The notes under the pieces were generated by a model. That model had not been told where the DNA came from. It searched no databases and saw only the letters and a list, made by a program, of their open reading frames with translations. 53,369 bases of DNA from Geobacteraceae bacterium (GTDB lineage Bacteria; Desulfobacterota; Desulfuromonadia; Geobacterales; Geobacteraceae): contig WSYB01000040.1 in NCBI GenBank assembly GCA_009773645.1, positions 1-53,369 on the forward strand, read 5' to 3'. The position numbers and the translations under genes are program-made. Below are positions 1 to 53,369 of the stretch, one piece after another. Numbering within the stretch: the first letter of the stretch is position 1; each line of letters begins with the position of its first letter.

Positions 1-352
1 CCCCTTCATAGATAAAGAACCTTCCCGCCTTGACCTGTCCGTTGGCCTTGGGTAAGCGGTAGAGGAGGTAGCCGTAGGTGAGGTTGCCGTCGGTGGTTCT
101 CTCGTCGGTGCTCCTGTCGGCCAGGTCCACCCGCCCCCAGCCGAAGAGATGCAAGGAAAGGTTGCCGCCGCCGATCTTGTCCACGTCCACCCCCACAAAC
201 TGGGTGGCGGGAACCGCTTTCTGCTTCTCAAAGCCCGGGACGCTCCGCTCTTCAAACCTCAGGATGGTGGTCCCCGTCGCCTCCGTATCTACCGCATACG
301 CAAGTGCCGGCAGCAGCAGCAGGAAAACAATATTGCCTGCAAGACTCTTCAT
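1..352 (-). CDS. Outer-membrane porin-like protein, N-terminal part (runs off window)
   Basis: Open from an ATG at 352 to the left edge (117 codons). The first ~20 residues form a signal peptide (basic start, long Leu-rich core, ending LAYA). The mature part begins VDTEATGTTILRFEER and continues with alternating polar and apolar residues (GGGNLSLHLFGWGRVDL, YGYLLYRLP), as in beta-barrel strands. Proteins of this look accompany multiheme cytochromes in Geobacter porin-cytochrome conduits, but no cytochrome is visible next to it here, so that role is inference. The true C-terminus lies outside the window. It is divergent from the UbiD-family gene at 690. Confidence 0.72.
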   Translation of the reverse strand, partial: MKSLAGNIVFLLLLPALAYAVDTEATGTTILRFEERSVPGFEKQKAVPATQFVGVDVDKIGGGNLSLHLFGWGRVDLADRSTDERTTDGNLTYGYLLYRLPKANGQVKAGRFFIYEG

Positions 353-689
353 GATGTACACTCCGGATTGCAGAGAATCAAATGGGACGAATTCAAACCA
401 GCTTACGTTAGGACACTGAACTCGTCCGGGAACAGATTTCCTGCTAAAAGCAAATTTTGCGCCATATCGCGGCGCGATGTGCATTTAATTAATGTTCAAA
501 TTTACATTTTTCCGACAAAATTACATTACACGTGGTTTATGGTTTGGCTCCATGCCCGATTTATGTTGACTGAAAACGGCCGGGCCGTGTAAATAAGTGC
601 CTGCGTAACAAAGAACTTATCGGCACATCTGCAAATATGATTAAGTAAATTTCCAATCTGGCAACAAATTAACGATCAGGCTTCAGTTC
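353..689. other. Intergenic region between divergent genes
   Basis: About 340 bases of AT-rich sequence between the divergent porin-like and UbiD-like genes. The only clear structure is a GC-rich palindrome near 458-488 (ATCGC-GGC-GCGAT, preceded by TTGCGCCATAT). The 11-mer TTGCGCCATAT recurs just upstream of modA near 4247. No convincing sigma70 or sigma54 promoter was found and no small gene is supported. Confidence 0.4.
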
Positions 690-2555
690 ATGAAGCCGGG
701 AAAAACCGTCGTCATGGGATATCGTAATCTTATCGAATGCGTCAGAGCCCTGGAGGTGCGTGGAGATCTGCTCCGTATCGACCGGGAGGTCGACCCGAAT
801 CTGGAGGTGGGTGCCATTCAGCGCAGGGTCTACCAGGCAGGGGGGCCGGCCCTCCTTTTCACCAATGTGAAAGGGTGTCGTTTCCCCATGCTCGCCAATC
901 TGTTCGGCACTCTGGAGCGGACCAGATACATATTCCGCGACGCACTGACGAATATCAGGCGCCTAGTGGAAATGAAAGTCAATCCGGTCGCTATCTTCAG
1001 GGAGCCGTTCGGTTATCTGGGAACGGCGCCGGCCGCCCTCCATCTGTTGCCGAAGAGCGTGAGGAACGGTCCGATCCTTGCGTGTAAGACCACCATCGAC
1101 CAGCTCCCCCAGCTAAAATCGTGGTCAGACGATGGCGGTGCATTCATTACCCTGCCACAGGTTTATTCCGAGAGTGCGGTGCAACCGGGTTTCCGTCACT
1201 CCAATCTGGGGATGTACCGGGTGCAGCTTTCCGGCGGAAAGTACGAGCCCAACAGAGAGATCGGCATCCATTACCAGATTCACCGTGGGATCGGCGTGCA
1301 CCATGCCGAGGCGCTTGAGCGCGGCCTCCCTTTCAAGGTCAATATCTTTGTCGGTGGCCCGCCGGCCCTGACCGTTGCGGCGGTCATGCCGCTGCCGGAG
1401 GGGATGCCGGAACTTTCCTTTGCCGGACTTTTAGGTGGTCGGCGAGTGGCAATGGTTTCCCCTCATGGCGAGCTGCCAATTCCTGCCGAGGCCGATTTTT
1501 GCATCACCGGTACCATCGACCCGGACAAGACCCTCCCTGAGGGGCCTTTCGGCGACCACTTCGGCTACTACAGCCTGACCCATGATTTCCCGGTGCTTCA
1601 GGTGGGTAACGTCTATCATCGCCCCGGTGCGATCTGGCCTTTTACCACGGTCGGCCGCCCTCCCCAGGAGGATACCACCTTCGGGGCGTTCATTCACGAG
1701 TTGACCGGTCCCCTCATCCCGACGGTCCTCTCCGGCGTCCATGCTGTGCATGCGGTGGACGCAGCCGGCGTCCATCCTCTTTTACTTGCCATAGGAAGCG
1801 AACGTTACGTGCCGTACGCTGAGGAGAGGGCGCCGCAGGAACTCCTGACCATTGCCAACGCCATTCTGGGGCAGGGTCAGCTGTCGCTCGCCAAGTATCT
1901 TTGGATATGTGCCGGCGAGGACAACCCCGGACTCGACATCCACAACATTCCAGACTTCTTCCGCCACATGCTGGAACGGGTCGACTGGCGGCGCGACCTC
2001 CACTTCCACACCCGCACCACCATCGACACTCTCGACTATTCGGGAAGCGGATTCAATCAAGGGTCGAAGGTGGTGGTTGCGGCTGCCGGCGCCAAGTGCC
2101 GCGACTTGCCGACGGAATTGCCTGCCGGCTTGCGCCTCCCTGACGGCTTCAGCAACCCATGCGTCTGCCTGCCAGGGGTGCTTGCCATCCAAGGACCCCC
2201 ATGCAATACGTACCGGGAATGCATGACAACGGACATGGCCGGCTTCTGCGCAGCATATCAGGTTTCCGACTCTATCGGTACTTTCCCGCTGGTTGTCATC
2301 GTCGATGACAGCGAGTTTGTCGCCCGCACCCTTAATAATTTCCTCTGGATCACCTTTACCCGCTCCAACCCTGCCGCCGACATTTACGGCATTGGCGCCT
2401 TTATCAGGTGCAAGCACTGGGGATGCGAGGGGCCGCTCGTCATTGACGCCCGCGCCAAGCCCCACCACGCTCCCCCCCTTGTGGAAGACCCGAAGGTGGA
2501 GAAGCGCGTCGATGCTCTGGGTGCCCCTGGCGGGCCACTCTATGGAATAATCTGA
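690..2555 (+). CDS. UbiD-family (prenylated-FMN) decarboxylase
   Basis: 621 residues, the length of the long UbiD-type decarboxylases. These enzymes use prenylated FMN for reversible decarboxylation of aromatic or alpha,beta-unsaturated acids; the long subgroup is often assigned to menaquinone (futalosine route) decarboxylation. The hallmark LPEGPFGDHFGYYS lies near residues 282-295: Glu284 matches the catalytic Glu and Asp289 the second acid of the E-R-E/D triad. The N-terminal part (LRIDREVDPNLEVGAIQRRV) and the middle segment YEPNREIGIHYQIHRGIG are also UbiD-like. The start is uncertain: the ATG at 690 has only AGG nearby and ATG 714 is possible. Menaquinone synthesis is likely for this respiratory organism, but aromatic-acid metabolism cannot be excluded. 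Confidence 0.85.
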   Translation: MKPGKTVVMGYRNLIECVRALEVRGDLLRIDREVDPNLEVGAIQRRVYQAGGPALLFTNVKGCRFPMLANLFGTLERTRYIFRDALTNIRRLVEMKVNPVAIFREPFGYLGTAPAALHLLPKSVRNGPILACKTTIDQLPQLKSWSDDGGAFITLPQVYSESAVQPGFRHSNLGMYRVQLSGGKYEPNREIGIHYQIHRGIGVHHAEALERGLPFKVNIFVGGPPALTVAAVMPLPEGMPELSFAGLLGGRRVAMVSPHGELPIPAEADFCITGTIDPDKTLPEGPFGDHFGYYSLTHDFPVLQVGNVYHRPGAIWPFTTVGRPPQEDTTFGAFIHELTGPLIPTVLSGVHAVHAVDAAGVHPLLLAIGSERYVPYAEERAPQELLTIANAILGQGQLSLAKYLWICAGEDNPGLDIHNIPDFFRHMLERVDWRRDLHFHTRTTIDTLDYSGSGFNQGSKVVVAAAGAKCRDLPTELPAGLRLPDGFSNPCVCLPGVLAIQGPPCNTYRECMTTDMAGFCAAYQVSDSIGTFPLVVIVDDSEFVARTLNNFLWITFTRSNPAADIYGIGAFIRCKHWGCEGPLVIDARAKPHHAPPLVEDPKVEKRVDALGAPGGPLYGII

Positions 2556-2562
2556 AGTATGG

Positions 2563-2568
2563 TATAAT
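2563..2568 (+). promoter_or_regulatory. Candidate -10 box for the mop gene
   Basis: TATAAT sits 8 bases after the UbiD-family stop and 89 bases before the mop ATG. No good -35 hexamer stands 16-18 bases upstream. The predicted leader contains a stem-loop at 2597-2624 (GAGCT/AGCTC outer and GCGAC/GTCGC inner stems, loop AATG) that might be regulatory. Confidence 0.4.
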
Positions 2569-2656
2569 CGTATGGGGGCGAGCCCGATAAAGGATCGAGC
2601 TTGCGACAATGGTCGCTTGAGCTCATTCGTACAATCAATTCCAAAGGAGGTTTCCC

Positions 2657-3082
2657 ATGAAAGTAAGCGCACGGAACGTATTTCTCGGAACGGTGGCGGG
2701 TATCAGGAAAGGGGCGGTGAATGCCGAGGTGTCCCTCGCCCTAAAGGGGGGGACCACGGTTACGGCCACCATCACAAACGGCAGCGTCGATACCCTCGGT
2801 CTCGCTGCCGGGAAGGAGGCCTATGCCATCGTCAAGGCGAGCTCCGTCATTGTCGGCACCGACCTTCACGACGCCAGGGTGAGCGCCCGCAACATCATGT
2901 GTGGCACTGTTTCCAAGGTGATCGAGGGGCAGGTCAACACCGAGATCGACATCGAGGTCGGAGCCGGCAATACCATCAGCGCCGTCATCACTCATGAGAG
3001 CGCCAGGAACCTGGGGCTCAAGGAGGGGGGGCATGCCTGCGCCCTCTTCAAGGCATCGAGCGTGATCCTCGGGGTGAGCTGA
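2657..3082 (+). CDS. Tandem Mop (TOBE) molybdate-binding protein
   Basis: 141 residues made of two Mop/TOBE repeats (about residues 1-68 and 73-141), each starting with an (S)ARN motif (KVSARNVFLGTV, RVSARNIMCGTV) and ending with a KASSVI(V/L)G motif. Such dimop proteins bind molybdate oxyanion in a ring-shaped assembly and store or buffer it in the cytoplasm. The start is fixed by AAAGGAGG at 2644-2650, 6-7 bases upstream. It lies directly ahead of a molybdate-type regulator and modABC, supporting a role in molybdenum homeostasis. A terminator follows, so it is probably its own transcription unit. Confidence 0.92.
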   Translation: MKVSARNVFLGTVAGIRKGAVNAEVSLALKGGTTVTATITNGSVDTLGLAAGKEAYAIVKASSVIVGTDLHDARVSARNIMCGTVSKVIEGQVNTEIDIEVGAGNTISAVITHESARNLGLKEGGHACALFKASSVILGVS

Positions 3083-3092
3083 GTTGTTCCGG

Positions 3093-3118
3093 GCGGGGCG
3101 AATACCCCGCTCTTTTTT
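3093..3118 (+). terminator. Rho-independent terminator after mop
   Basis: Stem GCGGGG (3093-3098) and CCCCGC (3105-3110) with a six-base loop, followed by TCTTTTTT. It ends the mop transcript before the regulator gene. Confidence 0.85.
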
Positions 3119-3157
3119 GCTTGCAATTGACACTATTATGGCATACGCTCCATCAAT

Positions 3158-4207
3158 ATGTCGAAAGAAGATATGCCTCTCCATAACCACATAAGGCAAT
3201 TCCGTGAAGAGCGGGGTTGGTCCCAGCAGGAGCTGTCCGAGCGAGCTGGGCTGTCGCGTGCCGGCGTTAGCGCCATTGAGATGGGAAAACTGGTCCCCTC
3301 CACCGTGGCTGCTCTGGCATTAGCCAAGGTCTTCGGGTGCAAGGTCGAGGAACTTTTTCACCTCGGTGGCCATGATGAAATCCACTGGGCGTGGTCTCCG
3401 GCAAAGGAGCCCTGTCGCTACTGGCGGGCAGTGATCGGTGGCAAGCTGCTGCTCTTCCCTGTGGAGGCTTCGCCGCTCGGCATGCTGCCTCACGACGGCG
3501 TCTATCGGGATGGAAGGCTGTTTGACAACCCGTTCGCCGACCCGTTCCGGACGCTCGTGATGGCGAGTTGTGACCCTGCGGTCGGACTCCTGGCGGCGGA
3601 ATACGCCCGGATCACCCCATTCCGGATGCTGGTCCTGTCCCGCTCCAGCCGCCAGTCCCTCCAGCTTCTGCGGGACGGTCTGGTCCACGTGGCCGGTCTG
3701 CATCTGGCGGAAAGCAGCAATCCGGCGGCAAACGCCAGGGTAGCCAAAGAGATTCTCAAAGCACCTTTCAGGTTGCTGCGGATGGCGAACTGGCAGGAGG
3801 GACTTACCCTGGCTCCCGGACTGGGGCTGGATACCGTTAATAAGGTGCTGAAATCAAATGTGCGCTGGATAGGCCGGGAACCGGGCTCCGGCGCCCGGCA
3901 GGTTCTTGACGAATTATTGCAGGGGGTTGCCGCCCCCACCCTCGTGGCCAGGGACCACCGTGGCGTAGTGGAGGCCGTGCGCGCCGGATGGGCCGGTGCG
4001 GGGGTTTCCGTTCGGCTGGTGTCCGAGGAGGCGGGTCTGGATTTCATCAGCGTGCGCGAGGAAGCGTACGACCTCTGTGTCCCGGCGTCACACGCGGATG
4101 ATCCTCGTGTGCGGGCACTGGTAGAGGTAGTCCGCTCCACTTCCTTGCGAAACATGCTGAGAGAACTGCCCGGATACGATGTCAGCGCAACCGGCGAACT
4201 GTCCTGA
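3158..4207 (+). CDS. XRE-type regulator with PBP-like molybdate-binding domain
   Basis: 349 residues. Residues ~8-65 form an XRE/Cro helix-turn-helix (IRQFREERGWSQQELSERAG, then SRAGVSAIEMGKLVPS). The remainder (~90-345) resembles the periplasmic-binding-protein-like domain found in one-component molybdate regulators (for example VLKSNVRWIGREPGSGARQV and RAGWAGAGVSVRL). Between mop and modA, the natural reading is a molybdate-responsive regulator that replaces ModE, which is not present here. The start is ambiguous: ATG 3158 has no clear ribosome site, while ATG 3173 has AAAGAAG only 2 bases upstream. Ligand and target are inferred from family and context. Confidence 0.82.
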   Translation: MSKEDMPLHNHIRQFREERGWSQQELSERAGLSRAGVSAIEMGKLVPSTVAALALAKVFGCKVEELFHLGGHDEIHWAWSPAKEPCRYWRAVIGGKLLLFPVEASPLGMLPHDGVYRDGRLFDNPFADPFRTLVMASCDPAVGLLAAEYARITPFRMLVLSRSSRQSLQLLRDGLVHVAGLHLAESSNPAANARVAKEILKAPFRLLRMANWQEGLTLAPGLGLDTVNKVLKSNVRWIGREPGSGARQVLDELLQGVAAPTLVARDHRGVVEAVRAGWAGAGVSVRLVSEEAGLDFISVREEAYDLCVPASHADDPRVRALVEVVRSTSLRNMLRELPGYDVSATGELS

Positions 4208-4219
4208 GGTACCAAATGC

Positions 4220-4250
4220 GCTATATTCCGCTGAAACTTCGGCATATTGC
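4220..4250 (+). promoter_or_regulatory. Imperfect inverted repeat upstream of modA (candidate operator)
   Basis: Arms GCTATATTCCG (4220-4230) and CGGCATATTGC (4240-4250) are inverted with 9 of 11 matches and a 9-base spacer, 41 bases before the modA ATG. The ATAT-containing arms recall molybdate operators, and the neighbouring XRE-PBP protein is the obvious candidate to bind. No binding data can be read from sequence. Confidence 0.45.
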
Positions 4251-4291
4251 GCCATATAATTGCATCGATCAACCACAGGAGGCAGATTTCG

Positions 4292-5044
4292 ATGAAACGT
4301 TTCGTCACATCCCTCGCCATGGCACTCTGCATTACGCTCCTCGCCGTTTCGGCTCCCCTTGCCGGAGAGCTCAACCTTTCGGTGGCGGCGAGCCTCAGGG
4401 AGACCATGAACGAACTCGCGGACGCCTTTGCCAAAAAGCATCCCGATGTGAATATCCTCAAGAACTACGGCGCCTCCGGCGCCCTTGCCAAGCAGATAGA
4501 GAGCGGCGCACCGACCGACTTGTTCCTCTCGGCCAACGTGGAGTGGATGGATTACCTCAAGGAGCGCAGGCTCGTGGAACCTTCCTCCATCGGCACCTTC
4601 GCCTACAATACGCTTGTCTTCGCCGGAACGACCACCCAAAAGATTGCCGGGTTGAAGGACCTCGTGAAGCTCCAGCGGATTGCCATCGGCAGCCCCAAGA
4701 GCGTCCCGGCCGGCGAGTACGCCTTGGAGGGGTTCAGGAAAGCGGGGGTGGAAAAGGAACTCTCCGGTAAACTAGTAATGGCGAAGGACGTGCGGGAGGC
4801 GATGAAGTACGCCGAGCTGGGTGAGGTGGACGGAGCCTTCGTCTACCGGACCGATGCGCTCCTCTTAGGCCGCCAGACGAAAATTCTCTTCACCGTCCCC
4901 GAGGGGCTCCACGACCGGGTTACTTATCCCATGGCCCTCACCATAACCGGGGCGAAGAAGGGCGAGGCCCAGGAGTTCCTTCGTTTCCTTCGGTCTGCTG
5001 AAGCGAAAAATGTCCTTGCCAAGTACGGCTTTCCGACGAAATAA
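4292..5044 (+). CDS. modA: Molybdate ABC transporter, periplasmic binding protein
   Basis: 250 residues with an N-terminal signal peptide (MKRFVTSLAMALCITLLAVS, cleavage near LAGE). The mature N-terminus has the ModA signature LSVAASLRETM, whose Ser/Ala region contacts the oxyanion; NYGASGALAKQIESGAPTD is the second oxyanion-binding segment. The start is set by AGGAGG at 4277-4282, 9 bases upstream; an in-frame ATG at 4247 would destroy the signal peptide. ModA delivers molybdate (or tungstate) to ModB in the inner membrane. modB follows after a 75-base gap. Confidence 0.95.
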   Translation: MKRFVTSLAMALCITLLAVSAPLAGELNLSVAASLRETMNELADAFAKKHPDVNILKNYGASGALAKQIESGAPTDLFLSANVEWMDYLKERRLVEPSSIGTFAYNTLVFAGTTTQKIAGLKDLVKLQRIAIGSPKSVPAGEYALEGFRKAGVEKELSGKLVMAKDVREAMKYAELGEVDGAFVYRTDALLLGRQTKILFTVPEGLHDRVTYPMALTITGAKKGEAQEFLRFLRSAEAKNVLAKYGFPTK

Positions 5045-5119
5045 TCCATCTGAGACTCTTTCAATCCCCCCCCTTCTGCACGAGGGGGATTGCCTTAACG
5101 CTCGACTATCTGGTGCTCC

Positions 5120-5803
5120 ATGATTTCGTTCACTCCCGCTGACATAGATGCCATTCGACTATCTGCCAAGGTGGCAGTGGCGGCAACGCTCGTGTCGCTG
5201 CCGTTCGGCTTCGCCGCGGCCTATGTCATGAGTTACTACTCCTTCCGTGGAAAGGTGCTGCTGGAGGTGCTTCTCAACCTGCCACTGACGCTTCCGCCGG
5301 TGTTGATCGGCTACCTTCTCCTCCTCTCCCTCGGGAAGAAGGGATGGCTGGGACAGTACCTCGATGCGGCCGGGATCAGGATAATCTTCACCTGGTATGC
5401 GGCGATGATCGCCTCGGCAGTGGTGGGGTTTCCACTCCTGGTCCGTTCCATCCGGATCGGGATGGAGTCGATCGACGAGCGGCTGATCCAGGCTTCCCGC
5501 ACCCTCGGGGCCAGGTGGTATGATACGCTTTTCACCGTGATTCTCCCCCTCTCTTTTCGGGGGGTGATAGCCGGTTCCTCCCTCATGTTCGGCCGCAGCC
5601 TCGGCGAGTTCGGTGCAACCATCATTGTGGCCGGCAACATACCGGGGGTGACCCAGACCATGCCGCTCGCCATATACGAGTACGCCAGCTCCCCAGGCGG
5701 CGAGCGGATGGCGCTGGCGCTCTGTCTTGTTGCCATCGTTCTCTCCCTGGCGGTCCTCTTCCTCCACGAGTTCCTTGGGAGCAGGCTGGGGAGGAGGGAC
5801 TGA
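5120..5803 (+). CDS. modB: Molybdate ABC transporter permease
   Basis: 227 residues, the usual ModB size, with about five to six membrane helices. The cytoplasmic loop contains ASRTLGARWYDTLFTVILP, the EAA-type motif that contacts the ATPase, followed by GRSLGEFGATIIVAGN, which is highly typical of ModB/CysTW permeases. The ribosome-binding site is weak. The stop is separated from the modC ATG by one base, so the two are probably translationally coupled. It forms the membrane channel for molybdate import. Confidence 0.94.
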   Translation: MISFTPADIDAIRLSAKVAVAATLVSLPFGFAAAYVMSYYSFRGKVLLEVLLNLPLTLPPVLIGYLLLLSLGKKGWLGQYLDAAGIRIIFTWYAAMIASAVVGFPLLVRSIRIGMESIDERLIQASRTLGARWYDTLFTVILPLSFRGVIAGSSLMFGRSLGEFGATIIVAGNIPGVTQTMPLAIYEYASSPGGERMALALCLVAIVLSLAVLFLHEFLGSRLGRRD

Positions 5804-5804
5804 G

Positions 5805-6860
5805 ATGGAGTTGCGGGTAAGAGCCACAAAATCATACGGGGAGTTCAGGCTTTCGGCCGACTTCGAGGCTACTGGAAGCCGGCTCGGGATCTTCGGCGAG
5901 TCGGGGAGCGGCAAATCGACCCTGGTAAACATGCTGGCGGGGCTCGTACGGCCCGACGGAGGGGAGATCCTCCTGGACGGCGAGCCGCTTTTCGACAGTA
6001 CCCGGCGGGTAAACATCCCCCCCGAGCGGAGGAGGATCGCCCTCGTATTCCAGCATCCCCACCTCTTTCCCCACCTTTCGGTGCGGAAAAACCTCCTTTA
6101 CGGTTACCATCGCTGTGCCTCCGGACACCGGCGGATAAGCCTCGACGACTTGGTGGAGGTGCTCAGGATCGGCCATCTGCTGGAACGGGGTGTAAACAAC
6201 CTCTCCGGCGGAGAGAAGCAAAGGGTGGCGCTGGGCCGGGCGGTCTTGTCGAACCCGCGACTGCTGCTGATGGACGAGCCGCTCTCTGCCCTCGATGACA
6301 CCCTCCGTTTCCAGATCATCCCGTATCTGCGCGGGGTATGCGAGCGCTTCGGCATCCCCTATCTCTTCATTTCCCACTCTCTTGTGGAGATGCGCCTCAT
6401 GACCGACCGGGTAATCGTCTTCGAGCAGGGGCGCCAGACGGCTGAAACCGATGCCGATAAACTGGCCCGGCTTCGGATGGGGACGAACCCTGTAGGCTAC
6501 ATAAACCTTATGCGGCTCACCGATCCGCAACCCCATGGCTCCCTCTGGTCCTATGAGTGGGGCGGGATGCGCCTTTACCTTACAGCTTCGCCGGGGGAGG
6601 GGGGACTCCTCTTTGAACTCTCTTCCAAGGATATGATCCTCTTCAAGAAGCACCCCGAGGCGATCAGCGCCCGTAACCTCCTCCACTGCACGGTAGCCGA
6701 CCTCTTTACCGTCGGAAACAAGGCCGGTCTGGAACTCGTCTGTCAAGGTAATCGCCTCGTTGCCGAGATCGCCGGCGAGGCGGCCCGTGAGCTGGAGATC
6801 AGGGAGGGGAGCGAGGTATTCGCCGCTGTCAAGGCTTCCGCTTTCAGAAGATTGTACTGA
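5805..6860 (+). CDS. modC: Molybdate ABC transporter ATPase with TOBE domain
   Basis: 351 residues. The ABC domain shows Walker A GESGSGKST (near residues 35-43), Q-loop VFQHPHLFPHLSV, signature LSGGEKQRVALGRA, Walker B LLLMDEPLSALDD and switch His in FISHS. A C-terminal TOBE/Mop domain (~290-350, HCTVADLFTV and FAAVKASAF) is the allosteric oxyanion-sensing part of ModC. The start is ATG 5805 with GGAGGAGG 7 bases upstream; longer in-frame starts lie inside modB. It energises molybdate import. Confidence 0.95.
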   Translation: MELRVRATKSYGEFRLSADFEATGSRLGIFGESGSGKSTLVNMLAGLVRPDGGEILLDGEPLFDSTRRVNIPPERRRIALVFQHPHLFPHLSVRKNLLYGYHRCASGHRRISLDDLVEVLRIGHLLERGVNNLSGGEKQRVALGRAVLSNPRLLLMDEPLSALDDTLRFQIIPYLRGVCERFGIPYLFISHSLVEMRLMTDRVIVFEQGRQTAETDADKLARLRMGTNPVGYINLMRLTDPQPHGSLWSYEWGGMRLYLTASPGEGGLLFELSSKDMILFKKHPEAISARNLLHCTVADLFTVGNKAGLELVCQGNRLVAEIAGEAARELEIREGSEVFAAVKASAFRRLY

Positions 6861-6891
6861 GACTGTTGCATAAAAAATAATCACAATAAAG

Positions 6892-6920
6892 GGCTGAGAC
6901 ATCTTCTCAGCCTTTTTTTT
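6892..6920 (+). terminator. Terminator of the mod operon
   Basis: Perfect 8-bp stem GGCTGAGA/TCTCAGCC (6892-6899 and 6905-6912) with a 5-base loop, followed by eight T residues. Confidence 0.93.
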
Positions 6921-6990
6921 GGTGCATTGTCAATTTGTCGTTTCTGTTAAGAATTTGAAAATATTGGGAAAACATTTTTATTAGAATGTG

Positions 6991-7005
6991 TGGCACAGCT
7001 TATGC
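6991..7005 (+). promoter_or_regulatory. Sigma54 (-24/-12) promoter upstream of the nitrogen module
   Basis: TGGCAC-AGCTT-ATGC matches the RpoN consensus TGGCAC-N5-TTGC at 9 of 10 fixed positions, with correct GG-to-GC spacing (10 bases). The predicted start is near 7017. Nearly the same sequence precedes the kinase at 10359. Downstream lie an ANTAR-like leader, an outer-membrane protein gene and glnK-amtB, consistent with nitrogen control. Confidence 0.8.
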
Positions 7006-7016
7006 TTTGATGAATC

Positions 7017-7101
7017 GCAAAAGTTAATGCACAACGTTGTGCGTGCAGGAAAACGATTCAGGCAAGGGCGCCTCTACACCGAACGGTTAGGGGCGCTTTT
7101 T
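7017..7101 (+). promoter_or_regulatory. Leader with two-hairpin ANTAR-type antiterminator and intrinsic terminator
   Basis: P1 is a hairpin at 7027-7044 (core TGCAC/GTGCG) with hexaloop AACGTT (7033-7038). P2 is at 7060-7073 (AGGC/GCCT) with hexaloop AAGGGC (7064-7069). Both loops have A at position 1 and G at position 4, the rule known for ANTAR protein targets, and the linker is about 15 bases. The 3' half of P2 overlaps the left arm of a terminator (7068-7074 pairing with 7090-7096, inner stem, then TTTTT), so P2 and the terminator exclude each other. This fits sigma54 initiation plus ANTAR-controlled readthrough, as reported for nitrogen-fixation genes of Geobacter sulfurreducens (GnfR). 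Confidence 0.8.
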
Positions 7102-7205
7102 ATTTAATTTCAGTGAAAGGAGGGGGCTGGGTTGTCGCGCAAGAAAAAGTTGTTATGGTTGTTTTGTGGTGCTTATTAAAAATCACTATTACAAAGGAGT
7201 ATTAA

Positions 7206-8006
7206 ATGATGAAGACGATGAAGATTTTCTCTCTGGCAATGATGCTCGTGGTAACCGCTGCAGGCGCCGCCCTGGCGACCCCCTCCACCCAGATATGGAT
7301 CCCCTCCACCGACATTCAGGCTTACAAGACCCTGCACCTGGGGATCGACAACTATTTCCGCGCTTCCGGCAATCCCAAATCTCCTCCTACCCTCGTATCA
7401 ACTAGAGACGCCAATGTGTTGGATATCGGCTTGACGGCCGGGGTCCTCCCTTTTGAGAAGCTGCAGATGGAAGTCGGGGTTGACTACCTGGTCATCGCCA
7501 ACGATCCGAACGACAACCATCCCGCGATGGGCAATTTCAAGATCGGTACCCCGGAAGAGTCACTGTTCAAGTTCTCTCCGGCACTTGCCGTCGGCATGTA
7601 CAACATCGGCTCGACCCAGCCGGCAGGCAACGCACCTTTCGTGGTCTCAGGGCAGAACATCATTTACGCCCTAACTGCCAAGACTGTTCCGGTCGTTGGA
7701 AGGCTCTCCGCCGGTTACTATCGTGGCAGCAAGAACGCCTTCCAGGATACACGGCTGGATCCGAGCAAGTCGCAGAATGATGGCGTGCTCCTCTCCTGGG
7801 ATCGGACCATGAGCGAGATTTCCGACAAGCTCTGGCTTGCGGTGGACTACATGGGCGGCAACAACGTCATGGGCGCTCTCAATATTGGGGCTTCCTGGGC
7901 TTTTGCCAAGAACGTGTCTGTCATCTTCGCCTATGACATCTATAAAGAGAAAGCCCTGGCCGGTAACAACACCTTCACCACCCAGCTCGACATCAATTTC
8001 CCCTAG
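7206..8006 (+). CDS. Predicted outer-membrane or periplasmic beta-rich protein, nitrogen-linked
   Basis: 266 residues with a clear signal peptide (residues ~1-25, ending AALA). The mature chain has repeated amphipathic beta patterns (LDIGLTAGVLPFEKLQMEVG, RLSAGYYRG, LWLAVDYMGG, VSVIFAYDIY) and ends in a strand closing with LDINFP. This suggests a small beta-barrel or transporter-like outer-membrane protein. AAAGGAG lies 7 bases before the ATG. It is the first gene behind the sigma54/ANTAR-like leader and precedes glnK-amtB, so it is probably induced under nitrogen limitation. The function is unknown; a channel easing entry of small nitrogen compounds is only a guess. Confidence 0.75.
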   Translation: MMKTMKIFSLAMMLVVTAAGAALATPSTQIWIPSTDIQAYKTLHLGIDNYFRASGNPKSPPTLVSTRDANVLDIGLTAGVLPFEKLQMEVGVDYLVIANDPNDNHPAMGNFKIGTPEESLFKFSPALAVGMYNIGSTQPAGNAPFVVSGQNIIYALTAKTVPVVGRLSAGYYRGSKNAFQDTRLDPSKSQNDGVLLSWDRTMSEISDKLWLAVDYMGGNNVMGALNIGASWAFAKNVSVIFAYDIYKEKALAGNNTFTTQLDINFP

Positions 8007-8025
8007 GACTTCCTTCATTGGGGTT

Positions 8026-8050
8026 GGGGGGAGCTTTCCCCCCTTTTTTT
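8026..8050 (+). terminator. Terminator between the outer-membrane protein gene and glnK
   Basis: GGGGGG (8026-8031) pairs with CCCCCC (8038-8043) around a 6-base loop, followed by seven T. It should reduce readthrough into glnK, although no separate sigma54 promoter for glnK was found. Confidence 0.88.
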
Positions 8051-8116
8051 AATAAATAAAGAAATTAAAGACAGCCTTGCGGCTGATGAAACCAGGCAAT
8101 AAAACAGGAACAAGAA

Positions 8117-8150
8117 CTTCGGCAGGTCACGGGTTCCCGTGCCGGAGCCT
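8117..8150 (+). promoter_or_regulatory. Long hairpin in the glnK leader
   Basis: CTTCGG and CCGGAG form an outer stem and CACGG/CCGTG an inner stem (loop GTTC), with a 5-base left bulge, 36 bases before the glnK start. No T-run follows, so it is not a terminator. It may be an RNA processing or stability element. Confidence 0.35.
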
Positions 8151-8183
8151 TAATCAGGAACCCGGCAGAATAATCGGAGGTAA

Positions 8184-8525
<342 letters not shown>

Positions 8526-8659
8526 ACGGAGACAGGGGACCGGGACTGGTAAAATCCGGATGAAGAGTCTTTCAACCAGGCACGGGTCACGGGTCATTAA
8601 GTTGCTGTGCGGTCAGATCAAGAGATTAAAGTTAAAACACAACGATTGTGGAGGTTAAT

Positions 8660-10135
8660 ATGAAGTTCAAACTTTCTTTCATCAAGCTGCTTTTCGTGGC
8701 AGCGACAGTCCTGGCACCTGTTGCGGTGCCGGCTGAAGAGGCTAAAGCTCCTGCCGCGGCTGCAACTTCTGCAGCGCCGGTCGCAGCTGCGGCAGCTCCG
8801 GCTGAAACCCCGGCAGCTCCGGCGGCTGCGGCGCCGGCTGCCGAACCTGAGAAACCGAAGAACGTCGATCCGGTGCTGAACACCGGCGACACCGCCTGGA
8901 TGCTGGTTTCCAGCGCCCTCGTCCTGCTGATGATCCCAGGCCTCGCCCTCTTCTACGGCGGCATGGTCCGGCAGAAAAACGTCCTTTCCACCATGATGCA
9001 TTCCTTCGTCGCCATGGGGATCGTCGGGGTCCAGTGGGCGGTTATCGGCTACTCCCTCGCCTTCGGCCCGGACGCTTTCATGGGCCTCTTGGGTAACACA
9101 AGCAAGGCGATGCTCAACGGCCTGATCACCTTCAAGGACGGGAACCCGGTCTATACCTTGTTCCAGAACGTCCCCACCGAGCCGGGCTCGATACCCGAGT
9201 ACGTTTTCGCCATGTACCAGGCTATGTTCGCCATGATCACTGTTGCTCTTATTTCCGGCGCACTGGCGGAACGGATCAAGTTCTCCGCTTACTGTCTGTT
9301 TGTCCTTCTCTGGACCACCCTCGTTTACGATCCGCTTGCCCACTGGGTCTGGATGGTTGACGGATGGCTCTTCAAGAAGGGCGCCCTAGACTTCGCCGGC
9401 GGCACCGTAGTTCACCTCTCCTCCGGTATTTCCGCGCTTGCCGCTCTCATCTTTCTCGGCAAGCGGCACGGCTTCCCGACCGAGCGGATGGCGCCCCACA
9501 GCCTCCCTCTCACCATGCTGGGCGTAGGCCTCCTCTGGTTCGGCTGGTTCGGCTTCAATGCAGGGAGCGCCATCGTCGGGGTCAACACCTCCGATGCGGC
9601 GGGCGGCCTGGCCGGCCTCGCCTTCGCTACCACGACCATCGCTCCGGCGGCTGCCGGCCTTTCCTGGATGATCGCAGAATGGATCCATGGCGGCAAGCCC
9701 TCCGCCCTCGGCTTCGGTTCCGGTGTAGTGGCGGGTCTCGTCGTGATCACCCCGGCAGCCGGTTTCGTTCAGCCGGGCGCCGCCCTCATCCTGGGTCTCG
9801 TGGCGGGTGTCGTCTGTTATCTTGGCGTGCTGATGAAGGCCAAGCTGAAGTATGACGACTCCCTTGACGCCTTCGGTGTACACGGGATCGGCGGTACCAC
9901 CGGTGCCCTGTTAACCGGTGTGTTCGCCACCGTCGGTGCCACCGGGCTCTTGTCCGGCAACGTCAAGCAGTTCGTGACCCAGGTGATTGCCGTAGTGGCG
10001 GCCGGCGCGTATGCCTTCATCGTCACCCTGATCATCGCCTTCATCCTCGACAAAACCATCGGTCTTCGGGTGGAGAAAGAGGAAGAGATCATGGGCCTTG
10101 ACCAGACCCAGCATTCCGAGAGTGCCTATAACTGA
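8660..10135 (+). CDS. amtB: Ammonium transporter with Ala/Pro-rich N-terminal extension
   Basis: 491 residues. A cleavable signal (about residues 1-23) is followed by a low-complexity Ala/Pro/Glu stretch to about residue 75, and then by the 11-helix Amt core beginning at DTAWMLVSSALVLLMIPGLA. Amt signatures include GLALFYGGMVRQKN, DFAGGTVVHLSSG and the His region DAFGVHGIGGTTGALLTG. The start is ATG 8660 with TGGAGG 5 bases upstream, not the GTG at 8648. Amt conducts NH3/NH4+ across the inner membrane under GlnK control. The extension should sit on the periplasmic side and is unusually long and Ala-rich. Confidence 0.95.
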   Translation: MKFKLSFIKLLFVAATVLAPVAVPAEEAKAPAAAATSAAPVAAAAAPAETPAAPAAAAPAAEPEKPKNVDPVLNTGDTAWMLVSSALVLLMIPGLALFYGGMVRQKNVLSTMMHSFVAMGIVGVQWAVIGYSLAFGPDAFMGLLGNTSKAMLNGLITFKDGNPVYTLFQNVPTEPGSIPEYVFAMYQAMFAMITVALISGALAERIKFSAYCLFVLLWTTLVYDPLAHWVWMVDGWLFKKGALDFAGGTVVHLSSGISALAALIFLGKRHGFPTERMAPHSLPLTMLGVGLLWFGWFGFNAGSAIVGVNTSDAAGGLAGLAFATTTIAPAAAGLSWMIAEWIHGGKPSALGFGSGVVAGLVVITPAAGFVQPGAALILGLVAGVVCYLGVLMKAKLKYDDSLDAFGVHGIGGTTGALLTGVFATVGATGLLSGNVKQFVTQVIAVVAAGAYAFIVTLIIAFILDKTIGLRVEKEEEIMGLDQTQHSESAYN

Positions 10136-10170
10136 TTTGTATGATGTCTTAACTGATGCAGGTTATAAAA

Positions 10171-10197
10171 AAGCCGCCCGTTGAAGGCGGCTTTTTT
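10171..10197 (+). terminator. Terminator of glnK-amtB
   Basis: AAGCCGCC (10171-10178) pairs with GGCGGCTT (10186-10193) around a 7-base loop, followed by a T-run. Confidence 0.93.
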
Positions 10198-10304
10198 ATA
10201 TATGCTGAATTGATAGGCAGAATATGCCTTGGTTTTCAGCAGAGGGATGTCTGCTCTTTGGATAACCATGCGGAATATAAAGTAGATACGTTACCATATA
10301 AATA

Positions 10305-10319
10305 TGGCATGGCTTATGC
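10305..10319 (+). promoter_or_regulatory. Sigma54-type promoter for the histidine kinase
   Basis: TGGCAT-GGCTT-ATGC has the GG-N10-GC spacing of RpoN promoters and is almost the same as the promoter at 6991 (shared TGGCA and GCTTATGC). The predicted start is near 10331, 28 bases before the kinase ATG. Confidence 0.65.
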
Positions 10320-10358
10320 CAGTATAGAAACGGGTAATTCGATTTATTTCGGAGACAT

Positions 10359-11102
10359 ATGAACAATCCGCTTGCCAAATTTATGACTGCCAACGGCCGA
10401 ATCAAGGAGGATTTCCTCGATCAGCTCGCTTTCAACGAAAAGATGGCGGAGCTTGGCCGGTTGTCGGCAGGGGTAATCCACGAGCTGAACACGCCGCTTT
10501 CGGTGATAGTGTCGGCCGCGCAGATGATTCTGCGGGAGGAGGATCTCCCGGATTTTGTCAAAGAGATGGTGGAACGGATAAATCTGGAGGCTCAGCGGCT
10601 TTCCCAATATACCAGGGGGGTACTGTCGTTTGCCCGCATTGAAGGTGAAGGGGCTGCAGAAGCCGATGTGAACCAGGTGTTGCGAGAGGTTATGGCGTTC
10701 CTCAACTACGAAGCGCAAAAACGTTCCATAACCGTGATCGAGAAGATGGATTACCACCTACCGTCGGTTGTCGCTGACGGTAACCGTCTCAAGCAGATAT
10801 TTATCAATCTGATTATGAACGCATTGCAGGCGATGGAAAACGGGGGCACTTTGACGCTGAGAACATTGGCGCTAGACGACCGCGCTGTTGAAGTCCTGAT
10901 AACCGATACCGGACCCGGTATTCCCAGTGAGACGATAGCGCATATATTTGATCCCTTTTACACTACCAAGGAACCGGGGGAGGGTACGGGGCTCGGGCTT
11001 TTCGTAACCAGGAACCTCGTTGAGCTGCTTGGCGGCCGGATAGAGGTGGAAAGCGCGGCGGGGAAAGGAACCACGTTTACCATTATTTTTCCTTTATCCT
11101 GA
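10359..11102 (+). CDS. Soluble histidine kinase, nitrogen-linked
   Basis: 247 residues with no membrane helix and no recognisable sensor domain. The HisKA dimerisation helix carries the phospho-acceptor His41 in LSAGVIHELNTPLSVI. The HATPase domain shows N-box NLIMNALQAM, DTGPGIP, and GEGTGLGLFV. GGAGA precedes the ATG. It sits behind amtB with a sigma54-type promoter of the same kind as the nitrogen leader. Geobacter sulfurreducens has two nitrogen two-component systems (GnfL/GnfM and GnfK/GnfR), and this kinase is a good candidate for the one feeding the ANTAR protein, but that is inference from context. No response regulator lies next to it. Confidence 0.85.
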   Translation: MNNPLAKFMTANGRIKEDFLDQLAFNEKMAELGRLSAGVIHELNTPLSVIVSAAQMILREEDLPDFVKEMVERINLEAQRLSQYTRGVLSFARIEGEGAAEADVNQVLREVMAFLNYEAQKRSITVIEKMDYHLPSVVADGNRLKQIFINLIMNALQAMENGGTLTLRTLALDDRAVEVLITDTGPGIPSETIAHIFDPFYTTKEPGEGTGLGLFVTRNLVELLGGRIEVESAAGKGTTFTIIFPLS

Positions 11103-11239
11103 GACGCCCGGTTTTTCATGACGGTTGTACTCACATATTAAAATCAGGTCTCATTCCCCATCCTTCATTCCCCATCCCCCCGGGCCGTCAGGCCGCAGAA
11201 ATTCATGTTTGATGCTCTCGCAAATTCTCAAAAATAGTT

Positions 11240-11312
11240 CCCTCCCCCCTGGCGGGGGAGGGTCAGGGTGGGGGGGGCACCCCCTGACCCCCTCCCGTCG
11301 AGGGAGTGGGAA
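11240..11312. repeat. GC-rich palindromic intergenic repeat
   Basis: Nested inverted repeats of CCCTCCC/GGGAGGG blocks, with the core GGGAGGGTCAGGGTGGGGG facing CCCCCTGACCCCCTCCC. Sequences of this type are dispersed between genes in many Proteobacteria. It can fold into a strong hairpin on either strand. Only one copy is seen in this window. Confidence 0.6.
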
Positions 11313-11398
11313 AAGACTTTTTGCGAATGAATCTGTTCAACCATCAACAATTTGCTTCATAAAGATTTTCTTCTCCCCAGCCGATAAGGAGTTTAGTA

Positions 11399-11574
11399 GT
11401 TTCCATCCGGAAACTCCGGATGAGAAACTATTGGTTTCCAGATTGGAAACGAGGATTTTTTTGTCCTGGCAAGGAAATCAAGAGATTGCGCGGAGGCGTA
11501 CATCGGTACGCCGCACAAGCAAGACCGCAGATTGACACCGCCAGGGCGAAAAAAGACCGTTTCCGGATGGAAAC
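11399..11574. mobile_element. MITE-like palindromic element, copy 1
   Basis: Perfect 16-bp terminal inverted repeats (GTTTCCATCCGGAAAC at 11399-11414; its reverse complement at 11559-11574), extended to 18 by flanking TA. The interior folds back on itself (GGCGTAC-ATCG-GTACGCC at the tip; a TTTTTTT..CCTGGC arm against GCCAGGGCGAAAAAA). Copy 2, about 90% identical by eye, lies at 39219-39396. Flanking hexamers TTAGTA/TAAGTA may be a decayed target duplication. No transposase is encoded, so it would be non-autonomous. It lies 52 bases before the GGDEF/EAL gene. Confidence 0.8.
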
Positions 11575-11626
11575 TAAGTACGATCTTATCTTTGTTGTAT
11601 CCTGTGTTCCAATTTTAGGAATTACG

Positions 11627-13990
11627 ATGAACAGGGACAAAAAAATTCCATTAATGATAGCATCCACCTATTTGTTCATAGGAGCAGGCTGGATCTATTG
11701 TTCGGATAAGTGGGTCTCCATGATTGCCCCTACTCCCGCTTTGATTACGTGGATGGGGACTGTCAAGGGGTGGTGCTACGTCGCTGTTACCGCCCTCATG
11801 CTCTATGGGCTTATGTGGGTGCATTTCCGCAAACTCTATGCTGCCCGGGATGAATTGGAACGGCAGAAACAAGAGTTGGAAGCCATGCTGCAAGAGCAGC
11901 GGAAAGCGGTAGCCAGAATCGTCGAAGAAAAGTCTAAATCCGAGGCGATCATTGCCGGCATCGGGGATGGCATAACCATTCAGGATACCGACTTCAAAAT
12001 CATTTACCAGAACCAGATCTGCAAGGATATTCTCGGGGACCATGTCGGAGAATACTGTTACAGCGGATATCGGGAGATGGAGGAAATTTGCGACGGATGT
12101 CCCATGCGGCTGTCCTTCATGGATGGAAACATTCACAAGGCCGAACGTAGCATCGTTGCCGACGATGCACCCAGGCACCTGGAAATTACCGTTTCGCCGA
12201 TGAGGGATGCAGAAGGAAAAATCGTTTCGGGTCTTTCACTGGTCAGGGACATCACGGAACGGAAATACTGGGAGGAAGAAATCCGCACGACCCAGGAGTT
12301 CCTTGCCAACCTGATGGACCTGGCGCCGATGCCGATTTATGCCGTCCAGAGCAACGGTTGCTATCAACTTGTAAACCGGGCATGGGAGAAGTATACGGGC
12401 ATATCGAGGGATGTTGCGATAGGCACACCCATCGATCAGCTCTTTCCCGAAGAAACGACAAGGCTGTTCAACCAGACCAGCCGGCGGGTAATAGACGAGG
12501 CCGCCCCTCTGACGATTGAAGAAAACCTGGATTTGCCTGGTGGGAGGCACTATTTCCATACGCTTTTATTCCCTTTGCGCGACATTACAGGCACGGTCGC
12601 TGCCGTGGGCGGCATTTCGATCGACATTACGGAGCGCAAGTGCTTTGAAGAACAGCTTGCTTACCAGGCGACCCATGATTTTCTTACGGGCCTGCCGAAT
12701 CGCAACCAGCTTCACGACCATCTGGAACAGGCACTTGCCTATGAATACCACCATAAGGGTTCATTGGCAGTCCTTCTCCTTGACCTGGACAACTTCAAGG
12801 TAATCAACGATACCTTCGGACATCCGTCAGGTGATCTTTTGCTTAAGGACGTCGCTGAAAAGCTGAAACATGAATTACGCCAATACGACACCGTGTCCCG
12901 GCTGGGGGGCGATGAATTCGTGATCCTCATAAGCGACACCGACAGAAATCTCGATATCGGCAGGATTGCCGCAAGGATACTCGATATTTTCAATACTCCC
13001 ATTGAGATCAAGGAACAGGAGGTATTTGTAACGGCAAGTATCGGGATTTCCATCTACCCTGCCGACGGAGAAAATGCGGACATCCTGCTTAAAAATGCCG
13101 ACGCCGCCATGTTCCATGCGAAAAAGAAGGGGAAGAACAATTACCAGTTTTTCACCGAAGCGATCAATACGGATGTCCATGAAAGGCTGGCAATGGAAAC
13201 CAGGCTGCGCAGGGCGTTGGAGCGAGAGGAGTTCTTCCTCCATTACCAGCCACGGGTCGAGATGTCTTCCGGCAGGATCATCGGCATGGAAGCATTGCTC
13301 CGTTGGCAGCCCGAAGCGGGAAGAATAGTTCCCCCTGCGGAATTCATTCCACTGCTCGAAGACACGGGACTCATTGTGCCGGTGGAGGAGTGGGTAATGC
13401 GAACTGCGTGTACGCAGAACAAAATCTGGCAGGAGGCGGGGTTACCTGCTTTGCGTGTGGCGACAAACATCTCCACCCGGCATTTTTCCCAGGAAAACCT
13501 GCCGGATAAGGTCGCGCAAATCCTCTATGAAACTGCCCTTGAACCTCAATATTTGGAGATCGAACTCACCGAAAGCATCATCATGAAGGATATTGCCGAG
13601 TCCATCAGAAAACTGGACTGTCTGAAGGAAATGGGCGTGACCCTCTCGATAGACGACTTCGGCACCGGTTACTCTTCCTTGAGCTACTTGAAACGTTTTC
13701 CCATTGATGTGCTGAAAATCGACCGTTCTTTCATCGATGGGATACCCGGCGACTCAAACGACGCGACAATTTCCACCACCATAATTGCCATGGCCCACAA
13801 TTTGAGGATGACGGTAGTCGCCGAAGGAGTTGAGACGGAGGATCAATTATTATTTCTGACGCAAAATCGATGTGATGAGTTTCAGGGCTTTTATTTCTCC
13901 AAGCCTCTCAGCGTAGAAGATTTTACCAGCCTCATTCAAAAAGAAGAGAAAGCTCCCTTACGCTCAGGCAAAATATCCTCCATGCGATAA
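11627..13990 (+). CDS. Membrane PAS-PAS-GGDEF-EAL cyclic-di-GMP enzyme
   Basis: 787 residues. Two N-terminal membrane helices (~8-28 and ~45-65) are followed by a coiled coil and two PAS domains. The first PAS has a CDGCP cluster near residue 155 (plus YCYSG), suggesting redox or metal sensing. The GGDEF motif RLGGDEF is intact near residue 425 (diguanylate cyclase). The EAL domain is also intact: EAL near 555, ELTES, DDFGTGYSSLSYL, KIDRSF and VAEGVET, so phosphodiesterase activity is likely. The start at 11627 has AGGA 6 bases upstream; the longer open frame upstream is repeat-derived. It stands alone, with no partner gene. Confidence 0.9.
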   Translation: MNRDKKIPLMIASTYLFIGAGWIYCSDKWVSMIAPTPALITWMGTVKGWCYVAVTALMLYGLMWVHFRKLYAARDELERQKQELEAMLQEQRKAVARIVEEKSKSEAIIAGIGDGITIQDTDFKIIYQNQICKDILGDHVGEYCYSGYREMEEICDGCPMRLSFMDGNIHKAERSIVADDAPRHLEITVSPMRDAEGKIVSGLSLVRDITERKYWEEEIRTTQEFLANLMDLAPMPIYAVQSNGCYQLVNRAWEKYTGISRDVAIGTPIDQLFPEETTRLFNQTSRRVIDEAAPLTIEENLDLPGGRHYFHTLLFPLRDITGTVAAVGGISIDITERKCFEEQLAYQATHDFLTGLPNRNQLHDHLEQALAYEYHHKGSLAVLLLDLDNFKVINDTFGHPSGDLLLKDVAEKLKHELRQYDTVSRLGGDEFVILISDTDRNLDIGRIAARILDIFNTPIEIKEQEVFVTASIGISIYPADGENADILLKNADAAMFHAKKKGKNNYQFFTEAINTDVHERLAMETRLRRALEREEFFLHYQPRVEMSSGRIIGMEALLRWQPEAGRIVPPAEFIPLLEDTGLIVPVEEWVMRTACTQNKIWQEAGLPALRVATNISTRHFSQENLPDKVAQILYETALEPQYLEIELTESIIMKDIAESIRKLDCLKEMGVTLSIDDFGTGYSSLSYLKRFPIDVLKIDRSFIDGIPGDSNDATISTTIIAMAHNLRMTVVAEGVETEDQLLFLTQNRCDEFQGFYFSKPLSVEDFTSLIQKEEKAPLRSGKISSMR

Positions 13991-14162
13991 CGCCTGCCGC
14001 CCATCTGTCCCGAAGTTTCCCCCCTTATCCGACAATTTGTCCTTGAGCGCCGAGCAGAAAGCTTTGGCCCCAGCTGGAAACCGGCAGCTCTTTCCACCGC
14101 CTCAAGCGCGCCACTTTTTTAATATAGGTAAACAGTTTTCACTTTTGCAAAATACCGCTCCA

Positions 14163-14180
14163 TTTTGCATTTCTGCAAAA
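14163..14180. promoter_or_regulatory. Palindromic activator box 1 (OFA gene)
   Basis: TTTTGCA-TTTC-TGCAAAA, perfect 7+7 palindrome, about 220 bases upstream of the sigma54 promoter, a usual distance for an enhancer. The same box occurs at 22386 and 26091, with near-copies at 14269 and 25957. Confidence 0.75.
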
Positions 14181-14268
14181 CCCTTTTGCGGGCAGGTTAA
14201 TACTAATTCAACATGTTAATATTACAATTGATATTCTGTTCTATGCCCAATTCTGCCCGTTCAAACGT

Positions 14269-14286
14269 TTTTGCATTATTGCAAAT
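14269..14286. promoter_or_regulatory. Palindromic activator box 2 (OFA gene)
   Basis: TTTTGCA-TTAT-TGCAAAT, one mismatch from the perfect palindrome, about 110 bases upstream of the sigma54 promoter and 106 bases from box 1 (close to ten helical turns). Confidence 0.72.
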
Positions 14287-14380
14287 CATTATTCCGAGAC
14301 CTTACTCCCTCCCTCGATCAACCCAGTTGTAACTATACGATATCACATGATATTTTTTGTTTTACAAAATTTTAAAACAT

Positions 14381-14396
14381 TGGTATGTAAGTTGCT
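14381..14396 (+). promoter_or_regulatory. Sigma54 promoter of the OFA transporter
   Basis: TGGTAT-GTAAG-TTGCT with correct GG-N10-GC spacing. The preceding bases TTAAAACAT are identical to those at the promoter at 26204. The predicted start is near 14407, leaving a 38-base leader. Confidence 0.8.
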
Positions 14397-14444
14397 CTTA
14401 ACTGATATATCAAATGCTAACAAATAAACACGGAGGTGAGACAC

Positions 14445-15758
14445 ATGTCACAAACATCAACTAACAAGGGTTGGCAGGTCACCATGGCCGGCCTCGGCAT
14501 CAACCTGGCGCTCGGGGTGCTGTATGCATGGAGTATCTTCAAGGGGGCAATCAAGACGTCCATCGAAAAGGGGGGGCCTGACGCCTTCCAGTGGAGCCTC
14601 ACTTCCATCAACGACCCATACGCTCTCTGCTGTCTTGTGTTTGCATTTGCCATGATTGTAGCCGGCAAGTGCCAGGACAAGATCGGCCCGGCGCGTACCG
14701 CCCTGATCGGCGGGCTTTTTGTCGGCAGCGGCTTCACCCTGATGTCATTCTCCAACAGCTATGTTGCCTGGTTAATCGGCTTCGGTGTGCTGGCCGGCTC
14801 CGGCTTCGGCTTTGGTTACGCCGCTGCCACTCCTCCTGCCCTTAAATGGTTTTCTTCGACCAAGACAGGGGTCATCGCAGGGACGGTCGTTGCCGGTTTC
14901 GGTCTTGCTCCGGTCTACATCGCCCCGCTTGCAAGCTACCTCCTGGGCGCCTACGGCATGCAGAAAACGACGCTGTTCCTGGCGATCGGCTTTACGGTCG
15001 CGGTATGCGGTCTCTCCTTCCTGCTGGTCAATCCTCCGCAGGGGTATGTGCCTGCTGAGCCGGCCAAAAAGAAGGAAGAAGAGTCCAAGCCCGCTGCCAA
15101 GCCGGTTTACAACGCAAATGTCAGCGAGATGATTCGCTCGCCGAAGTTCTATCTTCTCTGGACAAACTTCTTTATCGGTGCAGGCGCCGGCCTCATGGTT
15201 ATCGGCAGCGTGGCAGGCCTGGCCAAGAAGAGCATGGGGCCCATGGCTTTTGTTGCCGTTGCCATCATGGCGGTTGGTAATGCCGGTGGTCGCGTCGTTG
15301 CCGGTATCCTCTCCGATAAGATCGGCCGCAAGGCCACCCTCACCATCATGCTTGCCTTACAGGCACTCCTGATGTTTGCCGCCATCCCGGTCATCGGGTC
15401 CGGCAGCGCACCACTCCTGGTGCTTCTGGCTACTTTTATCGGCTTCAACTACGGTTCCAACCTCTGTCTCTTTCCCTCGTTCGCCAAGGATTACTGGGGC
15501 TTCAAGAACTATGGCCTCAATTACGGCACTCTCTTCACGGCATGGGGGGTGGGGGGATTCGTCATGGGCCGTGTTTCTGAAATGCTCAATGCGCAGCCCG
15601 GCGGCCTGAACAAGTCCTTCATTCTTGCCGGCACCTTGCTTGCCACCGGTACGATCCTCACCTTCTTCCTCCGCGAGAAGAAAGCTGTTGAAGTCAAAGC
15701 ACCTGTTCTTGTCGGGGAACCGGCTGTCGTGATGGAAGAAATAAATCCTTCCCGATAG
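14445..15758 (+). CDS. OFA-family major facilitator transporter (organic anion)
   Basis: 437 residues with about 12 membrane helices. It opens with GWQVTMAGLGINLALGVLYAWSIFKG, here cited only by its family-typical core LGVLYAWSIF, as in oxalate/formate antiporter (OFA) members. The loop motifs CQDKIGPARTAL and LSDKIGRKATL are the two MFS A-motifs. A Lys/Glu-rich central loop (PAKKKEEESK) separates the halves. CGGAGGTGA lies 6 bases before ATG 14445. The substrate cannot be read from sequence; small carboxylates such as formate, oxalate or pyruvate are typical of the family. Sigma54 promoter and boxes link it to the kinase/activator pair at 22.4-25.9 kb. Confidence 0.87.
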   Translation: MSQTSTNKGWQVTMAGLGINLALGVLYAWSIFKGAIKTSIEKGGPDAFQWSLTSINDPYALCCLVFAFAMIVAGKCQDKIGPARTALIGGLFVGSGFTLMSFSNSYVAWLIGFGVLAGSGFGFGYAAATPPALKWFSSTKTGVIAGTVVAGFGLAPVYIAPLASYLLGAYGMQKTTLFLAIGFTVAVCGLSFLLVNPPQGYVPAEPAKKKEEESKPAAKPVYNANVSEMIRSPKFYLLWTNFFIGAGAGLMVIGSVAGLAKKSMGPMAFVAVAIMAVGNAGGRVVAGILSDKIGRKATLTIMLALQALLMFAAIPVIGSGSAPLLVLLATFIGFNYGSNLCLFPSFAKDYWGFKNYGLNYGTLFTAWGVGGFVMGRVSEMLNAQPGGLNKSFILAGTLLATGTILTFFLREKKAVEVKAPVLVGEPAVVMEEINPSR

Positions 15759-15808
15759 AAAGGTTACCGGTTGGAATTGGCACTCGACGTTCACCGATAA
15801 AAAATGAA

Positions 15809-15842
15809 AGGGTCATGCAGAAATGCATGACCCTTCTTTTGT
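15809..15842 (+). terminator. Terminator of the OFA gene
   Basis: Perfect 11-bp stem AGGGTCATGCA/TGCATGACCCT with loop GAAA, followed by TCTTTTGTT. Confidence 0.93.
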
Positions 15843-15901
15843 TAAAAATGGTAATATGCTAAAATCAACCGGAACAAGTTTAAGGTAGAGAGGGAGCAGA
15901 A

Positions 15902-17059
15902 ATGGATACCACCTATGCTGGCATTATGCTGGTTGTCTTTCTTGTTTTAGCGGGTCTGGCAATCGATGTGGGATATATGTATATCGGCGAGGAAGAGTTG
16001 CAGAGTGCGGCTGAAACCTCTGCCCTTGCAGGAGCCCAGGCAATCAAACAGCGGATTCTGACTCAAATCCAAACCGATCCAAAAAATATAAGAGGTGTCG
16101 TTAACGATCCGGTGCAATCGTCCGCAAGGGCCGCTGCTATTGATCTGGTTTCGGGGAAACACGCAGCAGCGGCTTTAGTGGGGGTTGCCAGCGATAGCTC
16201 CAATGCGTTGAACGATAAAAATGACGTGACGGTTGGATTCTGGAACGTAAGTACCCATACTTATACTCCAGGCGGAGCTCCGGTCAATGCAATACAGGTC
16301 AGGACAAAGCGCACTGCCGAAAGCGAATCTGTAGGCATGGGGTCTTTGGGGAGCTTTATAGCCAAAATTTCAGGCATTGAAACGTTCAATTATACCCCTG
16401 TCGCAGTCGCTGCCATTCCTGCAAGAACACACGCAAATATTGCGATGAGTGTTGATGCATGTGGCAGTGACTGTATATATCCCAATATCTGTTCTATCCC
16501 CGAAAGAAAAATGATCCGTGATTACTGGGATACTAAAAAGGATCCCCCCGCAATTGACCGTTATGCATTTACGTCGCTATTGCATCCGGTAACAGGCACG
16601 ATTACATTGTCTGATATGATTTGTAAAGAAATGCCCGCTCAGGAAGTGTGCGGCAAGGCGATTTTTACAACCCAAGGTGCGAATAACGATGCTCTCCGTG
16701 ATATGGAATCAATGATGTATGATCCGCATGTCGACAAGTCAAACAAAGAATATGACAAGGCCACCGGTAAGTTATCGGGATGGTGGGTTATCGTCCCTGT
16801 CACCGATCGTCCGCCTGCGAAACAGGGAGACAGTTATGAACTTCACAGCGTAGCCAGATATGCCTTGATCAGAATAAGCAGGATATGTGTGAGCGGTACA
16901 ACCGGATGCATACAAGTTGGTGGTCCGTATGATGCGCCTTCATCAATATGCGGTGGAGATGGAAATGACGGGCTTTACATAGACCGTATTTCTTGTGTTG
17001 GTTGTGGAAGTCAGTCAATGCTTCATCTGCCGGGTTTGCAGCCGGTTCTGGTTAAATAG
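15902..17059 (+). CDS. Tad-like (TadE/TadG-type) pseudopilin-associated membrane protein
   Basis: 385 residues. One N-terminal membrane helix (~5-25, IMLVVFLVLAGLAIDVGYMYI) shown by its core FLVLAGLAIDVGYMY, followed by EELQSAAETSALAGAQA, the pattern of TadG/DUF2134 proteins of Flp-pilus systems. The rest is periplasmic or surface-exposed, with Cys-rich segments near 190-200 (CGSDCIYPNIC) and at the C-terminus (CVSGTTGC, CVGCG). No other tad genes are near, so it is an orphan. Base composition is more AT-rich than its neighbours, hinting at acquisition. AGGGAG lies upstream of the ATG. Its role is unknown; surface attachment is plausible. Confidence 0.62.
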   Translation: MDTTYAGIMLVVFLVLAGLAIDVGYMYIGEEELQSAAETSALAGAQAIKQRILTQIQTDPKNIRGVVNDPVQSSARAAAIDLVSGKHAAAALVGVASDSSNALNDKNDVTVGFWNVSTHTYTPGGAPVNAIQVRTKRTAESESVGMGSLGSFIAKISGIETFNYTPVAVAAIPARTHANIAMSVDACGSDCIYPNICSIPERKMIRDYWDTKKDPPAIDRYAFTSLLHPVTGTITLSDMICKEMPAQEVCGKAIFTTQGANNDALRDMESMMYDPHVDKSNKEYDKATGKLSGWWVIVPVTDRPPAKQGDSYELHSVARYALIRISRICVSGTTGCIQVGGPYDAPSSICGGDGNDGLYIDRISCVGCGSQSMLHLPGLQPVLVK

Positions 17060-17163
17060 TATCCATCCTGCGTTTTTACGGACGTATGCACTTGCATCAG
17101 CTCCCTTTTCTGGTATGTTTTTCGTAAGTTCTAAACCAGTGGTAACAAAAAGAGGAGAAAGGT

Positions 17164-17649
17164 ATGAACGTTTTTGATTTCGCATTGAAAATGGAGTTGG
17201 ACGGTAAGGCATATTACGAAAAACTGGCAGCGGAGACCACCCTCACAGGGCTGAAAACCATATTCGGCCGGTTGGCGGCCGATGAGCAAAAGCACTTTGA
17301 TACCATAAAGGCCATGGAGGCGGGTGCGGCCGGGGCCATGGCCGATACCGGGGTCCTGGAGGAGGCGAAAAACGTATTTCAGGGCCTGATGGGGGATAAA
17401 GACATCCTTGGCGGCCTGAAAAAGCAGCTGGACGCCTACCGGTACGCCATGAAAATAGAGGCGGACAGCGTCAGGCTTTATGAGGACATGGCCAAAAGAG
17501 AAAAGACGGCCGGGACAGCGCAACTCCTGCTGAAGATCGCCGAGGAAGAGAAGAAGCACTACAACATAATGGAAAACCTCTATGATTTCGTGCTTGCGCC
17601 GCAAAACTACCTTGCCTGGGGGGAGTTCAGCAACCTCAAGGAGTTTTAA
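17164..17649 (+). CDS. Ferritin-like (rubrerythrin-type) di-iron protein
   Basis: 161 residues forming a four-helix bundle in two similar halves. Candidate iron ligands follow the E...EQKH and E...EEKKH pattern: Glu11, Glu40/His43 (ADEQKHFD), Glu99, and Glu137/His140 (AEEEKKHYN). There is no rubredoxin domain, so it is the short ferritin-like form used for peroxide removal or iron handling. AGAGGAGAAAGGT precedes the ATG. A terminator follows at 17703, so it is probably monocistronic. Confidence 0.85.
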   Translation: MNVFDFALKMELDGKAYYEKLAAETTLTGLKTIFGRLAADEQKHFDTIKAMEAGAAGAMADTGVLEEAKNVFQGLMGDKDILGGLKKQLDAYRYAMKIEADSVRLYEDMAKREKTAGTAQLLLKIAEEEKKHYNIMENLYDFVLAPQNYLAWGEFSNLKEF

Positions 17650-17702
17650 CAGTAAATGAGGAAAAAACTCCCGTAGGCGCACCGATCTTCAGGTGATACG
17701 GA

Positions 17703-17736
17703 AACCGCTCATCATCATATGGTGGGCGGTTTTTTG
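17703..17736 (+). terminator. Terminator of the ferritin-like gene
   Basis: AACCGCTCATCAT pairs with ATGGTGGGCGGTT (two G-T wobbles) around a 3-base loop, followed by TTTTTTG. Confidence 0.88.
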
Positions 17737-17779
17737 TTTGCTTGATTTATGGGGTCAAACCGTTTAGCATGGGCTGCTC

Positions 17780-17811
17780 AACCTCGCAGGTTTTTAAAAA
17801 CCGGCGAGGTT
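17780..17811. promoter_or_regulatory. Strong hairpin upstream of the radical SAM gene
   Basis: AACCTCGC (17780-17787) and GCGAGGTT (17804-17811) enclose GGTTTTT-AAAAACC, giving an almost perfect 32-base inverted repeat 43 bases before the next gene. It lacks a long T-run. It may be a terminator of upstream readthrough or a leader element. Confidence 0.45.
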
Positions 17812-17853
17812 TCCCCTTCCCGTAAGTAATCAAGCGCAGAGAGAGAATTAACG

Positions 17854-19272
17854 TTGAAAGCCCTGTTTATCCATCCACACGGCAGGAACTGGATGGGGTC
17901 GATGAAGGATATCAGTTCCGTCTTCAACCTGATGCCCCCCCTGGGAATGATGAGCATAGCGGCGTTCCTGGAGGCACAAGGGGTTGAGGTGGAGCTCATG
18001 GACTGCTATGCCCATCCCGCACCCCTTGAAGGGATCGTTGCCGCCATTACGGGGAAATCTCCCGACGTGGTCGGCTTTTCCTGCACCACCTCTTCTTTCC
18101 TGGAGGGGTACCAGATCGCCGAACGGCTAAAAGAACTGGCGCCGGAAATAAAGGTGGTGTTTGGCGGCGCCCACGCCTGTTCCGTGGGGGTGTCGCTCCT
18201 GGACGGCTTCCCCGCCATTGATTACCTGGTCATCGGTGAGGGGGAGAACACCTTTTACGAGCTTGTCTCCTCCGGATTCAGGGGAGTTGAGACGATTCCG
18301 GGGGTCGGTTTCCGAAAGGACGGCAGGGGAGCCCTCTCCTGCGTGAGGGATACCATTCCGGACCTCGATTCGCTCCCTTTCCCCGCCTATCACCGGTTGC
18401 CGGATTTCCCTAGGCGGTACAACCTGCCGCTCTTCAGCTATCCCACGGCTCCCAATACCAGCATCATCTCCAGTCGCGGCTGCCCTTATCACTGCACCTA
18501 CTGTGACAGGTCGGTGTTCAACCGGGGATTCCGCTTCAATTCGCCCGCCTATATTGTCGAACACCTCAATTACTTGCACCGGGATTTCGGCATCCGCCAC
18601 GTCTTTTTCTATGACGACCTGTTCACCTTCGACCGCAGCAGGGTGGAGGAGTTTTGCCGCCTCATGGTGGACAAAAAAGTGCCGGTAACCTATAACTGCA
18701 TCGCCCGGCTGGAGCATGTGGACCGGGAACTGGTCGATCTCCTCACGAGATCGGGGTGCTGGCAGGTGAATTTCGGGATTGAATCCGGCGATCCCGAGGT
18801 ACTGAAGAAGCACCGCAAGTTCATGGATCTGGATGATATGCAGAAAAAGCTCGGGATGATCAAAGAGTCGGGGATGCGGGTCAAGGGGCTCTTCATGCTT
18901 GGGTTGCCGGGGGAGGATGATGTGGCGATCCGGCACACCATCGACTACGCCCTTTCCCTTCCTTTAGATGAGATCAACGTGACCAAGTTCACTCCGTTTC
19001 CGGGCGCTCCCATTTTTAAGAAGATCCGCGAACACGGGGAGTTCACCGAGGAGTGGCCGGCCATGAACTGCCTGAACTTTGTTTTTGTGCCCCATGGAAT
19101 GACGAAAGAGCGGCTGGAAGAGCTCTACGATGAGTTTATCCGCCGTTTTTTCCGCCGGCCGCAGATTTATTACGGATATGCCAGGATGCTCTGGCGGTCG
19201 CCTCACAGCATCGCCCTGTTTCTCAGGAACCTGCCGGAGATACTGAAGTTCGCGCTGAAGCAGGGGTGGTGA
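17854..19272 (+). CDS. B12-binding radical SAM protein
   Basis: 472 residues. Residues ~1-130 form a cobalamin-binding Rossmann domain (PPLGMMSIAAFLEAQG, VGFSCTTSSF, VVFGGAHAC). The radical SAM core follows with Cys210, Cys214 and Cys217 in RGCPYHCTYCDRS binding the 4Fe-4S cluster; GLFMLGLPGEDD is a typical later strand-loop. The start is TTG 17854; no ATG fits the conserved N-terminus (KALFIHPHG). Class B enzymes of this kind methylate or rearrange unreactive carbon, often in lipid or cofactor synthesis. The inositol monophosphatase downstream may be co-transcribed (90-base gap). The substrate is unknown. Confidence 0.82.
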   Translation: MKALFIHPHGRNWMGSMKDISSVFNLMPPLGMMSIAAFLEAQGVEVELMDCYAHPAPLEGIVAAITGKSPDVVGFSCTTSSFLEGYQIAERLKELAPEIKVVFGGAHACSVGVSLLDGFPAIDYLVIGEGENTFYELVSSGFRGVETIPGVGFRKDGRGALSCVRDTIPDLDSLPFPAYHRLPDFPRRYNLPLFSYPTAPNTSIISSRGCPYHCTYCDRSVFNRGFRFNSPAYIVEHLNYLHRDFGIRHVFFYDDLFTFDRSRVEEFCRLMVDKKVPVTYNCIARLEHVDRELVDLLTRSGCWQVNFGIESGDPEVLKKHRKFMDLDDMQKKLGMIKESGMRVKGLFMLGLPGEDDVAIRHTIDYALSLPLDEINVTKFTPFPGAPIFKKIREHGEFTEEWPAMNCLNFVFVPHGMTKERLEELYDEFIRRFFRRPQIYYGYARMLWRSPHSIALFLRNLPEILKFALKQGW

Positions 19273-19281
19273 AACAGGCTC

Positions 19282-19345
19282 GAGGAGTGAGGAGTGAGGA
19301 GTGAGGTTTTGAATCCTCGAACCTCGTATCTCGGACCTCGTTCCG
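19282..19345. repeat. GAGGAGT tandem repeat and CCTCG-rich block
   Basis: Three copies of GAGGAGT (19282-19302) followed by GAGGTTTTGAATCCTCGAACCTCG and TCGGACCTCG. The same CCTCGAACCTCG/CGAGGTTCGAGG vocabulary appears at 20155-20220 and 32070-32155, always between genes. Confidence 0.7.
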
Positions 19346-19362
19346 TTATTCAGGAGAACTGC

Positions 19363-20166
19363 ATGGAATTGAAAGGATATCTCGACACTGCCGTCCGGGC
19401 CGCCAGGGCTGCCGGGGAACTACAGCGGGAGAGGCTCTGGAAAGAGCATGACATCGAGTTCAAGGGGGAGGTCAACCTGGTCACCGAGGTGGACAGGAAG
19501 TGTGAAGAGCTGATCGTCCGTGCTATCCGGTACAACTTTCCCGATCACGACATCCTGGCGGAGGAGAGCGACTACGGAGCGCTTCGTTCTTCTTTCAAGT
19601 GGATCATCGATCCTTTGGACGGCACCACCAATTATGCCCACGGCTTCCCCTGGTTCGCCGTCTCCATAGCGCTTGAAATTGAGGGGGAGGTAATGCTCGG
19701 CGTGATCCATCATCCGATGATGGGTGAGCTCTTCACTGCGGTGAGGGGGGAGGGGGCGCTGCTGAACGGAAAACCGATACAGGTCTCCCGGCGGGAGCCG
19801 CTCAAAGGCTGCCTCCTCGCCACCGGCTTCCCATACGACCGGACCTGGGACAATGAGAACAATTTCGACAACTTCTTGAATTTCCAGATGGCCGCCCGTG
19901 CCGTGCGCCGCGCAGGCGCGGCGGCGCTGGACCTGGCCTATGTGGCGGCCGGGAGGCTTGACGGCTACTGGGAGTGCAAGCTTAAACCTTGGGACGTGGC
20001 GGCCGGCCAGCTCATGGTTATCGAAGCGGGGGGAAGGGTGACCAACCATGCCGGCGAGCCTTTTTCGATTTACGATCACCGGATCCTGGCCAGTAACGGC
20101 CTCATACACGAGGAAATGGCGGCGGTGCTGCAAGTATCGGTGATCGAAAACCGAGGATCGAGGTAA
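19363..20166 (+). CDS. Inositol monophosphatase family protein
   Basis: 267 residues, the usual IMPase/SuhB size. The metal and phosphate motifs are all present: ILAEESDYG (residues ~65), WIIDPLDGTTNYAHGFPWF (~84-102), GAAALDLAYVAAGRLDGYWE, and LKPWDVAAGQLMVIEAGG, whose Asp completes the lithium-sensitive site. It hydrolyses inositol-1-phosphate or related sugar phosphates; SuhB homologues also act in rRNA transcription, so the physiological role is open. The start is ATG 19363 with AGGAGA 6 bases upstream; the longer open frame covers repeat sequence. Confidence 0.92.
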   Translation: MELKGYLDTAVRAARAAGELQRERLWKEHDIEFKGEVNLVTEVDRKCEELIVRAIRYNFPDHDILAEESDYGALRSSFKWIIDPLDGTTNYAHGFPWFAVSIALEIEGEVMLGVIHHPMMGELFTAVRGEGALLNGKPIQVSRREPLKGCLLATGFPYDRTWDNENNFDNFLNFQMAARAVRRAGAAALDLAYVAAGRLDGYWECKLKPWDVAAGQLMVIEAGGRVTNHAGEPFSIYDHRILASNGLIHEEMAAVLQVSVIENRGSR

Positions 20167-20220
20167 AGACTCACACTTCGAATGTTTGATCCTAGTTCCT
20201 CGTGCCTCGAACCTCGATCC
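20155..20220. terminator. Bidirectional hairpin between convergent genes
   Basis: Perfect 10-bp inverted repeat GGATCGAGGT (20155-20164) and ACCTCGATCC (20211-20220), followed by TTTTCC on the plus strand and GGTTTTCG on the minus strand. It overlaps the end of the phosphatase gene and lies just beyond the glutamate dehydrogenase stop. It is built from the dispersed CCTCG-type repeat. Confidence 0.6.
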
Positions 20221-20226
20221 TTTTCC

Positions 20227-21489
20227 TCATGGATACAATCCCCGCAGCTGCAGCGCCTCAACCACCCGGCCGATCCCCAGGACCTGCGCGGCGGTACGGT
20301 TATCTATGTTCTTCTCTTCGGCGATGGAAATCACTTTCTTGAAAGCGGCGGTCATTATCTGCCGCAGCCGGTTGTTGATCTCCGCCTCGTTCCAGAAGTA
20401 GTTCTGCAGGTCCTGGACCCATTCGAAGTAGGAAACTGTCACGCCGCCGGCATTGGCTAGGATGTCGGGGATGACGAATATCCCCTTTTCCTTCAGGATC
20501 TCGTCGGCGATGGGGGTGACCGGGCCGTTGGCCCCCTCGGCAAGGATGCGGGCCTGCACCCGGTCGGCATTCCCCTTGTGGATGACGTTTTCCAGGGCGG
20601 CCGGCACCAGGATGTCGCACGGAAGGGCGAAGATATCCTCGTTGGTTATTTCGTCACAGCCGGGAAAGCCTTTCAATGTTCCGTTTGCCACGAAGTGCCG
20701 CTGCAGCTCGAACGGGTTGATGCCGCTTGCGCAGTAATAACCGCCGGTTTTATCGCTGATGGCGATGACCTTTACACCTTCCCGGAACAGGCTCCGGGCG
20801 GCGGAGCTCCCCACGTTGCCGAACCCCTGGACTACTGCCGTCGCCCCTTCCAGCTTGAGGCCGAGCTTTTTCGACGCCTCGATTACCATGAAGACCACGC
20901 CGAGCCCGGTTGCTTCACTCCTTCCCTCGGAGCCGCCGATGGCGATCGGCTTGCCGGTCACCACGCCGGGGACCGTGTGCCCCACCTGCATGGAGTAGGT
21001 ATCCATCATCCAGGCCATTACCTGTGCATTGGTGTTGACGTCGGGGGCGGGGATGTCCCGGTCGGGGCCGATGAAACTGAAGATCTCGGCCGTGTAGCGG
21101 CGTGTCAGGCGCTCCAGCTCCCCCATGGAGAGCTCGGATGGTTCACACTGGATGCCCCCCTTGGCCCCGCCGAAGGGAATGTTCATGACCGCGCACTTCC
21201 AGGTCATCCAGGCGGCCAGCGCCGTCACCTCGTCCAGGTCCACGTCCGGGTGGTAGCGGATTCCTCCCTTGGCCGGACCGCGGATGGTGCTGTGCTGCAC
21301 CCGGAACCCCTTGAAGACCTTTATCCGGCCGTCGTCCATTCGTACCGGCACCGACACGAGGAGGGAGCGTTCCGGATAGCGGAGCTTCTCGATCATGTTC
21401 GGGTCGCATTCCAGGCGTTTTTCCGCCTTGTCGATCTGGGCGAGCACCATTTCCCATGGGTTTATCTTCTGCTTACGGTCGGGGACCAT
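20227..21489 (-). CDS. gdhA: Glutamate (Glu/Leu/Phe/Val) dehydrogenase
   Basis: 420 residues, hexameric GDH type. The substrate domain contains KGGIRYHPDVDLDEV, the catalytic-lysine segment PFGGAKGGI, and DIPAPDVNT. The Rossmann cofactor fold has GFGNVGSSAA. The C-terminal part NAGGVTVSYFEWVQDLQ is typical of NAD(H)-type enzymes. The enzyme interconverts glutamate with 2-oxoglutarate and ammonium. AAAAGGAGGAG precedes the ATG on the minus strand. It stands alone and converges with the phosphatase gene. NAD versus NADP preference is not certain from sequence. Confidence 0.94.
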   Translation of the reverse strand: MVPDRKQKINPWEMVLAQIDKAEKRLECDPNMIEKLRYPERSLLVSVPVRMDDGRIKVFKGFRVQHSTIRGPAKGGIRYHPDVDLDEVTALAAWMTWKCAVMNIPFGGAKGGIQCEPSELSMGELERLTRRYTAEIFSFIGPDRDIPAPDVNTNAQVMAWMMDTYSMQVGHTVPGVVTGKPIAIGGSEGRSEATGLGVVFMVIEASKKLGLKLEGATAVVQGFGNVGSSAARSLFREGVKVIAISDKTGGYYCASGINPFELQRHFVANGTLKGFPGCDEITNEDIFALPCDILVPAALENVIHKGNADRVQARILAEGANGPVTPIADEILKEKGIFVIPDILANAGGVTVSYFEWVQDLQNYFWNEAEINNRLRQIMTAAFKKVISIAEEKNIDNRTAAQVLGIGRVVEALQLRGLYP

Positions 21490-21833
21490 AGCTCCTCCTT
21501 TTGCGGAATGCGTTGAACGGATGTCTTTCTAGAATAGTATCGGATTTTGTTGCATTATCTAGAGAATGTATTGATAACTTTGTTGCACATGGCGCAAAGC
21601 GCGCGGCATTTGAAACGATCACGGTTCCAGGCGTACCCTGCAGACCTTCCAATGGCCCAAACCAGGACAGCTGTACGGAAAGATATTTGTCCGTCATGCT
21701 TCTTCCTGCCCCATGCCGGGGAAAATGCAAACTCCCGGTAATTCATCCATTGAAATTCCTTCATAAAGCCCGTATTATTCCCACTAATCAAATGGCAACG
21801 GGGATATATTATTAAAAACAAAGGGAGCTTTCC
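21490..21833. other. Intergenic region, no clear gene
   Basis: 344 bases between the divergent gdhA and the small unknown gene at 21834. It is moderately AT-rich. A 75-codon minus-strand frame starting at 21694 with a purine-rich leader overlaps gdhA and has no recognisable features. No sigma54 promoter was found. Confidence 0.4.
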
Positions 21834-22286
21834 ATGTTTATCCAAGGTGCGTTAACAAATATACATAAATCGGTATCGACCGATGAATTTTTGAGATTCT
21901 TGGCCGCACATGTTCCGGGGAATTACTTTATGGTTCAACCGCCACCGGGAATTAACATGACAGCCGCAATTGATTGGCGGGTTGTCTTACAAGACGTTAC
22001 GGACATTACACCATTTGCATCCGCATTGTGGAGTGGCTATGAGACATTTATAACGCCCCTGCACAATAAAGATTCAAAATCATCTGCGGGGATATTTGTT
22101 CAAATGAAAAACGAAAAAGGCGAATTTGATCAATTCATGATAGGGAAAGACATACTGGATAAAGAAGCCCTTAATCACCGTATGGAAGAAAGTACGAAAA
22201 TATTGTGTCTGAAGAATAAAGCGGGAGTGCTTCAAGAAGCACTCGAAGAAACAAAAAGATCCGGTTATTGGATAATGGCAACATGA
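21834..22286 (+). CDS. Hypothetical soluble protein
   Basis: 150 residues, no signal peptide, no membrane helix, and no family recognised. The ATG has AGGGAG 8 bases upstream. Codon use is more AT-rich than in neighbouring genes, suggesting transfer. The C-terminal half is charged and helical (KEALNHRMEESTKILCLKNK). Its stop overlaps (ATGA) the start of a 33-codon frame at 22283, a sign of translational coupling if that frame is real. Nothing in the neighbourhood suggests a function. Confidence 0.65.
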   Translation: MFIQGALTNIHKSVSTDEFLRFLAAHVPGNYFMVQPPPGINMTAAIDWRVVLQDVTDITPFASALWSGYETFITPLHNKDSKSSAGIFVQMKNEKGEFDQFMIGKDILDKEALNHRMEESTKILCLKNKAGVLQEALEETKRSGYWIMAT

Positions 22287-22384
22287 GCTTTAAAAGAAAT
22301 TCTCCGCAAGAACAAAAGAAAAGTCGAGATGAGCGGCGTGACACCGATGGATATCTTGTTTACGCCGGCATACGCCGAACTTGA
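22283..22384 (+). CDS. Possible coupled microprotein
   Basis: 33 codons (MSFKRNSPQEQKKSRDERRD at the start), very basic and hydrophilic, starting by ATGA overlap with the stop of the 21834 gene. Translation by re-initiation is possible, but there is no independent ribosome-binding site. It could equally be a frameshifted remnant of the upstream gene's tail. Confidence 0.3.
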   Translation: MSFKRNSPQEQKKSRDERRDTDGYLVYAGIRRT

Positions 22385-22385
22385 G

Positions 22386-22403
22386 TTTTGCAGAAATGCA
22401 AAA
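22386..22403. promoter_or_regulatory. Palindromic activator box (kinase gene)
   Basis: TTTTGCA-GAAA-TGCAAAA, perfect 7+7 palindrome, 67 bases upstream of the kinase ATG. No -24/-12 promoter with correct spacing lies between, so here the box could serve autoregulation or repression. Confidence 0.72.
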
Positions 22404-22470
22404 AAACTCTGGTATTTTTTAGGGTGTTTACATAATATCCAAGAAGATCGGAAACTATCAAAGGCCTTCC

Positions 22471-24384
22471 ATGCACAGGTATTTCTTCGGTTTCATTAAT
22501 AATCTGAAGCTCAGGTGGAAGATGCTGGCGCTGGTACTTCCGCTGGTCATCATCCCCATACTCGTGGTCGGCGTGGTCATCGGCAATATATCGACCCGGC
22601 AGGCCCATCGGGGGGTAACCCAGACCAGTAAGGACGACCTGCAGCACATGGCCGACTTTACCCTCGACCTGTTGAATTCCCACTACCAGCAGTTTCAGGT
22701 CTATAAGCAGGATAAGCAAAAAAGCTTTAATCTGGAATTGGCGACCCTCACCAACCTGGCTTACAACCTGGTCGAAGCAGAGCACCGTCAGTACAAAAGC
22801 GGCCGGATATCCCTGGAAACGGCCAAGCTTGAGGCCAAAAAAGCCTTTAAAAAGGTGAATGTAGGCGAAACCGGCTATATCTACGCCATGACCAGCAAAG
22901 GAGACCTGAAGGTACACGTCGCCAGGGAAGGGCAGAATGTTTACAATGAAAAGGACGAGAACGGTCGCTATTTCATCCGGGTGATGTGTGAGGCCGCCCT
23001 GAAATCGAAGCCTGATGAGGTCCTTTTTATTATCTATCCCTGGCGCAATGAGGTTTTGGGGGACAAGTATCCCCGGAAAAAGGTGGTGGCGTACCGTTAT
23101 TTCAAGGAGTGGGACTGGATAATCGCCGCCGGCGGCTACCTGGAAGAGACCTACGAGGATGTTGCATTCGAAAGACGTTCCTTTGAAGAGCTGAGGGCAA
23201 AGATCAAGGGGAAGAAGGTGGGGGAAACCGGCTACATCTTCTGCATGGACAGCAAAGGGAATTTTACCATCCATCCCGGCGGGGAAGGGAATTATTATTA
23301 CGACGCCAAGGACCTCGACGGAAATTATTTCATCAAGGAGATGTGCCAGAAAAAAAGGGGGTGGATCCGTTATCCCTGGAAGAACGCAGGTGATACGCAT
23401 CCTCGGATGAAGATCGTTCGCTATGAGTACTTCAGGCCCTGGGACTGGATCGTTGCCGTGGGCTCCTACGAAGATGAGTTTTACCGGGAGGCCAACAAGA
23501 TCAAGGGTCGTATAACCACAAGCATTGTGATGCTGGTCGTGGTCATCGGTGCGGCGTCGGCGGCGCTGGTTTTCCTGGCGTCCAAGATCCTTACGGACCC
23601 CATCAATCACATGATGGAGGTGATCCGCAAGGTCAAAAGGGGGCGGTTTGAAGAGCGGATGGAGGTGAATGCCAATGACGAGCTGGGGGAGTTGGCCGGC
23701 GCCTTCAACCGGATGACCGCCATCATAAAACAGAACAAAGAAATGGAGGCGACCCTGGCGCAGCAGGGGAAAATGGCATCCCTCGGCGTCCTTTCTTCCG
23801 GGGTGGCCCATGAGATCAATAACCCGCTCGGCGTGATTCTGGGGTATGCCAGCTACATTGAAGGAAAGCTCCCCCCGGATGACCCCAACTACAGATATGT
23901 CCATGAGATCAAGCGGGAGAGCAAACGCTGCAGGAAGATAGTCCAGGACCTCCTCTCCTATGCGCGGACGCCGAAGCCTTCCATGGAAGAGACCGATATC
24001 AATGCGCTGCTGGATCAGATCGTCGATTTTGCTGCAAACCATACCGACATGCATCACGTGGCCGTTGTCAAGGACTTCACCGAAGGGCTCCCCAGAATAA
24101 TGGCGGACGGCGACCAGATGCGGCAGGTGGCCATCAACCTCATTCTGAATGCCGGCGCAGCCATGCAGAGCGGCGGTAGACTGGTGGTGAAAACCGGACT
24201 TGATAACGAAGGGCACGTCACCATGGCATTCAGCGACAACGGCGCCGGAATCCCCAAGGAGAACCTGGAGAAGATATTCGAGCCGTTCTTTACCACCAAG
24301 ACCAAGGGGACCGGTCTGGGACTCGCCATTACAAAGCAGATCGTGGAGCAGCACTATGGAGCACTATGGAAAAATCGTGATTGA
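22471..24384 (+). CDS. Double-Cache sensor histidine kinase, C-terminus frameshifted
   Basis: 637 residues as read. A membrane helix (~18-40) leads to two similar Cache-type extracytoplasmic sensor modules ([16 protein letters not shown] near 131 and [16 protein letters not shown] near 250, each ending in a WDWI(I/V)A strand). A second helix (~350-372), HAMP and HisKA with His447 ([16 protein letters not shown]) follow, then HATPase ([25 protein letters not shown]). A 10-bp tandem duplication at 24351-24370 shifts the frame, replacing the last ~25 residues ([16 protein letters not shown]...) by 7 foreign ones. Read without it, the gene ends at 24448 with 655 residues. The partner is the adjacent NtrC-type regulator. 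Cache domains usually bind small organic acids or amino acids. Confidence 0.88.
24351..24370 (+). repeat. 10-bp tandem duplication causing a frameshift
   Basis: GCACTATGGA occurs twice back to back. Removing one copy restores the kinase frame through to a stop at 24448, with an uninterrupted HATPase C-terminal strand. This is either a recent natural mutation, a phase-variable site, or an assembly error. Confidence 0.9.
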
Positions 24385-24511
24385 GAGCGAGACGGGGAAG
24401 GGGACGACGGTAATAGTGAAGCTTCCCGTGGAGCGGGAAGAGTTGTAGGAAGTGCAGGACTGCCGGTAAGGCAGGACGAATTGTAAAGAGTGAATTGCGA
24501 AAGGTGATAAG

Positions 24512-25894
24512 GTGAGCGACAAGAAACGGGTCATGTTGATAGACAATGAGGAAGGGCTCTGCCGGATGATGGAGGCGGTCCTTTTGGACAATGGTTATGC
24601 GGTCAGGGCCTATACCAGGTCTTTCGAGGCGGCGGAGGATTTCAAGGCCGGCCTGTGGGATCTGGTCGTCAGCGATATAAAGATGCCGGGGATGGACGGC
24701 CTTGAATTGCTGCAAAAGGTGAAGGCCAAGGACCCCGGCATTCCGGTGATCATGATCACCGCCTATGCTACCGTCGAGATGTCCATCCAGGCCCTGCGCA
24801 GGGGAGCCTATGATATGCTGACCAAGCCCTTTGAGCCGGAGGAACTCCTTTACCGGGTGAAAAACGCCCTGCACCATACACGGCTTCTGGAGGAAAACAG
24901 GGAACTCAGGGAAGAGCTGGTCGGCAAGTTCCGCTTCGACAATATCATCGGCGCATCCGAAGGGCTTAAGTCGGTGCTGGAACGGGTGGAAAAAATCGCG
25001 ATTCGCGACACTTCCGTGCTGATTACCGGCGAGTCCGGGACAGGCAAGGAGCTCATCGCCCAGGCAATTCACTATAATTCTCTCCGCAAGGATAATAAGT
25101 TTGTTGCCATCAACTGCGGCGCGCTGCCGGAATCGCTTCTGGAGAGCGAGTTGTTCGGTTACAAGAAAGGGGCTTTTACCGGCGCCGTGGAAAACCGGCA
25201 TGGGCTTCTGGAGGCGGCCGATGGCGGCACCCTGTTCCTTGACGAGGTGGGGAATCTCCCCATGAATGTGCAAAAGACCCTGCTCCGCTTTTTACAGGAA
25301 CAGGAATTTCACAGAATAGGGGAGACCACACCGACCAGGGTCGACGTGCGGATTCTTTCCGCTACCAATTCAGACCTGAAGGCAACCGTAAAGAGCGGGG
25401 CATTCCGGGAAGATCTCTACTACCGGCTGAATGTGGTCAATCTCCATTTGCCGCCGCTCAGGGAGCGAAAACCCGACATCCCGCTGCTGGCTGCCCATTT
25501 CATCACCCTGCAGAATAAAAAGTTCGGCACCCGGATCAAGGGGCTTTCCCCTGACGCCCTGGAGGCTGCCTGCGGGTATGCCTGGCCCGGCAATATTCGC
25601 CAGTTAAAAAATGTCATCGAGGCCTCCATGGCCATGGAAAATGGAGATTATATCAGCCTGCCGGTGCTTGTCCAGTTCATAGAGGTGCCGCTGGATCAGG
25701 CCGGTCCCGACTTCGATGTGGATGAGGGAGAATACGCACGGGCGCTTTCCCGCTTTGAAATGGACTATCTGAAGGGGCTTCTGCGCAAGAACCGCGGCAA
25801 TATCGAAGCCGCCGCCCGCGAGGCAGGGATGAACATGACCACCATTTACCGGAAGATCAAGAAGTACAACATCCGGAAGGAGGATTGCTCTTAA
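24512..25894 (+). CDS. NtrC-type sigma54-dependent response regulator
   Basis: 460 residues. Receiver domain with phospho-acceptor Asp55 (VVSDIKMPGMDG) and Lys in TKPFEP. AAA+ domain: Walker A GESGTGKE near 173, intact sigma54-contact loop GAFTGA near 220, Walker B GGTLFLDEVGN. A Fis-type helix-turn-helix closes the protein (NIEAAAREAGMNMTTIYRKI). The start is GTG 24512. It lies 63 bases after the repaired kinase end, clearly its cognate pair. The flanking sigma54 promoters at 14381 and 26204 with shared palindromic boxes are its likely targets; this is inference. Confidence 0.93.
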   Translation: MSDKKRVMLIDNEEGLCRMMEAVLLDNGYAVRAYTRSFEAAEDFKAGLWDLVVSDIKMPGMDGLELLQKVKAKDPGIPVIMITAYATVEMSIQALRRGAYDMLTKPFEPEELLYRVKNALHHTRLLEENRELREELVGKFRFDNIIGASEGLKSVLERVEKIAIRDTSVLITGESGTGKELIAQAIHYNSLRKDNKFVAINCGALPESLLESELFGYKKGAFTGAVENRHGLLEAADGGTLFLDEVGNLPMNVQKTLLRFLQEQEFHRIGETTPTRVDVRILSATNSDLKATVKSGAFREDLYYRLNVVNLHLPPLRERKPDIPLLAAHFITLQNKKFGTRIKGLSPDALEAACGYAWPGNIRQLKNVIEASMAMENGDYISLPVLVQFIEVPLDQAGPDFDVDEGEYARALSRFEMDYLKGLLRKNRGNIEAAAREAGMNMTTIYRKIKKYNIRKEDCS

Positions 25895-25956
25895 AGACCT
25901 TACCCCCTACCCCTCACATAGTTTGATTCGCATATTTGCAAATTCGTTTGCATCAG

Positions 25957-25974
25957 CTTTGCATTTCTGCAAAC
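25957..25974. promoter_or_regulatory. Palindromic activator box (operon, distal)
   Basis: CTTTGCA-TTTC-TGCAAAC: core TTTGCA/TGCAAA intact, outer base changed on both sides but not paired. About 245 bases upstream of the sigma54 promoter at 26204. Confidence 0.65.
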
Positions 25975-26090
25975 GGACTGTCCCCGTGCCGATACCTCGT
26001 AACTCACTGAAATCTCTGATATAATCTTTTAATGGTTTTCTCTGTGCGGGTTTTCCCCCATGAATATCGGAAAATCAACGGTGTGACGGT

Positions 26091-26108
26091 TTTTGCATAA
26101 ATGCAAAA
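26091..26108. promoter_or_regulatory. Palindromic activator box (operon, proximal)
   Basis: TTTTGCA-TAAA-TGCAAAA, perfect 7+7 palindrome, about 110 bases upstream of the sigma54 promoter, the same distance as box 2 of the OFA gene. Confidence 0.75.
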
Positions 26109-26203
26109 TTACCTTCCCGATAGTTCCCCCCGGTTTTCTCCTCATTGGTGTATCTATATGAAATTACAACACAAAGAACGTAAAAATAAATTGCTTAAAA
26201 CAT

Positions 26204-26219
26204 TGGTATACAGGTTGCT
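26204..26219 (+). promoter_or_regulatory. Sigma54 promoter of the membrane/microprotein operon
   Basis: TGGTAT-ACAGG-TTGCT with correct GG-N10-GC spacing, preceded by TTAAAACAT exactly as at 14381. The predicted start is near 26230, leaving a ~110-base leader before the first gene. Confidence 0.8.
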
Positions 26220-26342
26220 TATATCAAATACAGTTACTCCTTGTTACATGGGTTGAAGTCAGGGGAGTTGGTGACGACCCTCCCCACCGGCTTCTTCCCC
26301 ATGTGTAAATCAAGCCTTACGGTTTTAACATATGAGGTCTTT

Positions 26343-26534
26343 ATGACGGATAAAACGGTCTGCCCCTTTTACGGTAAAAGCGATGATTTCTGTGACGTCG
26401 GTTGCGGGTATATATCCCCCCATGATGTCAATCTGATCATCAGGTATTGCAGCTGCCGCTATAAGGAATGTCTCAAGTATCAGGAACTGGCGGACCGGCT
26501 CCCCAACGAGATTTTGGAAATGGTAAACATTTAA
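26343..26534 (+). CDS. Cys-rich small protein
   Basis: 63 residues. It contains eight cysteines, in CPFYGKSDDFCDVGCGY and YCSCRYKECLKY, spaced as possible metal-binding (zinc or iron-sulfur) pairs. GAGG lies 5 bases before ATG 26343, which is preferred over an upstream TTG. It is the first gene of the sigma54-controlled operon. No family is recognised with certainty; small proteins ending in a C-X-C-X4-C-rich helix occur widely in Geobacter. A metal-binding or regulatory role is a guess. Confidence 0.7.
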   Translation: MTDKTVCPFYGKSDDFCDVGCGYISPHDVNLIIRYCSCRYKECLKYQELADRLPNEILEMVNI

Positions 26535-26549
26535 CACGAGGAGGAAGCC

Positions 26550-26672
26550 ATGCTTTACAACATTAGTCTGCACCTGCACGGAATATTCTTAGCATCTGCT
26601 TTAGCCGTGGCAACCGTGTTCGTACTAATTTCAATAGTAAAGGAGAAACACGATGAGCGAAAAAGAGCTTGA
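26550..26672 (+). CDS. 40-residue single-helix membrane microprotein
   Basis: MLYNISLHLHGIFLASALAV opens a 40-residue frame with one membrane helix (~8-33) and a charged tail (KEKHDERKRA). CGAGGAGGAAG gives a strong ribosome-binding site 5-8 bases before the ATG. The last 20 bases overlap the start of the next gene, so translation is coupled. It is below the size usually annotated. By place it could be a small subunit of the polytopic membrane protein at 26979, but no family was recognised. Confidence 0.65.
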   Translation: MLYNISLHLHGIFLASALAVATVFVLISIVKEKHDERKRA

Positions 26673-26904
26673 ATTGCTTGAGCGAATCGAAGAACTGGAG
26701 CGGCACACGTGGCGTAACAGTGCAATCCTTCGTGCCGTTGCCATGGTTGCCTTTACTGCCATGATCGGCATCGTGATTGCTTCCGGGGTCGTCGGTGGCG
26801 GCAGGGGAAGTCACTGGTCCGGTCCGGCGTGGAACACCATGTGGCTGTATGGGCTGTTTGCAGCCAATGCAGTGTCCATGTTCTGGACTACCCACAAGGA
26901 ATAA
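26653..26904 (+). CDS. Small two-helix membrane protein
   Basis: 83 residues. A short acidic coiled-coil N-terminus (EKELELLERIEELERHTWRN) is followed by two membrane helices (~26-48 and ~60-76) separated by a Gly/Ser/Trp loop (GGGRGSHWSGPAWNTMW). AAAGGAG lies 7 bases before the ATG. It overlaps the preceding microprotein gene by 20 bases. Probably a subunit of the same membrane complex; the function is unknown. Confidence 0.72.
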   Translation: MSEKELELLERIEELERHTWRNSAILRAVAMVAFTAMIGIVIASGVVGGGRGSHWSGPAWNTMWLYGLFAANAVSMFWTTHKE

Positions 26905-26912
26905 ACCCCGGT

Positions 26913-26946
26913 AAAGGTATCCGTTCGCTGCGCTCACTTACCTTTT
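26913..26946 (+). promoter_or_regulatory. Intercistronic hairpin
   Basis: AAAGGTA (26913-26919) pairs with TACCTTT (26939-26945) just after the two-helix gene, followed by a short T-run. It may act as a partial terminator or processing site that sets the ratio of small to large subunit. Confidence 0.35.
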
Positions 26947-26978
26947 CCTCTACCTTAATTAACAAGGGGGACACGACA

Positions 26979-28025
26979 ATGCCAATGAGTATAAAGAATG
27001 CCATCCTGCTGCTGGTAGTGGTCACAATTTGCGCCACGTTTTCCATGCGGATTTTTCAGGGACTGGATGAAATGATGGGAGAACAGTACTGGGTCCTTGA
27101 TACCACCCAGGGTGACCATGGCTGGTATGCCATGGGGCTTCTCCCCCATGTGAAGAAGATGCCCAAGGATGCTGTGAAGGCGGCCAACACCGATCCGACC
27201 GTCAAAGAAAAGTATGTTATTTACGCCCAGAGCGGCGACTTTGCCGGCAACTCCGTTTACGGCATCTGTTTCGGGATTCCTTTCATCATGTACCTGATCT
27301 GGTTCGCCTTTATCCTTGGATTTCCTGACCGGGTCGATCCCTACCTGCTCCCCAGGAGGATATTTACCATTGCCGTCATCATTGCCTGCTCCGTTGTTGT
27401 TAATCTCTTCCTGATGAGGATCGCTGCTGACTTCGCCCGTGATCCGATGGCCCGAATCGCCAATGTGGCAGGCAACCACTCCTCACTCCTGTTCCACAAC
27501 GCCGGTATCTGGTTTGCCATCCTCTTTTCGGCCCTGGGCACCCACAATCATTCCAGCCAGGAGGCCTCAGCTCCCGACAGCCGCAACTGGCAGACCCAGG
27601 CCAATGAGAAATTCTCATGGATGTTTACACTGCTGGCGGCCGTCACCATCCTGGAAGTGGTGCTTGTAAAGAGCAAGCTTGCCCTTCCCGACGCCGCAGT
27701 TGATTACTCCGTCTGGATCATCTGGGTGGTCATCTTCATGCGGATGTTCGGCTTCTCCCCCAAATACTGGATAAAGCGCGGCCGCGGGATCGCTATCATG
27801 GTAATCGGCACCGCCCTGACCCTGCCGGTCTTTTATATGCTGGAAAGGGTTACCGGTACCCTCGGCGCGGGCTTTGCCTCACCCATCCTGGCCAAGGCCC
27901 TCGGACCGGATAATCAGAATATAGGCCTCTCTCTGATGATCTCCATCTACCTGATCTTCTGGATGGAGTTCGCCGCAGCCATCAGGATGAACGGCCCGGT
28001 AAAAAAGGTGACTGAGAAATACTGA
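26979..28025 (+). CDS. Polytopic membrane protein of unknown family
   Basis: 348 residues with about seven to eight membrane helices: one at the N-terminus (NAILLLVVVTICATFSMRIF), then a soluble loop of ~60 residues (GLDEMMGEQYWVLDTTQGDH...), then a bundle. His-containing spots occur in and between helices (NHSSLLFHNAG, GTHNHSS), which could bind metal or heme. AAGGGGG lies 8 bases before ATG 26979; the longer open frame overlaps the upstream gene and is rejected. Operon position and sigma54 control link it to the microproteins. I do not recognise the family; a transporter or membrane redox protein is possible. Confidence 0.78.
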   Translation: MPMSIKNAILLLVVVTICATFSMRIFQGLDEMMGEQYWVLDTTQGDHGWYAMGLLPHVKKMPKDAVKAANTDPTVKEKYVIYAQSGDFAGNSVYGICFGIPFIMYLIWFAFILGFPDRVDPYLLPRRIFTIAVIIACSVVVNLFLMRIAADFARDPMARIANVAGNHSSLLFHNAGIWFAILFSALGTHNHSSQEASAPDSRNWQTQANEKFSWMFTLLAAVTILEVVLVKSKLALPDAAVDYSVWIIWVVIFMRMFGFSPKYWIKRGRGIAIMVIGTALTLPVFYMLERVTGTLGAGFASPILAKALGPDNQNIGLSLMISIYLIFWMEFAAAIRMNGPVKKVTEKY

Positions 28026-28069
28026 TTTTATCTCCCAGTTGGTTGAAAACTCATGTGATGTAATGGCAA

Positions 28070-28100
28070 GGGGCAGCGGATATCCGCTGCCCCTATTTTA
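28070..28100 (+). terminator. Terminator of the membrane/microprotein operon
   Basis: Perfect 10-bp stem GGGGCAGCGG/CCGCTGCCCC with loop ATAT, followed by TATTTTATTTG. Confidence 0.9.
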
Positions 28101-28123
28101 TTTGCCCATTTCCGTCACTTAAA

Positions 28124-28558
28124 CTACTGCTGGCAGGCCTGCGGGTTCTTGCAGATGGCGATGAGCGCTTCGAGGATGTTGGTGGTGGTCAGTATCCCCA
28201 CCAGGTCACCCTTGACGTCCACCACGCAGAGTCCGTACAGCTTGTTGTCGTGGATGAGCTGGGCGGCGTCGATCAGGTCCCTGTCGGGGGTGACGGTGTA
28301 CGGTTTCGGGTTCATGGCCTCTTTGACCGGCGTTTTGGAAAGGATGTAGTGAACTTCCCAGGTATCTAGGGAGGTCGCCTTGCTCGGGGTGTACTCCTTG
28401 ATCATCCGGTCGGTGATGAGACCGACGAACTTCCCTTTACGCATCACGGGGAGGCGTCTGACCTTCTTTTCCTTCATCAGGTGAATCGCCTCAATGATCG
28501 TGGCGTCTTCTTCGATGGTTACCGGGCTTTTCGTCATCCATCGTTCTACCTTTGTCAT
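28124..28558 (-). CDS. Two-CBS-domain protein
   Basis: 144 residues consisting of two CBS domains: ~1-62 (MTKSPVTIEEDATIIEAIHL, LPVMRKGKFVGLITDRMI) and ~78-135 (PYTVTPDRDLIDAAQLI, GLCVVDVKGDLVGILTTTNI). CBS pairs bind adenosine nucleotides and regulate partner proteins. The start is ATG 28558, with AAGGAGA upstream on the minus strand; the longer frame covers repeat DNA. It is downstream of livF but separated by the palindromic repeat, so it may be its own unit or the last gene of the liv operon. Confidence 0.85.
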   Translation of the reverse strand: MTKVERWMTKSPVTIEEDATIIEAIHLMKEKKVRRLPVMRKGKFVGLITDRMIKEYTPSKATSLDTWEVHYILSKTPVKEAMNPKPYTVTPDRDLIDAAQLIHDNKLYGLCVVDVKGDLVGILTTTNILEALIAICKNPQACQQ

Positions 28559-28585
28559 GGGTGTGTCTCCTTGTCCATTGCAGAT

Positions 28586-28651
28586 GTAGGGACGCATCCA
28601 TGTGTGCGTCCTTGGCATTTGGGCAGACACACGGGTCTGCCCCTACAAAAT
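28586..28651. repeat. Palindromic intergenic repeat (GTAGGG...CCCCTAC type)
   Basis: Two hairpins in tandem: GGACGCA/TGCGTCC and GGGCAGAC/GTCTGCCC, bounded by TGTAGGG and CCCCTACA. A related block with the same CCCCTACAAA end is at 44866-44962. Such elements are dispersed between genes in Geobacter-like genomes. Confidence 0.7.
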
Positions 28652-28653
28652 CT

Positions 28654-29358
28654 TTACATCCCCAGAAAAGCCTTTTTCACATGTTCATCGTTTAAGAGGG
28701 CTTCACCGGTGCCGGTCAGCACCACCCGGCCGGTCTCAAGCACGTAAGCCCGGTGGGCGATGCGGAGCGACTGGTAGACGTTCTGTTCCACGAGGAGGAT
28801 GGTAACCCCCTGGCGGTTGATTTCAGCAATGATGTCGAAGATGTTCTTTACGAGAAGGGGCGAGAGGCCGAGGGACGGTTCGTCCATGAGGAGGAGCCTC
28901 GGATTGGCCATGAGCCCTCGTGCGATGGCGAGCATCTGCTGCTCTCCCCCCGACATGGTGCCGCCGAGCTGTTTTTCCCGCTCCTTCAGGCGGGGGAAGA
29001 GCTTGAACACCCGCTCCATGTTCGCGTCCCGGTCCTTCCTCGCGCTCTGGATGAACGATCCCATGCGCAGATTTTCCCGCACGGTCATTTCAGGAAAAAT
29101 CTTCCGCCCTTCCGGCACCTGGACGATCCCCTGTTCCACCACCTGGTGGGATTCCAGCTTCGTCAGGTCGGCGCCGTTGAAGGAGATGGCACCGGAATCG
29201 GGTTTCACGAGCCGCGAGATGTTCTTCAAAGCGGTGGACTTGCCGGCGCCGTTCGCTCCCACCACGGTGACGATTTCCCCCTCGTTTACCTCCAGGTCAA
29301 TGTCCCACAGGACCTTCAGGTCGCCGTAACTGAAGTTGAGTTTGTCGATGTTAAGCAT
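28654..29358 (-). CDS. livF: Branched-chain amino acid ABC transporter ATPase
   Basis: 234 residues, LivF size. Walker A GANGAGKST, signature MSGGEQQMLAIARGL, Walker B LLLMDEPSLGLSP, switch His replaced in the LLVEQN motif as is normal for LivF. It overlaps livG by 8 bases. With LivG it powers uptake of leucine/isoleucine/valine or related solutes, including aromatic or small-acid substrates in this broad family. Confidence 0.93.
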   Translation of the reverse strand: MLNIDKLNFSYGDLKVLWDIDLEVNEGEIVTVVGANGAGKSTALKNISRLVKPDSGAISFNGADLTKLESHQVVEQGIVQVPEGRKIFPEMTVRENLRMGSFIQSARKDRDANMERVFKLFPRLKEREKQLGGTMSGGEQQMLAIARGLMANPRLLLMDEPSLGLSPLLVKNIFDIIAEINRQGVTILLVEQNVYQSLRIAHRAYVLETGRVVLTGTGEALLNDEHVKKAFLGM

Positions 29359-30070
29359 GGTACTCCCCTAGATATGCGGTCACCACATCCCGGTTGTTCA
29401 CGATCTCTTCCGGCGTTCCCTCGGCGAGCTTCTCGCCTGAGTTAAGGACGACGATCCGGTCGGAGATGCGCATGATCGCCTTCATGTCGTGCTCGATCAC
29501 CATCTGGGTTATGCCCCGCCGCTTGATATCGAGGATGAGCCGGATAATCTCCTCGCTCTCCGCCGGGTTGAGCCCCCCCATCACCTCGTCGAGGAGAAGG
29601 AGCTGCGGCTGGGTCGCCAGGACCCGCGCCACCTCCAGCTTCTTCCGCTCGCCGATGGGAAGCCCTCCCGCCGGGAAATTGATCCTGAGGTCTAATCTCA
29701 CGACCCTGATCTGTTCCATGGCCATCTCCCGTGCCACCTTTAGGGAGTTTGTCCGGCAGAGCGCTCCCACCATGACGTTGTCGAGAACGGTCATTTTGGC
29801 CAGGGGCCGGACCTTCTGCCAGGTGCGGGCCATTCCCAGCTTGCATACCCTGTCCGGCTGAAGGCCGTTCATCCTTTCCCCCTTGAACAGGATCTCCCCC
29901 CGGGAAGGGGGGTAGTAGCCGGTGATGCAGTTGAAGAGGGTGGTCTTCCCCGCCCCGTTCGGTCCGATCAGCCCCATGATCATCCCTTCCCCCATCTCGA
30001 AGGAGACGTCGGAATTGGCGGCCAGACCGCCGAAGAACTTGCTGACGTGCTTTATTTCCAGTATCGCCAT
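29351..30070 (-). CDS. livG: Branched-chain amino acid ABC transporter ATPase
   Basis: 239 residues. Walker A GPNGAGKTTLFNCITGYY (TGYY is typical of LivG), signature PIGERKKLEVARVLA (variant of LSGG), Walker B LLLDEVMGGLNP, switch His VIEHDM. GGAG lies upstream of the ATG on the minus strand. Gene order binding protein-livH-livM-livG-livF is the standard one. Confidence 0.93.
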   Translation of the reverse strand: MAILEIKHVSKFFGGLAANSDVSFEMGEGMIMGLIGPNGAGKTTLFNCITGYYPPSRGEILFKGERMNGLQPDRVCKLGMARTWQKVRPLAKMTVLDNVMVGALCRTNSLKVAREMAMEQIRVVRLDLRINFPAGGLPIGERKKLEVARVLATQPQLLLLDEVMGGLNPAESEEIIRLILDIKRRGITQMVIEHDMKAIMRISDRIVVLNSGEKLAEGTPEEIVNNRDVVTAYLGEYHA

Positions 30071-30075
30071 TTTAA

Positions 30076-31176
30076 TTACTCCGTAACTGTAAGCCGGTCA
30101 CCGGTCACCGCCTTTTTTGCCGTCAGCTTCTTGATGAACCCGAGAACACCGTCTGGCATGAAGAGGATGACGATGACCACGAGAATCCCGTAAATGAGGG
30201 CGTGGGCGTGGGCCAGGTGATCCTTGAGGAAAACGCCGATCCCCGATTCCTCCGATACCATTCCGGTTTTAAAGATGGCCTGGGCGATCAGGTTGCTCCT
30301 GAGCGCCTCCGAGAGGGGAACAAGCACGAGTGACCCGACCACGGGCCCGTAGATGGTGCCGATGCCGCCGATGATGCAGATGAGAACGATCTGCACCGAG
30401 ATGTCGAGGGCGAGGACGGTGGGAGGATCGATGAAGCCGATATATACGGCATAGAAGCTCCCGGCCAGGGAGGTAAAGACCGCCGAAATGATGAGGGCGA
30501 TGTTCTTGTAGATTGTCAGGTTTATCCCGAGGGAATGGGCGGCATCCTGGTCCTCGCGGATGGCCTGGAAGCAGTAGCCGAGCTTGGAGTTCTGGACCAG
30601 CCAGGTGACGATGATGGTAAGGATGGCCAGAACGAGGCCGATGTAATAGAACGGCACCTTGGTGAGGAAATCGGTGATGACCGTCCCCCCCATCGTGAAG
30701 GGGGGGATTTCGGTGGCGAGGATCCCCTCGGCGCCGTTGGTGAGGTCCTTCAGGTTCATTGCTGTGAGGCGCATGATTTCCGCAACCGCTATGGATGCGA
30801 GGACGAAGTAGGGGCCGCGGAGACGGAAACAGATGGAGCCGATGAAGAGCGCCACCACCACGACGATCGCGATCCCTCCCCAGATACCATACCACGGAGG
30901 AACCTGTTTGTACTGCATGAGTATCATGGTCGTGTAGGCCCCCGCCCCGAAATAGGCGGCGTGCCCCACCGAATACTGGCCGGTGTACCCGCCGAGGATG
31001 TTCCAGCTCCCCCCCATGATGGTGCTGAGGAAGAAGAGAATCATGATATGTAGGGTATAGGGGCTTTCCACGAAGCGCGGAAAGAGAAAGAGCGCCACCA
31101 GGATGAGCAGGGCCGTGACGGCGGCAACGGTTGAAAACCCATTATTATTCGCACATGGTGTTCTGAAGGTTCGCAT
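30076..31176 (-). CDS. livM: Branched-chain amino acid ABC transporter permease
   Basis: About 366 residues with eight to nine helices. It contains GQYSVGHAAYFGAGAYT near the N-terminal third and IREDQDAAHSLGINLTIYK, the LivM EAA-like loop. The start may be ATG 31176 or the adjoining GTG 31179. livG follows after 5 bases. It forms the inner-membrane pore with LivH. Confidence 0.92.
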   Translation of the reverse strand: MRTFRTPCANNNGFSTVAAVTALLILVALFLFPRFVESPYTLHIMILFFLSTIMGGSWNILGGYTGQYSVGHAAYFGAGAYTTMILMQYKQVPPWYGIWGGIAIVVVVALFIGSICFRLRGPYFVLASIAVAEIMRLTAMNLKDLTNGAEGILATEIPPFTMGGTVITDFLTKVPFYYIGLVLAILTIIVTWLVQNSKLGYCFQAIREDQDAAHSLGINLTIYKNIALIISAVFTSLAGSFYAVYIGFIDPPTVLALDISVQIVLICIIGGIGTIYGPVVGSLVLVPLSEALRSNLIAQAIFKTGMVSEESGIGVFLKDHLAHAHALIYGILVVIVILFMPDGVLGFIKKLTAKKAVTGDRLTVTE

Positions 31177-31191
31177 CACGGTTAATCCCCG

Positions 31192-32058
31192 TTACATTCT
31201 TGATTTGCCCATCAGGCCCGAGGGCTTGAAGAGGAGGACGAGCAGGAAGAGGACGAAGACCACCACGTCCTTCCAGCCGGACGAGATATAGACCGCACTG
31301 ACGGACTCGGCTATGCCGATGACGACCCCGCCGAGGGTGGCTCCGACAATGCTCCCCATCCCCCCGAGCACCGTGATGACAAACGCCTTCAGGGTGAAGG
31401 TGCTGCCGATCTGGGGAAAGATGTAGTACGTAGGGGAGATGAGCGCCCCCGCGGTCCCTGCCAGGGAGGCGCCGAGCCCGAAGGCGATGATCGACATCCG
31501 TTTTACGTTGATCCCCATGAGCTGTGCCGCCTCCCGGTCCTGGGCGGTGGCCCGGATGGCCTGCCCGGTGTCGGTCTTGATGAGAAACCAGTAGAGCATG
31601 GCGGTAATGGCGGCCGTGATGATAAACGATATGGCAAGGGGCTCCGACACGGAAATCCCGGCAACGGAGATGCTGCTGGAAGAGTAGGAAGTGGAAATTA
31701 TCTTATAGTCCGATGTATAGATGAGCATCATGGTATTGCTCATGATGAGACCGAGCCCTATGGTGAGCAGTATCTGGTTCTGGGGGAGGGCGCCCAGCAC
31801 ACGGTTGATGAACAGCTTCTGGAGGAAGCCCCCGAACAGGAACATGAGGGGGATGGTGACCAGGATCGACACGAAGGGATCGATGCCGGCAAGGGTGAAC
31901 AGGTTGTATGTCAGATACATGCCGATCATCATGATGTCGCCATGGGCGAAGTTGATGACCCGCATGACTCCGAAGATAATAGTAAGGCCGATTCCTATCA
32001 GGGCGTAGACGCCGCCGATGAGGATGCCGCTGATCAGGGATTGCAGGAAGACGGTCAT
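31192..32058 (-). CDS. livH: Branched-chain amino acid ABC transporter permease
   Basis: 288 residues from ATG 32058, which has GGAG upstream on the minus strand; the longer frame runs through the CCTCG repeat and livJ and is rejected. Family features: GGVYALIGIGLTIIFGVMRV near the N-terminus, NFAHGDIMMIGMY, and the EAA loop IRATAQDREAAQLMGINVKR. It pairs with LivM. Confidence 0.93.
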   Translation of the reverse strand: MTVFLQSLISGILIGGVYALIGIGLTIIFGVMRVINFAHGDIMMIGMYLTYNLFTLAGIDPFVSILVTIPLMFLFGGFLQKLFINRVLGALPQNQILLTIGLGLIMSNTMMLIYTSDYKIISTSYSSSSISVAGISVSEPLAISFIITAAITAMLYWFLIKTDTGQAIRATAQDREAAQLMGINVKRMSIIAFGLGASLAGTAGALISPTYYIFPQIGSTFTLKAFVITVLGGMGSIVGATLGGVVIGIAESVSAVYISSGWKDVVVFVLFLLVLLFKPSGLMGKSRM

Positions 32059-32069
32059 GTCGAACTCCA

Positions 32070-32155
32070 GGATCGAGGATCGAGGTTTGAGGTTCGGGGA
32101 ACGAGGTGTGAGGTTTTGTCTGTTGCCTCGCTCCTCGATCCCCGGGCCTCGTACC
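32070..32155. repeat. CGAGG/CCTCG inverted repeat block between livJ and livH
   Basis: GGATCGAGGATCGAGGTTTGAGG and its approximate complement CCTCGCTCCTCGATCC flank a centre rich in GAGGT. Same vocabulary as at 19282 and 20155. In the operon it can form a hairpin on the mRNA between the binding-protein gene and the permease genes, possibly protecting or terminating part of the transcript so that the binding protein is made in excess. Confidence 0.65.
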
Positions 32156-32158
32156 TGT

Positions 32159-33316
32159 TTACTTCCACTTCGGGAACGGGTAAATTGCCTTTTTGGTGGC
32201 GAACTGCTTAGGGAATACGGTTTCGTACTTGCCATCCTGAATCTGCTGGACGAGCATCTGGTGATTGTTCTGGTTGGTGAATCCCGCATAATCGGAGAAT
32301 TTGACTTCACCCATGATGCCGTTCCATTTGCCCGCCTTCAGGGCCGCCCGGGTCTTTTCCCGGTCTCCGGCAGCCTTGGCTGCAGTCTCGGCCATGATCA
32401 TCATCGACTCATAGGCGCAGGCTGCGTGGTAGGTGGGTTCCTTGCCGAACTTGGCCTTGTAGCGCGTACCGAAGTCCTTTGCTCCCGGCCAGTTTACGTC
32501 ATCCGTCCACTGGGTGCAGGAGAGGACATAGTTGGAAATCTCCTTTTCCTTGGCGAACTGGACCGTTGTAAAGCCTGCGCCCCCGCCCAGGAAAGCCTGG
32601 GGCTGGAGCCCCATCTCCCTTGCCTGGCGCATGAGGAGGATGGCGTCGGCCACATAGGAAACCATGAAGACCAGGTCGGGGTTGGTCGCCTTGATCTTGG
32701 AAAGTGTCGAGCGGTAATCGGGAGACCCCTTGGAATAGGATTCGTCGGCAACGATCCGGATACCCTTTTTCGCCACATACTCCTTGGCGGATTTAGTGGT
32801 GGATGTGCCGAAGTCCGTGTTTTCATAGATAAAGGCTATGGACTTCGGCTTCCCGAGGGTCAGTGCTGCGTCAATGAGCGAGGACGCGTAGACGTCGGCC
32901 GGTGCGTTCATTCTGAAGACCCATTTGAACCCCTGACGGGTTATCTCTTCCTTGGCAGCCGCGGGGACCAGGAGCGGCACCTTGTACTTCTCGGCCAGCT
33001 TTGCAACGGCGTTGGCGCAGGCCGAGGTATAGGGGCCGACCACGCCGGCGATGTTGTCGCGGGTGGCCAGCTTTTCCATTGCGCTCATGGAAATCTGCGG
33101 CTTCCCTGTGTCGTCTTCCTTGATCAATTCAACCTTGATCCCCTTTTTTGCAAGGTCTTCCAGGGCAAGCGTGACGCCGTTGGTGAGGTTTTCGCCGATC
33201 GGGGCCTCAGGGCCGGTTATGGAGTTGATGAACCCGACCTTTACATTGGCGGCCAGTGACAGGTTCGGGATGGCCAGGCTAAGTGCGAGAAAAAATGAAA
33301 ATAGTTTTTTTACCAT
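32159..33316 (-). CDS. livJ: Branched-chain amino acid ABC transporter binding protein
   Basis: 385 residues with a signal peptide (VKKLFSFFLALSLAIPNLSL, cleavage near LAA). The mature N-terminus NVKVGFINSITGPEAPIGEN is typical of type I periplasmic binding proteins, as are VVGPYTSACANAVAKLAEKY and GSPDYRSTLSKIKATNPDLV. AGGAGG precedes the ATG on the minus strand. The family is broad in ligand; leucine-type amino acids are only the default guess. Confidence 0.9.
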   Translation of the reverse strand: MVKKLFSFFLALSLAIPNLSLAANVKVGFINSITGPEAPIGENLTNGVTLALEDLAKKGIKVELIKEDDTGKPQISMSAMEKLATRDNIAGVVGPYTSACANAVAKLAEKYKVPLLVPAAAKEEITRQGFKWVFRMNAPADVYASSLIDAALTLGKPKSIAFIYENTDFGTSTTKSAKEYVAKKGIRIVADESYSKGSPDYRSTLSKIKATNPDLVFMVSYVADAILLMRQAREMGLQPQAFLGGGAGFTTVQFAKEKEISNYVLSCTQWTDDVNWPGAKDFGTRYKAKFGKEPTYHAACAYESMMIMAETAAKAAGDREKTRAALKAGKWNGIMGEVKFSDYAGFTNQNNHQMLVQQIQDGKYETVFPKQFATKKAIYPFPKWK

Positions 33317-33351
33317 GGTCGTGCCTCCTCTTAAAAGGTTAACTGATGCTA

Positions 33352-33357
33352 ATTATA
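33352..33357 (-). promoter_or_regulatory. Candidate -10 box of the liv operon
   Basis: On the minus strand TATAAT stands in GTGCTATAATTAGC, 36 bases upstream of the livJ ATG. The -35 region (CTGCAA or TTTATC) is weak. It overlaps a TGCTAAT..ATAGCA palindrome that might be an operator. Confidence 0.45.
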
Positions 33358-33533
33358 GCACTGATAAACTGTTTTGCAGATCACCCGGATTCATTATGAA
33401 GATTTATAGTGAAATGTTGTTTTAATTTAATAGCAACATGAATGCCAGTTGTGTATACGGATGGTAACATGTTAAAAATAAAGGAAATAAGTGGATGGAG
33501 TGATGAGGGTGGACGGAGTTTCAGGAGAAAAGA

Positions 33534-33573
33534 GGCGGAAATCAGCCACCGGTAATGGCGGAAATCAGCCACC
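33534..33573. repeat. Two direct repeats GGCGGAAATCAGCCACC
   Basis: The 17-mer occurs at 33534-33550 and 33557-33573 (23-base period), each being itself a GGCGGAAAT..AGCCACC unit. Short repeated ends of this style are found at the termini of IS21-like elements; no transposase is nearby, so it could be a relic. Confidence 0.55.
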
Positions 33574-33622
33574 TGTTTAAAAACCGGTTATTATAATAAG
33601 GTGCAGAGGAGGGATGCAGACC

Positions 33623-34993
33623 CTAAAGACCGTATTTCTCCATTTTGTAGCGGAGCGTGCCTCGCGGGACTTTTAAAAGGGACGCGGCCTGGAGAACGTT
33701 CCCGTCGGTTTCCCGCAGGGCGGCTTCGATGAGGCTTCTTTCAAGGCGGTCGGTTGATTCTTCAAGCCCCAGTCCGCTTTGCAGGAATTCAGCTGCCGGC
33801 GCGAGATTTCTGCCACCCTTGAAGAGGGTGATTTCCGCCGGGAGGTGCTCCTGGAGGAGGATCGGGCCATTGTGCATGATGCAGATGCGTTCCATTACGT
33901 TTTTCATCTCGCGGATGTTCCCCGGCCAGCGGTACTTTTCCATGAACTTCAGCGCTTCCTGCGATATCTCCCGGAAATTCTTTGAAAAGGCCCGATTGTA
34001 CTTTTCCAGGTAGAACATGGCTAGAACCGGGATGTCTTCACTTCGTTCACGCAGGGGGGGGATATGGATCGGGAACACGTTGAGCCGGTAATAGAGGTCT
34101 TCCCTGAACCTCTTTCCCCTGATCTCCTCCTGGAGGTCCCTGTTGGTGGCGGCTATCACCCGCACGTCGATGTCGATGCTCTTGGTTCCCCCAACGCGCC
34201 TGATCCTGCGTTCTTCCAGCACCCGCAGAAGCTTGGCCTGCATGGCCGGCTCCATCTCTCCCACCTCGTCGAGAAAGATGGTACCCTTGTCCGCTTCCTC
34301 AAAAAGCCCTATCTTGCGCTGAGCGGCGTCGGTAAAGGCCCCCTTCTCATGGCCGAACAGCTCGCTTTCCAGGAGGAGGACGGGCAGGGAGGCGCAGTTT
34401 ATACCCACAAACGGGGCTTCCCTTCGCTCTGAGAGGTTGTGTATCCCCCTTGCCACCAGCTCCTTCCCTGTCCCCGACTCTCCGGTTATGAGAACAGTGG
34501 ATGCCGGATGACGCGCAATCTCCCTGACCTGGCGGATGATCTCCTTGAGCGACGGCCCGGCGCCGATGAGGGGGACCTTTTCGAAGAACTCCATGTCCCC
34601 CTTGCGCAGGTTGCGGACCTCCCGTTTCAGGGTCTGCGTCTGGAGCGCGAGCCTGACGATGACCCGCAGGGCATCCGCCTTGAACGGCTTTTTCATGAAG
34701 TCGAAGGCCCCGAGCTTCAGGGACTCCACCGCGCTCTCCACCGAACCGAAGCCGGTGATGATGATCACGAGGAGCTCCGGATCAACCTTTTTCAGCGATT
34801 TCAGTAATTCGATGCCGTCTTCCCGCCCGAGATTCAGGTCGAGAAGGACCAGATCCACGTCCTCTTCGTTAACCAGCTCCAGGGCCTGTTTCCCGCCGGA
34901 TGCCCCGAGGACGCTGTAGCCGTCCTCTGCCAATATCCGCTCCACATTTTCCCTGATGAACGCTTCGTCGTCGATGATCAGGATCTTTTCCAT
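33623..34993 (-). CDS. NtrC-type response regulator with GAFTDA loop
   Basis: 456 residues. Receiver with Asp52 (LVLLDLNLGREDG) and Lys in MKKPFKAD; AAA+ domain with Walker A GESGTGKE, Walker B GTIFLDEVGE, and a Fis-type C-terminal helix-turn-helix (NVLQAASLLKVPRGTLRYKM). The sigma54-contact loop reads GAFTDA rather than GAFTGA; GAFTDA is a natural variant. It lies downstream of hsp20 and the kinase at 35845 on the same strand, its likely partner. Target genes are not evident; hsp20 itself has a sigma70-type promoter. Confidence 0.92.
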   Translation of the reverse strand: MEKILIIDDEAFIRENVERILAEDGYSVLGASGGKQALELVNEEDVDLVLLDLNLGREDGIELLKSLKKVDPELLVIIITGFGSVESAVESLKLGAFDFMKKPFKADALRVIVRLALQTQTLKREVRNLRKGDMEFFEKVPLIGAGPSLKEIIRQVREIARHPASTVLITGESGTGKELVARGIHNLSERREAPFVGINCASLPVLLLESELFGHEKGAFTDAAQRKIGLFEEADKGTIFLDEVGEMEPAMQAKLLRVLEERRIRRVGGTKSIDIDVRVIAATNRDLQEEIRGKRFREDLYYRLNVFPIHIPPLRERSEDIPVLAMFYLEKYNRAFSKNFREISQEALKFMEKYRWPGNIREMKNVMERICIMHNGPILLQEHLPAEITLFKGGRNLAPAAEFLQSGLGLEESTDRLERSLIEAALRETDGNVLQAASLLKVPRGTLRYKMEKYGL

Positions 34994-35080
34994 GATAATC
35001 CGTAAGTTTCAGCTTTTCTTGGGTTTGATTTCAGTCTTGCAGTGCATACCAAGTTTTAAGCAACTCCCGTGACAAGTCAA

Positions 35081-35110
35081 TAAAAAAGGAGAGAAGCTTT
35101 GCTTCTCCCC
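35081..35110 (-). terminator. Terminator of hsp20
   Basis: On the minus strand GGAGAAGC-AAA-GCTTCTC(T)CC is followed by TTTTTTA. Confidence 0.85.
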
Positions 35111-35139
35111 TTCACTACCGGATTACGCCCAGTGGTGGA

Positions 35140-35691
35140 TTATTCCACTTTGATCTGTTTTTCCACGCCCTTCCCTTCGACTTTCGGGATCCGTACTTCG
35201 AGTACGCCGTCTTTGTAGTTGGCCTTGATATGATCGAAGTCACATCCCTCGGGGAGGCTTATCGTCCGGTTGAATGTACCGTGCGACCTTTCGACTCTCA
35301 GATAATCCTTACGCTCGACCTTTTCTTCCGTCTTTTTCTCACCGGAGATGATGAGGTTGTTGTCAACTACTTTCAGGTTGACATCTTCCCGTTTAATGCC
35401 GGGAATTTCGCTTTTGACCACCACTTCATTACCCTGCTCGAAAACGTCGATAGTCGGTGTAACTTCACCGAAGCTGCCGAATTCATGGAGCAGGTGCCTG
35501 AACGGAGTCATGCTGAAGAACGGCCGATGGAAAGTTTCTTCCATCATTCTCTCCATGTCGTGAAGCGTGGACAGGATATTCCTTTCAAAGGTCGTTGCTG
35601 GTAACGTTTCACGGGTACCGGACGGGGCAGATTTCACTGACGTTCTTTCCGGGGTTTCCCGAATTGTTCTCAGTTCTGCCTGTCTTCTCAT
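35140..35691 (-). CDS. Small heat-shock protein (Hsp20/alpha-crystallin)
   Basis: 183 residues. The alpha-crystallin domain spans ~75-172: PTIDVFEQGNEVVVKSEIPG, NNLIISGEKKTEE, FNRTISLPEGCD, NYKDGVLEVRIPKVE with the C-terminal IXI-type anchor VRIPKV. ATP-independent chaperone that binds unfolding proteins. The start is ATG 35691 with GGAGGT 9 bases upstream; a GTG at 35700 is too close to it. Confidence 0.93.
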   Translation of the reverse strand: MRRQAELRTIRETPERTSVKSAPSGTRETLPATTFERNILSTLHDMERMMEETFHRPFFSMTPFRHLLHEFGSFGEVTPTIDVFEQGNEVVVKSEIPGIKREDVNLKVVDNNLIISGEKKTEEKVERKDYLRVERSHGTFNRTISLPEGCDFDHIKANYKDGVLEVRIPKVEGKGVEKQIKVE

Positions 35692-35736
35692 GAATTGCAC
35701 ACCTCCTTCTTCTTTCTATCTTTTGCTTTTGATTTC

Positions 35737-35764
35737 ATTATACTAAAATGAAAATGAATGTCAA
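35737..35764 (-). promoter_or_regulatory. Sigma70-type promoter of hsp20
   Basis: On the minus strand TTGACA (35764-35759) and TATAAT (35742-35737) are both perfect, with a 16-base spacer. It is 46 bases upstream of the ATG. No clear CIRCE operator was seen. Confidence 0.85.
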
Positions 35765-35844
35765 GATTGTTTTTGGCTGATGATCGCTTCCGGGAAATAA
35801 ACCGCACTTTTCCAACACCTTCCTTTTGCCCAATGCAGCCGCTG

Positions 35845-38331
35845 TCAGCTCTTCATCGGCAGCGCTATGGTGAAGGTCGTCACTTCGCCTTTGCTGCTCG
35901 TCACTGAAATTTTTCCGCGATGCTCCTCGACGATCCGTTGTGTGATGGAAAGCCCGAGGCCGGTACCGGCCCCTTTGCGGGTGAAGAACGGTTCGAAGAT
36001 GAGGGGGAGGTCTTCGGGAACGATCCCGGGGCCGTTATCGTTGACGGTAATGATGGCCGTTCCTTCGGCTGCCGTTGTGGCGACCTCGATTCTCCCCCCC
36101 TGCGGCAGGGCCTGGAGGGCGTTTTTAACCAGGTTCAGGAGGGCCTGCTTGATCTTTTCGATGTCAAACCGAAACGGCGCAAGCTCACATGGTGCGAAGT
36201 GGAGCGCAACTCCCCGCCTTTCGCATTCCCGCCGCAGCAGGAGCAGGGTGTCCTGCACTGTCCGGTTCAGGTCCCCTTCGCGGAAATCGGCCTTTGTTGG
36301 GGAGGAGAAGTTGAGGAGGGCGGCGATGAGCCGCTCGACCCGCTCGATCTCCTCCAGGGCCTTGCGCATCATGGCCTGGCTATCCGGGTCATGGGGCGCC
36401 CGGTCGTGGAGGTCGTCCAGCAGGAGCGAGATCCCGGTGAGGGGGTTCCTTACCTCGTGGGCGATCCCGGCGGAGAGTTTCCCCAGGGAGGCGAGCCGGT
36501 CCATCCTGACCATCTCCTCGCGGAGCTTCTCCTTCTCCGTTTCATCACGAATGGTGACCGTGATTCCATCCACCCCATCCTTCCCGATGGGAAACACCCC
36601 CACGTCGAAAAAACTGCTCCCGCTGCCGGTATCGATGATGATCGGCCGGCGGCCGTAGCAGCTCCTCTCTGCCAGGGCGGTCGCGATCCGGTTCGGGAGA
36701 TCGCTCCAGTTGTCGAGGAACTCCGTGTAATGGGCTTCCGTGGTTGCGCGTTTTCCCAGGAGGAGGCGGCCGGTGGTGTTGATGGAGGTGAGCCGGCCGT
36801 CGGGGGAGAGGGTGAGGATGCCGCTGGAGATACTCTCCAGGACGCTCGCCTTGAAGTTCCGCTCTGCCATGATTTCCCGGCGGGAGGAACGGAGCTCTTC
36901 GAGGGTGTTCATCAGGCGGTTTTTGCGCTGGTCCAGCTCTTCAGCCATTTTATTGAAGTCGGCGGCCAGTTCTCCCAGTTCGTCGTTGCTCATGACCTCC
37001 ACCCGATTGCCGCTGCTCCCTTCAGCCAACCGCCTGGCCCCGATGGTCAGAAGCGCGATGGGGCTGGTGATCCCCCTGGAGAGGAACCAGGCGCAGAGCC
37101 CCACCATGAGGGAAGTGAGTGCGACGATGAGGGCGCTCGTCGTCACGTGCTCCTTCAGTTGCCGGTTCATGAGGGCAACGCCGGTCCTGGCCAGTTCGTG
37201 GAACTGGTCCACCTGAAAGCCGATGGTGACGGCGCCGAAAACGCCGTGCCTTTTGTAGTCGCCGGTGTAGTAGAGGATCGGGGCAAAGGCCATGACTTTC
37301 TTTGCCCCACCCACGTTGGTGACGTCCATATAGCCGCTTTTCTTTTCCCTGACCAGTGCGGCGACCCTGGGGTAGTTGGGGTGGACGAAGCCTGCATGGT
37401 CCAGATTGTATGGGATCCGGCCGGCTTCGATATCCCCTTTCGAGGCGGTGGCCGTGTACGGAGGGACCGGCCGGCCGTCAGCATCCACGCCGCGGATGTC
37501 CCAGAATTTCGGATGGGTGATGATCCACCCCTCGTCGTCGAAGATGAAGGCGTAATTGCCGCTCTTATACGAGGGAAATACGGTGAGGGCGTTCCTGCCG
37601 GGAAGAACATGCTGGGAGAATTCCATCAGATGGCGGTGGTCGAGGGATAGGACGACGATGCCGCTGAACCTCCCTTCCGCGTCATGGAGCGGGGTGGCGA
37701 AACGTACCACACCCCGGTATTCCCTGCCGTTGTAAGCGTCTTCAGGGTCCGCTGCGCCGGCAAGCTGCTCTTCCTTTGACAGGTGGAAGCCGGTCAGTCG
37801 GGAAACATAGATCTCTCCCTTTTTCAGCCCCTTTGTCCGTTTGAAGTACTCTTCGCTTTTGTAGTCAGTATTTGCTGGAATCGACACATCGCGCAATTCG
37901 GACTTCTGCAGCATTCTCCCCTCCTTGATGGAGAAGGTTTCCCGGCCGTTCTTGTCAATGACCGCAAGCGAGCTGTATCGAGGGATCCATTCATGGAGCT
38001 CCCGCGGGCCCGCGGGGGTGCCGATGCGGTGCCAGACATCGCCTTTGCGGCTGTCATAAAAGTCCTTGAGGATCTGCGGTGTATGGGGAAGGACGGCAAT
38101 GAGTCTCAGGTCGGCCTCACACTCATCCAGGTAATTGGTGATATTTTCCGCTATCTGCCCGGCGCGCAGCTTCAGGCTTTCCGAGGCCTGCAGGTCGGCG
38201 GCACCGGCTATTTCATCGGCAAGCTTTTCCCGGATGTTCCCCAGGTTGAGGGAGAGGATGAGTGATGAGACCAGGAGCGGGACGAGGGAAAGGAGGAGCA
38301 TTGCCAGGAGGATTTTCTTGAATAGTGTCAT
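35845..38331 (-). CDS. Membrane sensor histidine kinase with large periplasmic domain
   Basis: About 828 residues. N-terminal helix (ILLAMLLLSLVPLLVSSLIL), a ~350-residue extracytoplasmic Cache-like sensor (~35-390), a second helix (~400-420), HAMP (ITSPIALLTIGARRLAEG), a PAS domain (~505-600), HisKA with His625 (KLSAGIAHEVRNPLTGISLL), and HATPase (NLVKNALQAL, DNGPGI, GTGLGLSI). The start is uncertain: ATG 38331 or GTG 38355, both with weak ribosome sites. The cognate regulator is probably the NtrC-type protein at 33623, beyond hsp20. The stimulus is unknown. Confidence 0.88.
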   Translation of the reverse strand: MTLFKKILLAMLLLSLVPLLVSSLILSLNLGNIREKLADEIAGAADLQASESLKLRAGQIAENITNYLDECEADLRLIAVLPHTPQILKDFYDSRKGDVWHRIGTPAGPRELHEWIPRYSSLAVIDKNGRETFSIKEGRMLQKSELRDVSIPANTDYKSEEYFKRTKGLKKGEIYVSRLTGFHLSKEEQLAGAADPEDAYNGREYRGVVRFATPLHDAEGRFSGIVVLSLDHRHLMEFSQHVLPGRNALTVFPSYKSGNYAFIFDDEGWIITHPKFWDIRGVDADGRPVPPYTATASKGDIEAGRIPYNLDHAGFVHPNYPRVAALVREKKSGYMDVTNVGGAKKVMAFAPILYYTGDYKRHGVFGAVTIGFQVDQFHELARTGVALMNRQLKEHVTTSALIVALTSLMVGLCAWFLSRGITSPIALLTIGARRLAEGSSGNRVEVMSNDELGELAADFNKMAEELDQRKNRLMNTLEELRSSRREIMAERNFKASVLESISSGILTLSPDGRLTSINTTGRLLLGKRATTEAHYTEFLDNWSDLPNRIATALAERSCYGRRPIIIDTGSGSSFFDVGVFPIGKDGVDGITVTIRDETEKEKLREEMVRMDRLASLGKLSAGIAHEVRNPLTGISLLLDDLHDRAPHDPDSQAMMRKALEEIERVERLIAALLNFSSPTKADFREGDLNRTVQDTLLLLRRECERRGVALHFAPCELAPFRFDIEKIKQALLNLVKNALQALPQGGRIEVATTAAEGTAIITVNDNGPGIVPEDLPLIFEPFFTRKGAGTGLGLSITQRIVEEHRGKISVTSSKGEVTTFTIALPMKS

Positions 38332-38357
38332 TACCAGTCTCTCGCAGTCGGTCACTT

Positions 38358-38594
38358 TTAAAAGCAGACAATGATGTTACACGATCGATGAACGTGGTCG
38401 GTGAGGGTGCTGAGGATGACCCCTGAGGCGATGTAGCCCAACTGGTAGATGGAGAAAATGGTTCCCGCCATGGTGTTGTTCATTCCCCCTTCCTGCTTGA
38501 GGAGGGGGAGAACGGCGGAATAGTTGATGAACACCAGCATGATGAAGATCTGCGCCAGACAGAGGACGAAAAGCCAGCGGTTTTTGTCGGACAT
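38358..38594 (-). pseudogene. Truncated major facilitator transporter (N-terminal fragment)
   Basis: 78 residues: two membrane helices typical of the start of an MFS carrier (CLAQIFIMLVFINYSAVLPL, MAGTIFSIYQLGYIASGVIL) and the beginning of the first A-motif loop (STLTDH), after which a short unrelated tail leads to a stop. The remaining ~350 residues of a carrier are missing, replaced by the kinase gene. It has a ribosome site and a promoter (below) and probably serves as leader of the kinase transcript. Confidence 0.8.
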
Positions 38595-38664
38595 GGGGGT
38601 ACCTTCTTCACGGCGCAGGTGTGTGGAGCGGTCGCGCGATCAAATGCTCATCAAATTACATTAA

Positions 38665-38693
38665 ATTATATCGGTTTTCAGAAGGCAGGACAA
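38665..38693 (-). promoter_or_regulatory. Sigma70-type promoter for the MFS fragment and kinase
   Basis: Minus strand: TTGTCC (38693-38688) and TATAAT (38670-38665) with a 17-base spacer, 71 bases upstream of the fragment's ATG. Confidence 0.6.
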
Positions 38694-38978
38694 CGGATTT
38701 GAAAAAGCGGCCACTTTAAATTAATTTATTCCTGTTTTACCGGATGGAAGTAAAATAGACGCAGACTTCGTAAAAATGCCGCTTCCTGTAAATTGATCCG
38801 ACAACCAGTCGCCATTTCTTACGTTTGATAAAGATTTCGCAACATGTTGTAAGCACTATTGAAATGTATTGTCCGGGGCTCTCCGGGGGATGACCCCGGT
38901 TGCCGGGCTGTCGGATTTGCATACGTTTCAGAGAGAATTGAAAAACAAGAGTCGTGTAAAATAAGGTAGTTATGGTGC

Positions 38979-38994
38979 TGGCACTTATTATGCT
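38979..38994 (+). promoter_or_regulatory. Sigma54-type promoter facing a gene-free region
   Basis: TGGCAC-TTATT-ATGCT with correct GG-N10-GC spacing, matching the promoter at 6991 (TGGCAC-N5-ATGCTT). No plus-strand gene follows for 2.4 kb; the first structures downstream are a hairpin near 39108-39136 and the MITE/RNA at 39219-39632. It might drive a non-coding transcript. Confidence 0.6.
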
Positions 38995-39218
38995 TGAAAA
39001 TCATCAATGGTAAATGCTCTTTGGAAATTGCTCTGAGGTGCGCGTAATATATCGATTTAGTACCTGACTTTCATTGTTAAAGGATATATTTTTTGAGCCC
39101 GAATGCGGTGTGCACGCTCTCTCAGGAGGGAAGCCTGAAGCGTTTTCTCAAGGAATAATTAAAACAGGTCAGTCACCAAACGTTTATACGGCATCCCGGA
39201 GCAACAAAAGACTAATTG

Positions 39219-39396
39219 GTTTTCATCCGGAAACTCCGGATGAGAAACCATATTGGTTTCCAATTTGGAAACGAGGATTTTTTCGTCATGGCAAGGAAAT
39301 CAAGGGATTGTGCGGAGGCGTACATCGGTACGCCGCACAAGCAAGACCGCAGATTGACACCGCCAGGGCGGAAAAAGACCGTTTCCGGATGGAAAC
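39219..39396. mobile_element. MITE-like palindromic element, copy 2
   Basis: 178 bases with 16-bp terminal inverted repeats (GTTTTCATCCGGAAAC at 39219-39234; GTTTCCGGATGGAAAC at 39381-39396, one mismatch). It is the second copy of the element at 11399-11574. It is bounded exactly by the direct repeat TAATTG (39213-39218 and 39397-39402), a 6-bp target-site duplication. It has inserted at the 5' edge of the structured RNA candidate. Confidence 0.85.
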
Positions 39397-39632
39397 TAAT
39401 TGGTGCTGTGGGAGACAACGCGGAAAGCGACGTGTCTCATCCGCCAGGCGGTGTGATAGCCGCTAGAAAAAGGGGAAAAACTGAAAGGCCGAACCTTGTT
39501 GCATGACTGTGAAGGCCGATGGAACGAGGTGCCAAGTAAAATTTCCACCGACGGATCAGGATAAAGAGTCTCTCCACAGCACCGATTAGCGAAGGGAAAG
39601 CCCCGGGAGATGCCCCCCGGGGCTTTTCTTTT
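39396..39632 (+). ncRNA. Candidate structured non-coding RNA (about 195 nt plus terminator)
   Basis: Ends at 39396-39416 and 39568-39589 form a closing helix of about 21 pairs: CTAATtGGTGCTGTGG-GAGAC against GTCTC-t-CCACAGCACCgATTAG. Inside are further helices: ACCTTGTT/AACGAGGT (39493-39500 with 39523-39530), GGAAA/TTTCC, and GCGGA/TCCGC. It ends 8 bases before a strong terminator. No open frame is convincing here. Size (about 190 nt) and a closed rod-like shape suggest a 6S-type RNA, but I cannot confirm identity. The MITE directly abuts its 5' end. Confidence 0.55.
39597..39632 (+). terminator. Terminator of the structured RNA
   Basis: AGCCCCGGG (39599-39607) pairs with CCCGGGGCT (39616-39624) around an 8-base loop, followed by TTTTCTTTT. 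On the minus strand only three T follow, so it serves the plus strand better, but it could also help end the TatD-radical SAM transcript. Confidence 0.85.
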
Positions 39633-39673
39633 GTGCGCCCGGCAGTGTGACCATGCGGGATTGCACCTTCGTA

Positions 39674-41062
39674 TTACCCGATCTCCGCGTATTCCCGTTC
39701 GCGGAATTCCACGCCCAGGGTTTCGGCGACCTTCCTGACCGCATCGATATCCAGCCCCGGCACGGTCACGGCCGAGGCAATCACTTGCGGGATGTGCTTT
39801 TTCGCTTCCCTCAAAAATTTGCAGACGGCGTGGAATCCCGCTTCCCCGAACGGGGTGTTGCAGAGCCCCAAGTAGGTTTGGGCATCCGGGGCGTTGAGGC
39901 TCACGGAAATGCAGTCGATGAGCCCCGCCAGCTCCGGCAGGATGTTTCTCCCGTAAACCATGTTGGCCTGGCCGTCGGTGTTGATCCTGATCCGGCACCC
40001 CTTTTTCTTCAGCTCCGCGGCCACCTCCCTGATCAGATCGAGCCGAAGCAGCGGCTCGCCGTAGCCGCAAAAAACCACCTCGTCGTATCCGGCGGGATCA
40101 CCCGTCGCCGCCATGACTTCCGCAAAGGAGGGCTCGTGGTCCAGCCTCAGGAAGTGCCCCTTGACCGTGAAGTCCTCAAACTTGGCGCAGAACGAGCAGC
40201 GGTTGGAGCAGCGGTTGGTGATGTTGAGATAGAGGGAATTCCTGATCCGGTAGGCGATCTTCGCGCTCTGGTCTTCGCGGCCGATGCCGAACAGCCGCTT
40301 TACATTGAGAGAGGTGATTCGTCCCACGTCCGCAAGCGACAGCCCCTTCAGCTCTGCAACCTTTTCGGCGGTTATTCTGACAAAGGCAGGTTCATTGCGC
40401 TTTCCCCGATGGGGAACCGGCGAGAGGTACGGACAATCGGTCTCCAGCAGGAGGTGTTCGATCTTTATCCCCCGCACCACGTCCCGCAATCCTTCATTGG
40501 CCGGGTAGGTGACGGTGCCGGGGATGGAGATGTAGAACCCCATCTCCACACATTCCCTGGCCATCGTCAGATCTCCGGAAAAGCAGTGGAGGACGCCGCC
40601 GACCTCCGAGGCTTTCTCTTCCCTGAGAATCGACATGATCCGGCCGTGCGCATCCCTGTCGTGGACGATAACCGGCAGGGAGAGTTCCCTGGCCAGCCGG
40701 ATGAGGCGGCGAAAGACCTTCTCCTGGTCATTCCGCGGCGACAGGTCGCGATAAAAGTCGAGCCCGATCTCGCCGATGGCGACCACCTTGGGGTTATCCC
40801 TGGCCAGTGAGCGGATCAATTCATAACATCTGTCCGTCACCCGTGCGGCGTCATGGGGATGGATACCGACCGAACAATGGATATGATCGTACTTCAGGGC
40901 CAGCTCGACGGCAGCGTTGCTCGACTCCACGTCGGCTCCGACCACGATGATGTGGGAGAGTCCGGCATGTGCCGCGCGTGTGAGCACGGCGTCGAGGTCA
41001 GCAAGAAATTCCTTGCCGTAGATATGGGCGTGGGAGTCGATGAGGAAAGGTTGTGCTTCCAT
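39674..41062 (-). CDS. TatD-family nuclease fused to a radical SAM domain
   Basis: 462 residues. Residues ~1-260 are a TatD metal-dependent hydrolase: IDSHAHIYGKEF, SVGIHPHDA, AIGEIGLDFYRD, VIVHDRDAHG, LHCFSGD, LETDCPYLSPVP. Residues ~275-462 are a radical SAM domain with Cys285, Cys289 and Cys292 (NRCSNRCSFCAKFE), plus CGYGEPLLRLDL and INTDGQAN. The two activities are known as separate but linked genes (TatD-associated radical SAM family); here they form one chain. TatD proteins cut DNA 3'-5'; the role of the radical SAM part is unknown. The gene diverges from dnaE. Confidence 0.93.
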   Translation of the reverse strand: MEAQPFLIDSHAHIYGKEFLADLDAVLTRAAHAGLSHIIVVGADVESSNAAVELALKYDHIHCSVGIHPHDAARVTDRCYELIRSLARDNPKVVAIGEIGLDFYRDLSPRNDQEKVFRRLIRLARELSLPVIVHDRDAHGRIMSILREEKASEVGGVLHCFSGDLTMARECVEMGFYISIPGTVTYPANEGLRDVVRGIKIEHLLLETDCPYLSPVPHRGKRNEPAFVRITAEKVAELKGLSLADVGRITSLNVKRLFGIGREDQSAKIAYRIRNSLYLNITNRCSNRCSFCAKFEDFTVKGHFLRLDHEPSFAEVMAATGDPAGYDEVVFCGYGEPLLRLDLIREVAAELKKKGCRIRINTDGQANMVYGRNILPELAGLIDCISVSLNAPDAQTYLGLCNTPFGEAGFHAVCKFLREAKKHIPQVIASAVTVPGLDIDAVRKVAETLGVEFREREYAEIG

Positions 41063-41281
41063 CTTTTTGCTTCCTTTGCGTTCATTTATGTTGAGGCTCC
41101 ATTGCCTTGGCGTCCGGTTTGACGGGCAGAGGGGCAGGGGGCAAGAAACAAGATAGCATTAACGGGCACATGTGGCAAGGCAGTTAGGCGGATGTGTTCG
41201 CGGTCAATCGCTCAAGCTTTTGATTTTTCTCTGTGTTCTCCGTGGCTCCGTGGCGAAATGCGTTTATCGGGATTATTGACG

Positions 41282-41311
41282 TTGGCTTTTTAATCATTTT
41301 TATGGCATAAT
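41282..41311 (+). promoter_or_regulatory. Candidate promoter of dnaE
   Basis: TTGGCT (41282-41287) and CATAAT (41306-41311), spacer 18. About 72 bases before the chosen start. Confidence 0.5.
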
Positions 41312-41383
41312 CGCTAAAAATTTTTAGTCTTACTAAAAGGGAGCTGTCGGCAGGCGCGGCTCCCATTATGCATGCAGAGGACC

Positions 41384-44300
41384 ATGGAAAACGCAAACGC
41401 AAACTTCGTACATCTCCATCTCCACACCCAGTATTCCCTCCTTGACGGGGCAATCCGGCTCGGGGACCTCGTCAAGAAGGTCAAGGGATTCCAGATGCCG
41501 GCAGTGGCCATAACCGACCACGGCAACATGTTCGGCGCCATCGAATTTTACCTGAAGTGCCAGTCCTCCGGCGTAAAGCCGATCATCGGGAGCGAGGTGT
41601 ATCTGGCTCCCGGCTCCCGCTTGAGCAAGGAGGCGGGGAAAGTTTCCGAGGGGGGCTCCAGTTACCATCTCATCCTCCTCTGTGAAAACCTCCAGGGGTA
41701 CAGGAATCTCTCAAAGCTTGTCTCCATCGGCTACAAAGAAGGTTTCTACTATAAACCGCGGATTGACAAGGAAGTGCTGGCTGAACACTCCGAAGGGCTG
41801 ATTGCCCTCTCCGCCTGCCTCAAGGGAGAGCTGGCCCACCTCTGCGGCCGCAACCGCATGGAAGATGCCCTGGACGTGGCCCGTGACTTCAGCCGGATGT
41901 TTCCCGACCGTTACTACATCGAGCTCCAGGAAAACACCCTGCCGGAGCAGGATGCGGCCAACAAGCGGCTCCTTGATATCTCCCGGGAGCTTGGGCTTCC
42001 GCTCGTTGCCACCAACGACTGTCATTACCTGAACCGGTCGGACGCCAGGGCCCACGAGGTTCTCCTCTGCATCCAGACCGGCAAGACCATGAACGACCCG
42101 TCGCGGATGCGTTTTTCCGCCGAAGAATTCTATGTCAAATCCCCCGAAGAGATGGCGGCCGCCTTCCACTACGCACCGGAGGCGGTGGCGAACACGGTAA
42201 GGATTGCCGAACGCTGCAACCTGGAGCTGGATTTCAAGACCTATCATTTTCCCCAGTACATCAAACCGGCCGACAAGACTCTCGACGATGTCCTGGAAGA
42301 GCAGGCCTACTCAGGACTCAAAGAGCGGCTGGTGGCGGTTCGGGCCAAGTACCCGGACCTCACGCCGGAGCAGGAGCAGGCTTATCATGACCGGCTCGGT
42401 ATCGAACTCGACTGCATCAAGCAGATGGGGTTTCCCGGCTATTTCCTCATAGTGGCCGATTTCATCAACTGGGCGAAGGACCAGGGAATCCCGGTCGGCC
42501 CCGGCCGGGGGTCGGCGGCCGGGTCACTCGTCGCCTATTCCGTCAGGATCACCGACATCGATCCGATCCCCTATAACCTCCTCTTCGAGCGTTTCCTCAA
42601 CCCTGAACGGATATCCATGCCTGATATCGACGTGGACTTCTGCCAGGACCGCCGCGAGGAAGTGATCCAGTATGTTGCCGATAAGTACGGGCGTGACAAG
42701 GTCTGTCAGATCATCACCTTCGGCACCATGGCGGCTCGCGGCGTGATCCGCGATGTGGGGCGTGCCCTGGACATGCCCTACGGCGAAGTGGACAAGATCG
42801 CCAAGCTGGTTCCCGAGGTGCTCGGCATCACCCTGGAAAAGGCGATCAAGCAGGAGCCGAAGCTGGGTGAACTGGCCGAGGCAGACCCGCACATCAAGGA
42901 ACTGCTCGATACGGCCCTCTGTCTGGAAGGGCTGACCCGTCACGCCTCCACCCACGCGGCCGGGGTGGTAGTAGCTCCCGATGTCATGGAGGAGTTCTGC
43001 CCGGTCTACAAGGACCAGAAGAACGGTTCCATAACCACCCAGTACTCCATGAAGTACGTGGAAAAGATAGGCCTGGTGAAGTTCGACTTTTTGGGGCTCA
43101 AGAACCTGACGGTCATCCACAATGCGGTCAAGCTGATTCGGGCGGGGAAGGATCCCGACTTCGACATTGCGCGCCTCAGGGACGACGACCAAGAGAGCTA
43201 CCGGCTCCTCCAGTCCGGCAATACCACCGGCGTCTTCCAGTTGGAGTCCTCCGGCATGCAGGGGCTTCTCGTCAAGCTGAAACCTTCCTGCTTCGAAGAC
43301 ATCATCGCGGTCTGCGCTCTCTACCGCCCCGGCCCCTTAGGTTCGGGCATGGTGGACGACTTCATTGACCGCAAGCACGGCAGGAAGAAGGCGGTCTACG
43401 ACCTGCCGCAGCTGGAGCCGATCCTGAAGGACACCTATGGGGTCATCGTCTACCAGGAACAGGTCATGCAGATCGCCCGGACCCTGGCCGGATATTCCCT
43501 GGGGGGGGCGGACCTTCTGCGCCGCGCCATGGGGAAGAAGGACCCGGCAGAGATGGCCAAGCAGCGGGACATTTTCCTTGAAGGGGCTAAGAAACAGGGG
43601 ATTGACCCGAAGAAGGCGGAATCCATCTTTGACCTCATGGCCAAATTTGCCGAGTACGGCTTCAATAAGTCTCATTCCGCGGCTTATGCGCTGGTGGCTT
43701 ACCAGACCGCCTACCTGAAGGCCCACTATCCGGTGGAGTTCATGGCTGCCCTTCTCACCGAGGACATGGGTAGCACCGAAAAGGTGATCAAGAACATCGC
43801 CGATTGCCGTGAGATGGGGATCGAGGTGCTGCCGCCGGACATCAACGCCTCGCACCTCTCTTTCCGGGTTCTGGGGAACTCCATCCGTTTCGGTCTTGGG
43901 GCGGTCAAGAACGTTGGGGAGTCGGCCATCGAGGCGATCCTGGACGCAAGAAAAGACGGTGAGTTCAGGGACATCTTCGACTTCTGCGAGCGCGTGGACC
44001 TGCGCCGGGTGAACAAGCGGGTGGTGGAATCGCTCATCAAGTGCGGCGCGTTCGACTCCACCGGAGCTAAACGCGCTCAGCTCATGACCGGCCTGGAAGA
44101 CGCCGTGAATCTGGGGCAGAGGATTCAGCAGGAGCGTGAAAGCGCTCAGGTTTCCCTGTTCGGCACGGCGGAGATCGTGAAGAACAACGGCAACGGCGGC
44201 GCCAGGCTTCCCGATGTGCCGGAATGGGATGAAAAGCTCCTCCTCAATTTCGAAAAGGAGGCACTCGGTTTTTTCATTACCGGTCATCCCCTGAACCGCT

Positions 44301-44863
44301 ACGCCCATGATATACGGCGCTTTGCAAATGCGGATGCCTCTTCCCTCCAGGAGATGCCCGACAAGAGCGAGGTGAAGCTCTGCGGCATCGTGGTGGGTTT
44401 GAAGGAGTTCATTACCAAAAAGGGTGACCGGATGGGGTTTATCACCCTGGAGGATCTGACGGGGGCGGTGGAGGTGGTGGTCCTGGCCAAGGTGTATGCC
44501 GGAGCCGTCGAGTATCTGAAGTCAGAGGACCCTCTTCTTGTGACGGGCGTGCTTGAAGTGGGGGAAAAGAACAGGAAGATCCTGGCCGGCGAGATCGTTT
44601 CCCTGCGGGAGGTTAACGAACGGAAGACCACGAAGGTTCATTTCAATCTCGATACGCCCGGCCTGGAAAGGGACCATCTGGAATCGCTGAAGGGAATCAT
44701 GGAACGCTATCGGGGGACGTGCAGGGCTTTTTTGCATATCGTGATACCCGAGAAATGCAAAACGACCATTGCTCTTCCTGATTCCACCATGGTGGCGGCC
44801 AGTGAGGATTTATCACTGGAAGTGCAGAATCTGTTGGGGTATAATGCCGTTTCATTTGAGTAG
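41384..44863 (+). CDS. dnaE: DNA polymerase III alpha subunit
   Basis: 1159 residues, the usual DnaE1 length. PHP domain at the N-terminus (VHLHLHTQYSLLDGAIRL), polymerase palm with GPGRGSAAGSLVAYSV and catalytic acids in PDIDVDFCQDRREE (~413-417) and KFDFLGLKNL (~567), fingers, helix-hairpin-helix, and an OB-fold near 990-1060 (VKLCGIVVGLKEFITKKGD). It is the replicative polymerase. ATG 41384 follows AGAGGA by 4 bases and is preferred over ATG 41372, which has no ribosome site. Confidence 0.97.
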   Translation: MENANANFVHLHLHTQYSLLDGAIRLGDLVKKVKGFQMPAVAITDHGNMFGAIEFYLKCQSSGVKPIIGSEVYLAPGSRLSKEAGKVSEGGSSYHLILLCENLQGYRNLSKLVSIGYKEGFYYKPRIDKEVLAEHSEGLIALSACLKGELAHLCGRNRMEDALDVARDFSRMFPDRYYIELQENTLPEQDAANKRLLDISRELGLPLVATNDCHYLNRSDARAHEVLLCIQTGKTMNDPSRMRFSAEEFYVKSPEEMAAAFHYAPEAVANTVRIAERCNLELDFKTYHFPQYIKPADKTLDDVLEEQAYSGLKERLVAVRAKYPDLTPEQEQAYHDRLGIELDCIKQMGFPGYFLIVADFINWAKDQGIPVGPGRGSAAGSLVAYSVRITDIDPIPYNLLFERFLNPERISMPDIDVDFCQDRREEVIQYVADKYGRDKVCQIITFGTMAARGVIRDVGRALDMPYGEVDKIAKLVPEVLGITLEKAIKQEPKLGELAEADPHIKELLDTALCLEGLTRHASTHAAGVVVAPDVMEEFCPVYKDQKNGSITTQYSMKYVEKIGLVKFDFLGLKNLTVIHNAVKLIRAGKDPDFDIARLRDDDQESYRLLQSGNTTGVFQLESSGMQGLLVKLKPSCFEDIIAVCALYRPGPLGSGMVDDFIDRKHGRKKAVYDLPQLEPILKDTYGVIVYQEQVMQIARTLAGYSLGGADLLRRAMGKKDPAEMAKQRDIFLEGAKKQGIDPKKAESIFDLMAKFAEYGFNKSHSAAYALVAYQTAYLKAHYPVEFMAALLTEDMGSTEKVIKNIADCREMGIEVLPPDINASHLSFRVLGNSIRFGLGAVKNVGESAIEAILDARKDGEFRDIFDFCERVDLRRVNKRVVESLIKCGAFDSTGAKRAQLMTGLEDAVNLGQRIQQERESAQVSLFGTAEIVKNNGNGGARLPDVPEWDEKLLLNFEKEALGFFITGHPLNRYAHDIRRFANADASSLQEMPDKSEVKLCGIVVGLKEFITKKGDRMGFITLEDLTGAVEVVVLAKVYAGAVEYLKSEDPLLVTGVLEVGEKNRKILAGEIVSLREVNERKTTKVHFNLDTPGLERDHLESLKGIMERYRGTCRAFLHIVIPEKCKTTIALPDSTMVAASEDLSLEVQNLLGYNAVSFE

Positions 44864-44865
44864 GG

Positions 44866-44962
44866 GCACCCCCATGTGGGTGCCCACAGTTGGGCGGCCA
44901 CAGGCCACAGTTGGGCGGCCACAGGCCACAGTTGGGCGGCCACGCAGGGCCGCCCCTACAAA
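44866..44962. repeat. Palindromic repeat with 21-bp tandem array
   Basis: GGGGCACCCCCATGTGGGTGCCC forms a hairpin (arms GGGCACCC/GGGTGCCC), then the unit CCACAGTTGGGCGGCCACAGG (21 bp) runs 2.85 times (44884-44943), ending in GGGCCGCCCCTACAAA. The end is shared with the repeat at 28586. It lies between dnaE and accA. It is not a CRISPR: there are no spacers. Confidence 0.8.
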
Positions 44963-44996
44963 TGTGCAATATATTGCGATAAAGGAGATTTAATAC

Positions 44997-45953
44997 ATGG
45001 CGCAGCAATACTATCTGGAGTTTGAAAAGCCGCTGGCGGAGCTGGAACGGAAGATACAGGAGCTCCTGGATTTTTCCACCGACACCGTGGACCTGAAGAC
45101 GGAGGTGGCAAAGCTGGAAAAGAAGGCGGATAAGATGCGGGAAGAGATATTTTCAGGCCTTACCCGCTGGCAGACGGCCCAAGTGGCCCGGCACATCAAC
45201 CGTCCCTTCACCATGGACTACATTAATCTGATTTTTACCGAATTCGTGGAGCTTCACGGCGACCGCAACTTCGGCGATGACCACGCCATTGTGGGGGGGC
45301 TGGCGCGGCTGGACGGCGAGCCGGTAATGGTGATCGGCCACCAGAAGGGACGCGACACCAAGGAAAAGGTTTACCGCAACTTCGGCATGCCTAACCCCGA
45401 AGGGTACAGAAAGGCATTGCGCCTCATGGAGATGGCTGAAAGGTTCAAGCTCCCCCTTGTCACCTTTGTTGATACCCCCGGCGCTTTCCCCGGCATCGGC
45501 GCCGAGGAGCGGGGACAGGCCGAGGCCATTGCCAGAAATTTGCGGGAGATGTCACGCCTAACCGTGCCTATCATCGTGGTGGTCACCGGGGAAGGGGGGT
45601 CCGGCGGCGCTCTGGGAATTGCAGTCGGCGACCGGGTTCTGATGCTGGAACATTCCATATACGCCGTTATTTCTCCTGAAGGTTGCGCCGCCATTCTCTG
45701 GTCCGACGGGACCAAGGGTGAACAGGCGGCAGAGGCTCTTAAGCTGACGGCGAGAGACATTAAAGAACTGGACGTCATCGACGAGATTATTAAGGAACCG
45801 CCGGGAGGTGCCCACCGCGACCACAAGACCGTGGCCGAAAACCTCCATGTGGCCCTTTCCAGGAGCCTGCAGGAGTTGAAGAAGATACCGGCCGAGCAGT
45901 TGGTGGAGGAGCGGTACCAGAAGTTCAGGAAGATGTCACGGTTTGTGGAGTAG
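44997..45953 (+). CDS. accA: Acetyl-CoA carboxylase carboxyltransferase alpha subunit
   Basis: 318 residues, the typical AccA length. Biotin-carboxyl transfer motifs: [77 protein letters not shown], and [10 protein letters not shown]. It makes malonyl-CoA for fatty acids together with AccD, encoded elsewhere. AAAGGAG lies 10 bases before the ATG. The dnaE-accA order is conserved in many bacteria. Confidence 0.97.
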
Positions 45954-45974
45954 GAAGACACTATGTGACGCTGA

Positions 45975-46003
45975 AAGGGCGGGGAGAAATCCCCGCCCTT
46001 TTT
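45975..46003 (+). terminator. Terminator of accA
   Basis: Perfect 10-bp stem AAGGGCGGGG/CCCCGCCCTT with a 6-base loop, followed by TTT. Confidence 0.88.
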
Positions 46004-46122
46004 CGTGCGTTGATTCTATGGAAATTTTCATGGTCTTGAGGGGGGATTCGTGATAGAAAAAGTTATTTTCCGGTCAGGTGGGACAACGAGCCAGACATCG
46101 GAAGAATGAGCCCGCGAGAACA

Positions 46123-46206
46123 TCGACCGAATGTAGAACGGGGGAGTTCTTTTGGGCGTGTTCAACCTATCCCGAGTGTCGGCAGGTGGTGGCGATAGGG
46201 GGTAGT
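46123..46206 (+). pseudogene. Remnant of a topoisomerase-type C4 zinc finger
   Basis: One frame reads ECRTGEFFWACSTYPECRQV, matching the second half of a C4 topoisomerase zinc finger (C..G.FWGCS.YP.CR). No start, no first Cys pair and no surrounding domain remain. Such fingers occur at the C-terminus of restriction or nuclease proteins, so this is probably a relic of the same decayed restriction locus. The rest of 46004-46342 shows nothing coding. Confidence 0.5.
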
Positions 46207-46342
46207 TTGTTTCAGAGAGGTCTGGCAAATTACATCATTGCATGCTTGACACGTATTGGTTTTTCAGGCTACCTCAATACGCTGGACAGATTGAAACCGG
46301 AACCCAGAGAGGTCAGACCTATGCTTTTAAAAGGAATACCCC

Positions 46343-46951
46343 ATGCCCGAGGGTTTTATCCCGCCTCATGGCGGCTACCAAAAACTGCTCTCCTACCAGA
46401 AAGCGGAGATCGTCTACGACGCCACGGTCTATTTCTGCGATCACTTCATCGATCGGCGCAGCCGCACCCATGACCAGATGGTGCAGGCGGCCCGTTCCGG
46501 CAAGCAGAACATTGTCGAAGGGAGCATGGCCTCCGGCACCTCAAAAGAAATGGAAATCAAGTTGACCAACGTGGCCCGAGCCAGCCAGGAAGAGTTGCTG
46601 GTGGATTATCGCGACTTTCTGAGGACAAAAGGGCAGCCGATTTGGGATAAGGACAGCAAAGAGGCAAAATATGTGAGAGGCCTTGGAAAGAATAGGTCTC
46701 ATAAGTCCTCTGAGTCCCATGAGACCAATAGGACAAATATGACCTATGAAACTTATGCCACCTATAAGCCTTTCATTGAGACTCGGCCACCTGAGGTCGT
46801 GGCCAATATCATCATCTGTCTGATTCATCAGACCAACTATCTGCTGGACCGGCAATTGAAACAACTGGAAGCGGCATTTCTCAAGGGGGGCGGTCTTCGT
46901 GAACGGATGACCCGCGCACGCCTGGATTCGCGGAAGAAGGGGCACCCATGA
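46343..46951 (+). CDS. Four-helix-bundle (S23-like) protein of a restriction locus
   Basis: 202 residues. The first ~85 residues form a four-helix bundle like those found in 23S rRNA intervening-sequence proteins (SYQKAEIVYDATVYFCDHFI, MVQAARSGKQNIVEGSMASG). A Ser/Thr/Asn-rich variable linker (SHKSSESHETNRTNMTYETY) leads to a closing helix (VVANIIICLIHQTNYLLDRQ) that resembles the suffix domain of this family. Such genes lie inside type I restriction operons, and here it is followed by ATGA overlap with an hsdR start. AAGGA precedes the ATG. The molecular role is unknown. Confidence 0.75.
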   Translation: MPEGFIPPHGGYQKLLSYQKAEIVYDATVYFCDHFIDRRSRTHDQMVQAARSGKQNIVEGSMASGTSKEMEIKLTNVARASQEELLVDYRDFLRTKGQPIWDKDSKEAKYVRGLGKNRSHKSSESHETNRTNMTYETYATYKPFIETRPPEVVANIIICLIHQTNYLLDRQLKQLEAAFLKGGGLRERMTRARLDSRKKGHP

Positions 46952-47100
46952 GCAACTTCACCTTCCTCAATGCCCACTGGCCCGACCTCTACGAAACCGC
47001 CCGCGAAGCCGAGCAGTGGAGGCATGGGGGACATTCTATAATCAACCTGTCAAGTGCAAATAACGCTCTTATCTATTTGTCTAAATCGGCTAATAGATAA
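46948..47100 (+). pseudogene. hsdR fragment (type I restriction subunit), cut by a palindromic element
   Basis: The ATG overlaps the previous stop. The first 23 codons (MSNFTFLNAHWPDLYETARE...) are the characteristic N-terminus of type I restriction R subunits. At 47026 a palindromic element begins and the frame soon ends in repeat sequence at 47100. More than 800 residues, and the hsdM/hsdS genes, are missing from this side, so restriction is inactive here. Confidence 0.75.
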
Positions 47101-47118
47101 ATAGATAGAATGTCCCTC
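47026..47118. mobile_element. Short palindromic element interrupting hsdR
   Basis: Inverted ends GGGGGACATTCTAT (47026-47039) and ATAGAATGTCCCTC (47105-47118), 13 of 14 paired, plus an inner hairpin ATCTATTTGTCT (47071-47082) with AGATAAATAGAT (47095-47106). Ends with GGGGACATTCTAT are typical of repeats mobilised by IS200-like REP-associated transposases, but no transposase is present here. Confidence 0.7.
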
Positions 47119-47167
47119 TAGGGTTCCCTCAAGTGAGAATTATTAGCACACCCCACAGAGGAATAAA

Positions 47168-47533
47168 ATGCAAGATGTCGTCTACGGTATTATTACTCAC
47201 CCAACTTTTTTCATACCAGCCGGACTTTTTGGTTACTTGCTTGGCAACTGGTTTACTATTGGGAGGGACCGAAGGAAAGAGTTCAACGAGGCGGCTGAAG
47301 CCCTTTTCAGAGAACTCACAAACGAAAGTATTAACCCCGACTTTAATACATTTAGGAGAAGGCTCTCTTGGTACGAGAAAAAACGCCTCAACAAATGTGT
47401 TACAGAATATAAAGAGGCAAGAAGCGATAAAAATAAAACTAATCGAGACTTTTTTGGTAAACAAACTTATCGTGATTTATCCTTACTTACTACCACTAGA
47501 GATGATTTAATAAAACTCACTAAACGAAAATAA
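47168..47533 (+). CDS. Hypothetical membrane-anchored protein
   Basis: 121 residues: one N-terminal helix (~9-29, PTFFIPAGLFGYLLGNWFTI) and a basic helical cytoplasmic part (RRRLSWYEKKRLNKCVTEYK). GAGGA lies upstream of the ATG. AT-rich codons unlike the flanking housekeeping genes. It could be co-transcribed with the next gene (19-base gap). No family recognised; a phage-defence or toxin-immunity role is conceivable from the setting but unsupported. Confidence 0.65.
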   Translation: MQDVVYGIITHPTFFIPAGLFGYLLGNWFTIGRDRRKEFNEAAEALFRELTNESINPDFNTFRRRLSWYEKKRLNKCVTEYKEARSDKNKTNRDFFGKQTYRDLSLLTTTRDDLIKLTKRK

Positions 47534-47552
47534 ATATGCGGAGGTTATAGCT

Positions 47553-48029
47553 ATGCCTGCATTTAAGTCTGAAATAGTAGATTCACACCAACAATTATTT
47601 GATTGGTCCTGTATTCCTTCAGCGGTAGAACTTGTTTTGAAACTCACAGGTCAAGTAAGTACAAATTACTATGATCTACAAGAAGACTGGCAAAACAATA
47701 TGGGTGGTACTTTCGCAAACTTTGACGGACTTGATTTGTATGGTCTGCAATTTTCACACAAGTTTAAAGCTAAAAGAGATGATTCATTTCCTCTTACAGA
47801 CCTTTTTGACACTATTTCAAACGAACTCACAGAACAAAGGTATGTAATCGTTTCTTTGCCCTGTTCTGGAGTTTTTCATACTGCAATCATTTATGATAAC
47901 GTTCAAGATAATGAATTTATCGCCTTTACTAAGCTCGGAAAAGGGCTTACCTGTAGTACTGCGCAACTGATCGAGGTTTGGTCCGCTATAGTCGATATTA
48001 AGGGGACCGATATTCTCGTGTATAAATAG
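47553..48029 (+). CDS. Hypothetical papain-like (C39-like) protein
   Basis: 158 residues. DWSCIPSAVELVLKLTG near the N-terminus and FHTAIIYD near residue 110 have the spacing of a catalytic Cys and His in C39-like or transglutaminase-like folds; an acidic residue follows (DNVQDNEF). No signal peptide. GGAGG precedes the ATG. AT-rich, same island as its neighbours. Protease activity is a hypothesis only. Confidence 0.6.
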   Translation: MPAFKSEIVDSHQQLFDWSCIPSAVELVLKLTGQVSTNYYDLQEDWQNNMGGTFANFDGLDLYGLQFSHKFKAKRDDSFPLTDLFDTISNELTEQRYVIVSLPCSGVFHTAIIYDNVQDNEFIAFTKLGKGLTCSTAQLIEVWSAIVDIKGTDILVYK

Positions 48030-48133
48030 ATACATAACTAAAATCCTTATAACACACGGATTCACAACGTCTCCGCTGCCCTCCGCTGTTTATTTACAAG
48101 CTGTTATACCAACAAAACATAAGGGGAACAGAA

Positions 48134-48670
48134 ATGCGAAAAATCGGAATCATTCTCATGCTTGCTGGTGTTGTCTGGGGCATCTTTGCTTTCAACATGA
48201 AAACTTCAATTATAACCGAAGGAAAAACTATCGGCTCTGGGCTTTACTCCATGTACATTCCTAGCCAAACAGTCCATAACCTTGACCTCGCTGACCAACG
48301 GAGAAATCATCTTATTGGTGCTGCCGTTACGCTCATAGCTGGAATATTGCTGTTAGGCTTTGGGTCTATGAGACCCAAAGAGGAGAGCGTCAGCACCTAC
48401 TCTGATAAGAAATGCCCTTTCTGTGCTGAAACAATCAAAAAAGAAGCTACTGTTTGCCGTTACTGTGGCAAAGATCTCCCTGAACCTGTAAAGCCAGAAA
48501 AGAAAATTCATGAGCCTGGGAAAGTCTATGAGTTGGCATTTGATAAAGACAAATGTGTTTATTGCCCCATTTGTAATGCAAGACTCAAACTAGATGCTAA
48601 AGAAATACAAGAAAACAAATTTGGCTGTACAGACTGTAAATCAGAAATACTGTTCGCAATCACGGCATAA
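48134..48670 (+). CDS. Membrane protein with zinc ribbon
   Basis: 178 residues. Two membrane helices (~4-22 and ~59-79) with an extracytoplasmic loop, then a cytoplasmic zinc ribbon CPFCAETIKKEATVCRYCGK (~95-114) and a second Cys set, CVYCPICNARL and CTDC (~138-171), forming another zinc site. AAGGGG lies before the ATG. Island composition. Zinc-ribbon membrane proteins of this size are common but undefined. Confidence 0.68.
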   Translation: MRKIGIILMLAGVVWGIFAFNMKTSIITEGKTIGSGLYSMYIPSQTVHNLDLADQRRNHLIGAAVTLIAGILLLGFGSMRPKEESVSTYSDKKCPFCAETIKKEATVCRYCGKDLPEPVKPEKKIHEPGKVYELAFDKDKCVYCPICNARLKLDAKEIQENKFGCTDCKSEILFAITA

Positions 48671-48681
48671 AGGTGAAACAA

Positions 48682-48921
48682 ATGAATCTAGGTGACATAA
48701 AAGTCAACATCCAGAAGTTTGAAAAAACCAAAGTTCTACTAAAAGTAGCCGAGCTATCAGTTGCCCAAATTAAAGAAATGAAAGACGAAGAAATCATTTC
48801 TGTGCTCACAGGAGAAAAAGGCATTGGTGGAGTTTTGCCTTTATCGCTACAACAAGCACTGACTAATGAACTTCTGACACGAACGATCCATAAAGCAAGC
48901 AAACCACATTGGACGACATGA
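48682..48921 (+). CDS. Hypothetical protein, probably frameshifted
   Basis: 79 residues from ATG 48682 with AAAGGTG upstream. The protein (IKVNIQKFEKTKVLLKVAEL, MKDEEIISVLTGEKG) ends abruptly at 48921. In the +1 frame a clearly protein-like stretch follows at once (HENDLEIAKRYWNQFKGAAS, then YGIPDESFAAFMAKLERTGL) up to a stop at 49171, with no start codon of its own. A frameshift near 48915 best explains both. The full product would be about 160 residues. Family not recognised. Confidence 0.55.
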   Translation: MNLGDIKVNIQKFEKTKVLLKVAELSVAQIKEMKDEEIISVLTGEKGIGGVLPLSLQQALTNELLTRTIHKASKPHWTT

Positions 48922-49171
48922 AAATGACCTGGAGATCGCAAAGCGATATTGGAACCAGTTCAAAGGCGCGGCAAGTGAGAGATATGGCATTCCTGATGAA
49001 AGCTTCGCTGCTTTTATGGCGAAACTTGAGCGTACTGGGCTTTATCTCAGGATCACTAGGATGTTCTACGATTATGAGGGCGACATTGGAAGAACCACGC
49101 CTTTATTTGCCAGGCTGTTAGAGTTCGTAAGTAACAACAGCACACAACCAAGCGCAACAGCGGGCGGATGA
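48917..49171 (+). pseudogene. Out-of-frame C-terminal half of the 48682 gene
   Basis: About 84 codons without a start, in the frame +1 to the preceding open frame; an in-frame stop at 48875-48877 lies just upstream. Sequence is coherent (LYLRITRMFYDYEGDIGRTT) and ends before the pfk leader. It could also be made by programmed frameshifting, though no slippery heptamer was noticed. Confidence 0.5.
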
Positions 49172-49245
49172 ACCTCGCCGCTGTGCTCTCCCACGTTGGC
49201 AGAGAAAAAAGATTCAGGAACCCATAACAGAAAGGACATCAAGCC

Positions 49246-50355
49246 ATGAGCAAAATGATCGGCATCCTGACTTCCGGTGGTGACAGCCCGGGACTGAATG
49301 CAGCTATCCGGGGGGTCGGCAAGGCCCTCCTGGGACGTTATGGCATGAAGGTGATAGGGTTCCGCGACGGCTTTCGCGGCATGATGGAAAACCGGACACA
49401 ACTGCTGGATTCAGCGGCGCTCTCGGGCATTCTCACGTTGGGAGGCACCATTCTGGGCACGAGCCGTGACAAGCCCTACGCCATGCCCGTTGCCGGCAAG
49501 TTGATGGACATGACCGATGTCATTGTCGACAATTACCGCAAGCACCACCTGGACGCGTTAGTCTGCCTGGGGGGCGGCGGGACGCAAAAAAACGCCTATC
49601 ATCTGATGAAACAGGGCCTGAACGTGATTACCCTGCCCAAGACGATCGACAATGACGTGGCCATGACCGATGTGTCCTTTGGCTACGATACCGCTCTCGG
49701 GATTGCCACGGAGGCTATCGACCGGTTGCACAGTACGGCCCATAGCCATCATCGCATCCTCGTTCTGGAGCTGATGGGCAACAAGGCCGGCTGGCTGGCC
49801 TTGGGGGCCGGCATTGCCGGCGGGGCCGATGTCATTTTGATTCCGGAAATACCATACGATGTAAAGAAGGTTGCCGCGGCAATCATGCGGCGCAGTCACA
49901 GTGGACAGGGCTTCAGCATTGTTGCCGTGGCCGAAGGGGCCATTTCCCGGGAAGTCGCCGCCACACTGGATAAGGCGGGAAAGAACAAAGACGGCAAGAA
50001 GAAAGCACAAAAACAGCAGGCCCAGGAACGGGTTGCAGACAACAGGCCGGGCAATAGCCTGCATCTGGCCCAACAACTGGAGGAACTCACCGGTCTGGAA
50101 TCACGTCTCACGATTTTGGGTTATCTCCAACGCGGGGGAACACCTTCGGCGGGAGACCGTCTGTTGGCAACACGCCTGGGTACAGCCTGTGCCGACCTTA
50201 TCAATAAGGGCGATTTCGGTGTTATGGTGGCTGCACGGGGTGATGGTGTCAAGCCGGTAGCGCTCAAGGACGTCGTCGGCAAACGCAGGACGGTGCCGCT
50301 GGATCATTACTGGATCGAGAGTGCCCGCAGTGTGCATACTTGTTTTGGCGATTGA
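49246..50355 (+). CDS. pfkA: 6-phosphofructokinase with atypical active-site loop
   Basis: 369 residues. PFK motifs: [15 protein letters not shown] at the N-terminus, [12 protein letters not shown] (catalytic TID-D), [14 protein letters not shown] and [16 protein letters not shown]. The phosphate-donor loop reads [11 protein letters not shown], where classic ATP-PFKs have GGDGS and PPi-PFKs GGDD: the Asp is replaced by Gly. A Lys/Gln-rich insert lies near 245-260 ([15 protein letters not shown]). Enzyme of glycolysis; ATP or PPi use cannot be set by eye. AGAAAGGA lies upstream of the ATG. Confidence 0.9.
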
Positions 50356-50450
50356 TCTCCCGGCGAAGAAGAGGGACGTTGCTTGCATGAACACGCCCGG
50401 CAGGTCAAGCGCAAGACCGTTCGCCCAGAAGTCCCTCCAATAAAAAACTC

Positions 50451-50479
50451 TTGACGCCCTGTACTTCGGTAATTACAAT
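50451..50479 (+). promoter_or_regulatory. Promoter of mazEF
   Basis: TTGACG and TACAAT with a 17-base spacer, 43 bases before the mazE GTG. Confidence 0.7.
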
Positions 50480-50521
50480 GTAGACACTAGGTGATCTTTT
50501 TTTCTTCGGAGGAAACAATTC

Positions 50522-50776
50522 GTGAAGACAAACATAATTCGTATAGGCAATTCACAGGGGATACGTATTCCCAAGATTCTCCTTGAGCAGAGCCATCTTG
50601 GAACGGAGGTGGAACTGGAAGTAGAAGACGAAAAAATCGTTATTCGTCCGGCTTCTCGCCCCCGTCAAGGGTGGGGAGATAAATTCAGGTTCATGGCCGA
50701 GAGCGGCGATGATAGGATGATTGACGAGGATTCGAGCGGACAAACAGACTGGGACAAGGATGAATGGGAATGGTAG
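50522..50776 (+). CDS. mazE: MazE-type antitoxin
   Basis: 84 residues, start GTG 50522 with GGAGGAA upstream. The N-terminal AbrB/MazE swapped-hairpin DNA-binding domain is clear (IRIGNSQGIRIPKILLEQ, VELEVEDEKIVIRP). The acidic C-terminal tail (DDRMIDEDSSGQTDWDKDEW) is the part that binds and blocks MazF. It overlaps mazF by 13 bases. The complex likely represses its own promoter. Confidence 0.93.
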   Translation: MKTNIIRIGNSQGIRIPKILLEQSHLGTEVELEVEDEKIVIRPASRPRQGWGDKFRFMAESGDDRMIDEDSSGQTDWDKDEWEW

Positions 50777-51093
50777 TCAAACGATTCGATGTTTGTCTGG
50801 TCAACTTGGACCCGACCGTCGGTAGTGAGATCCGCAAAGCCCTGCCGTGTCTCGTCATTTCGCCCGATGAGATGAACCGGTACATTGCGACCGTTATCGT
50901 TGCGCCGATGACGACCAAAGGCAGGAATTATCCTACACGAGTGCTGTGCACTTTTAAGGGCAAGGATGGGCAAGTGGTCCTTGACCAGATCAGAACGATT
51001 GACAAATCGCGCCTTGTTCAAAAGCTCGGCAGAATCGACAAACAGACGCAAGATGAGGTTTTGACGATTCTTGCAGAAATGTTTGCACCGTGA
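50764..51093 (+). CDS. mazF: MazF-type mRNA interferase toxin
   Basis: 109 residues: RFDVCLVNLDPTVGSEIRKA, RPCL-like segment LPCLVISPDEMNR, TVIVAPMTTKGRNYPTRV and VVLDQIRTIDKSRLVQKLG with the conserved Arg/Thr of the active site. It cleaves single-stranded mRNA at short sequences. ATG 50764 overlaps mazE. It sits between pfkA and rluB, next to the restriction relics, a typical place for a toxin-antitoxin pair. Confidence 0.93.
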   Translation: MGMVVKRFDVCLVNLDPTVGSEIRKALPCLVISPDEMNRYIATVIVAPMTTKGRNYPTRVLCTFKGKDGQVVLDQIRTIDKSRLVQKLGRIDKQTQDEVLTILAEMFAP

Positions 51094-51166
51094 AAGGCGA
51101 ACAATCGGCTGGTGCTAAGTTCGGAGCACAGCCTGAACCTGCTTTACGTGGCGCCAATGAGGTTTT

Positions 51167-51183
51167 ATTGCACAATGTGCAAT
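51167..51183. repeat. Small palindrome between mazF and rluB
   Basis: ATTGCAC-AAT-GTGCAAT, perfect 7+7 palindrome 113 bases upstream of rluB. Possible operator or weak hairpin. Otherwise 51094-51279 shows no gene. Confidence 0.45.
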
Positions 51184-51279
51184 ATCAACAGTTAGTTATG
51201 GGTATTTAGATGCAGGAGTCAGGCAAATTGAAAGTGCAAAATTCAATTTAACAAGGCAGCTAAAAAGGACGACGAAAAC

Positions 51280-51999
51280 ATGCTGGAACGTTTGCAAAAA
51301 ATTCTCTCCCAGGCGGGTATCGCCTCGCGGCGCGAGGCGGAGGGTATCATCACCGCCGGCCGGGTGGCCGTGAACGGGGTTGTGGTTACGGAACTGGGAA
51401 CCAAGGCCGATCCGGCGAAGGCCCGGATCACCGTGGACGGCAAACCGGTCTTACTGGAAGTCGCCAAGGTTTATATCCTCCTCTACAAGCCGACGGGATA
51501 CATGACCACCCTGAAGGACCCCGAGGGGCGCCCGGTGGTCACCGACCTGCTGAAAGGGGTCAAGGAGCGGGTCTACCCGGTGGGTCGGCTCGATTACAAC
51601 ACCGAAGGACTCCTCCTCCTCACCAACGACGGCGAGCTGGCGAACGGCCTCATGCACCCCCGCCACGAGGTGGAGAAGGAGTACCTGGTGAAGATCCGGG
51701 GGAAGGCCTCCCAGGAACAGATCAGGTGCCTGGCCGCGGGGGTTGACCTGGAGGAGGGGAAGACCGCGCCGGCCAAGGTAAGAATGGAACATGAAAGCGA
51801 AAAAAACAGCTGGCTCGCCATCACCATCCATGAGGGGCGCTACCGCCAGGTGCGCCGCATGTGCGAGGCGGTCAGCCTCTCGGTGGTCCGACTGAAGCGC
51901 GCCCGTTACGGTTTCCTCGATCTAGGAGAACTCAGGCCCGGTGAGTACCGTTTGCTGACCGTTGTGGAGGTGGAGCGGTTACGCGTGCTGAGCAGGTGA
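51280..51999 (+). CDS. rluB: Ribosomal large subunit pseudouridine synthase
   Basis: 239 residues. An N-terminal S4 RNA-binding domain (ERLQKILSQAGIASRREAEG) is followed by the RsuA/RluB catalytic domain; the catalytic Asp is in GRLDYNTEGLLLLTNDG near residue 104, with KPTGYMTTL and EGRYRQVRRMCEAV nearby. It converts uridine to pseudouridine in rRNA (helix 89 region for RluB). AAAAGGA lies upstream of the ATG. RluB versus RsuA or RluE is judged by overall pattern only. Confidence 0.9.
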   Translation: MLERLQKILSQAGIASRREAEGIITAGRVAVNGVVVTELGTKADPAKARITVDGKPVLLEVAKVYILLYKPTGYMTTLKDPEGRPVVTDLLKGVKERVYPVGRLDYNTEGLLLLTNDGELANGLMHPRHEVEKEYLVKIRGKASQEQIRCLAAGVDLEEGKTAPAKVRMEHESEKNSWLAITIHEGRYRQVRRMCEAVSLSVVRLKRARYGFLDLGELRPGEYRLLTVVEVERLRVLSR

Positions 52000-52041
52000 A
52001 AAACAGGCATCGTTTCTTATTCTAACAATCCCATGATTTAT

Positions 52042-52076
52042 AAAAAGCCCTTGTTATTCAAGGGCTTTTTTATTTT
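52042..52076 (+). terminator. Terminator of rluB
   Basis: Perfect 12-bp stem AAAAAGCCCTTG/CAAGGGCTTTTT with a 5-base loop, then TATTTTG. Confidence 0.93.
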
Positions 52077-52703
52077 GTTAACTAAATCGCTCAGGTATTG
52101 GGAATATATTTAGTTTTTGAATGTGCATCAATTTGCTTTGTTGTAGCCGGAATAATTGTTGTTAATGAGTGTATAACAAATATATACATCATAAATAACT
52201 TTTCAAAATCATAACATAATTTAAATGGTGAAATTTATATAATAATTTAAGGTATTTTATAATCGATGATTTATTAGTCGTGGTACATATATTGCTTTTC
52301 CTATTGTACAAAAGGTATATAAACAATATACATGTTGAGTAAACTGTACAATATTTAATTAGTCACGACTTAGATACTTTAGCTTTCTTGTGCACTAATT
52401 TTTAATTAAACACCGACAATCTTGTATTTTCGACTTGGCAAATCACATTTCAAACAGAAGAATGATGGTTCAGGTGTTTTCAATTAAAGTATCGAGTGTA
52501 AAGTGTGATATCGCCTGAATAGTCACCTCTTATTCATGGCAATAAGCAGTATCTTCAATGGCAATATAACGGAATATAGATGTGTTTTCACCATGAGTTG
52601 CGGCATTTTACAGGTCTAACAATTGTTGCGAAAAAAATGGCACGGTTGCAGGGATAGTTTGTCCTTTTTATTCTTTTGGAAGAGTTGCAGATAAGGAGCG
52701 GCA
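52077..52703. other. AT-rich region with nested inverted repeats
   Basis: About 630 bases without a gene. It contains three nested inverted repeats centred at 52323: GTATAT/ATATAC (52315-52331), ATTGTACA/TGTACAAT (52303-52310, 52345-52352) and AGTCGTG/CACGACT (52276-52282, 52364-52370). TGGCACGGTTGCA at ~52640 resembles sigma54 but the spacing is wrong. No cyclic-di-GMP riboswitch could be recognised before the cytochrome. Confidence 0.55.
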
Positions 52704-53369
52704 ATGAACAGACAGCAAAACATAAGACGAATGAGTCTAAAAAATTTAATCTGGCTGTTTTTCATTACTATCTTGATAATTCCGGTTAACAGGTCTGAGG
52801 CGGCGATCCAGTGTTACGACTGCCACGGGACACGGAGCACCGGGGATTATCGGCCCGTGGACGACACCTACCGGAATGTTTCCAGCGGCGGATTTCGGGG
52901 AAACCACCGCAGCCATTTACCCACGCCCGTGAACAATGCGACCGGCTCTGCCCCCTGCGCCAAATGTCATCCTGGAAGCGACAAATATAGTACCGGCCAC
53001 CGGGACGGTAGGATTATGCTCGCCTTCAACATCAATTCATCTCCGGTGGCGGCGAGATATATCAACCGGACCTCCGCGCTCAGTAACTGGTCCTCTGCAT
53101 TCCTCCAGACCCCCACCCCCACCCTCGGAACCTGCTCCAGCGTAAACTGCCACTTTGAAACGGCTACCCCCCAATGGGGGAGTCCGCGGCTTGCAGCCCC
53201 CGGCGGATGCAACAACGTCTGCCACGGTGCTCCGCCAAATGACGGAAGTCATGGCGGACATTTCGATGCCTTTTCCTCCGCTTCCGGCCGACTGCTGGAA
53301 AATATCTGCGTTAAATGCCATAGCGACCATTCCACCTTTGCCCATGTAACCAGCGCCGGCAAGAGGAAG
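52704..53369 (+). CDS. Multiheme c-type cytochrome, N-terminal part (runs off window)
   Basis: 222 codons open to the right edge, start ATG 52704 with AAGGAG upstream. A signal anchor (NLIWLFFITILIIPVNRSEA) is followed by heme motifs CYDCH, CAKCH, CSSVNCH (CX4CH), CNNVCH (CX3CH) and CVKCH: five within ~200 residues. CX4CH alternating with CX3CH/CX2CH is the Geobacter type of repeat cytochrome. These proteins carry electrons across or outside the outer membrane during metal or electrode reduction. Further hemes probably lie beyond the window. Confidence 0.92.
   Translation, partial: MNRQQNIRRMSLKNLIWLFFITILIIPVNRSEAAIQCYDCHGTRSTGDYRPVDDTYRNVSSGGFRGNHRSHLPTPVNNATGSAPCAKCHPGSDKYSTGHRDGRIMLAFNINSSPVAARYINRTSALSNWSSAFLQTPTPTLGTCSSVNCHFETATPQWGSPRLAAPGGCNNVCHGAPPNDGSHGGHFDAFSSASGRLLENICVKCHSDHSTFAHVTSAGKRK

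Follow-up and report, generated by a model that had tools for sequence, protein, structure and literature searches.

The locus raises the question of whether the segment at 6991-7101 (+ strand), with modC on one side and the gene of an outer-membrane-type protein on the other, is a leader in which a sigma54 promoter is combined with an intrinsic terminator opened by an ANTAR-domain antiterminator, and which genes such a leader would serve. It lies on contig WSYB01000040.1 of a Geobacteraceae bacterium; the whole stretch of DNA analysed, 53,369 nt in length, is called the window here. The features concerned are as follows.

6991-7005, + strand: sigma54 -24/-12 promoter TGGCACAGCTTATGC, GG-N10-GC, from sequence and conservation
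7027-7044, + strand: P1 hairpin ATGCAC-AACGTT-GTGCGT, hexaloop at 7033-7038, read from the sequence
7060-7073, + strand: P2 hairpin AGGC-AAGGGC-GCCT, hexaloop at 7064-7069, read likewise
7068-7101, + strand: intrinsic terminator GCGCCTCTA...TAGGGGCGC (7068-7096) with a U-tract (7097-7101), excluding P2
7206-8006, + strand: outer-membrane-type protein gene, 266 aa, named by the first-pass annotation; signal-peptide-like start by eye
8026-8050, + strand: second intrinsic terminator GGGGGGAGCTTTCCCCCC-TTTTTTT, in the gap between the outer-membrane gene and glnK
8187-8525, + strand: glnK (P-II), PF00543, E 6e-35
8648-10135, + strand: amtB (ammonium transporter), PF00909, E 1.5e-129
10359-11102, + strand: GnfK-like sensor kinase, HisKA and HATPase domains

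The first-pass annotation had described a -24/-12 promoter, two hairpins with ANTAR-type loops and a terminator whose left arm overlaps the second hairpin, and its description of the anatomy holds. The promoter was confirmed as TGGCACAGCTTATGC at 6991-7005, with TGGCAC and TGC boxes in the GG-N10-GC arrangement and a conserved position. Judged from the -12 element, transcription would be expected to start near 7017, and initiation is predicted to be under sigma54 control from the sequence and from conservation near P1. The coordinates and loop letters given for P1 (AACGTT) and P2 (AAGGGC) were right, both 6-nt loops carrying A at position 1 (A1) and G at position 4 (G4) as in dual-hexaloop ANTAR targets. 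The terminator consists of a 9-bp lower stem followed by ACC/GGT (7068-7101), and the claimed overlap is real, GCC being common to P2 and the terminator left arm. By this shared GCC and by the energies of the two states, P2 and the terminator are mutually exclusive. The computed energies favour the terminator state by a wide margin (-33.8 kcal/mol, against -10.3 kcal/mol for P1+P2), so that help would be needed to hold P2; a gap of this kind is as expected if a protein must hold it. modC has a terminator-like hairpin of its own at 6888-6916.

Folding of 7011-7106 gave -38.5 kcal/mol (z -5.2). RNAfold closes the P1 loop of the window further by pairing A1 with U6; position 6 is T in only 9 of the 34 A1/G4 P1 loops collected below, which makes the open hexaloop the conserved form of P1. 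The same fold draws a 7-bp outer helix (TGAATCG/CGATTCA) round P1. This helix was rejected: from its beginning at 7011 it lies for the most part ahead of the transcript start expected near 7017 and is therefore probably absent from the RNA, and relatives with linkers of 11-12 nt leave no room for it. The linker between P1 and P2 is 15 nt in the window (17 counting 4-bp stems) compared with 5-12 nt in the eut leaders, according to the available parts of the eut papers (PMC3369931, PMC8934654). It falls within the range of 2-25 nt given for ANTAR targets in the accessible portion of another study (PMC8164766), which is exceeded in two relatives, L003 (26) and L007 (40).

Such an arrangement is rare by chance. 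A strict scan for an A..G.. hexaloop on a stem of at least 4 bp, followed by an A..G.. hexaloop on a stem of at least 3 bp and overlapped by a terminator, found one match on the + strand of the 53-kb window and no match on its - strand. One hundred dinucleotide shuffles of the window yielded 4 matches in all on the + strand, and the pattern occurred in 0/3000 shuffles of the intergenic stretch 6861-7205. Rfam returned no match in the window at the gathering threshold. When six loci were searched at E up to 1, two with dual hexaloops and four from f4, another family of the same order (76 of 141 genomes), the four matches obtained were all far below the gathering scores.

Families f1-f3 contain 49 matched genomes, and in 48 of them, the window's own included, conservation was assessed upstream of the outer-membrane gene. 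Genomes with several copies of the gene entered with one copy each, and G049 was left out, its best match having no gene start, though a covariance model of the leader (R1, built from 19 leaders) matches a leader there. A sigma54 site, P2 and the terminator precede the gene in 41 of the 48. The P2 loop reads AANGGC in 41/41, positions 5-6 being also part of the terminator stem. Of the 41, 34 have a P1 with an A1/G4 hexaloop; these comprise 18 different loops that vary at positions 3, 5 and 6, whereas shuffling of the promoter-to-P2 stretch gave an expectation of 0.90 such hairpins. The stem is GCAC/GTGC in 33 leaders and ACAC/GTGT in one, closed by a C-G pair in 34/34, and in 32 of the 34 this A1/G4 hairpin is the best hairpin with any loop. 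Among 19 leaders, both-sided changes were found at 1 of 4 P1 pairs (G-C to A-U) and at 3 of 9 terminator pairs, the upper of which are unpaired in up to 4/19.

The first-pass annotation had named, as evidence against its reading, leaders that keep the terminator and lose the hexaloop A1/G4. This does occur, in 7/41 leaders, while 34/41 keep both letters; two of the seven differ only by A1 to G1 (P1 with G1/G4), and five have no hexaloop P1. G026 and G027 (L344) show the P1 loop GATGAC, with G at position 1 and G4 kept. Three of the seven are in genomes without a detected ANTAR protein and four are not; two leaders without a hexaloop P1, those of G020 and G002, belong to genomes having an ANTAR protein. 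By eye, a 7-nt P1 loop is found in G011, G012 and G022, the three genomes of the set in which no ANTAR protein was detected, which is suggestive of hexaloop loss as a mark of ANTAR loss. Against this, G022 is only 70% complete, G011 and G012 belong to the same genus, and G011 has an intact P1 (AAAGGT) elsewhere, before a gene that by eye is ammonium-transporter-like. The genomes of G011 and G012 (genus g18) are nearly complete and still carry leaders, the ANTAR protein not being found in them. It also counts against the ANTAR reading that the 7/48 genomes without P2 and terminator at the outer-membrane gene all contain an ANTAR protein. Across the order, the outer-membrane gene was found in 121/141 genomes and an ANTAR protein in 129/141, and R1 matched 125/141 at E up to 0.01 (genomes of the training leaders included); the ANTAR gene is the immediate upstream neighbour of the leader in four genomes (G005, G006, G013, G014).

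These data bear on an alternative in which P1 and P2 have no role of their own and the terminator either works as a plain attenuator or yields to a leader peptide, a riboswitch or another protein. The five leaders that keep the terminator with no hexaloop P1 would fit it, as would an ATG at 7027 that, by eye, starts a 26-codon frame across the terminator. However, this ATG lacks a Shine-Dalgarno sequence (SD) by eye, and the letters before GCAC differ among relatives; no Rfam family was found for the leader; A1 and G4 are retained through the 18 different P1 loops; and an ANTAR partner and a nif regulon exist in the same genome. We consider this alternative very improbable.

A search of the genome (4.74 Mb, 78 contigs) gave a single match to the ANTAR domain (PF03861). 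The protein, a receiver-ANTAR regulator of 188 aa, could be aligned along its whole length with EutV (6wsh, E 2e-33), the Asp region being matched, and likewise with 1s8n, a putative antiterminator (E 1e-48). Downstream of its gene come a sigma54 site, a P2 with its terminator and then nifH (identified by NCBIfam), and thus the regulator is linked to nif genes, as in the GnfK/GnfR regulon. R1 gave ten matches in this genome at E up to 10. The window site scored 70.5 bits, as a member of the training set; matches before nifH and nifEN scored 35.1 and 34.3 bits, and a weak one before nifB 18.3 bits (E 0.29). Reading confirmed the nifB leader, which has a sigma54 site and, in tandem, two terminators that each overlap an A..G.. 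hexaloop. As to the gene names, the nifE part was above its cut-off, whereas nifB narrowly missed its own (338 bits against 344). By eye, and counting against the ANTAR reading, the P1 loop of the nifH leader (L221:7000-7125) is GCCGCA, with G1 in place of A1 and G4 kept, and no P1 was found in the nifEN leader. The remaining matches were judged to be chance: that at C4:108436 (22.1 bits, E 0.03) covers 43 bases at the edge of an opposite-strand gene and has no dual hexaloop, and the others are C71:12876 (E 0.85) and four with E 4.8-9.4. The first-pass reading of the leader as an ANTAR target is therefore supported from two sides, by A1/G4 kept in variable P1 loops with compensatory changes in P1 and terminator, and by the single receiver-ANTAR protein, its gene beside nifH and the leaders before nifH, nifEN and nifB.

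Two further observations concern the nif loci. The nifB leader (L222:11080-11225, in the region of C43:171009 of G000) contains three A..G.. hexaloops and two tandem terminators, all downstream of a single sigma54 site. Beside nifB lies a minus-strand gene (L222, about 9947-10837), and a similar minus-strand gene lies beside the ANTAR gene of an f4 genome (L342:2257-3162); both are presumably ADP-ribosylglycohydrolase-like, a name given from the sequence.

Given the observed anatomy, its conservation and rarity by chance, the partner protein and the similar leaders at nifH, nifEN and nifB, we are confident that the window holds an ANTAR antitermination leader with two hexaloops behind a sigma54 promoter, which would act by the following mechanism. 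Under nitrogen limitation, sigma54-RNA polymerase would start near 7017, helped by an enhancer-binding activator, which in Geobacter sulfurreducens is GnfM. With no antiterminator, the RNA would fold P1 and then the terminator, and transcription would end near 7101. The kinase encoded after amtB would phosphorylate the single receiver-ANTAR regulator encoded before nifH, and a dimer of the regulator would bind the P1 hexaloop and then the P2 hexaloop, so that P2 is held and the terminator left arm is taken. The polymerase would then read into the outer-membrane gene at 7206. If enough transcripts passed the 8026 terminator, glnK, amtB and the kinase itself would also be fed, in a positive loop. 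We infer the pairing of kinase and regulator, the phosphorylation, the binding, the readthrough and nitrogen as the signal; the nitrogen signal and readthrough by phosphorylated GnfR are drawn from the regulon and from published Geobacter work.

The system is the GnfK/GnfR antitermination known from G. sulfurreducens, and control of this kind is thus already known, there in outline; Ueki and Lovley reportedly described sigma54-type activation, leader terminators and a two-component ANTAR regulator in that species in 2010. The assignment follows from the single GnfR-like regulator before nifH, the related nif leaders and the GnfK-like kinase after amtB. In the partially available G. sulfurreducens accounts, gnfK is GSU0941, near PII (GSU0939), and gnfR is GSU2822 (PMC7962754, PMC2725144). 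The kinase gene here lies beside glnK-amtB, and its place after amtB fits that of gnfK near PII, which led us to identify it as GnfK-like; Pfam recognised no sensor domain in the kinase (10359-11102). The two cases differ in that G. sulfurreducens belongs to another genus and that the leader here stands at the outer-membrane gene before glnK. The eut system of Enterococcus faecalis, as given in the accessible parts of two papers, is alike in its two A1/G4 hexaloop hairpins, the second overlapping a terminator, and in its receiver-ANTAR protein EutV (PMC3369931, PMC8934654), and the window is unlike it in having a sigma54 promoter and a nitrogen-fixation regulon. According to the same partial texts, A1, G4 and the closing pair matter in eut mutants (PMC3369931), and G4 makes the only base-specific contact in the EutV-RNA structure (PMC8934654). 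ANTAR substrates have also been placed in nitrogenase transcription units of Pelobacter carbinolicus, a related bacterium; the accessible part of that account does not mention a leader at the outer-membrane gene (PMC3369931). The 2012 search for ANTAR targets, as far as that paper is available, had already returned P-II proteins, ammonium transporters and nitrogenase subunits (PMC3369931).

The leader had been annotated as preceding an outer-membrane protein-glnK-amtB region. It does directly precede the outer-membrane gene, whose product matched no Pfam or NCBIfam family, but the intrinsic terminator at 8026-8050 intervenes before glnK. Because of this terminator, only the outer-membrane gene is secure as a target; readthrough may extend the control to glnK, amtB and the kinase. 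Of 35 gaps that separate the outer-membrane gene from glnK, 8 hold a hairpin passing the strict rule, window included; in this set of loci f4 is represented and some genomes occur twice. We regard it as an even call whether the leader controls the outer-membrane gene only, with glnK, amtB and the kinase using a promoter of their own beyond the 8026 terminator. Besides the strength of that terminator, two g6 relatives (L002; L086/L344) point to such a promoter, each having a separate sigma54 site between the outer-membrane gene and glnK. So does PII GSU0939 of G. sulfurreducens, for which the available part of the source gives primer extension without a -24/-12 element and, in a table, RpoD (PMC2725144). 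However, the gap before glnK in the window contains no sigma54 pattern, and a scan of its + strand found no sigma70-type site. Gaps of 20-36 nt without a terminator are found before glnK in six relatives (L004, L102, L111, L154, L157, L160), suggesting co-transcription there, and one f4 genome (G121) keeps the order of outer-membrane gene, glnK, amtB and kinase seen in the window, with a kinase 58% identical to the window's.

In f4, the upstream region of the same gene was read in 61 of the 72 genomes having it. A sigma54 pattern plus SD occurs in 17/21 regions, but the leader differs from that of the window. A hairpin of the form [GA]A[TC]GRRA-Y-C-6 nt-G-Y-TTTC[AG]T[CT], then an SD, was found in 42 of the 61 leaders; the search pattern prescribed the letters of the stem and a C-G closing pair and left the loop letters free. 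The loop has A1 in 42/42, A2 in 41/42 and G4 in 42/42, with any base at position 3 and variable positions 5 and 6, in 15 different loops. The element spans 73 nt (e.g., L164:880-952, L170:861-933, L241:371-443), and its hexaloop hairpin ends 27-31 nt before AGGAG. Among the 19 leaders without the hairpin, L172 narrowly misses the pattern, L236 has a deletion, and some loci carry quite different leaders. RNAalifold unaided recovered this stem and loop, enclosed by a second helix (GAACG/CGTTC); both-sided changes were seen at 3/15 pairs, and for the named structure on distinct rows at 2/13 pairs, a value reached by 4 of 500 shuffles. The open hexaloop closed by C-G is present in the minimum-energy fold of 33/42 leaders. 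The loop thus has the A1 and G4 of an ANTAR target; there is only one hexaloop, the upstream AACG being paired with CGTT, and a terminator-like pattern was found in 1/42 leaders, where (L178) it is the hexaloop hairpin itself before TTTTCAT. The element shares the ANTAR-loop letters but neither the dual hairpin nor the terminator, and was therefore kept out of the dual-hexaloop family.

A covariance model of the f4 element (R2) matched 56/141 genomes, 55 of the 76 f4 genomes and one of f1 (G019, where the gene behind looks truncated by eye), mostly with one strong copy each. In the other 136 genomes of the class it found one weak place (28.6 bits). Twelve further places include ten with the hairpin (G4 in 10/10, A1 in 8/10, G1 in 2/10) and two without it, a weaker test because R2 had learned the loop. 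Among these further places, the SD stretch is altered in four (L332-L335); at L330, two stem pairs are changed on both sides. An ANTAR protein is present in 70/76 f4 genomes; of the six without it, which are 52-88% complete, four carry the element. A switch that sequesters the SD was considered, as TTTCATC could pair with GATGAAA beside the SD, the near copy being present in 38/42 leaders. It was dropped: the minimum-energy fold holds the arm of the hexaloop hairpin in 38/42, and the alternative shows no compensatory change.

For f4 we propose, with confidence and doubt in equal measure, that a single hexaloop before the ribosome-binding site, with no terminator, lets the same ANTAR regulator family control the same gene after initiation, antitermination having given way to control of translation or mRNA stability. 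The rival reading, to which we assign a somewhat smaller but substantial chance, is that the hairpin is an unrelated element, acting on translation or mRNA stability or belonging to an N-terminal coding extension, and that its AANGNN loop is coincidental. Consistent with the rival, the second hexaloop is absent, the hairpin stands before one gene, mostly as one strong copy per genome and not across a regulon, the frame of the outer-membrane gene is open through it in several loci, and it is stable alone, which leaves no obvious change for binding to make. However, A1 and G4 are invariant in the 42 leaders while positions 3, 5 and 6 are free, and the further set agrees, with the limit that its model had learned the loop. 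The gene is the same as behind the dual-hexaloop leaders, and the ANTAR protein is found in nearly all f4 genomes. A coding extension as the cause of the conservation was rejected, since A1 and G4 fall on third codon positions whereas the first two positions are variable, and the reading frame from element to SD differs in 4/42; in this comparison only A1 and G4 are codon-informative, because the third positions of codons 2, 5 and 6 were fixed by the search pattern. The proposed single-hexaloop control has a partial parallel in actinobacterial ANTAR RNAs that overlap the ribosome-binding site, which share with f4 an ANTAR-type loop near the SD and no terminator; as described in the accessible part of that study, they are dual stem-loops for which translation repression was shown, whereas f4 has one hexaloop hairpin (PMC8164766). 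The f4 element was not found in a literature search that covered few subscription papers.

The leader in the window would put one more gene, for an outer-membrane-type protein, under double gating, by sigma54 and by an RNA-binding regulator. The kinase is possibly behind its own switch: if readthrough happens, its own phosphorelay opens the terminator ahead of it. The f4 element, if the proposal is true, would be a natural single-hexaloop ANTAR target, of a sort foreseen by Walshe et al. 2022 in the available part of their paper (PMC8934654), and would mark a change of mechanism at one orthologous locus. Together, 36 dual-hexaloop leaders (34 with A1/G4 and 2 with G1/G4) and 42 single-hexaloop leaders form a natural data set before orthologous genes, with which two questions can be put to the test: does an ANTAR dimer need two hairpins, and do ANTAR proteins outside actinobacteria act where there is no terminator?
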